Shown here: positions 1-37,722 of the stretch, piece after piece
How the letters are laid out: every line of letters starts with the position of its first letter
Numbering within the stretch: the first letter of the stretch is position 1
Origin: Actinomycetota bacterium
GTDB lineage: Bacteria; Actinomycetota; Thermoleophilia; Solirubrobacterales; Solirubrobacteraceae
DNA: 37,722 bases
Direction of reading: 5' to 3'
Assembly: GCA_009699505.1 (NCBI GenBank)
Contig: WLOB01000002.1
Coordinates: forward strand, 1-37,722
Translations under genes and position numbers: made by a program
The notes under the pieces: generated by a model
What the model was told of the DNA's origin: nothing
The model's input: only the letters and a program-made list of their open reading frames with translations
Database searches by the model: none

Positions 1-2
1 AG

Positions 3-1943
3 CGCCGGCGGCGGGGGAGGACCTCGATCGCCGGACTGCCGGCCGCCGTCGCCGCCGCGCTGCCCGCCCTGGGCCGCCGCGCCGTCGCCGTCGCCGGCCG
101 CGCCACGCCCCGCACCGACCTGACGGTCTCGCTCTGCATGATCGTCAAGGACGAGGAGGCGATGCTCGGGCGCTGCCTGGCGAGCGTCCGGCCGTTCGTC
201 GACGAGCTCGTGGTCGTCGACACGGGCTCGACGGACCGGACCGTCGAGATCGCCCGGGAGCACGGGGCGCGGATCCTCCACCACGAGTGGACCCACGACT
301 TCGCGGCCGCGCGCAACGTGTCGCTCGAGGCCGCCACGGGCGACTGGATCCTCTGCCTCGACGCCGACGAGGTCCTCTCGGAGGGCGAGGGGCCGCGCCT
401 GCGCGCGCTCGCCGGCCGCACCTGGCGCGAGGCGCTCTACCTCGTCGAGACGAATCACACGGAGGAGCTCGAGATCGGCGCGAGCACCCGCCACCTCGCG
501 CTGCGCCTGTTCCGCAACCGCCCCGGCCGGCGCTTCTCCGGCCGCCTGCACGAGCAGGTCGAGGAGCTCGCCGCGCTGCCCGCCCAGCGCCGGGAGGTCA
601 CCGACGTGCGGATCGAGCACTACGGCTACCTCGGCGAGGTGCGCGAGCAGAAGGGCAAGGAGCAGCGCAACCGCGTCCTGGTGGAGCAGCAGCTCGCCGA
701 CGGCGACGACCGCGCGTTCGTGCGCTTCAACCTCGGCTCGGAGCACATGGCCTCGGGCGAGTTCGCCGAGGCCGTCGAGCAGTTCACCGGCCCGTGGGCC
801 GAGGCCTACGGGATCACGGACGTCCCGCCGCAGGGGTTCGTGCCGATCCTCGGCTCGCGACTGGTCGAGTCGCTCCTGGCGCTCGGGCGCCTCGAGGAGG
901 GCGAGCGGACCGCGCTGCAGGTCCTCGAGCGGTTCCCGGACTTCACCGACGTCGTGCTGCTGCGCGGGCACCTCGCCCGCCTGGCCGGCGACGAGGACGC
1001 GGCCTGCGCGCACTACCGCCGCTGCCTCGTCATGGGCGACGCGCCGCCCGCCTACCTGCCGTCGACCGGCGTCGGCGGGCACCTCGCCGCCCGGTCCCTC
1101 GCCCGGATCCTCGCCGCCCGCGGCGAGCACGACGAGGCCGAGGCGCTCCTGGAGGACGTCCTGCGCCGCAGCCCGCAGCAGGTCCGCGCCGCCGAGACGC
1201 TCGCCGAGCTGCTCCGCGCCCGCGGGGTCCCCGGCGACGTCGTGCTGGCGCGGATCGCCGCGTGCGCGCCGGGCATGCTGCCGACGGGCCGGCACCTCGT
1301 CGCGGCGGCCCTGCACCGCTCGGGCGCCGTCGAGGAGGCCGAGACCGAGCTGCGCGCCGTCCTGGCCGCACGGCCGGGCTACGACGCCGCGCGCCTCGAG
1401 CTCGTGCGCCTCCTGCTGCTCGCCGACCGGCTGCCCGAGGCCGCCGACGAGGCGCTGCGGGTGCCCGCCGGCTCCCGGCTCGAGCCCGACGCGCTGCGCA
1501 ACGCCGCGTTCGCGCGCCTCGCCGATGGCGCGCCCGTCCACGACGTCCTGGCCCGCACCGCCGACGCGTTGCCCGGCGCGGAGCACGCCCTCTTCCTCGC
1601 CTGGGCCGGCGGCTCCCCGGCCCTCGCGCCGGCGGCCGCCGAGTCGGCGCTGACGATGCTGAACGCGCTGGCGCGGATGGAGCGCTTCGAGGCGTTCGAG
1701 GCCCTCGTCGGCGTCTTCGAGCGCCTCGGCCTGCCGTGGCGCCGCCGCCGCGAGCTGCTCGCCCAGGTCTACCTGCGCCGCGGGTTCCTGCAGTCCGCGG
1801 CGGAGGAGTGGATGCGCGTGGTCGACCGCGACGGGCCCGACGCCGACGCGCTGCGCGGGCTGGCGATCGTCGCCGCGCGGATGGGCCTGGAGGAGGACGC
1901 CGCGACGTTCCTCGCCGACGCCGAGGCGCTCGCCGCGGCCTGA
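3..1943 (+). CDS. GT2-family glycosyltransferase with C-terminal TPR repeats (5' end outside window)
   Basis: The protein begins with a GT-A nucleotide-sugar fold of the 'SLCMIVKDEE' type. It carries the UDP-sugar motif VVDTGSTDRT and the metal-binding motif LDADE about 75 residues after the first in-frame ATG at 138. From roughly residue 165 onward it is a string of helical TPR-like repeats rich in Ala, Leu and Glu. The frame is open back to base 3. Family members normally have LTVSLC before MIVK, and that stretch is encoded upstream of 138, so the true start lies upstream, probably outside the window. Such GT-TPR fusions glycosylate proteins or surface polymers. Its position next to a sigma-28 sugar island suggests flagellin or surface-glycan decoration, which is an inference. 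The donor and acceptor sugars cannot be told from sequence. Confidence 0.88.
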   Translation, partial: RRRRGRTSIAGLPAAVAAALPALGRRAVAVAGRATPRTDLTVSLCMIVKDEEAMLGRCLASVRPFVDELVVVDTGSTDRTVEIAREHGARILHHEWTHDFAAARNVSLEAATGDWILCLDADEVLSEGEGPRLRALAGRTWREALYLVETNHTEELEIGASTRHLALRLFRNRPGRRFSGRLHEQVEELAALPAQRREVTDVRIEHYGYLGEVREQKGKEQRNRVLVEQQLADGDDRAFVRFNLGSEHMASGEFAEAVEQFTGPWAEAYGITDVPPQGFVPILGSRLVESLLALGRLEEGERTALQVLERFPDFTDVVLLRGHLARLAGDEDAACAHYRRCLVMGDAPPAYLPSTGVGGHLAARSLARILAARGEHDEAEALLEDVLRRSPQQVRAAETLAELLRARGVPGDVVLARIAACAPGMLPTGRHLVAAALHRSGAVEEAETELRAVLAARPGYDAARLELVRLLLLADRLPEAADEALRVPAGSRLEPDALRNAAFARLADGAPVHDVLARTADALPGAEHALFLAWAGGSPALAPAAAESALTMLNALARMERFEAFEALVGVFERLGLPWRRRRELLAQVYLRRGFLQSAAEEWMRVVDRDGPDADALRGLAIVAARMGLEEDAATFLADAEALAAA

Positions 1944-2063
1944 CCCCGTCGGGCGGTCTCCGCGCCCGGCGCGGGCCGCCCTCCCGCCGGTCCGCCGTCG
2001 ACCGCCCGCTCGGCCCGGCCCGCCCCGCGGCCGGTCCGCGGTCGACCCGGCCGCGTCGCGCAC

Positions 2064-2069
2064 TAGGGT
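2064..2069 (+). promoter_or_regulatory. Predicted -10 element (TAGGGT) of the response-regulator gene
   Basis: TAGGGT lies 8 bases before the ATG at 2078. With the usual 6-8 base distance from -10 to +1, transcription would start at the start codon and give a leaderless mRNA. No Shine-Dalgarno sequence fits in the spacer. Confidence 0.5.
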
Positions 2070-2077
2070 CGGCCCCG

Positions 2078-2734
2078 ATGCCGTCGCTGCGGGTGCTGAT
2101 CGCCGAGGACCAGGTGCTGCTGCGCCAGGGCATCGCGCGGCTGCTCCAGGACGCGGGGATGGACGTCGTCGCCCAGGCGGGCGACGCGGTCGACCTGCTG
2201 CGCAAGGTCCGCGCGCACCGGCCCGACGTCGCGATCGTCGACGTCCAGATGCCCCCGGACCACACGGACGACGGCCTCCGCGCGGCCGTGCGGATCCGCG
2301 CCGAGCTGCCCGACGTCGCCGTGCTCGTCCTGTCGGGGTTCCTCGAGGAGCGCTACGCCCTGGAACTCGTCGGGGACGACGCCCGGCGCGTCGGCTATCT
2401 GCTGAAGGACCGCGTGGTGGACGTCGACTCCTTCGTCGCCGCGGTCCGTCGCGTCGCCGCCGGCGGCTCGGCCCTGGACCCCGACGTCGTCGCCCGGATG
2501 GTCGGGCGGCCCCGCGAGGGCGACCCGCTCGCGGCGCTGACCCCGCGCGAGCTCGACGTCCTCGGCCTGATGGCGCAGGGGCTGTCGAACCGCGGGATCG
2601 CGGGCGCGCTGTCCGTCGGCGACCCCGCGGTGGAGAAGCACGCCACGCGGATCTTCGGGAAGCTCGGCCTGGGCGGCGAGCCCACGGAGCACCGTCGCGT
2701 GCTCGCGGTCCTGACGTTCCTGCGGGCGGGCTGA
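2078..2734 (+). CDS. NarL/LuxR-family two-component response regulator
   Basis: This 218-residue protein has a receiver domain (about 1-125) with the acidic pair E10-D11, phosphoacceptor D55 in VAIVDVQMPP, S86 and conserved K110 in YLLKD. A LuxR-type helix-turn-helix follows (about 150-215: LTPRELDVLGLMAQGLSNRGIA, then VEKHATRIFGKLGL). It should bind DNA when phosphorylated by a histidine kinase. The likely partner is the NarL-family kinase encoded convergently at 2872-3972, 137 bases away. The start at 2078 is supported by the -10 directly upstream and by alignment to the canonical 'xxRVLIAEDQ' N-terminus. The target genes are unknown. Confidence 0.93.
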   Translation: MPSLRVLIAEDQVLLRQGIARLLQDAGMDVVAQAGDAVDLLRKVRAHRPDVAIVDVQMPPDHTDDGLRAAVRIRAELPDVAVLVLSGFLEERYALELVGDDARRVGYLLKDRVVDVDSFVAAVRRVAAGGSALDPDVVARMVGRPREGDPLAALTPRELDVLGLMAQGLSNRGIAGALSVGDPAVEKHATRIFGKLGLGGEPTEHRRVLAVLTFLRAG

Positions 2735-2871
2735 GCGCTCGTGCCGACGGGCTGCGGCCGGGTCGCCGGAAGCGGCTCGTGCGACGGCGGGCGGGTGGGG
2801 CGCCGCGCGGCGCGACCGGGCCGTGGCGCCACGGCACGCGGCTCGGCCGCACCCGTCGCGGCCGCGGCTCC

Positions 2872-3972
2872 TCAGGGGCCGGGAGGCACGGCGCCGCCAC
2901 CCACCGGGAGCCGGGCGACGACGGTCGTCCCGCCGCCCGGTGCGTCGCCGACCGCGAGCGTGCCGCCCGTCGCCTCGACCCGGTCGCGCAGGCCCTGCAG
3001 CCCCGACCCGGCGGCCGGGTCGGCGCCCCCGCGACCGTCGTCGGCGACGAGCACGCGGAGGACCCCGGCGGTCTCGGTCACCTCGACCCGCGCGCGTCCC
3101 GCCTCCGCGTGCCGGGCCACGTTGGCCAGGGCCTCCGCGACCACGAAGTACGCCGTCGCCTCCACCGTCGCCGGACGGCGGCCCTCGGGCACCGACGTCG
3201 TGACGAGCACGGAGGAGCGGGCCGTGAGCGACTCGACCGCGGCGGCCAGCCCGCGGCTCGTGAGGATCGTCGGGTGGATGCCGGCGACGAGGTCCCGCAG
3301 CTCGGCGACCGCGCCCCGCGCCTCGGCGACCGCCTCGCCCAGCGTCTCCCGCGCCGCGTGCGGATCCGCCTCGAGGTCGGCCAGCCCGTGCTGCACGGCC
3401 AGCGCGACGGACATCAGGCGCTGCTGCGCCCCGTCGTGCAGGTCGCGCCCGATCCGCCGGCGCTCCGCGTCCGCGGCCTCCACGATGCGCGTCCGGGACG
3501 CCGCGACCGCGTCGGCCCGGGCGCGCTCGACGGCCTCCCGCCGCCGCGCCTCCTCGGCGGCGCGGCGTTCCGTCTCGTCCCGGAAGACGACGACGGCGCC
3601 GCGGCCCTCCGCGGTCGGCAGCGGCGCGGAGGAGTAGGACACGGGCACGAGCGACCCGTCGCGCCGGACGAACCAGTCGTCCGTCACCCGGACGGTCGCG
3701 CCGCTCGTCCGGGGACGCAGCAGCGGGCACTCGTCCTCCGGGAACGGCGTGCCGTCGGGCCGCCGGTGGTGGATCGTGGCGTGGCTCGGGCGGCCGAGCA
3801 GCTCGTCCTCCGCGAAGCCCAGCACCTCGAGCGCCGCGGGGTTGGCGAAGCGCACGCGGCCGGCGTGGTCGACGACGTAGACCGCGTCCGCGACGCTCGC
3901 CAGGAGCGCGTCCAGGAGCGCTGCGGGCGGCGCGGGGCCGCCGTCGACGGGCGGGTGGGGCTCACCGCTCAC
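2872..3972 (-). CDS. PAS-domain sensor histidine kinase, NarX/DesK (HisKA_3) type
   Basis: The protein has 366 residues. A PAS domain spans about 20-135 (AVYVVDHAGRVRFANPAALEVLG ... VVVFRDETERR). A short helical linker leads to a HisKA_3 dimerisation domain with phosphoacceptor H179 in RRIGRDLHDGAQQRL, and a HATPase_c domain follows (N-box EALANVARHAEA; G-boxes DDGRGG and GSGLQGLRDRV). There is no transmembrane segment, so it is probably a cytosolic sensor of a small ligand or redox state. The GTG start is supported by TACGCT 6 bases upstream. It is the likely cognate kinase of the convergent NarL regulator. The convergent arrangement, rather than a kinase-regulator operon, means the two are transcribed separately. 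Confidence 0.92.
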   Translation of the reverse strand: MSGEPHPPVDGGPAPPAALLDALLASVADAVYVVDHAGRVRFANPAALEVLGFAEDELLGRPSHATIHHRRPDGTPFPEDECPLLRPRTSGATVRVTDDWFVRRDGSLVPVSYSSAPLPTAEGRGAVVVFRDETERRAAEEARRREAVERARADAVAASRTRIVEAADAERRRIGRDLHDGAQQRLMSVALAVQHGLADLEADPHAARETLGEAVAEARGAVAELRDLVAGIHPTILTSRGLAAAVESLTARSSVLVTTSVPEGRRPATVEATAYFVVAEALANVARHAEAGRARVEVTETAGVLRVLVADDGRGGADPAAGSGLQGLRDRVEATGGTLAVGDAPGGGTTVVARLPVGGGAVPPGP

Positions 3973-3978
3973 CCGCCC

Positions 3979-3984
3979 AGCGTA
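3979..3984 (-). promoter_or_regulatory. Predicted -10 element (TACGCT) of the histidine-kinase gene
   Basis: On the minus strand TACGCT lies 6 bases before the GTG start at 3972, so the transcript would be leaderless. Confidence 0.45.
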
Positions 3985-4008
3985 CGTCGCGGCCCGTCGG
4001 GTCGCCGC

Positions 4009-4965
4009 TCAGAGGTCGAGCTCGTAGCGGTCGTGCGTCGTCGCGCTCCCGCCGTAGCTCTCCTTGTTGCGGACGAGGCCCGCGTTCAGCGTCCGGCCGG
4101 CGTCCTCCGTCGAGATGCCGAAGTCGAACCAGGGCACGGCGGCGTGCGTCTCCGTCAGCAGCCGGTCGACGATCGCGTCCACCGCGCCGCGCTCGCGCCC
4201 CTCGGCGCTCGCGGCGATGTACTGCGTGTGGGCGACGGTCGGCGTGGCGTAGACGACGACGCCGCCGAGGACGGGCGCGCCGGGCGCCTCCCGCGCGGTG
4301 TGCAGGCGGATGGCGTCGGGGAAGCGGCGCGCGAGCAGCTCGATCTCGTCCGCGGTGTGGACGGGCGCGACGCCGTGGCGCTCGCGCAGCGCGGCCTCCT
4401 CGAGCGCCCAGAAGCCCCGCAGGTCCGGGTCCTCCGCCACGTGCAGCGCCCGCGCGCGCCTGACCGACGCGCGGCGGCCCTTCGCGTAGGCGGGACGGTC
4501 GGCGACGTGGATCGTCGTCGAGAGCTCCCGGCGCACGAGGCGCGCGCCGACGAGCCAGAGCGCGTGGAGGTCCTCCTCGGCCGGGACCCGGTGGTAGATG
4601 TGCGGCACCGGCTTGTAGACCAGGCGCGACACGCCGTCGGCCCGCAGCGCGTCGGCGATCGCGGTCAGCCAGGCGTGCACGCGGGTCGCCGACGCGGTCG
4701 CGTCCGTGATCAGCCCGCCGAACGTCAGGCCGCCGTGGCTCGTGACGACGTCGCCCGAGCGCTCGGCCGGCAGCGCGGCCCGCAGCACGCCGTCGACGAG
4801 GACGAGCAGCGAGTGGTCCGCGAAGCGGTCGGCGTGGTACTCGAGGTATCCGCGGCGGAAGAGGACGTGGGGCGCCCGGGAGCGGTCCACCAGCGCGTCC
4901 CACGCGGCGGCGTCGGCCGGCGCGTAGCGCCGGACCTCGACGGCGACGGTCGCCGGCGCGCTCAC
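4009..4965 (-). CDS. GNAT/FemAB-like acyltransferase of the surface-sugar island
   Basis: This is a 318-residue protein of the type annotated as GNAT or FemAB-related (Acetyltransf_6-like). Family-like stretches include WDALVDRSRAPHVLFRRGYLEYH near the N-terminus, YKPVPHIYHRVPAEEDLHALW in the middle, and a C-terminal half ending in WFDFGISTEDAGRTLNAGL then RNKESYGG. Such enzymes transfer acyl or aminoacyl groups, often onto amino sugars or peptidoglycan. The GTG start overlaps the stop of the upstream glycosyltransferase by GTGA, so the two are translationally coupled in one operon driven by the sigma-28-type promoter at 6445-6471. An inferred role is N-acylation of an amino sugar made by the neighbouring ketoisomerase/aminotransferase pair. 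The substrate is unproven. Confidence 0.8.
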   Translation of the reverse strand: MSAPATVAVEVRRYAPADAAAWDALVDRSRAPHVLFRRGYLEYHADRFADHSLLVLVDGVLRAALPAERSGDVVTSHGGLTFGGLITDATASATRVHAWLTAIADALRADGVSRLVYKPVPHIYHRVPAEEDLHALWLVGARLVRRELSTTIHVADRPAYAKGRRASVRRARALHVAEDPDLRGFWALEEAALRERHGVAPVHTADEIELLARRFPDAIRLHTAREAPGAPVLGGVVVYATPTVAHTQYIAASAEGRERGAVDAIVDRLLTETHAAVPWFDFGISTEDAGRTLNAGLVRNKESYGGSATTHDRYELDL

Positions 4966-6437
4966 CGGACGCCGACGGGGACAGGGGAGGACGGTGCGTC
5001 GGCGCCCGCCCGGGTGCCGGACGACGCCGGACCGACGACGACCGGCGTCGGGGCGGACGCGAGCGCGGCGGCCTCCCGCAGCGCGACGAGCGTCGTGGCG
5101 TCGTGGACGGGCAGCACGCCGTCGCCGGCGACCGCGCCGAGCGCGGCGTGGGCGCGCACCCGCAGCGCCCCGCGCCCGAGCGGCTCGTCGCCCGTGGCGA
5201 GCACGTCGGCGTCGCAGCCCGTCAGCGCCGGGCCGAACGCCTCGACGAGCCGCGCGTCGGACCACCCGGCCCCGTGGACGACGAGGCTGACGTCGTCGTC
5301 GGCGCCGAAGGTCGCGGCCCAGGCGGCGAGGAGCGTGGGGTCGGCGTGCAGCTCGTCCGCGTCGGCGAGGACGACGAGGTGGCGCAGCTCGTGCTCCGCG
5401 GGCAGGTCGTCGCCCCAGTCGCCGACGAGCGCGCGCAGCCACGCCTCCAGCCCGCCGTCGACGGGGTCCTCGGCGACGCCCGCCACCGCGTGGACGACCG
5501 CGGCGCCGACGTCGCCGGCCGCCACGGCCGCCCGCGCCGCCGCGGCCCGCTCCGCCGCCCGGGCGCGGTCCGCCGCCGACACGGGCAGCGCCGGGTCGTC
5601 GGCCGTGCGGACGCCCTCCCCGGGCCCGGAGGCGCAGGCGCCGCGGAACGCCAGGAGCCCGCCGACGGCACCGGTCGCGCTGACCTCGCCGGGCCGCAGG
5701 ACGCGGAGCATCTCGCGGCGCAGCGCCCGCTCGCTGTGGGCGGCGCGGGCCGTCTGCTCCGGGCTCACCCCGAGACTCAGGTTGGCGCCGTGCATCCGGT
5801 AGCGGCAGGTGACCTCGTCGAGGTGGACGATCTCGGCGACGCGGGAGATCCGCCAGGCCCACCAGTGGTCCTCCCACGGCGCCTCGGGCGGGATGGGGTG
5901 CACGAGGTGCTTCAGGCAGCCGCGCTGCATGACCCCGGCGCCGCAGACGACGTTGTTGCGCAGGAGCACGTCCCGCAGCGGGCCCTCGACGCGGTCGATG
6001 CCGGTGGCGCGCCGGAACGACGGGGCGACGAGGCCGCCGTCCGCGTCGATGACCTCCAGGTCCGAGTGGACGAGGCCGGCGCGGGGGTGCTGCCGGAAGA
6101 CCTCGGCCAGCCGGCGCAGGCGCCCGGGGACCCAGACGTCGTCGCCGGAGATCGAGGTGATCAGGTCGCCGGTCAGCTCGGACATGCCGCGGTCGACCGC
6201 GCCGCGCACGCCGCGGTTCTCCTGGTGGATCACGCGGACGCGGTCGCGGTAGGGGGCGAGCGCCTCGAGGGTGCCGTCCGTGGACCCGTCGTCGACCACG
6301 ACGAACTGGAGCCGGTCGGCCGGCCAGTCCTGCGACAGCACGCTCTCGACGGCCTCGGCGACGAACGCCTCGTGCTGGTAGGCGGTGCAGTAGACGCTGA
6401 TGGTCGGCTGCTCGGGCAGCGCCGGCAGGGACACCAT
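4962..6437 (-). CDS. GT2-family glycosyltransferase with an unrecognised C-terminal region
   Basis: The protein has 491 residues. The first about 280 are a GT-A (GT2) catalytic domain: TISVYCTAYQHEAFVAEAVES, VVVDDGSTDGT, the metal-binding SGDDVW, and the acceptor-side APWEDHWWAWR. The remaining about 200 residues (a run of AARAAVAAGD-like helices, then HLVVLADADELH and a Rossmann-like stretch with SLVVHGAGWSD) match no domain I can name. They may be a second, degenerate glycosyltransferase fold. The ATG at 6437 (MVSLPALPEQ) is chosen because it sits 7 bases downstream of a sigma-28-type -10 and gives a normal GT2 N-terminus. The gene heads an operon with the acyltransferase at 4009-4965 (GTGA overlap) and is divergent from the methyltransferase. 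Confidence 0.87.
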   Translation of the reverse strand: MVSLPALPEQPTISVYCTAYQHEAFVAEAVESVLSQDWPADRLQFVVVDDGSTDGTLEALAPYRDRVRVIHQENRGVRGAVDRGMSELTGDLITSISGDDVWVPGRLRRLAEVFRQHPRAGLVHSDLEVIDADGGLVAPSFRRATGIDRVEGPLRDVLLRNNVVCGAGVMQRGCLKHLVHPIPPEAPWEDHWWAWRISRVAEIVHLDEVTCRYRMHGANLSLGVSPEQTARAAHSERALRREMLRVLRPGEVSATGAVGGLLAFRGACASGPGEGVRTADDPALPVSAADRARAAERAAAARAAVAAGDVGAAVVHAVAGVAEDPVDGGLEAWLRALVGDWGDDLPAEHELRHLVVLADADELHADPTLLAAWAATFGADDDVSLVVHGAGWSDARLVEAFGPALTGCDADVLATGDEPLGRGALRVRAHAALGAVAGDGVLPVHDATTLVALREAAALASAPTPVVVGPASSGTRAGADAPSSPVPVGVR

Positions 6438-6444
6438 GCCCGGG

Positions 6445-6471
6445 TGATCGGCGGGGCGCGGCGGGACCTGA
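6445..6471 (-). promoter_or_regulatory. Sigma-28 (FliA)-type promoter of the GT2/acyltransferase operon
   Basis: On the minus strand the -35 is TCAGGTCC (6471-6464), then 11 bases, then the -10 GCCGATCA (6452-6445). Seven bases (CCCGGGC) separate the -10 from the ATG at 6437. Order, spacing and -10 match the known FliA consensus TAAAGTTT-N11-GCCGATAA. The predicted +1 falls on the start codon, giving a leaderless mRNA. Confidence 0.8.
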
Positions 6472-6577
6472 GCCGGAGCGGGACGGGGCCACCGGGGCGG
6501 CGGGACGGCGGGCCTGCGCCGCGCCGGCGGACCGGGCGCACCGGGCGACGGACGAGGGACGGCGGGACGGGCGCCGC

Positions 6578-6604
6578 TCAAGCACCGGCCCGTCCGTCCG
6601 ATCA
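6578..6604 (+). promoter_or_regulatory. Sigma-28 (FliA)-type promoter of the methyltransferase/flavoprotein operon
   Basis: The -35 is TCAAGCAC (6578-6585), then 11 bases, then the -10 TCCGATCA (6597-6604), then 7 bases (CCGGTTC) to the ATG at 6612. The geometry is the same as at the other sigma-28-type sites in this island. It is divergent from the promoter at 6445-6471. Confidence 0.8.
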
Positions 6605-6611
6605 CCGGTTC

Positions 6612-7322
6612 ATGGCGACCGTCGAGGTTCGGGACTACACGCGCACCTACGACCCCGAGGGCGACTTCGACCGCTGGTACACCGTGGGCACCGGGCGGGC
6701 GATCGTCCCGTGGGTCCGCCCGGGCGACCACGTGCTCGAGCTGGGCTGCGCGACCGGCCTGATGACGGCGATGCTCGTCGACGCCGGCGCCCGGATCACG
6801 GCCGTGGACCGCGCCGGCCACTACCTCGACCGCCTCGAGGCCCGCGGGCTGCCGGGCGTCGACGTCGTGCGCGCCGACCTCGCGGAGGCGTTCCCCCCGC
6901 CCGTCGCCCACGACCACGTCCTGGCCACGAGCCTCCTCCACCAGATCCCCGACCCCGCCGCGTTCGTCGCGGCGGCGGCGGAGCGGCTGCGCCCCGGCGG
7001 CCTGCTGCACGTCACGGTCCCCAACCCGCGGTCGCTGCACCGCCTGGTCGCCGTCGACGAGGGCACCCTCGGGTCGCTCGGGGAGGTCTCGGCGCTGGGC
7101 CGGGAGACCGACGTCTCGCGGATGATGGACCCCGAGGACGTCGTCGCGCTCGGGGCCCGGGCCGGCCTGCGCCCCGTCCACCGCGGCGGCGTGCTGCTCA
7201 AGCCGCTGCCCAACGCGCAGATGGCGGAGCTCCCCGACGCCGTGATCGAGCGCCTGCTCGCCGCGGCGCTGCACACCCCGGACGTCGCGGCGATGAGCCA
7301 CGTGGTGCTGCGCCGTGCCTGA
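6612..7322 (+). CDS. Class I SAM-dependent methyltransferase
   Basis: This 236-residue protein has a Rossmann methyltransferase fold. Motif I is VLELGCATGLMTAML (about 41-55), the acidic motif II is ITAVDRAGHYLDRL, motif III is VDVVRADLAEAF, and a conserved LRPGGLLHVTVPNPRSLHRL follows. It resembles Methyltransf_11/23 enzymes that modify sugars or glycolipids. The start is fixed by the sigma-28-type promoter 7 bases upstream. Its end overlaps the start of the flavoprotein gene by 8 bases (GTGCCTGA), so the two are co-translated. In this context O- or N-methylation of a surface sugar is the best guess. The acceptor is not known. Confidence 0.88.
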   Translation: MATVEVRDYTRTYDPEGDFDRWYTVGTGRAIVPWVRPGDHVLELGCATGLMTAMLVDAGARITAVDRAGHYLDRLEARGLPGVDVVRADLAEAFPPPVAHDHVLATSLLHQIPDPAAFVAAAAERLRPGGLLHVTVPNPRSLHRLVAVDEGTLGSLGEVSALGRETDVSRMMDPEDVVALGARAGLRPVHRGGVLLKPLPNAQMAELPDAVIERLLAAALHTPDVAAMSHVVLRRA

Positions 7323-8724
7323 GCCGGAGGTCGACGACGACGCGACCGTCGTCGTCGGCGGCTCGTGGGCGGCCCTCGTGGCCGCGGAGCGCCTCGCCGC
7401 CGCCGGCGAGCCCGTCCACCTGCTCCTGCCCCGCCGCGGCGTCGGCGGCGGCTTCGCCCCCCGACGCGTCGACGGGCGCGCGCTCGAGCTCGGCCTGCGG
7501 GTCCTCGAGCTCGAGCACGAGGCCGCGCCGGCCTCGGAGGACGTGCCGTCGCTCGAGCAGCACGACCCCGCCGGCGCGGGGCACCTGCCGTACCTGCCGC
7601 TCGTCTCGCGCTACCTGGCCGACCTGGCCGGCGACGACCTCCTCGCGCTGCCGCCGTCGGCCACCGCGGTCGGCGGGCGCCTGACGCACGACCTGTTCCT
7701 CACCTCGGACCCCGCCGGCGTCCGCGACGCTCTGGGCGCCGGTGACCGCCGGGCCGCCGCCGCCGAGGTCGATCCCGCGCGGCCGCCCGGGCCGCTGTCC
7801 GGACCGGGGGAGACCCGCACGCTGCAGCAGGCGTCGCTCGAGAACCACGGACGGACCGTCCACGAGGCGCTGATCGCCCCGTTCGTCGACAAGGTCGCGG
7901 CCGGCGGCGCCGCAGCGGTCCTCGCCGCGCACCGTCGCCGCGTGTGGACGCCGGTGCTCTGGCCGCGGTCGGTGTGGGAGGCGTGCTCGGACGGTCCGAT
8001 CGGCTTCCGGCCCCGCCGGCCCGGGGCGACCGTCCGCGGTGGCGTCGGCGCGCTGGTGCCGCGCGTGCTCGAGCGGATCGCCGTCGCGGGACGGATCGGC
8101 GTGACGACCGCCGGGCCGCTCCTCGAGCTCGGCGCCGCGCCCGACGGCCGGACCCGGCTGACGTTCGAGGGCGGGTGGCAGGTCCTGGCCCGCAGGCCCG
8201 TCCTCGCCGCGCCCGCCCCGGAGCTCTTCGCGGCCGCGGGCGTGCCGTACGCGCCGGAGCGCGTCCGCACCGTCGTCGGGTGGGTCGAGGTGGCCGGCGA
8301 GCACGTCCTCGCCGCGCCGCCCGTCGTCCACGTCGTCGACCCCACGATCGACGCGCTGCGCATCACGACGACCGTCGATCCCGTCGGCGTCCCGGCGGGC
8401 CGTCGCCTGCTCTGCGTCGAGCTGCGCCACGACCTCGCCGAGGGCCGGATCGCGGACGCCGCCCGCGACGGGCTCGTGCGGACCGGACTGGTGCGGGAGG
8501 GCGCGCCGATCCAGCTCGTCGACGGCGTGGCGGCGCGCACCTTCGCGCTCCCGACCCGCGCGACCGTCGACGCGTTCGCGGCCGCGTCCCGGGCGTTCGC
8601 CGACCGCGAGCTCGACGTGGAGGTCCTCGGCGGAGGCGTCGCGCTGCAGGGCGACTACCTCAACGAGCAGGTCGTCGCGGGGTTGGCCTGCGCCGCGCGG
8701 CGGGCCGGCGCCGTCGTGGGCTGA
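7315..8724 (+). CDS. NAD(P)/FAD-binding oxidoreductase, UDP-galactopyranose-mutase/amine-oxidase-like
   Basis: The protein has 469 residues. It has an N-terminal dinucleotide fold with a variant glycine motif (VVVGGSWAALVAAERLAAAGEPVHLL, about 11-36) and the secondary motif RRGVGGGFAPRRVDG. A central segment TVHEALIAPFVDKVAAG recalls the PY-x-x-K-x-WG region of UDP-galactopyranose mutases and protoporphyrinogen-oxidase-like proteins, and GGGVALQGDYLNEQVVAGLACAARRAG is a typical FAD-binding C-terminus. The GTG start overlaps the methyltransferase gene. In a sugar island the plausible roles are ring contraction or oxidation of a nucleotide sugar or a lipid-linked sugar. Divergence from true mutases makes the exact reaction uncertain. 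Confidence 0.78.
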   Translation: MPEPEVDDDATVVVGGSWAALVAAERLAAAGEPVHLLLPRRGVGGGFAPRRVDGRALELGLRVLELEHEAAPASEDVPSLEQHDPAGAGHLPYLPLVSRYLADLAGDDLLALPPSATAVGGRLTHDLFLTSDPAGVRDALGAGDRRAAAAEVDPARPPGPLSGPGETRTLQQASLENHGRTVHEALIAPFVDKVAAGGAAAVLAAHRRRVWTPVLWPRSVWEACSDGPIGFRPRRPGATVRGGVGALVPRVLERIAVAGRIGVTTAGPLLELGAAPDGRTRLTFEGGWQVLARRPVLAAPAPELFAAAGVPYAPERVRTVVGWVEVAGEHVLAAPPVVHVVDPTIDALRITTTVDPVGVPAGRRLLCVELRHDLAEGRIADAARDGLVRTGLVREGAPIQLVDGVAARTFALPTRATVDAFAAASRAFADRELDVEVLGGGVALQGDYLNEQVVAGLACAARRAGAVVG

Positions 8725-8759
8725 GCCGGACGGCGACCGCGGCTCCCGCCCCGGCTCCC

Positions 8760-15458: not shown

Positions 15459-15490
15459 GGACCCGGCCCCGCCCCGGACGGGGCCGGTCC
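15459..15490 (-). terminator. GC-rich hairpin downstream of the mutase gene
   Basis: On the minus strand, 12-42 bases past the mutase stop, GGACCGGCCCCG pairs with CGGGGCCGGGTCC (one bulge, 7-base loop). No T-tract follows, as is usual in very GC-rich actinobacteria. Confidence 0.5.
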
Positions 15491-15501
15491 GAGAGCCCCC
15501 C

Positions 15502-17556
15502 TCAGCCCGCGGTGCCCGCCTCGATCGAGCCGCCCGTGGGGGCGGGGACGTCGGCCTCGTCGAGGACGCCGTTGGCCTCCGCGACGATGCGCACGATGTC
15601 GGCCATGATGACCGAGATGTCGAAGTCCTTCGGCGTGTAGACGCCCGCGACGCCGGCGTCGGCCAAGGGCTGCGCGTCGGCCTCGGGGATGATGCCGCCG
15701 ACGATCACGGGGACGTCGACGCCCTTGTCGCGCAGCTCCTGGATCACGGCCGGGATCAGCTCGAGGTGGCTGCCGGACAGGATGGAGAGGCCGATGACGT
15801 GGACGACCTCCTGCTCGGCGGAGCGGGCGATCTGCTCCGGCGTCAGGCGGATGCCCTCGTAGACGACGTCCATGCCCACGTCGCGCGCGCGGACGGCGAT
15901 CTGCTCGGCGCCGTTGGAGTGGCCGTCGAGGCCGGGCTTGCCGACCAGGATTTTGATCCGGCGGCCCATGGCCTCCGAGACCCGCTCGACCTCGGACTGG
16001 ACCTGCTCGAGCTCGGCGGAGCGGTCCGTGGTCGACGCGGCCTCGCCGACGCCCGTGGGTCCGCGGTACTCGCCGAAGGCGGTGCGCAGCGTCTTCGCCC
16101 ATTCGCCGGTCGTGACGCCGGCGCGGGCGGCCTCGATCGACGCGGGCATGATGTTCTCGTCGCTCTGCGCGACCTCCGCCAGGCGCTGCAGCGCGGCGTC
16201 CACGGCGGCCTGGTCGCGGCCGGCGCGCCACTCGGCGATGGCCGTCTTGGCCTGCTCCTCGACGGCGTGGTCGACGGTCATGATGCCGCCGTCGCCCGCC
16301 GCGGTCAGCGGGGAGGGCTCCGACTCGGTGTACTTGTTGATGCCGACGACGACCTGCTCGCCCTTCTCGATCCGGGCGATGCGCTCGCGGTGGCTCTCGA
16401 CGAGCGAGCTCTTCATGTAGTCGACGGCCTCGACGGCGCCGCCGTGCTCGGCGACGACGGCCATCTCGGCACGCGCGCCCTCGAGCAGCTCCTCCACGAG
16501 CCCGTCCATGACGACGGAGCCCTCGAAGATGTCGGGGTACTCGAGCAGGTCCGTCTCGAACGCGAGGATCTGCTGGATGCGCAGCGCCCACTGCTGGTCC
16601 CAGGCGCGCGGCAGGCCGAGCGCCTCGTTCCACGCGGGCAGCTGCAGCGCGCGGGCGCGGGCGTTGCGGCCGAGCGTCACGGCGAGCGCCTCGAGGACGA
16701 TGCGCTGGACGTTGTTCTCGGGCTGCGCCTCGGTCAGGCCGAGCGAGTTGACCTGCACGCCGTACCGGAAGCGCAGGGCCTTCTCGTCCGTGATGCCGTA
16801 CCGGTCGCGGCCGAGGGCCTCCCACAGGACGCCCATCGCCCGGAGCTTCGCGTGCTCCTCGATGAAGCGGACGCCGGCGTTGACGAAGAACGAGATGCGG
16901 GCGAAGACCTTCGGCATCACGGACGGGTCGACGCGCTCGGCGGCGGCGTCGAGGACGGCGATCGCGTTGGACATCGCGTAGGCGATCTCCTGGACCGGCG
17001 TGGCCCCGGCCTCCTGCAGGTGGTAGCTGCAGATGTTGATCGGGTTCCACTTCGGGACGTGCTCGACCGTGTAGGCGATCATGTCCGCGATCAGCCGCAT
17101 CGAGGGGCCGGGCGGGAACGCGTACGTGCCGCGCGCCAGGAACTCCTTGATGATGTCGTTCTGCGTCGTGCCCTGGAGCCGGCGCTGGACCTCCTCGGGG
17201 TCCGTGTCCTGGTCCTGCTCCTCGGCGGCGACGACGTACATCGAGAGCATCCACGCGGCGACCGCGTTGATCGTCATCGACGTGTTCATCGTCTCGAGCG
17301 GGATGCCGTCCATGAGGACCCGCATGTCGCCGATGTGCGAGACCGGGACGCCGACCTTGCCGACCTCGCCCCGGGCGAGCGTGTCGTCCGGGTCGTAGCC
17401 CGTCTGGGTCGGCAGGTCGAACGCGACGGAGAGGCCGGTCTGGCCCTTCGCGAGGTTGCCCCGGTAGAGCTCGTTGGACGCCTTCGCCGTCGAGTGGCCG
17501 GCGTAGGTCCGCATGAGCCAGGGACGGTCCGGCTTCGGCAGGCGTGGGCTGGTCAT
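15502..17556 (-). CDS. meaA: Coenzyme-B12-dependent acyl-CoA mutase, MeaA/ethylmalonyl-CoA mutase type
   Basis: This 684-residue fusion has the mutase TIM-barrel first (about 1-500) and a C-terminal B12-binding domain (about 535-665). The N-terminus MRTYAGHSTAKASNELYR, then GQTGLSVAFDLPTQTGYDPD, is characteristic of the MeaA/Ecm branch rather than the classical methylmalonyl-CoA mutase large subunit. INICSYHLQEAGATPVQEIAYAMS is the substrate-site region. The B12 domain has the base-off histidine in GKPGLDGHSNGAEQ (about H546) and later PVIVGGIIPEADA. The expected reaction is (2R)-ethylmalonyl-CoA to methylsuccinyl-CoA, in the ethylmalonyl-CoA pathway; Ccr, which makes ethylmalonyl-CoA, is 4 kb away. 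TAGACT lies 6 bases before the ATG. Isobutyryl-CoA mutase-like activity is the main alternative. Confidence 0.88.
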   Translation of the reverse strand: MTSPRLPKPDRPWLMRTYAGHSTAKASNELYRGNLAKGQTGLSVAFDLPTQTGYDPDDTLARGEVGKVGVPVSHIGDMRVLMDGIPLETMNTSMTINAVAAWMLSMYVVAAEEQDQDTDPEEVQRRLQGTTQNDIIKEFLARGTYAFPPGPSMRLIADMIAYTVEHVPKWNPINICSYHLQEAGATPVQEIAYAMSNAIAVLDAAAERVDPSVMPKVFARISFFVNAGVRFIEEHAKLRAMGVLWEALGRDRYGITDEKALRFRYGVQVNSLGLTEAQPENNVQRIVLEALAVTLGRNARARALQLPAWNEALGLPRAWDQQWALRIQQILAFETDLLEYPDIFEGSVVMDGLVEELLEGARAEMAVVAEHGGAVEAVDYMKSSLVESHRERIARIEKGEQVVVGINKYTESEPSPLTAAGDGGIMTVDHAVEEQAKTAIAEWRAGRDQAAVDAALQRLAEVAQSDENIMPASIEAARAGVTTGEWAKTLRTAFGEYRGPTGVGEAASTTDRSAELEQVQSEVERVSEAMGRRIKILVGKPGLDGHSNGAEQIAVRARDVGMDVVYEGIRLTPEQIARSAEQEVVHVIGLSILSGSHLELIPAVIQELRDKGVDVPVIVGGIIPEADAQPLADAGVAGVYTPKDFDISVIMADIVRIVAEANGVLDEADVPAPTGGSIEAGTAG

Positions 17557-17562
17557 CCCGCC

Positions 17563-17568
17563 AGTCTA
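17563..17568 (-). promoter_or_regulatory. Predicted -10 element (TAGACT) of the mutase gene
   Basis: On the minus strand TAGACT ends 6 bases before the ATG at 17556, predicting a leaderless transcript. Confidence 0.45.
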
Positions 17569-17760
17569 CGTCGCATCCCGGGGCGACGGCGGTGCGGGAC
17601 GCACCGGGATCTACGCCGGGTAGGAACGGGGCCCGCGGGACGGCCGGGATCGCGGCGCCCGCGGGGGCCGGCGCGGGACGGCGCCGGCCGGCGCGGAGGT
17701 GGGGAGCGTCCTCCGGGACGCAGCGGCCGGCGCCCGCCTGCGGGACCGCCCGCCCCGCCC

Positions 17761-18837
17761 CTAGGGCAGGATCCGCGCCTCGCGATAGCGGTCCAGCGCG
17801 CGCAGGAACGACTCCTCCGTCCGGCGGTGGCCGGTGAACCCGAGGTCGCGGCTGCGGCCCATGTCGGCGAAGACCTCGAACGGCCGGCCGAGGTCCGCGT
17901 CCGTGTGCCACCACGACGCGACCCGGGAGAGGTCGGCCTCGACGAGGCCCTCGCGCTCCGCGATCGCCGCCCACGCGTCCTCCTGCCCGGCCATCTGCTC
18001 CTCGAGCGGCCGGGCCTCGCCCTCGAACCCCTCCGGCCGCACGCCGAGGTGCTCCGCGATCCGCGGCCACAGCCGCCGCCAGCGGAAGACGTCGCCGTTG
18101 ACGACGTTGAACGCCGTGTCCGCCGCCGCCGGCGACGTCGCGGCCCAGACCATGTGCTCCGCGAGCAGGTCCGCGTCGGTGACGTCGCAGACGCCGTTCC
18201 ACTGCGCCTCGGAGCCGGGGAACACGAAGGGCCGGTCCGTCTCGCGGCAGAGCGCCGCCTGCGCCCCGATCGTCAGGCCCATGTTCATCGCGTTGCCGAC
18301 CGCGAAGCCCACGACGGTGTGCGACCGGTGGACGCTCCACGTGGCGCCCGTCCGCTCCGAGGCGGCGAACAGCTCGTCCTCCTGGTCGTAGTAGAAGTTC
18401 GCGACGTCGAGACGCTCCTCCTCCTCGCGGAACGGCGTGTCGGGCACCTCGCCGGTGCCGTAGGCCTCGAACGGCCCGAGGTAGTGCTTCAGCCCGGTCA
18501 CCAGCGCGACGTGGCGGACGCTGCCGGCGGGCTCGAGCGCCGCGAAGAGGTTGCGCATCATCGCCGTGTTCACCTCGCGGTTCTCGTCCTCCGTGTCCCG
18601 CTTGGACCACGAGGTGTAGAAGACGTGCGTCGGGGCCAGGCCCTCCAGCGCCGCCGCGAGGCCCTCGGGGTCCAGGAGGTCCCCGGCGATCGTGCGGGTG
18701 CCCCCGGGCGCCTCCCCGGGGCGGCGGGCCAAGCCGACGACCTCGCCGCCGCGACCGGCCAGGAGGCGCACGATCGCGCCGCCGGTGATGCCGCTGGAGC
18801 CGACGACGAGCGCGACGGGGATCTCGGGTTCGGGCAC
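17761..18837 (-). CDS. SDR-family oxidoreductase of the PRISE type (progesterone 5-beta-reductase/iridoid-synthase-like enone reductase)
   Basis: From the GTG at 18837 the protein has 358 residues. It has an extended-SDR NAD(P) fold: VALVVGSSGITGGAIVRLL near the N-terminus, HVFYTSWSKRDTEDENREVN, the conserved lysine in VTGLKHYLGPFEAYG, and the tyrosine in NFYYDQEDELF, which replaces the classical YxxxK motif in PRISE enzymes. These enzymes use NADPH to reduce 1,4-enones. The substrate is unknown. GTG at 18837 is preferred over ATG at 18873 because GAGAGAGGTGG, a strong ribosome-binding site, precedes it and the 12 extra residues (MRRPRRERGGPP) are not family-like. A TAGCGT -10 lies at 18886-18891, so this is one of the few leadered genes here. 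Confidence 0.86.
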   Translation of the reverse strand: MPEPEIPVALVVGSSGITGGAIVRLLAGRGGEVVGLARRPGEAPGGTRTIAGDLLDPEGLAAALEGLAPTHVFYTSWSKRDTEDENREVNTAMMRNLFAALEPAGSVRHVALVTGLKHYLGPFEAYGTGEVPDTPFREEEERLDVANFYYDQEDELFAASERTGATWSVHRSHTVVGFAVGNAMNMGLTIGAQAALCRETDRPFVFPGSEAQWNGVCDVTDADLLAEHMVWAATSPAAADTAFNVVNGDVFRWRRLWPRIAEHLGVRPEGFEGEARPLEEQMAGQEDAWAAIAEREGLVEADLSRVASWWHTDADLGRPFEVFADMGRSRDLGFTGHRRTEESFLRALDRYREARILP

Positions 18838-18841
18838 TGGG

Positions 18842-18857
18842 GGACCACCTCTCTCGC
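18842..18857 (-). promoter_or_regulatory. Shine-Dalgarno sequence deciding the GTG start at 18837
   Basis: GAGAGAGGTGG lies a few bases upstream of the GTG on the minus strand. It is downstream of the alternative ATG at 18873, so it can only serve the GTG. Confidence 0.6.
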
Positions 18858-19045
18858 GCCGCGGGCGGCGCATGGACTGGGGCCGACGCTACCCGGCAGC
18901 CCGTCGGACCCCCGCGCGACGGGCGACGTACGCGGCACGCGCCCCGCCGGACCGGCCCGCGCGGCCGGGTCCGCCGCGACGCCCGCCCGCCCGGCGCGCC
19001 GCGACCCTGCGAGCCCCTCGCCCCGGCCCGGAACCCCTCGCGAGA

Positions 19046-19051
19046 TAGGGT
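19046..19051 (+). promoter_or_regulatory. Predicted -10 element (TAGGGT) of the MBL-fold hydrolase gene
   Basis: TAGGGT is followed by 7 bases and the GTG at 19059, giving a leaderless geometry. The spacer CGGGAGC has a GGGAG, but it is too close to the start to act as a normal ribosome-binding site. Confidence 0.5.
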
Positions 19052-19058
19052 CGGGAGC

Positions 19059-19997
19059 GTGACGTACGACCCGCCGCAGACCGTCGACCTGATGCACCTG
19101 GGCAAGCCGAAGGCGATGTCCGCGCACCTCTTCGACGACGTGATCGTCGACCCGGGGGCGGAGAGCACGATCGAGCGCGTCGTCGAGGCCCTGGACGGCC
19201 GGACGCCGCGGGCGATCCTCCTGACCCACATCCACTTCGACCACGCCGGCGGCACCGGGGCGCTCGTCCGCCGGTTCCCGGACGTCGAGGTCTGGGTCCA
19301 CGAGCGCGGCGCCCGCCACATGATCGACCCGACGCGCCTCGTCGCGAGCGCCCGCAAGGTCTTCGGCGACTACTTCGACATGCTCTGGGGCGAGGTCATC
19401 CCGATCCCGGAGAGGAACATCCGGGTCCTCCACGGTGGCGAGGAGGAGGGGCCCTGGGAGGTCGCCTACACGCCCGGCCACGCGCAGCACCACGTCTGCT
19501 ACCTCCACCGGCCGACCCGCACCGCCTTCACGGGCGACGTCACCGGCATCCGGATCGACGGCGGCCCGGCGCTGCCGCCGACCCCGCCGCCGGACATCGA
19601 CCCGCCGCTCTGGCACGCCTCGCTCGAGACGGTCGCCGCCTGGGAGCCCGAGCGCCTCGCGTTCATGCACTTCGGCCAGACCACGGGCGACGTGATGGAG
19701 CAGATCGCGACGATGCACGAGACGCTCGACCTCTACGCGGAGACGGCGCGGACCACCGACGCGCAGGGCATGGCGGACTTCATCCGCGGCTGGGTGCTCG
19801 AGCGCGCGGGGGAGGAGGGCCTGCCGACGTACTACGCCGCCGGCCCGTTCGAGGGCCTGTGGGCGGGACTCGACCGGTACTGGAAGCGCGTGGCCCGCGA
19901 GGCGGAGGTCGCCGGCGCCGAGGCGCACGACGAGGTGGTCGACGCGTCCGGCGAGCACCGCCAGGACCAGGGCGACGAGTCGACCCCGGCCTCCTGA
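19059..19997 (+). CDS. Metallo-beta-lactamase-fold hydrolase
   Basis: This 312-residue protein has the full zinc-ligand set of the MBL fold: THIHFDHAGG (HxHxDH, about residues 52-61), the histidine in YTPGHAQHHVCYL, the aspartate in FTGDVTG and the histidine in FMHFGQT. A helical C-terminal part (about 225-285) includes FIRGWVLERAGEEGLPTYYAAGPFEGLWAGLDRYWKR in adjacent pieces, and the last 25 residues are acidic and disordered-looking. The family includes glyoxalase II, lactonases and other (thio)esterases; the substrate cannot be assigned. It lies next to the enone reductase on the opposite strand and converges with the OsmC gene, with 15 bases between stops. Confidence 0.9.
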   Translation: MTYDPPQTVDLMHLGKPKAMSAHLFDDVIVDPGAESTIERVVEALDGRTPRAILLTHIHFDHAGGTGALVRRFPDVEVWVHERGARHMIDPTRLVASARKVFGDYFDMLWGEVIPIPERNIRVLHGGEEEGPWEVAYTPGHAQHHVCYLHRPTRTAFTGDVTGIRIDGGPALPPTPPPDIDPPLWHASLETVAAWEPERLAFMHFGQTTGDVMEQIATMHETLDLYAETARTTDAQGMADFIRGWVLERAGEEGLPTYYAAGPFEGLWAGLDRYWKRVAREAEVAGAEAHDEVVDASGEHRQDQGDESTPAS

Positions 19998-20012
19998 GCG
20001 CCGGGTCGCCCG

Positions 20013-20492
20013 TCAGACCCGCTCGAACGCCGGCTCGACCCGGATCTCCGACCGCAGGCTGCCCGCGATGAAGCACTCGCGGTGCGCCAGGTCCACGAGC
20101 CGGCGCAGGCGGTCGTCCGACGGGGTTCTCCCGCGCACGCCGATCCGCGGGCGCAGCACGATCCGCTCGACCCACAGCGGCCCGGACCCGGCGTGCTCGG
20201 GCATCTCGGCCTCGGCGTCGTCGCGGTAGGAGACGACGTCCACGCGGGCCCGGGCGGCGACCGCCAGGAACGACAGGAGCTGGCAGGAGGACGCGGCGGC
20301 GAGCAGCAGCGCCTCCGGGTTCAGCCGCCCGGGGTCGCCGCCGAACGCGGGATCGCTCGACAGCCGGAGCGCGGCGTCGGCCGGCGGGGCCACCACGTCG
20401 TGGGTGCGGTCGTAGGCGTCGTACCCGGCGCCCGTGCTGCCGCTCCAGGTGCACGTCGTCGCGTAGCGATGGACCGGTGCGCCCTCCGTCAT
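20013..20492 (-). CDS. OsmC/Ohr-family protein
   Basis: This 159-residue protein has the OsmC layout: an N-terminal sheet (YATTCTWSGSTGAGYDAYDR), the first redox cysteine in the central helix (NPEALLLAAASSCQLLSFLAVAA) and the second in LAHRECFIAGSL near the C-terminus. These two cysteines reduce organic hydroperoxides. The ATG at 20492 has AAGGTG five bases upstream; the GTG at 20498 overlaps that site and is less likely. A TAGGAC hexamer at 20521-20526 may be the -10. It is probably a peroxide-defence protein, but some OsmC homologues have other or unknown roles. Confidence 0.88.
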   Translation of the reverse strand: MTEGAPVHRYATTCTWSGSTGAGYDAYDRTHDVVAPPADAALRLSSDPAFGGDPGRLNPEALLLAAASSCQLLSFLAVAARARVDVVSYRDDAEAEMPEHAGSGPLWVERIVLRPRIGVRGRTPSDDRLRRLVDLAHRECFIAGSLRSEIRVEPAFERV

Positions 20493-20607
20493 GGACACAC
20501 CTTGGCAGAGCGCGGCGCGTGTCCTATGGTGGGTTCGACGGACCCCCGCGACCGCAGGTCCCCCGGCTCCCCGCCGCCTCGGTCCGCATCCCCCGGGACA
20601 TCCCCGT

Positions 20608-20613
20608 TACCCT
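20608..20613 (+). promoter_or_regulatory. Predicted -10 element (TACCCT) of clpS
   Basis: TACCCT is followed by 7 bases and the GTG at 20621, consistent with a leaderless mRNA. Confidence 0.4.
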
Positions 20614-20620
20614 GCCGACC

Positions 20621-20908
20621 GTGAGTCAGACCATCGAGCAGACGCGCGCCGCCGATCCCTTCACGGGGCTGGGTGGGGCGTGGAACGTGATCGTCAAGGA
20701 CGACGACCACAACACGCACCAGGGCGTCGCCGTCGTGCTCGCGCGGTTCATCCCGGGCGTCACCGTCGACGCGGGCCTGCGGATCGCCGACACGATCCAC
20801 CGCACGGGCTCCTCCATCGTGTGGACCGGCCACAAGGAGCTGGCCGAGCACTACTGGGAGCAGCTGCGCGACGCCGGGCTGACGATGGCCCCGCTCGAGC
20901 AGGCCTGA
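20621..20908 (+). CDS. clpS: ATP-dependent Clp protease adaptor ClpS
   Basis: This 95-residue protein is of the usual ClpS size. After about 20 flexible residues comes the fold: WNVIVKDDDHNTHQGVAVVL (the N-degron pocket acid pair lies in the DDD/N segment), then the helical ADTIHRTGSSIVWTGHKELAEHYWEQLRDAGLTMAPLE, closely following actinobacterial ClpS, including VWTG and the AEHY-x-x-QL-x-x-GL ending. It delivers N-end-rule substrates to the ClpAP/ClpCP protease in the cytosol. The typical neighbour clpA/clpC is not here. The GTG start has a -10-like hexamer 7 bases upstream. It converges with the 21032 gene across a 46-bp palindrome. Confidence 0.9.
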   Translation: MSQTIEQTRAADPFTGLGGAWNVIVKDDDHNTHQGVAVVLARFIPGVTVDAGLRIADTIHRTGSSIVWTGHKELAEHYWEQLRDAGLTMAPLEQA

Positions 20909-20957
20909 GCCCTCCGCGCCGGCCCGCGCCGGCGCAGCACCCCCTCCCGGCCCCGTC

Positions 20958-21003
20958 CCGGAACGACGAAGGCCCGCCGATCGGCGGGCCTTCGTCGTTC
21001 CGG
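20958..21003. terminator. 46-bp perfect palindrome, bidirectional terminator
   Basis: The 46 bases are a perfect palindrome centred between 20980 and 20981 with GATC at the middle (arms begin CCGGAACGACGAAGGCC). It lies 49 bases after clpS and 28 bases after the stop of the convergent 21032 gene. RNA from either strand folds into a very stable stem. There is no T-tract. Confidence 0.85.
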
Positions 21004-21031
21004 CGTGCGGCCGCGGGCGCGGCCGGCCGGC

Positions 21032-21430
21032 TCAGCCCTCGGCCGGGACCGGCTCGCCGGTCATGCGCGGGTCCTCGGACGCCACGGGGGAGCCGAAGGG
21101 CTCGTCGCCGTAGGGGTCCGTCACGCCCGGGCCGCGGCCGTGGGCGATCGCGAAGTTGCTCTCGTACGCGAGGGGCTTGTGGTACAGGTTCGAGTGCACC
21201 GTGCGGAAGCGGATCAGCTCGTCCGAGTTCCACATGGTCTCCCACGTGCGCTTGTCCGGGACGGCCACGGAGAGGCGGAAGCGGTAGCCGTCCTCGCGGG
21301 AGCGGATGACCCGCACCTCGAGCGCGCCGAGGCGGAGCATCTGCGGCGTCAGCTCCTGGAGGGCGGCCGCGAGGGCGTCGCCCTGCAGGCCGGTCGCGTA
21401 GAACGGGATCTCGTACGCCGTCGTCGTCAT
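21032..21430 (-). CDS. Conserved-looking protein of unknown function downstream of ccr
   Basis: This 132-residue protein is one I do not recognise. Residues 1-95 look like a compact alpha/beta domain (EIPFYATGLQGDALAAALQELTP, LGALEVRVIRSREDGYRFRLSVAVPD, then TWETMWNSDELIRF and HSNLYHKPLAYESNF). The last 35 are Gly/Pro/acidic and probably disordered. The ATG has AGGA five bases upstream. It follows ccr on the same strand after 151 bases and ends at the shared terminator palindrome, so it may be part of the ccr transcript. A helper role in ethylmalonyl-CoA metabolism is possible but unsupported by any motif. Confidence 0.72.
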   Translation of the reverse strand: MTTTAYEIPFYATGLQGDALAAALQELTPQMLRLGALEVRVIRSREDGYRFRLSVAVPDKRTWETMWNSDELIRFRTVHSNLYHKPLAYESNFAIAHGRGPGVTDPYGDEPFGSPVASEDPRMTGEPVPAEG

Positions 21431-21581
21431 CGTCGTCCTATCGTCCCACGTCCGCGCCGATCGCGTCCGCGCCCTGCGACGCCGGGCGGGGATGCCCGGC
21501 CGTCGCCTGCACGGGCGGCCGCCCCGAGGCCGCCGCCCGTCCCGCGGGCGACCGGGCCCGAGGCCCGGCCGCCCGCCGGTC

Positions 21582-22850
21582 CTAGTTGCCGATCTCGCCC
21601 TTGATCGCGCCGGGGAGGGCGGGCGCGTCGTCGCTGCGGCCCTCGTCCTCGTCCTTCGCGCCGACGAGGATGGCGATCTTGCCGGAGTGCTTGTTGTCGC
21701 GCATGAGCTGGTGGACGTCCGCGGTCTCCTCGAACCCGACCGTCTTCCAGAGCACGGGCTTGACCTTGCCCTCGGCGATCAGCTGGTTCGCCTTCATGCA
21801 CTGGTACGCGTTGGCGAAGTGGGAGCCGATGATCTCCTTCTGCTTCATCCACAGGTACCGGACGTCGAAGTCCAGCGTGTAGCCCGAGGTGGCGCCGCAG
21901 ATGACGACCTTGCCGAACGGCTTGACCGTGAAGACGGAGGTCGGGAACGTCGCCTTGCCGACGTGCTCGAAGACGATGTCCGGGGACTCGCCGCCGAAGA
22001 GCTCCTTGACCTTCTTGGAGAACGAGCGGGAGTGGCCGAAGCGCTCCTTCTCCTGCTCCGGCGTCTCGTCGCCGGTGCGCATCATCCCCTTGAAGTCGTT
22101 GCGGTTGATGTACCCGACCGCCCCGAGCTCCTTGACCAGCTCGCCCTTCTCCTCCGAGGAGACGACGCCGACGCACTCCGCGCCCGCGGCGACGCACAGC
22201 TGGATGGCGAAGACGCCCAGGCCGCCGGCGGCGCCCCAGATCAGGACCTTGTCGCCGGCCTTGACCGCGGCGCGGTCCATGAGCATGCGGTAGGCGGTGA
22301 AGTACGTCAGGCCGTACGACGCGGCCTCGGCCCAGGAGAGGTGCTTCGGCTTGGGCAGCAGCTGCTGCGCCTGCACCTTGCAGAACTCGGCAAAGGAGCC
22401 CCACGTGGTCTCGTAGGCCCAGATCTTCTGCGACGGCGCGGCCATCGGGTCGAGGCCGTGGACCTCGACGTCCTCGTAGGAGGCCTGGTTGCAGTGGATG
22501 ACGACCTCGTCGCCGACCTTCCAGCGCGTGACGCCGTCGCCGACCTTCCAGACGATGCCGGACGCGTCGGAGCCGCCGATGTGGTGGCCGAACTCCGGGT
22601 GGTCCCCGTACTTGAAGACGGAGACGGGCTGCCCGAGGGCGGCCCAGACGTTGTTGAAGTTCACGCCGGCGGCCATCACCCGGACGACGACCTCGAACGC
22701 GCCGGGCTGCGGCACGTCGACGGTCTCGAGCTGGATCGCGTCCTTCGGCTCGCCGAGCCGATCCTCGCGGATGGCCCAGGCGGACATGGTGGCCGGCAGC
22801 TCGCCGGGGGCCGTGCGCGCGGTGTGCAGGTCTGTGAGATCGACGGACAT
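21582..22850 (-). CDS. ccr: Crotonyl-CoA carboxylase/reductase
   Basis: This 422-residue medium-chain dehydrogenase/reductase aligns by eye with Ccr over its whole length. It has SAWAIREDRLGEPKDAIQLE, AAGVNFNNVWAALGQPVSVF, IWAYETTWGSFAEFCKVQAQQLLPKPKHL, the NADPH motif VLIWGAAGGLGVFAIQL, FEHVGKATFPTSVF, and DVRYLWMKQKEIIGSHFANAYQ. The Asn, Glu and His that bind CO2 in characterised Ccr enzymes should be those in GVNFN, YET and GSHFAN. It makes (2S)-ethylmalonyl-CoA from crotonyl-CoA, CO2 and NADPH, the committed step of the ethylmalonyl-CoA pathway. TAGGGT lies 8 bases before the ATG. The last 20 residues are acidic and outside the fold. Confidence 0.95.
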   Translation of the reverse strand: MSVDLTDLHTARTAPGELPATMSAWAIREDRLGEPKDAIQLETVDVPQPGAFEVVVRVMAAGVNFNNVWAALGQPVSVFKYGDHPEFGHHIGGSDASGIVWKVGDGVTRWKVGDEVVIHCNQASYEDVEVHGLDPMAAPSQKIWAYETTWGSFAEFCKVQAQQLLPKPKHLSWAEAASYGLTYFTAYRMLMDRAAVKAGDKVLIWGAAGGLGVFAIQLCVAAGAECVGVVSSEEKGELVKELGAVGYINRNDFKGMMRTGDETPEQEKERFGHSRSFSKKVKELFGGESPDIVFEHVGKATFPTSVFTVKPFGKVVICGATSGYTLDFDVRYLWMKQKEIIGSHFANAYQCMKANQLIAEGKVKPVLWKTVGFEETADVHQLMRDNKHSGKIAILVGAKDEDEGRSDDAPALPGAIKGEIGN

Positions 22851-22858
22851 CGGCGAGA

Positions 22859-22864
22859 ACCCTA
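22859..22864 (-). promoter_or_regulatory. Predicted -10 element (TAGGGT) of ccr
   Basis: On the minus strand TAGGGT lies 8 bases before the ATG at 22850, consistent with leaderless transcription. Confidence 0.5.
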
Positions 22865-23009
22865 CCGCCGGTCGGACCGGGGCGGCGTGCCGTCGTCGGG
22901 GGCCGCGGACGGGCGGTCGGGCGCGCCGGGTGACGGTGCACGCGGAGACCGCCCCGCAGCGGTGCCCGGGGGGCTCCCGGCCGACGGGCCGGGGCCCGCC
23001 GGGGCGGGG

Positions 23010-23435
23010 CTACGGGAGCAGCAGCTCGCCGTCGGAGCTGTCGCGCTCGCGACCGACCTTGAGGCGGCCGGAGTCGATGCCCTGCCCGACCTGGAGGCGC
23101 CAGCTGCCGCGGGTGAGCGTCGCCTGGATCGCGGCGACGCCACCCGGCGGGATCCGGTCGCGCGTCGTGCGGAAGCCGCCGGCCGCGGCCGGCGCCAGGG
23201 TCGCCTTCACCGACTTGGACGACTGGTTCGTGATGACGACGCGGACGGGGCCGCCGCCGATCTCGGACGGCGAGATGTTCACGGAGCGGTTCGTGATCGC
23301 CGCGCTGATTTGCAGCGTCGCCGGTGGGCGGGAGCCGTTCGGCTTCTCGGACTGGTCGACGCGACCGCAGCCGGTGAGGCCGCAGGCGGCCAGCACACCG
23401 GTGCTGAGGAGGACGATCGAGGGGCGGGCGTGCAT
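23010..23435 (-). CDS. Small secreted lipoprotein, function unknown
   Basis: The protein has 141 residues. The first 23 form a lipoprotein signal: MHARPSIVLLSTGVLAACGLTGC has a hydrophobic core and two possible lipoboxes, LAAC and LTGC. The mature part is a small beta-rich domain (ISAAITNRSVNISPSEIGGG, VRVVITNQSSKSVKATLAP, GGVAAIQATLTRGSWRLQVG) that looks like a cupredoxin- or immunoglobulin-like fold but has no visible copper ligands. A TAGGGT at 23492-23497 is the likely -10, which would leave a leader of about 50 bases, unlike most genes here. It lies between ccr and the YgfZ gene on the same strand. Confidence 0.78.
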   Translation of the reverse strand: MHARPSIVLLSTGVLAACGLTGCGRVDQSEKPNGSRPPATLQISAAITNRSVNISPSEIGGGPVRVVITNQSSKSVKATLAPAAAGGFRTTRDRIPPGGVAAIQATLTRGSWRLQVGQGIDSGRLKVGRERDSSDGELLLP

Positions 23436-23563
23436 CGGCTTGCGGGCTCTCCGGGTCGCGTCCCGGCAGGGGCCGGAGACGATCGGTCGCAACCCTACCC
23501 GAGGTCGGGGTGCGTGTCCGACCGATGTCGGCCGGGGCGGACGCACGGGCGTCCCCGGTCGAC

Positions 23564-24622
23564 TCAGGCGGTCGAGCCCGGCCCGGCGTGACGGAACGGC
23601 AGCGCGACGACCCGGGCGGAGGTGGGGCCGCCCTCGCCGGGGCGCAGGACGACGGTGGACTCCGGCTCGACCTCGCGGCGCACGAGCGCGAGCGCGATCG
23701 GGCCGTGGGCGGGGGAGTCCACGCTCGTGGTGACCCGGCCGAGCTCCCGCCCGTCCTGGACGATGACGGTCCCGACGGGCACGGCCCGGTCCAGCCGCAG
23801 GCCCCGCAGGTGGCGGTTGGGGCGCCCGCGCCAGTGCAGGCGCGCGACCGTCTCCTGGCCGACGTAGCACCCCTTCGTGAAGCTCACGGCCCGTTCGACG
23901 ATGCCCGCCTCGGCCGGCATGACGGAGTCGTCCATCTCGTGGTGCAGGCGCGGTCGCCCGGCCTCGACGCGCAGGACCTCGGCGGCGTCGTCGTCCACCG
24001 GGACGGCGCCGCGGGCCACGAGGGCGTCCCGGACGGCGTCGACGTCGTCGCCGGCCGGCAGCACGTCCACGCCCGCGGCCGTCCGCACGAGCCGCACGGC
24101 GACCCCGTCGACCTCGGACGCCGCCGACGCGTGCTCCTCCGCGCCCAGACCCGCCGCCGCGGCGCCGGCCACGCCGTCGGCGCGCGGGCCGACGAGGGAG
24201 AGCAGGCCGAGCTGCAGGGTGCGCTTGTGCAGCTCGACGTCGTAGCCCACGAGGTGCCGGCGCAGGTGGTCGAAGAGGGCCTGCAGGCCGCTGCGCTCGC
24301 AGAGCAGGAGCAGCTCGACGTCCTCGTCCGAGCGGCCGACGTGCAGGATCCGCAGGTCCGCGACGATCTTGCCCTTCGGCGTCAGCAGCGCGGCGTACGT
24401 GCCCGTGCCCGGGGCGAGCGCCTCGACGTCCGCGGTCACCTGACCGGTGAGGAACGTCCGGGCCTCGGCGCCCGTGAGCGCGAGCTTCCCCGACGCGGAG
24501 CGGTCGACGAGCCCGGCGCCCGCGGTCAGCTCGCGGTAGGCGGCCGCGACGGTCGTCGCGTCGGGCGGGAGGGCGGCCGAGGAACCGGCCGCGGCGGCGT
24601 GGTCCTGGGGGAGATCGGTCAC
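23564..24622 (-). CDS. ygfZ: YgfZ/GcvT-family folate-binding protein (Fe-S cluster repair)
   Basis: This 352-residue protein has the GcvT-like three-domain fold with the YgfZ signature KGCYVGQET (cysteine at about residue 240). It also has LVDRSASGKLALTGAEARTFLTGQVTADV near the start and the C-terminal HLRGLRLDRAVPVGTVIV. YgfZ proteins use tetrahydrofolate in maintaining Fe-S enzymes such as MiaB. The start at GTG 24622 (VTDLPQDH) has TACGCT 7 bases upstream. Upstream in-frame codons would add an Arg/Pro-rich tract of no family likeness. Confidence 0.9.
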   Translation of the reverse strand: MTDLPQDHAAAAGSSAALPPDATTVAAAYRELTAGAGLVDRSASGKLALTGAEARTFLTGQVTADVEALAPGTGTYAALLTPKGKIVADLRILHVGRSDEDVELLLLCERSGLQALFDHLRRHLVGYDVELHKRTLQLGLLSLVGPRADGVAGAAAAGLGAEEHASAASEVDGVAVRLVRTAAGVDVLPAGDDVDAVRDALVARGAVPVDDDAAEVLRVEAGRPRLHHEMDDSVMPAEAGIVERAVSFTKGCYVGQETVARLHWRGRPNRHLRGLRLDRAVPVGTVIVQDGRELGRVTTSVDSPAHGPIALALVRREVEPESTVVLRPGEGGPTSARVVALPFRHAGPGSTA

Positions 24623-24629
24623 GTGATCG

Positions 24630-24635
24630 AGCGTA
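24630..24635 (-). promoter_or_regulatory. Predicted -10 element (TACGCT) of the ygfZ gene
   Basis: On the minus strand TACGCT lies 7 bases before the GTG at 24622, consistent with a leaderless mRNA. Confidence 0.45.
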
Positions 24636-24710
24636 GCGCCCGACCGTCGCGGGCCCCTGGGGAGGCCCCGACGGGGGTCGGTGCGCCTCCGGCGCCGTCG
24701 GCACGGACGG

Positions 24711-24716
24711 TAGAGT
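24711..24716 (+). promoter_or_regulatory. Predicted -10 element (TAGAGT) of the 24725 gene
   Basis: TAGAGT is followed by 8 bases and the ATG at 24725, consistent with a leaderless mRNA. The divergent ygfZ -10 is 75 bases away. Confidence 0.45.
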
Positions 24717-24724
24717 GCTGGGCG

Positions 24725-25090
24725 ATGTCGCTCGCCAAGAACTTCCAGCGGGTCCTCGACTCCCTGCCCGACGACTGGACCGACCTGTCGCTCGATCTGC
24801 GGATCGCCGACGAGGACCGGTACGTGGAGGCGGCCACGTACGTCACGACGACGTGCAACGCCCAGCCCTACTCGCGGCACGACTGGCACTGGCGCGTGCT
24901 CGTCGCCCACCGCTTCGGGCACGCCGCCGCGCCGACCGCCGTGCTCTCGGCGCTCTCGCTGCTGGACCAGGCGTCGATCACGGGCGAGATCATCGTCCGC
25001 GACGTCCGGGTGGGCCGCGCCGAGGTGGAGCCGATGTGGGGCCGTGGCGAGACGGCCCGCCAGGAGTTCCGCCGGCTGCGCGCCCACTGA
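24725..25090 (+). CDS. Protein of unknown function
   Basis: This 121-residue soluble protein is one I do not recognise. Visible features are an amphipathic start (MSLAKNFQRVLDSLPDDWTDLSLDLRI), a Tyr/Cys/His/Trp-rich middle (YSRHDWHWRVLVAHRFGHAA) and a C-terminal VEPMWGRGETARQEFRRLR. Composition, codon use and a TAGAGT -10 8 bases upstream support a real gene. It is followed after 17 bases by a degenerate receiver-like protein on the same strand, so the two probably form an operon. Confidence 0.78.
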   Translation: MSLAKNFQRVLDSLPDDWTDLSLDLRIADEDRYVEAATYVTTTCNAQPYSRHDWHWRVLVAHRFGHAAAPTAVLSALSLLDQASITGEIIVRDVRVGRAEVEPMWGRGETARQEFRRLRAH

Positions 25091-25107
25091 CGGCCGGGAC
25101 GACGCAC

Positions 25108-25461
25108 GTGCGCATCGCCGTCGTGGTCCCCGACCCGGAGTTCGGGTCGCAGACCGTCAAGATCGTGCAGGACGCCGGGCACGACCCGGAGCTGACCACC
25201 GACATCGACGGGCTCGTCGGGCTGCTCGCCGCGGAGGACTTCGCGGCGATCGTCGCCGACCTCAGCGTCGACGGGGTGGAGTGGGCCGAGGCGCTCGCCG
25301 ACGTCCGCCCGGACGGGGTGCCCGTCCTGGCGTGCTTCCCGCCCATCGAGCCCGACGTCCGGGCCGTCGCCCTCGAGGTCGGCCTGGACCAGGTCGTCCC
25401 GCGCTCGCGCCTGGCGCGCGAGGGCGGCACGCTGCTGAACGACCTCCTCGACGACAAGTAG
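25108..25461 (+). CDS. Degenerate response-regulator receiver-like protein
   Basis: This 117-residue protein is the size and shape of a single receiver domain: RIAVVVPDPEFGSQTVKIVQDAGHDPEL, then AIVADLSVDGVEWAEAL with a D at the phosphoacceptor position, and VPVLACFPPIEPDV. The acidic pocket of true receivers (DD after beta-1) and the late conserved lysine are missing: the beginning reads VPDPEF and the end VVPRSRL. It is more likely a phosphorylation-independent protein-protein module. The GTG start 17 bases after the previous gene suggests co-transcription with the unknown 24725 gene. Partners are unknown. Confidence 0.7.
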   Translation: MRIAVVVPDPEFGSQTVKIVQDAGHDPELTTDIDGLVGLLAAEDFAAIVADLSVDGVEWAEALADVRPDGVPVLACFPPIEPDVRAVALEVGLDQVVPRSRLAREGGTLLNDLLDDK

Positions 25462-25543
25462 GTCGGGGGAGGGGGATGGGGATGGGGAGCGGGCCCCGCC
25501 CCGAGCGCTTCGGGCCGAGCCGCTCCGTCGGTCGGCGCCCCGC

Positions 25544-26635
25544 TCAGGAGCCGGGCGCCCGGCTCCAGACCAGCTCGCCGACGTCCGGCGGGGTCCTCGT
25601 GATCCCGACCTGCGCCTCCCAGGCCGACCAGGTGCGCATCGTCGCGCGGTCCAGCGTGCCGGTGCGGCCCTGCTCGTCGCGGAAGGCCGGCTTGACGGCC
25701 GCGAGCTGCTGCTCCGTCGTCGCGGGATCGATGCTCCGGTCGCCCGAGCCGCTGCGCAGCGCGTCGACGGCCTCGTCGTCGTCGCCGGCCGGGGTGGAGG
25801 CGACCGCGCGGTAGCCCTGGGCGACGACGTCGGCGAAGCGCGCGACCGCGTCGCCGCGCTCGCGCAGCGTCCTCGACGTCGCGACGACCAGGAGCTCGGG
25901 GTAGCGCGGCGCGCCGAACGCGTCGAGGCGGAAGACCTTCGTGCGCGGCCGGCGGGCGGTCAGGGCGACGCCCTCGGCGTTCCAGAAGCCGATGGCCGCG
26001 GCGACCTTGCCCGAGACGACGGAGGCGACGGCCTCGAAGCCGATCGTCGCGCGCTTCACGCGTTCCGGGTCGCCGCCGTCGCCGCGGACGATCTGGTCCA
26101 GCGCGGCGTCGTCGCTCGGCAGCCCGGTCACGCCGACGGTGCGCCCCTCGAGCTCGCGGGGGCGGGTGACGTCGGGGGAGGCCAGCACGGCGGCGAGCGG
26201 CCGCTGCACGATGGCGCCGACGGCGACGAGGTCCGCGCCCTCCTGACGGGCGAGCGCGACGTCGTGGATGTCCATGATCGCCAGGTCGGTGCGGCCCGCC
26301 GACAGGAGCTTCGCGCCGTCGGCGCCCGAGCCGGGCACCCGGATCCGCACGGCCAGGCCGGCCTTCGAGAACAGCCCGCGCTCCTGCGCGACGTAGAGGC
26401 CCGTGTGGACCGCGTTGGGCGCGAAGTCGAGCGTGAGGTTCAGGGACGTGGTGGCCTGCGTGCTCGTCGCCGGGGTCGCCCCGGCGTCGTCCCCGCCGTC
26501 GGAGCCCCCGCAGCCCGCCAGCACGAGGGCGCCCACCGCGAGCGCCGTCAGCCGGACCACCACCCCTGACGATCGTCGGCGGGGGGCCGATCGGTCGTGG
26601 GTGGCCGGGCTCCGGGGGTCCTGCGATCCAGTCAT
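25544..26635 (-). CDS. ABC-transporter substrate-binding lipoprotein, NMT1/THI5-like
   Basis: From ATG 26635 the protein has 363 residues. An Arg-rich n-region, a hydrophobic core and the lipobox LVLAGC (GALVLAGCGGSDGG) mark a lipoprotein, and an Asp/Thr linker follows. The periplasmic-binding fold shows LTLDFAPNAVHTGLYVAQERGLFSKAGLAVRI, GRTDLAIMDIHDVALARQEG, VGVTGLPSDDAALDQIV and AAIGFWNAEGVAL, which place it in the SsuA/THI5/NMT1 group that binds sulfonates, taurine or pyrimidine precursors. No permease or ATPase gene lies nearby, so it is an orphan binding protein in this window. The N-terminus could be shorter, starting at the GTGGTGGTCC 24 codons downstream. Confidence 0.87.
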   Translation of the reverse strand: MTGSQDPRSPATHDRSAPRRRSSGVVVRLTALAVGALVLAGCGGSDGGDDAGATPATSTQATTSLNLTLDFAPNAVHTGLYVAQERGLFSKAGLAVRIRVPGSGADGAKLLSAGRTDLAIMDIHDVALARQEGADLVAVGAIVQRPLAAVLASPDVTRPRELEGRTVGVTGLPSDDAALDQIVRGDGGDPERVKRATIGFEAVASVVSGKVAAAIGFWNAEGVALTARRPRTKVFRLDAFGAPRYPELLVVATSRTLRERGDAVARFADVVAQGYRAVASTPAGDDDEAVDALRSGSGDRSIDPATTEQQLAAVKPAFRDEQGRTGTLDRATMRTWSAWEAQVGITRTPPDVGELVWSRAPGS

Positions 26636-26760
26636 GCGGGGAAGAGTGGCGGACCGCCGCACCGCGCGCCGTCCCGCCCCGGCGCCGCGCCCACCGGGCG
26701 GTGCCCGGGCGGCCGGTCGGACGGGGCACGGGAGCACGGCGGCGGACGGCGCCTGCCCGT

Positions 26761-26766
26761 TACGGT
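26761..26766 (+). promoter_or_regulatory. Predicted -10 element (TACGGT) of greA
   Basis: TACGGT is followed by 6 bases and the ATG at 26773, consistent with a leaderless mRNA. Confidence 0.45.
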
Positions 26767-26772
26767 GGTGTG

Positions 26773-27246
26773 ATGGAAGCCAGCGGCGAATCGATCTCTC
26801 CCGAGGGCCTGGAGGCCCTGAAGGCGGAGCTGGAGGAGCTCGAGGGCCCCGCCCGTCGCGACATCGCCGCCCGCATCCAGCGCGCCCGCGAGCTCGGCGA
26901 CCTCAAGGAGAACGCGGAGTACCACCAGGCCAAGGACGATCAGGCCCACCTCGAGACCCGCATCGCCGGGCTCCTCGAGCGCCGCCGCAACGCGGTCGTC
27001 ACCGAGGTCTCCAAGAGCGGCGACGTCGTCGGCTTCGGCTCGACGGTCACGCTCGTGGACGTCGACACGGACAAGGTCCAGAAGTGGTCGTTCGTCGGCG
27101 CCGCCGAGGCCGACGCGAGCGCGGGGAAGATCTCCGTCGAGTCGCCCGTCGCGCAGGCCGTGATGGGCCACGCGGTCGGCGAGGTCGTGAAGGTCACGAC
27201 GCCGCGCGGCGTGCGCAACCTGCGCGTCGACAAGCTCGGCGACTGA
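26773..27246 (+). CDS. greA: Transcription elongation factor GreA
   Basis: This 157-residue protein has both Gre domains. The N-terminal coiled coil (about 1-80) carries the acidic tip in ARELGDLKENAEYHQAKDDQ, which reaches into the RNA polymerase secondary channel to stimulate cleavage of backtracked RNA. The C-terminal FKBP-like domain includes VGFGSTVTLVDVDTD, ISVESPVAQAVMGHAVGEVV and VTTPRGVRNLRV. Length and motifs are standard for GreA. It is a single-gene unit with a leaderless-type promoter and a pair of terminator hairpins just after it. Confidence 0.95.
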   Translation: MEASGESISPEGLEALKAELEELEGPARRDIAARIQRARELGDLKENAEYHQAKDDQAHLETRIAGLLERRRNAVVTEVSKSGDVVGFGSTVTLVDVDTDKVQKWSFVGAAEADASAGKISVESPVAQAVMGHAVGEVVKVTTPRGVRNLRVDKLGD

Positions 27247-27258
27247 CCGCCCGGCGGC

Positions 27259-27281
27259 GCCCGGCGGACCGTCCGCCGGGC
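27259..27281. terminator. Terminator hairpin after greA
   Basis: GCCCGGCGG pairs with CCGCCGGGC across a 5-base loop, 12 bases after the greA stop. It may also terminate the convergent nuclease transcript. Confidence 0.65.
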
Positions 27282-27294
27282 ACCGCCCGCCCTC

Positions 27295-27320
27295 GACCGC
27301 CGGCCGGCCGGCCGGCGGTC
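27295..27320. terminator. 26-bp perfect palindrome between convergent genes
   Basis: A 26-base perfect palindrome built on GACCGCCGGCCGG lies 7 bases beyond the nuclease stop codon. With the hairpin at 27259-27281 it probably ends both converging transcripts. Confidence 0.65.
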
Positions 27321-27326
27321 CGGGGC

Positions 27327-30101
27327 TCAGCGGACCCGCAGGGCGACCCGGCGGGTCCGCGTCTCGCCGCCGACCGTCGTGCGCACCGTGATGCGGTGCA
27401 CGCCGCGGCGGGCGCGCGTCCCGACGCGGATCCCGAGGCGGGCGACGCCGAGGCGCCCCGCCCGGACCGTTCCGAGGCGCACGGTGCGGGTGCCGCCGGC
27501 GCGCAGCGACGCCGGGAGGCCGACGCGGACGCGGGCGCCGCGCAGCGGGCCCGTCGTCGCGTTGCGCACGCCGACCCGGATGCGCGCGAGCGCCCCGCGG
27601 CGGACGCGCGTGGTGACGTCGACCGAGATGCTGACGCGGCCGTCGTCGCCCCTCTCGCCCTTCGGCCCCTGCGGGCCGGCCGGCCCGGCGGGGCCCGGTG
27701 CGCCGGTCGCCCCGGTCGGGCCGGGGACGCCCTGCGGGCCGGCCGGCCCGGTCGGACCGGCGGGGCCCTGCGGTCCCGTCGGCTCGGCGGGGGTGCCCGG
27801 CGCGGCGTCCTTCAGCGTCACGACCGGCGGGTCGTGGTCCGAGACGTGCAGGCCGAGCGACGGCTGCTCGGCGTAGTCGTTGTCGAGGTGCGCGTAGCGG
27901 ACGTCCGTGACCTGCGGCAGCAGGTCGGCGGTGACGAGCGCGTGGTCCAGCGTCTGCAGGCGGCCCTGGAACGCGAAGGAGTAGCGCTCCTGCTCCGGGG
28001 CGCGGTCCCACAGGTTCGTCAGGGTGCCGCCCTGCTGCATCACGGCCAGCGGCGACTCGTCCTCGAACGCGTTGAGATCGCCGACGGCCATGACGGAGCC
28101 GCCGGCCGCCTTCACGCGCTCCGCCTCGGTGCGCACGATCCGCGCCTGCTGCTCGCGGCACGTGTCCGCCGAGGACTTCGACGCGAAGTGGTTGGAAATC
28201 ACGGTGAGCGGCAGGCCGCCCGGGAGCGTCACGTCGAGCGCGAGCGGCGGGCGGTCGGAGACCTGGCCGGTCGTGTCGCCGCAGCGGGTGCCCGTGTCGG
28301 CGGGGACACCGAGGCCGAGCTGCCGCGGCACGCCGCGGACGCGCACGCCGTCCCTGACGAGGAAGCCGACGTCGATGCCGCGCGAGTCGAAGCCCTCCTT
28401 CGCGTAGGCGGTGTAGCCGCCGATCCTCGTGGCGAGGTCCTGCAGGACGGCCTGGCTGTCCTTGACCGGGACACCGGTCTTGCGCTGGCTGTCCCCGACC
28501 TCCTGGACCGCGACGACCTCGGGGGCCTTCAGGCGGGTGCCGATGGCGGCGGCGAGGCCGTCGAGCTTCTCCTCGTACTGCGCCTGGGTGACGGTCCCCA
28601 GGTCGAGGTCCGCACCGGGCGGGAACAGGTTCTCGACGTTGAAGCCGGAGATCCGTGCCTGCCCGGCGGGCTTCGCGGGCAGGTCGTACACCGCGGGCAC
28701 CTCGGGGTCGCGGGTGACCGTCGGCAGGGTCCCGACCTGCGGGGTGAGCGTGTAGTTGTAGAACGAGAAGCCGAGCGGGCCGACGGCGTTCTCGACCTTC
28801 GAGAACAGGTCGCCGCGCACGAGCGTGGAGGAGTCGGGCCGGTCGTACGGGTTGGCCGGGTCGCCGGCGCCGGCGTCGTCGATCAGCGCGATGTTCGAGA
28901 CGGCCGGGTCCTGCCGGAAGATGCGGCCGCGGTCGAGGCCGGGCGTGACGAAGAGCTCGCCGAACTTCGTCGTGCCCCCGCTGTTGGCGATCCCGACGGG
29001 CAGGGCGACCCGCATGCCCTCGAGCGTCTCGTAGTAGCCGCGGGTGCCGTCCGTCAGGGGGTTCGGGTTCGTCTGCGCCTTCGCCCGTGCCGTGTCCAGC
29101 ACGACGGGGGCGGGCAGCGCGGCCTCGCCGAGCACGACGGGCTCGGTGTCGCGCTTCTCGGCGATCATCGTCAGACCGAACTTCTCCTTGGCCTGCCCGA
29201 CGATCCGGACCCGCTTGCCGAGCAGGTCGGCCCGCCGGCCGGTGGGGCCGTCGACGAAGCCGACGAAGACGCCCTCCGACGTGCTCGGGTCGGCGTCCTC
29301 GGCGCCCGGGACGGTCTGGACGTAGATCCCGGCGTCCTCGGGGAACGTGCCGGTGAAGCTCGCGCCGTCCTCGTCGTCCACGCCGGTGACGACGCCCTCG
29401 ATCGTGACCTCCTGGCCGGCCTTCGGGGTGGTGGCCCCGGACCCCTGGACCTGGCCGATCGGCGTGACGCCGCCCGTCGGCGGCGGGGTGGTCGTGCCGC
29501 CCGAGCCCTGCGGGTTCGCGGCGGCGACGGTCAGGTCGTCCTGGTTGGCATCGGTGTCCTGGGCCTCGGCGGCGCCCTTGCGGTGCGCGGAGTCCCCCGA
29601 CGTGCCCGCGAGCGTCGCCAGGTCGATGCCCGTGCCCTCGCGGCAGGGGCTGGTCGCGCTGCCGAGGCCGTCGACGACGGTCGTGTCGGCGGTCACGATC
29701 CGTGCACCGGACTGCCCGCTGTTGCTGAAGCCCGTCGTGTAGACGGCGTCGGGCGTGGCCGCGCCGGAGTAGCCGCTCGCGGCGGTGTTGGCGAAGAGCC
29801 AGCGGCCGCCGGCCGGGAGCGTCGTGCCGGCGGGGACGGCGACCCGGTCGCTCGCCGCGCCCGAGCCGGACGCGCAGCCCTGCAGGCGCCAGCCGCCGAT
29901 GTCGACGGCACCGGTCGACGCGTTGACGAGCTCGACGAACTCGTCGTTGGCGCCGGAGGCCCCGCCGAAGCGGGCCTCGCTGATCACGACGCCGGAGGTG
30001 GACGCCGAGGCGACGGTCGGCACGGCGGCGGCGAGGCCGAGCGCGGCGACCGCGGCCGCCGCGAGCGGGAGACGGCGGGAGGGGGAGGGACCTGGGGACA
30101 C
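27327..30101 (-). CDS. Large secreted ExeM/NucH-like nuclease with lamin-tail domain and collagen-like segment
   Basis: The protein has 924 residues. A signal peptide (about 1-33) ends in VPTVASAS. A lamin-tail domain (about 36-150) contains [21 protein letters not shown] and IGGWRLQGC. An OB-fold-like domain (about 214-330) contains [19 protein letters not shown] and GIYVQTVPG. An endonuclease/exonuclease/phosphatase domain (about 480-762) shows [11 protein letters not shown], the catalytic Glu in [25 protein letters not shown] and the terminal SDHDPPVV. Next come about 15 Gly-X-Y triplets (about 770-818; [14 protein letters not shown] and so on), and the C-terminus (about 830-924) is an Arg/Val-rich beta domain that may be a cell-surface module. 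The enzyme should degrade extracellular DNA for phosphate or biofilm turnover. GTG at 30101 has GAGGT just upstream. Confidence 0.88.
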
Positions 30102-30295
30102 GTGGACCTCGGGGGATCGGTCGGGGGAGGTGGGGCACCGGAGCGCCGCCCCGCCACGCTCCCCGACCTGGCCCGCCCGCCGGTGTCCACGGCGTGAACC
30201 CCGCGTGGGCCTCGTGTGAACGGGACCGGCGCGTCGCCCGGCTCCGCGCCTGGCGCGTCGCGCGGCCCGTGGGCCTGCGACCCGCCGCCGGGCGC

Positions 30296-31069
30296 TCAGC
30301 CGAGCCGCGCGGCGGCGTCGTCCGCGCCGAAGAGGTCCTCGGACGCCGCGCGCACGAGGACCGCCGCGCCGGGACCGTCCTCGGCGGTGACGAGGTCGCC
30401 GAGCCCGCCGACGACCACCGCGGGCTGCCCCGAGGCCTTGCGCCGGGCGAGGTCGGCGGCGGAGGCGACGTGGTCGGCGACGGCGATGACGGTGGCCTGC
30501 AGCTCGCGGCCGTGCCGGTCGACCGCGCCGCGCTCGTCCGCGACGGCGACGAGGCCCGCGCAGCCGATCGCGACCTCCGCCTGGCCGTGGCGCCAGGCCC
30601 GGCCGAACGAGTCGGCCACGACGACGGCGGGCCGGCCGGGCAGGGCGTCGCGCAGGCGGCGGGCAGACGCGTCGGGATCGGCGGGCAGGGTGACGGCCCA
30701 GCCCTCCGCGACGTTCGAGCGGTCGACCCCCGCGTTCGCGCAGACGAAGCCGTGGTGCGTGCGGCAGATGAGGACCCCGCGGCGGGCGCGGACGATCTCG
30801 GCGGTCCCGTCCAGGACGACCTGCACCAGCTCGGGCTCCTTCTCGAGCTCGGCGGCCAGGGCGGCGGCACGCGGCGAGACGTCGACCCGCGCGAGCTCGA
30901 CGAGCGCGCCCTCGGCCTTCGACACGACCTTGTGCGAGACCACGACGCAGTCGTCGCGCTCGAACGGCCGGCCGCCGTTGGCGGCGAGGACGAGGCCCGC
31001 CAGGTCGTCGCCGGGGCGGACCTCGGGCAGCGCGTCGAGGGCGCGGACCGACAGCGACGGGCTCGGCAC
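30296..31069 (-). CDS. cofE: Coenzyme F420-0:L-glutamate ligase
   Basis: This 257-residue protein has the CofE/FbiB-N fold. It shows [32 protein letters not shown] (nucleotide and metal site), [18 protein letters not shown] and [21 protein letters not shown], all signatures of GTP-dependent F420-0 gamma-glutamyl ligases. It adds glutamates to F420-0 in the cytosol. It lacks the C-terminal FMN-dependent reductase domain fused to it in mycobacterial FbiB. It is the last gene of cofD-cofC-cofE, starting at a GTG 14 bases after cofC. Confidence 0.93.
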
Positions 31070-31083
31070 GACGGGGGCCGCGG

Positions 31084-31734
31084 TCAGAGGATCCGCGGCA
31101 GCAGGCCGCGCGTGTGCGACGCCCCGCCGCGGACCTCGTCCAGGCGGGTCTGCAGGGCGGCGAGGTCGTCGCCGGTGTCCACGTCGAGCATGATCGTCAG
31201 CGGCTCGGACTCGAAGACCGCGGCGCCCGCGGCCTCGCCGGCGGCGGTGTGCCGGGCGCGGCTGCCCTCGCCGAAGGACGCGGCCATGACGTCGGGCGGG
31301 GTCAGCACGAGCGCGTTCGTGCCGTCGCCGTGCCGGTCGGGCACGATCGTGACCTCGCGGCCCTCGGGCGCGGCGCTGAGCAGCCCGTCGATCTCCGCCG
31401 GGTCGATCGCCGGGGTGTCGGCGGGCAGCAGGATGATCCGCTCCGCCCCCTTCGACAGCGCCATGCCGACGCCCAGGGCGGCGGCCTCGCTGTGGCCGAG
31501 GTCGCGCTGGTCCATGAGGACCTCGGCGTTGTAGTTCACCGCGATCTGCTCCGCGATGGGCTCGCCGGTGACGACGATGACGGCGTCGACGAGCTCGGCG
31601 CGCCGGAGCGCGATCAGGACGTCGGTGACCATGGCCTGCATGAGGGCCACGCGGGAGCGGGCCGGCAGCCGGTCGGCCAGCCGCGTCTTCGCCGCGTTGA
31701 AGCGCTTGACCGGGACGATCGCGATGGTCTTCAT
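31084..31734 (-). CDS. cofC: 2-phospho-L-lactate/phosphoenolpyruvate guanylyltransferase (CofC/FbiD)
   Basis: This 216-residue nucleotidyltransferase begins [21 protein letters not shown] and has [37 protein letters not shown] and the C-terminal [13 protein letters not shown], all typical of CofC. It activates 2-phospholactate or, in actinobacteria, phosphoenolpyruvate with GTP to give the donor used by CofD. It overlaps the end of cofD by ATGA and precedes cofE. Confidence 0.93.
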
Positions 31735-32693
31735 GCCGCGGTCCCCGCGTTCGTGGAGAGGGAGGAGCAGAGGTCGAGCACCTCGGCGGCGACGGACGCG
31801 CGGGTGTCCGCGTCGCCCATCAGGACGTTCGCGGTGCGCACGGCGATCCCGGGGATCTCGACCGTCTCGTCCGTCAGCAGCCCGTCGAGCAGCCCGTCGT
31901 ACATCCGGGCGACGCCGCGCGCGTCCATGTCGACGCCGGCCCAGCGCAGGAACGACTCCGTGGGGCCCTTCCGCACCTGCCCGTCGACGAGGGGGGCGAC
32001 GGCGACGACGGGCGCGGCGGTGTCGCGCAGCGCCTCGCGGACGCCGGGGACGGCGAGGATCGGGCTGATGGAGATCACGGGGTTGGAGGGGCCCACGACG
32101 ACGGCGCGGGCGGTGCGGATGGCCTGCAGCACCTCGGGGGTGGCCACCGCGTCCTCCGCGCCGCGGAACGCGACGTCCTGGACGACGGGGGCGGGCGTCT
32201 CGCGCAGGCGGCGGATCATGAACTCCTGGAAGTCCCACCAGCGGTCGTCCGCGCGCACCTGGGTGCGGACGGGGGAGTCCGAGGGCGGCAGGACGTGCGC
32301 GGCGACGCCGTAGGCGGCGGCCGCCTCGGCGAGCACCTCCGTCGGGCGGGCGCCCTCCGCGAGGCGGCGGGCCCGGCGGATGCAGAGCGCCAGGTCGCGG
32401 TCGCCGAGGTTGAACCAGACGTCCTCGCCGAGGGCGCGCAGGGCGTCCATGACGGCGAAGGTGTCGTCCGCGAGGCCCCAGCCGCGCTCGTCGATCCGGT
32501 CGGCGAGCCAGAACGTGCAGAGGTCGGGGTCCGGGCTGACCAGGCCACCGTGGACCTCGGTGTCGTCGCCGGTGTTGGCGATCACGACGAGGTCGGCGCC
32601 GGCGTGGTCGAGGAGCCCGCGGGCCAGCTTGGCCCCGCCGGTCCCCCCGGCGAGCACGACGACGGGGGCGTCGGGCAGCTCCGGGACGCTCAC
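31731..32693 (-). CDS. cofD: 2-phospho-L-lactate transferase CofD/FbiA (F420-0 synthesis)
   Basis: This 320-residue protein starts with the hallmark VVVLAGGTGGAKLARGLLDHAG, then VVIANTGDDTEVHGGLVSPDPDL, LGDRDLALCIRR and VVVGPSNPVISISPILAVPGVREAL. It transfers the lactyl- or dehydro-lactyl-phosphate group onto Fo to form F420-0. The operon order cofD-cofC-cofE is compact, with a 4-base overlap into cofC. The GTG at 32693 overlaps the stop of a possible 39-codon leader ORF (GTGA). The best promoter lies 125 bases upstream, before that ORF. Confidence 0.94.
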   Translation of the reverse strand: MSVPELPDAPVVVLAGGTGGAKLARGLLDHAGADLVVIANTGDDTEVHGGLVSPDPDLCTFWLADRIDERGWGLADDTFAVMDALRALGEDVWFNLGDRDLALCIRRARRLAEGARPTEVLAEAAAAYGVAAHVLPPSDSPVRTQVRADDRWWDFQEFMIRRLRETPAPVVQDVAFRGAEDAVATPEVLQAIRTARAVVVGPSNPVISISPILAVPGVREALRDTAAPVVAVAPLVDGQVRKGPTESFLRWAGVDMDARGVARMYDGLLDGLLTDETVEIPGIAVRTANVLMGDADTRASVAAEVLDLCSSLSTNAGTAA

Positions 32694-32809
32694 GGCGCCA
32701 CCGTCGCGGTGCCGCGGCGCGGCGCGGCGGCGGTGCGGGTCCCGGGCCTCGCGGCCGGCCCGTGGGCCGACCGGCCTGGACCGCCGGAGTTCGTCACCGC
32801 AGAAGTCAC
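32690..32809 (-). CDS. Possible 39-residue leader ORF of the cof operon
   Basis: A GTG at 32809 sits 8 bases after TATACT, the best -10 hexamer in the window and in the same leaderless geometry as confirmed genes here. The frame runs for 39 codons (Ala/Thr/Arg/Gly-rich, starting VTSAVTNSGGPG). It ends in a TGA that overlaps the cofD GTG by GTGA, the coupling used elsewhere in the window. No ribosome-binding site is visible for cofD itself. It may be a coupling or regulatory leader peptide, or an untranslated leader that happens to be open. Confidence 0.4.
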   Translation of the reverse strand: MTSAVTNSGGPGRSAHGPAARPGTRTAAAPRRGTATVAP

Positions 32810-32817
32810 GACGGCGG

Positions 32818-32823
32818 AGTATA
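32818..32823 (-). promoter_or_regulatory. Predicted -10 element (TATACT) of the cof operon
   Basis: On the minus strand TATACT lies 8 bases before the GTG at 32809 and 124 bases before cofD. It is the closest match to TATAAT seen upstream of any gene in the window. Confidence 0.55.
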
Positions 32824-32902
32824 GGTCGGTGGGACGGCGGACCCGCCGTCCGTCGCCCACCGCTGGACGGCGGCCCCGCGGGCGTGCGACGGTGCCCGGT
32901 GC

Positions 32903-33886
32903 ATGCGCGTCCACGCCCACCGCGGGAACACGTTCACCGCCGGGACCGTGGTCCTCGCCGCGGCCGTGGTCGAGGCCGAGCTGCGCGGCGGCGCGTCCCC
33001 GGGGGTGCGTGCGGGCCTCGTGCTCGCGCTGACCGCGCTGGCGGGCCTCGGGGCGCTGCGCTCGCCGCTCGAGGACGGCACGGCGCGCCCGTACCAGGAG
33101 CTCCTCCTGGCGCTCACGGCCCTGGGCGGCGCCGGGCTCATCGCCCACGTCCTGGCGCTCGCGGGCGCGGGCCCGGGGAGCCCCGTGGACGCGTGGTGGG
33201 TCGCCGGCGTGGCCGCGTCGGGGGCGGTCCTCGGCCTCGCGCTGGCCCGGGCGCGCGGCGGCACGATCGTGCTCGGGGTGGGCGCGGCGCTCGCGGTCGT
33301 CGCGGTCGTCGCCGCCACGGGCGCGGCGTGGGGCGGGGCCGACCCCCGCGACGGCGTGCGCTGGGTGCTGCTCCTGGTGGTCCTCGTCCTCGTGCTGGCG
33401 ATCGTCCTGCGGATCGACGGGCGCTACGGGCACGCGGTCGCGCTGGCGGACGTGCTCGCGGCCGTCGTCGTGCTGCTCGCGGCCACGTTCCTCGTCGACG
33501 ACGTCCCGGGGGCGGCCGGGGCGCTCGGTCTGCCGACGGCCCCGGAGGGCGCCGGCCTGGGCTGGCAGCTGCTCCTCGTCACCGCGGGGTTCGCGCTCGC
33601 GGGGCTCGGGGCGACCCTGCACGAGCGGGGACCGGGCTGGCTCGGCGCGCTCGCGCTCCTGGCGAGCCTCGGTGTCCTGTCCCGTGGCGGCGGCGACCTC
33701 GTCGGTTGGCCGCTCGTCCTCGCCGTGCCGGGGCTCGTCCTGGTCGGCGTGGCGCTGCGGCCCGTGGGGCGGCGCACCCCGGAGGAGGAGCGCGCGGAGG
33801 GGCCGGGGGCGACGGTCGTCCCCTTCGGCCGCCGGCGCCCGACCGCGGTCCTCCGGGAGCCGGACCCGGACGACGACCTGCTCTGA
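32903..33886 (+). CDS. Polytopic integral membrane protein, unknown function
   Basis: The protein has 327 residues with about nine or ten hydrophobic stretches, for example TFTAGTVVLAAAVVEAEL, LVLALTALAGLGAL, GAVLGLALARA, IVLGVGAALAVVAVVAATGAAW, WVLLLVVLVLVLAIVLRI, VLAAVVVLLAATFLV and LLLVTAGFALAGLGA. The cytoplasmic C-terminal tail (about 285-327) is charged and ends in acidic residues. I recognise no family. It is divergent from the cof operon and converges with the glycosyl-hydrolase gene, with 19 bases between stops. Confidence 0.8.
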   Translation: MRVHAHRGNTFTAGTVVLAAAVVEAELRGGASPGVRAGLVLALTALAGLGALRSPLEDGTARPYQELLLALTALGGAGLIAHVLALAGAGPGSPVDAWWVAGVAASGAVLGLALARARGGTIVLGVGAALAVVAVVAATGAAWGGADPRDGVRWVLLLVVLVLVLAIVLRIDGRYGHAVALADVLAAVVVLLAATFLVDDVPGAAGALGLPTAPEGAGLGWQLLLVTAGFALAGLGATLHERGPGWLGALALLASLGVLSRGGGDLVGWPLVLAVPGLVLVGVALRPVGRRTPEEERAEGPGATVVPFGRRRPTAVLREPDPDDDLL

Positions 33887-33905
33887 GGCGACGAGGCGAC
33901 GCCGT

Positions 33906-34820
33906 CTACCGCCGACGAGGCGGAGCCGTCGGGCGCGCGACCCGCGCGAGCTCACGGCCCATCGCCGTCCGCCTCCCGCGCGCGTCGTAGAGCGACGAGG
34001 CCCGGCAGTCGCCGCCGCAGCGGTCCATGAACCACGCCCACCGCTCGACGTAGGGCAGGCGGTCGAGCACGCGCGTCGTCCGGCGGAGGTGGGCGCGCAT
34101 GCGGGCGGGCGTCGGCCGGGCGTGGGGGCGCGCGCCCTGCCACTCCCAGGTGGGCAGGCTGCCCGTCTCCGTGACCCAGATCGGCAGGCCCCAGCGCTCG
34201 TGGACGCGCCGGATGTCGCGCTCGATCCAGCGGACGGTCCCGGGGTCGGTGGGATCCCCGTAGAAGTGCAGGGCGATGAAGTCGACCCGCCGGCCCTGCG
34301 CCGTCGCGCGACCCATGAAGTCGTCGAGCCACGTCCTCGCGGGGTCGGACCGCGACCGCGTCCAGATGCTGGCGACGGCGGGGCTGCCGAGCCGCAGGCC
34401 GGTCGCCTCGAGGCGCGGCCAGAGGCGGATCGCGTCCGCGGGGCTCATGTTCGCCTGGCCACCGAGGTCGGGCTCGTTGAACCCGAGCAGGTGCCGCACG
34501 CGACCCGCGCGCCGGTCGGCGGTCAGCCGGGCGATCGTCCCGTCCGTGACGCTCCCCGCACCCCACAGCATCGGCACGAACTCGACCCGCGAGCTCCGCA
34601 GCGGGCTCTCGGCGGACCAGTCGTAGGTCCACGACGCGCCGACGGCCGACAGGCGCCGGGCGTCGCCGCGGTCGGCGTAGACGCCGCTGGCCACGCCGAC
34701 GGCCGGGCGGGCGTGCGCGACGCCGGCGGCCCCGAGGAGGACGAGGAGGACCAGCGCGGCGACGACGGGCCACACGCGGTGCGGTGCGGTGCGGTGCGCG
34801 ACGACTGGGCGGACGGACAT
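33906..34820 (-). CDS. Secreted glycosyl hydrolase of the GH128/Glyco_hydro_cc type
   Basis: The protein has 304 residues. A signal peptide (about 1-37: VWPVVAALVLLVLLGAAGVAHA) precedes a TIM-barrel-like domain: GASWTYDWSAESPL, FVPMLWGAGSVTDG, the acid/base Glu in LLGFNEPDLGGQANMSP, DFIALHFYGDP, the nucleophile Glu in PIWVTETGSL, and a final VERWAWFMDRCGGDCRASSLYD. These match the Glyco_hydro_cc family, which includes GH128 beta-1,3-glucanases. TATCGT 8 bases before the ATG predicts a leaderless mRNA. Codons about 9-15 contain four copies of a 5-base repeat (34776-34795). Confidence 0.88.
   Translation of the reverse strand: MSVRPVVAHRTAPHRVWPVVAALVLLVLLGAAGVAHARPAVGVASGVYADRGDARRLSAVGASWTYDWSAESPLRSSRVEFVPMLWGAGSVTDGTIARLTADRRAGRVRHLLGFNEPDLGGQANMSPADAIRLWPRLEATGLRLGSPAVASIWTRSRSDPARTWLDDFMGRATAQGRRVDFIALHFYGDPTDPGTVRWIERDIRRVHERWGLPIWVTETGSLPTWEWQGARPHARPTPARMRAHLRRTTRVLDRLPYVERWAWFMDRCGGDCRASSLYDARGRRTAMGRELARVARPTAPPRRR
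34776..34795. repeat. Pentanucleotide microsatellite (GCGGT)x4 inside the hydrolase coding start
   Basis: Four perfect GCGGT units lie within the first 15 codons of the gene at 33906-34820. Gain or loss of one unit shifts the reading frame. Confidence 0.9.
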
Positions 34821-34828
34821 CCCGGGGG

Positions 34829-34834
34829 ACGATA
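34829..34834 (-). promoter_or_regulatory. Predicted -10 element (TATCGT) of the glycosyl-hydrolase gene
   Basis: On the minus strand TATCGT lies 8 bases before the ATG at 34820, consistent with a leaderless mRNA. Confidence 0.45.
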
Positions 34835-35006
34835 GGCCGGGCCCGGCGGGCGGGGGCCGGATCCAGGTCCCGTCTCGATCACGCGTCCAGCGCCGGGCGC
34901 CGTCCCGCGCGGGGCCCCTGCCGCGCGTGGTCGGGGCTGCGGCACGCCGCGGCGACCGGGGCGTCGAGCCGGGCGCCGTGGGCGTCCCGGCGCGCCCGCG
35001 GCGCGC

Positions 35007-35750
35007 TCACCCCTGTCGGTACACGTCCCGCGCGGAGGCCTGGTCGCGCGGGCGGATGACGATCGTGTCGAGGTCGACGTGCGACGGCCGCGTCGCGACG
35101 AACGCGACGACCTCGGCCACGTCGTCGGCGACGAGCGGGGTCATGCCGCGGTAGACGGCGGCGGCCTGCTCGTCGTCGCCCAGGCGGACCCGGGAGAAGT
35201 CCGTCTCGACCATGCCGGGCTGCAGCTCCGTGACCCGGATCGGTCGGCCGAGCAGCTCGATCCGCATCGTCCGCATCGCGGCGGACACCCCGTGCTTCGC
35301 GGCGATGTAGCCCCCGCCGCCGGGATAGATCTCGAACCCCGCGATGGAGCCGATCGTGACGACGAGCCCGTCGCCGGAGGCCTCGAGCGGCCCGATCAGC
35401 GCCTTCGTGACGCGCACCGTGCCGAGCACGTTGGTCTCGTACATCCGCCGCCAGCCGTCGATGTCGGCCTCGAGCACCGGGTCGACGCCGAGCGCGCCGC
35501 CGGCGTTGTTGACGAGCACGGAGAGCACCGGCACCTGCGCGGCGAACGCCGCGACCGACCCGTCGTCCGTGACGTCGAGCGGGATGGCCCGACCGCCGAT
35601 CTCCGCCGCGATGGCCTCGATCCGGTCGACCCGGCGGGCGCCCAGGACGACGTCGTAGCCCTCCGCGGCCAGGCGCCGGGCGGTCGCCTCGCCGATGCCC
35701 CCGCTCGCTCCGGTGACGACGGCGACGGGACGGGCGGCGGCTTCCGGCAT
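35007..35750 (-). CDS. Short-chain dehydrogenase/reductase (classical SDR)
   Basis: This 247-residue classical SDR has the cofactor motif VVTGASGGIGEATARRLAAEG (about 10-30), the NADP-favouring arginines in VVLGARRVDR, LDVTDDGS, NNAGGALG, and the catalytic Ser/Tyr/Lys in TIGSIAGFEIYPGGGGYIAAKHG. Length and order are standard; it resembles YdfG-type 3-hydroxy acid or serine dehydrogenases. The substrate is unknown. The ATG at 35750 has a TAGAAC hexamer 7 bases upstream. It is divergent from the amidase across a 33-bp repeat tract. Confidence 0.93.
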   Translation of the reverse strand: MPEAAARPVAVVTGASGGIGEATARRLAAEGYDVVLGARRVDRIEAIAAEIGGRAIPLDVTDDGSVAAFAAQVPVLSVLVNNAGGALGVDPVLEADIDGWRRMYETNVLGTVRVTKALIGPLEASGDGLVVTIGSIAGFEIYPGGGGYIAAKHGVSAAMRTMRIELLGRPIRVTELQPGMVETDFSRVRLGDDEQAAAVYRGMTPLVADDVAEVVAFVATRPSHVDLDTIVIRPRDQASARDVYRQG

Positions 35751-35778
35751 GCCCCGCGTTCTAGCAGCGCGACGGTCC

Positions 35779-35876
35779 GGGCACCCCGCCCGGCGACCGG
35801 TCCGACCGTCGGCGCACCCCGCCCGGCGAGCCGTCCGACGGTCGGCGCACCCGGCCCGGCGAGCCGTCCGACGGTC
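35779..35876 (+). repeat. Three tandem copies of a 33-bp repeat between SDR and amidase
   Basis: Units begin at 35779, 35811 and 35844. Units 2 and 3 differ at one base; unit 1 is 32 bases and diverges at several positions. The array occupies most of the divergent intergenic region, between the two predicted promoters. Confidence 0.9.
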
Positions 35877-35899
35877 GCGGCGCCGCCACCGACGACCGG

Positions 35900-35905
35900 T
35901 AGGTT
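35900..35905 (+). promoter_or_regulatory. Predicted -10 element (TAGGTT) of the amidase gene
   Basis: TAGGTT is followed by 7 bases and the ATG at 35913, consistent with a leaderless mRNA. Confidence 0.45.
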
Positions 35906-35912
35906 GGCGCGC

Positions 35913-37328
35913 ATGGAGACCGACGAGCTGCTCTGGGCCGGCGCGGACGCCCAGGCCACCGCGCTGCGCGAGGGCCGGGTGAGCGCCCCGGACCTGCTCG
36001 AGGCGGTGCTCTCCCGGCTGGAGCGCGTGCAGCCGCACCTCAACGCGTTCCGCATCGTCTTCGCGGAGACGGCGCGCGCCGAGGCGCGCGCGGCGCAGGA
36101 CCGGCTCGACGCGGGGGAGACCACCCCGCTCCTGGGCGTCCCGGTCGCGGTGAAGGACGACCAGGACGTCGCCGGCGACGTCTCGCCCGCGGGCGGCCGC
36201 CCGCAGTTCGGCCCGGTCGAGCGGGACGGCCGGATGGTGCGGCGGCTGCGCGCCGCGGGCGCCGTGGTGGTCGGCCGGACGCACGTCCCGGAGCGGATGC
36301 AGTGGCCGTTCACCGAGACCCTGACCTACGGCGCGACCCGCAACCCGTGGGACCTCGACCGCACGCCGGGCGGCTCGTCCGGGGGCACGGCGGCCGCGGT
36401 CGCGGCGGGCGTGGTCGGCGTGGCCTCGGGATCCGACGGCGGCGGCTCGATCCGCATCCCGTCGTCCATGTGCGGGCTGTTCGGCCTGAAGACGACGCGC
36501 GGCACGATCCGGGAGGACACCGACGAGGAGCACTGGCACGGCCTGTCGGTGAGCGGCCCGCTCGGGCGCACCGTCGCGGACGTCGCGGCGATGATGGACG
36601 TCGTCGCCGAGGACGGCTGGGCCTCGGGCGGTGCGGTGTCGGCCGACGGCGGCGGCACGTACCGCGAGGCTGCCGACCGCGATCCGCGGCCGCTGCGGAT
36701 CGGGCTCTCGTGGCGTGCGCCCGTCGGCCCCGTCCCCGTCGAGCGTCAGCGCAAGGCCGCGATCCTGCGCACGGCCGACCGTCTCCGGGCGCTGGGGCAC
36801 GAGGTCGTCGTGCGGGAGCTGCCGTACGGGCCCCTGGCGTTCCCGCAGTTCCTGATCCGCTACCTGCGGGGCGTCGCGGACGACGTCGAGCCGCTGCCGC
36901 GGAAGGATTGGCTCGAGCCCCGGACCCGGGCCGCCCGGCGTCTCGGTCGGCTGGTCCCGGACGCCGCGCTGCGCTGGGCGCGGGCGCAGGAGCAGGACCT
37001 GCACGGGCGCTTCGCCCCGTACTTCGCGGAGTTCGACGTCGTCCTGCAGCCGGGCATGACGGACGTCCCGTGGAAGATCGGCACGTTCTCGCGGCGCGGG
37101 GCGCTCGCGACGATGCTCGGCGTGGCGCAGCGGATGCCGCACATGCCCATGTGGAACGTCCTCGGGCACCCCGTCGCGGCGGTGCCGATCGGCCTGGACG
37201 CCGCGGGCCTGCCGATGGGCTGCCAGCTCGTCGGCCCGCCGAACGCGGAGCGCCGGCTCCTCTCGCTCGCCGGCCAGCTCGAGCGCGCGCACCCGTGGGC
37301 GCAGGAGCGCCCGCCGGCGATCGACTGA
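35913..37328 (+). CDS. Amidase-signature family hydrolase
   Basis: This 471-residue protein has the Ser-cisSer-Lys catalytic triad of the amidase-signature family: the Lys in GVPVAVKDDQDV (about K81), the cis-Ser in TPGGSSGGTAAAVAAG (about 153-168) and the nucleophile in GSDGGGSIRIPSS (about S179). TYGATRNPWDLDRTPGG and GLFGLKTTRG complete the signature. The family hydrolyses amides, nitrile-derived amides, urea-like compounds or cyclised nylon oligomers; it is not GatA, because no gatB or gatC is nearby and the C-terminal half differs. The substrate is unknown. Confidence 0.92.
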   Translation: METDELLWAGADAQATALREGRVSAPDLLEAVLSRLERVQPHLNAFRIVFAETARAEARAAQDRLDAGETTPLLGVPVAVKDDQDVAGDVSPAGGRPQFGPVERDGRMVRRLRAAGAVVVGRTHVPERMQWPFTETLTYGATRNPWDLDRTPGGSSGGTAAAVAAGVVGVASGSDGGGSIRIPSSMCGLFGLKTTRGTIREDTDEEHWHGLSVSGPLGRTVADVAAMMDVVAEDGWASGGAVSADGGGTYREAADRDPRPLRIGLSWRAPVGPVPVERQRKAAILRTADRLRALGHEVVVRELPYGPLAFPQFLIRYLRGVADDVEPLPRKDWLEPRTRAARRLGRLVPDAALRWARAQEQDLHGRFAPYFAEFDVVLQPGMTDVPWKIGTFSRRGALATMLGVAQRMPHMPMWNVLGHPVAAVPIGLDAAGLPMGCQLVGPPNAERRLLSLAGQLERAHPWAQERPPAID

Positions 37329-37722
37329 GCCGCCGGGGGCGGGGGCGGGGCGGGCCGTCGGCCGGGCCGACGGGGCGAATCGCCGATGCGCGACGTCGAC
37401 CTCGTCGGCCGACGGGCGCCCAGATCGACGTCCGTCGTGCCGGGGGTGCGCTCCGTCGATTTCGTTGGCCGGTGGAGGCCGAGATCGACGTCCGGTGTGT
37501 CGGGGATGCGGTCCGTCGACCTCGTCGGCTGACGGGCGCCGAGATCGACGTCCGGCGTGCCGGGAGTGCGATCGGTCGACCTCGTCGGCCGGCCCGCATC
37601 GAGATCGACGTCCGGCGTGCCTGGAAGGCGCTTCGTCGACCTCGTTGGCCGGTGGAGGCCGAGATCGACGTCCGGCGTGCCGGGAGCGCGCTCCGTCGGC
37701 CTCGCGGGCCGGCGAGCGACGA
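37329..37722. other. Gene-free end of window, largely tandem repeats
   Basis: About 52 bases of GC-rich spacer with G-runs follow the amidase stop, and then the 60-bp repeat array to the window edge. Open frames through the array lack start signals and a recognisable product. Confidence 0.7.
37381..37722. repeat. Tandem 60-bp repeat, 5.7 copies, continuing beyond the window
   Basis: The units repeat with an exact 60-base period starting at 37381, 37441, 37501, 37561, 37621 and 37681. Conserved parts are GTCGACCTCGTCGGCC in the middle and GAGATCGACGTCCGGCGTGC at the end of each unit; in between, about 10 bases vary. Each unit contains a near-perfect inverted repeat, GTCGACCTC / GAGATCGAC, with one mismatch and a 16-base loop. 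Two of the variable segments (GGTGGAGGCC) are shared by copies 2 and 5. Confidence 0.93.

What the first reader, a model, noticed from the sequence alone, without database searches (positions are those of the whole stretch)
27640..27800. Collagen-like Gly-X-Y segment inside a bacterial extracellular nuclease
About 15 uninterrupted Gly-X-Y triplets rich in Pro lie between the nuclease domain and a C-terminal beta domain. Collagen-like stretches trimerise, so the nuclease could be displayed as a trimer on a stalk at the cell surface. I know of no described ExeM/NucH nuclease with this arrangement.
Basis: partly seen in the sequence, partly recalled or inferred. Interest (0 to 1): 0.6.

Follow-up and report, generated by a model that had tools for sequence, protein, structure and literature searches.

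The report
Collagen-stalked secreted nuclease in Patulibacter
A bacterium of the genus Patulibacter carries a secreted DNA-cutting enzyme whose tail is a short collagen rod capped by a very positively charged domain, and the same rod-plus-cap tail is reused on many other secreted enzymes of its relatives, which suggests an undescribed way of keeping enzymes at the cell surface.

Summary
On the minus strand a 924-residue protein (window 27327-30101) carries 15 uninterrupted Gly-X-Y triplets (27642-27776) between an EEP nuclease domain with intact motifs and a C-terminal beta domain; shuffles of the same protein never exceed 7. The genome is a Patulibacter MAG. The nuclease is a divergent relative of ExeM/NucH, not a member by NCBI's cut-off. 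Collagen is present in all 5 Patulibacter and both Conexibacter orthologs found (one supported clade) and absent from about 35 other actinobacterial homologs. The nuclease is not special: Patulibacter genomes hold 11-34 collagen matches each, and a repeated C-terminal cassette [optional choice-of-anchor D]-[collagen]-[basic cap, pI 12] sits on phosphoesterases, phytase-like enzymes, GDPD, a penicillin amidase and others. In the window protein the cap is NEW3/Ig-like, with 27 Arg and 2 acidic residues on an otherwise acidic protein. Best-supported reading: a collagen stalk ending in a polycationic head that holds exoenzymes non-covalently on anionic envelope polymers, probably as trimers, resembling in function the Legionella Lcl head or collagen-tailed acetylcholinesterase. 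Trimerisation and surface retention are inferred, not shown. New variant of a known kind.

The parts
27327..30101 (-). Whole gene: LTD-OB/EEP nuclease with collagen stalk and basic C-terminal cap (924 aa, GTG start)
   Evidence: orthologs
30000..30101 (-). Signal peptide, residues about 1-34 ([34 protein letters not shown])
   Evidence: read from the sequence: basic n-region, hydrophobic stretch, A-S-A cleavage-like site; no prediction tool run
29664..30008 (-). Lamin tail domain, residues 32-146
   Evidence: Pfam PF00932, 45.6 bits
27819..29465 (-). OB-like region plus EEP nuclease, residues 213-761, homologous along its length to solved PDB chains 9sf8/9sf9
   Evidence: NF033681 129 bits, below cut-off 300; EEP motifs FNxEN, QE, NH, GDLN, LDH, SDHDPP conserved in the alignment
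27642..27776 (-). Collagen-like segment, 15 Gly-X-Y triplets (residues 776-820), ending in charged GPKGERGDD
27330..27638 (-). C-terminal basic beta domain (cap), residues 822-924, pI 12, 27 Arg, 2 acidic; NEW3/Ig-like

Best explanation
The protein is exported, its N-terminal LTD-OB-EEP part degrades extracellular nucleic acid, and its C-terminal part is a transferable retention cassette: a short collagen stalk ending in a strongly cationic NEW3/Ig-like cap. The most likely working is that three chains wind into a triple helix, the three caps sit together at its end, and the cluster of about 80 arginines holds the enzyme electrostatically on anionic polymers of the producer's own envelope or matrix (wall glycopolymers, capsule, extracellular DNA). 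This keeps the nuclease, and the phosphoesterases and other exoenzymes with the same kind of tail, near the cell so that released nucleotides and phosphate are not lost. Shown here: domain order, Gly-X-Y continuity, intact catalytic motifs, charge asymmetry, clustering of the tail in one clade of this nuclease, and reuse of the collagen-cap pairing on unrelated enzymes. Inferred: secretion, triple helix, trimer, the ligand of the cap, and the nutritional role.
For: Gly-X-Y run far beyond chance, with Pro at X and a charged KGE/RGD end; a crude stability index (host-guest values recalled from memory) is 39.0 against 29.8 +/- 1.6 for random Gly-X-Y of the same composition. The cap has pI 12 on a protein otherwise of pI 4.6. 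In Patulibacter, 25 of 29 collagen segments lying at least 300 residues into the frame are followed by a tail of pI 11.5 or more, against 0 of 24 in the small collagen proteins. 24 of 36 choice-of-anchor D matches in the genus are followed by collagen within 34-193 bases. Carriers include PF04185 phosphoesterase, phytase-like, NAGPA + metallophosphoesterase, GDPD and penicillin amidase. Collagen-bearing nucleases form one clade (99/100, with one row of unknown tail). Lcl of Legionella shows that a short bacterial collagen with a basic C-terminal head forms a trimer that binds polyanions (PMC11162425). ExeM itself is envelope-associated (PMC6085458).
Against: No recognised trimerisation domain; the model is of a single chain and gives the collagen segment pLDDT about 30. 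The stalk is short (11 triplets in P. americanus). Caps are not one homologous family (NEW3-like, a two-Cys type and others share charge and position), which argues against one specific trimer interface. High-GC genomes readily make Arg-rich proteins: 13 of 93 crudely chosen control frames also end with pI 11.5 or more. Protein-level comparisons count orthologs and so are not independent. Nothing here shows that the protein is secreted or surface-bound.
Confidence: 0.5

Rival explanations
1. The Gly-X-Y run is only an extended, protease-resistant spacer between enzyme and cap; the protein is a monomer, and the cap alone tethers it or stabilises the C-terminus.
For: Short and variable length between orthologs (11, 15, 23 + 7, at least 35 triplets); caps of several unrelated types; no known trimerisation domain; another homolog has a Pro/Gly-rich linker at the same place (L046 PPPGAGSPPGAG).
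Against: Perfect Gly register with Pro preferentially at X and KGE/KGD pairs would not be needed for a spacer; in the family-wide search the cap matches of 29 bits or more always come with collagen.
Confidence: 0.3
2. The cap is a substrate-binding head: its arginines bind DNA, raising the nuclease's affinity for extracellular DNA rather than tethering it to the cell.
For: 27 Arg against 2 acidic residues on an otherwise acidic nuclease; Foldseek matches of about 110 columns include AlkC, a DNA glycosylase.
Against: The same kind of basic tail sits on enzymes with unrelated substrates such as penicillin amidase and GDPD.
Confidence: 0.15
3. Artefact of composition: a GC-rich repeat or misread frame.
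For: Window is 76% GC; Gly and Pro codons are GC-rich, and antisense frames also show Gly-Pro runs.
Against: Frame conserved in orthologs at up to 78% identity; Pfam match above cut-off; orthologs keep the Gly-X-Y segment in register while other GC-rich actinobacterial homologs lack it.
Confidence: 0.02

Closest known systems
ExeM (Shewanella oneidensis) / Xds / NucH extracellular nucleases
   Same: Signal peptide, lamin tail, OB-like region and EEP domain in the same order; ExeM's C-terminus is a putative membrane anchor and the enzyme is envelope-associated (PMC6085458).
   Different: ExeM ends in GG + transmembrane helix + RRRR; here a collagen segment and a soluble basic cap take that place. 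Score 129 bits v. NCBI cut-off 300.
Legionella collagen-like protein Lcl
   Same: Short collagen region followed by a C-terminal head; the head is trimeric, has a basic surface and binds polyanions (PMC11162425).
   Different: Lcl is an adhesin with an N-terminal helix and no enzyme; the NCBIfam match of the window protein to Lcl covers the collagen only, so the heads are not shown to be related.
Scl1/Scl2 and other bacterial collagen-like surface proteins
   Same: Gly-X-Y region between two non-collagen domains; surface display is the known role (PMC8968730).
   Different: Scl proteins have an N-terminal trimerising V domain and a C-terminal cell-wall anchor; none here, and the cargo is an enzyme.
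Collagen-tailed acetylcholinesterase (ColQ)
   Same: Works alike: a collagen tail keeps an exoenzyme in the matrix; heparin-binding basic sites in ColQ are from own knowledge.
   Different: Animal protein with the collagen as a separate chain; no homology claimed.
Choice-of-anchor D domain proteins (NCBIfam NF012200)
   Same: Orthologs of the nuclease and many other carriers have this domain just before the collagen.
   Different: Named for variable anchoring tails; collagen plus basic cap is not among the anchors I know of (own knowledge). The window protein itself lacks the domain.

Membership tests
ExeM/NucH extracellular nuclease (NF033681) | Score at or above NCBI curated cut-off of 300 bits | tested here: not met
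   129.1 bits over residues 235-740
ExeM/NucH extracellular nuclease (NF033681) | LTD - OB-like - EEP order | tested here: met
ExeM (NF033680) | C-terminal GG + transmembrane helix + basic cluster | tested here: not met
   C-terminus read directly...TRRVALRVR, no hydrophobic helix; NF033680 90.5 bits v. cut-off 1300
EEP (DNase I-like) nuclease superfamily | Pfam match above cut-off and conserved metal/catalytic motifs | tested here: met
   PF03372 32.3 v. 24.5 bits; motifs; EEP structures top the Foldseek list
EEP (DNase I-like) nuclease superfamily | Nuclease activity on DNA/RNA | not testable with these tools
   needs purified protein
Bacterial collagen-like protein | Uninterrupted Gly-X-Y, PF01391 above cut-off | tested here: met
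   15 triplets, 32.0 v. 27.2 bits
Bacterial collagen-like protein | Forms a triple helix / trimer | not testable with these tools
   no multimer prediction offered; single-chain model uninformative in the segment
LPXTG-anchored collagen adhesins (Scl) | C-terminal LPXTG sorting signal | tested here: not met
   absent in the sequence; scores 28-35 v. cut-offs of 325 and more
NEW3 / NPCBM_assoc (PF10633) for the cap | Match above Pfam cut-off | tested here: inconclusive
   window cap 14.2 v. 24.4 bits, but homologous caps L171, L172, L174 and L194 pass (25.1-29.4 bits)
Choice-of-anchor D (NF012200) | Domain present before the collagen | tested here: not met
   absent in the window protein; present above cut-off in orthologs L013 and L016

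The most novel reading that the evidence does not exclude
Patulibacter and relatives use a sortase-independent, non-covalent anchoring system: a C-terminal collagen triple helix capped by a trimeric polycationic domain, transferable between enzymes, that mounts a whole set of exoenzymes (many of them phosphoesterases, plus a nuclease) as trimers on the cell's anionic envelope.
Probability: 0.35. Interest if true: 0.72.

Novelty: new variant of a known kind. Interest (0 to 1): 0.5.

Why it matters
Bacterial collagens are described mainly as adhesins, spore hairs and phage tail parts (own knowledge); a short collagen rod reused as the mounting post of many secreted enzymes would be a new use, and would explain how a lineage keeps exoenzymes near the cell through tails that show none of the standard sorting signals. 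It would also give many natural collagen-enzyme fusions for protein engineering.

Tried and rejected
Chance or frame artefact: rejected. Nuclease-specific invention: rejected, the tail is a genus-wide cassette. LPXTG, GG-CTERM or transmembrane anchoring: none seen in the sequence. Operon partner giving the function: neighbours are F420 biosynthesis genes (CofD, CofC, CofE) upstream and an NMT1/THI5-type binding protein, a GCV_T-like protein and an alcohol dehydrogenase downstream on the same strand; no clear link. Phosphate scavenging as the sole role of all carriers: not upheld, since penicillin amidase, RCC1, FG-GAP, lactonase-like and amidase carriers exist. A crude control for basic C-termini using open frames was too dirty to settle the point, so I relied on the within-collagen comparison. 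Several genome-search runs failed (10, 12, 15, 19, 25, 31). Literature searches for this architecture found nothing, within an open-access library only.

Full report
What is there. The window is a contig of a draft genome (75% complete) that the genome search places in one genus with Patulibacter americanus and P. minatonensis. On the minus strand, 27327-30101 encodes a 924-residue protein. It has a signal-like N-terminus, a lamin tail domain (32-146), an OB-like and EEP region (213-761), 15 Gly-X-Y triplets (776-820; window 27776-27642) and a C-terminal domain of about 103 residues. The run is not chance: the longest of 5000 shuffles had 7 triplets. The frame is secured by orthologs.

The enzyme. 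The EEP motifs FNxEN, QE, NH, GDLN, LDH and SDHDPP are conserved across the alignment. The region 213-761 matches the solved chains 9sf8/9sf9 end to end, and Foldseek puts the model's best matches among EEP structures. NCBI's ExeM/NucH model matches at 129 bits, under its cut-off of 300, so it is a relative of that family and not a member by that test. ExeM of Shewanella has the same LTD-OB-EEP order but ends in a putative membrane anchor, and was found almost only with the membrane fraction (PMC6085458).

Distribution of the tail on this nuclease. All five Patulibacter genomes in which the nuclease was found carry the collagen: the window, P. americanus L013/L051, P. minatonensis L049/L104, P. 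medicamentivorans L015/L052 and a MAG L014/L055. So do two Conexibacter orthologs, L016 and L023. Numbers of triplets differ: 15, 11, 23 + 7, at least 35, at least 11 (contig end), and about 15-20 in Conexibacter. Homologs from Rubrobacteraceae, Euzebyaceae and other Solirubrobacterales, and 21 ExeM/NucH genes read from other Actinomycetota, have none. In a tree of 23 nucleases the collagen-bearing ones plus L017, whose end is off the contig, form one clade (99/100), so one acquisition suffices. In P. americanus, P. minatonensis, P. medicamentivorans and Conexibacter a choice-of-anchor D (ASH-like) domain sits between nuclease and collagen; the window protein and L014 lack it. Two Patulibacter assemblies break inside the collagen, and orphan caps begin other contigs of the same genomes (L170, 83% identical to the window cap; L173).

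The tail is a cassette. Every Patulibacter genome searched (8 of 8) has 11-34 collagen matches. Reading the open frames showed two classes. Small proteins, many with a shared N-terminus (ALFVALGGTSYA...KDFKAGQLP), have collagen followed by a neutral or acidic domain. Large proteins have collagen near the C-terminus followed by 67-149 residues of pI about 12. Of collagen segments at least 300 residues into the frame, 25 of 29 have the basic tail; of those nearer the start with readable 5' end, 0 of 24 do (Fisher p 4e-11; orthologs are counted, so independence is overstated). Carriers include PF04185 phosphoesterase, phytase-like proteins, NAGPA + metallophosphoesterase, GDPD, penicillin amidase, FG-GAP, DUF4394 and lactonase-like proteins, and in other genera metallophosphoesterases, RCC1 propellers, DUF3616 and amidase. 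In the genus 24 of 36 choice-of-anchor D matches are followed by collagen within 34-193 bases on the same strand. A profile of the cap alone, holding no collagen, finds 21 matches of 29 bits or more with readable upstream sequence, in five genera; all 21 are directly preceded by collagen. Two weaker matches (17-23 bits) with basic tails but no collagen (L188, L193) suggest that the domain also exists alone.

The cap. The window cap has 27 Arg and 2 acidic residues (pI 12), while residues 31-770 have pI 4.6. The model gives seven strands at pLDDT about 78. Relatives L171, L172, L174 and L194 pass Pfam's cut-off for NEW3/NPCBM_assoc. The family profile weakly matches a region of a bacterial sialidase (E 0.08), and Foldseek lists Ig-like barrels of transglutaminase and complement, and AlkC, over about 110 columns (the output does not give the model's range, so assigning these to the cap is my inference). 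Other carriers use caps that are not evidently homologous but have the same charge, for example the two-Cys type of L002, L109 and L129 and the Conexibacter cap, so charge and position are conserved rather than one fold.

How it probably works. Established for one bacterial collagen: the Gly-X-Y region of Lcl is triple-helical (two melting steps, 38 and 45 C), and its basic C-terminal trimer binds sulphated polymers and may start helix folding (PMC11162425). By analogy, the cap end would nucleate the helix and carry about 80 positive charges per trimer. Because the tail is shared by enzymes with unrelated substrates, retention on the producer's own anionic envelope or matrix explains it better than substrate binding. 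For a nuclease and several phosphoesterases, staying close to the cell would keep nucleotides and phosphate near the uptake systems. Secretion, trimer, ligand and benefit are inferred.

Limits. The stability index uses host-guest values from memory. The crude background check shows that very basic C-termini are not rare among raw GC-rich frames, 13 of 93. Literature coverage is open-access only; within it no paper found describes collagen proteins of Patulibacter or a collagen-bearing ExeM/NucH nuclease.

Verdict. Observation confirmed; interpretation partly supported and widened. New variant of a known kind; the interest lies more in the cassette than in this one enzyme.

Noticed in passing
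G030 (P. minatonensis) L108, collagen at residues 133-196 of a 737-aa frame: A different arrangement: N-terminal basic stretch, then collagen, then a 5'-nucleotidase-like enzyme (FNDFHGN motif read by eye), i.e. collagen before the enzyme.
   Followed up: no
L001-L012 and L074-L136 (Patulibacter genomes): A second, small collagen-protein family shares an ALFVALGGTSYA...SVGS.QIK...KDFKAGQLP N-terminus followed by Gly-X-Y and varied globular C-termini, often many copies per genome.
   Followed up: partly
L014:4926-7463: The MAG ortholog most similar to the window nuclease (91% over the region used for the tree) has a different lamin-tail region at its N-terminus (VISQVYGGGGNTG...), suggesting a swap of the N-terminal domain.
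   Followed up: no
window 30296-32693, minus strand: F420 biosynthesis cluster CofD, CofC, CofE lies directly upstream of the nuclease and is conserved in three other Patulibacter contigs.
   Followed up: partly
window 25544-26737, minus strand: NMT1/THI5-type substrate-binding protein next downstream of the nuclease, syntenic in P. americanus L013.
   Followed up: partly
window 27642-27662: The collagen ends in KGERGDD, which contains an RGD tripeptide and a KGE pair of the kind that stabilises triple helices; no host is implied.
   Followed up: no
L014 end, L015 end, L170, L173: Draft assemblies of Patulibacter break inside collagen repeats, so collagen-bearing proteins are likely under-counted or truncated in public annotation.
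   Followed up: partly
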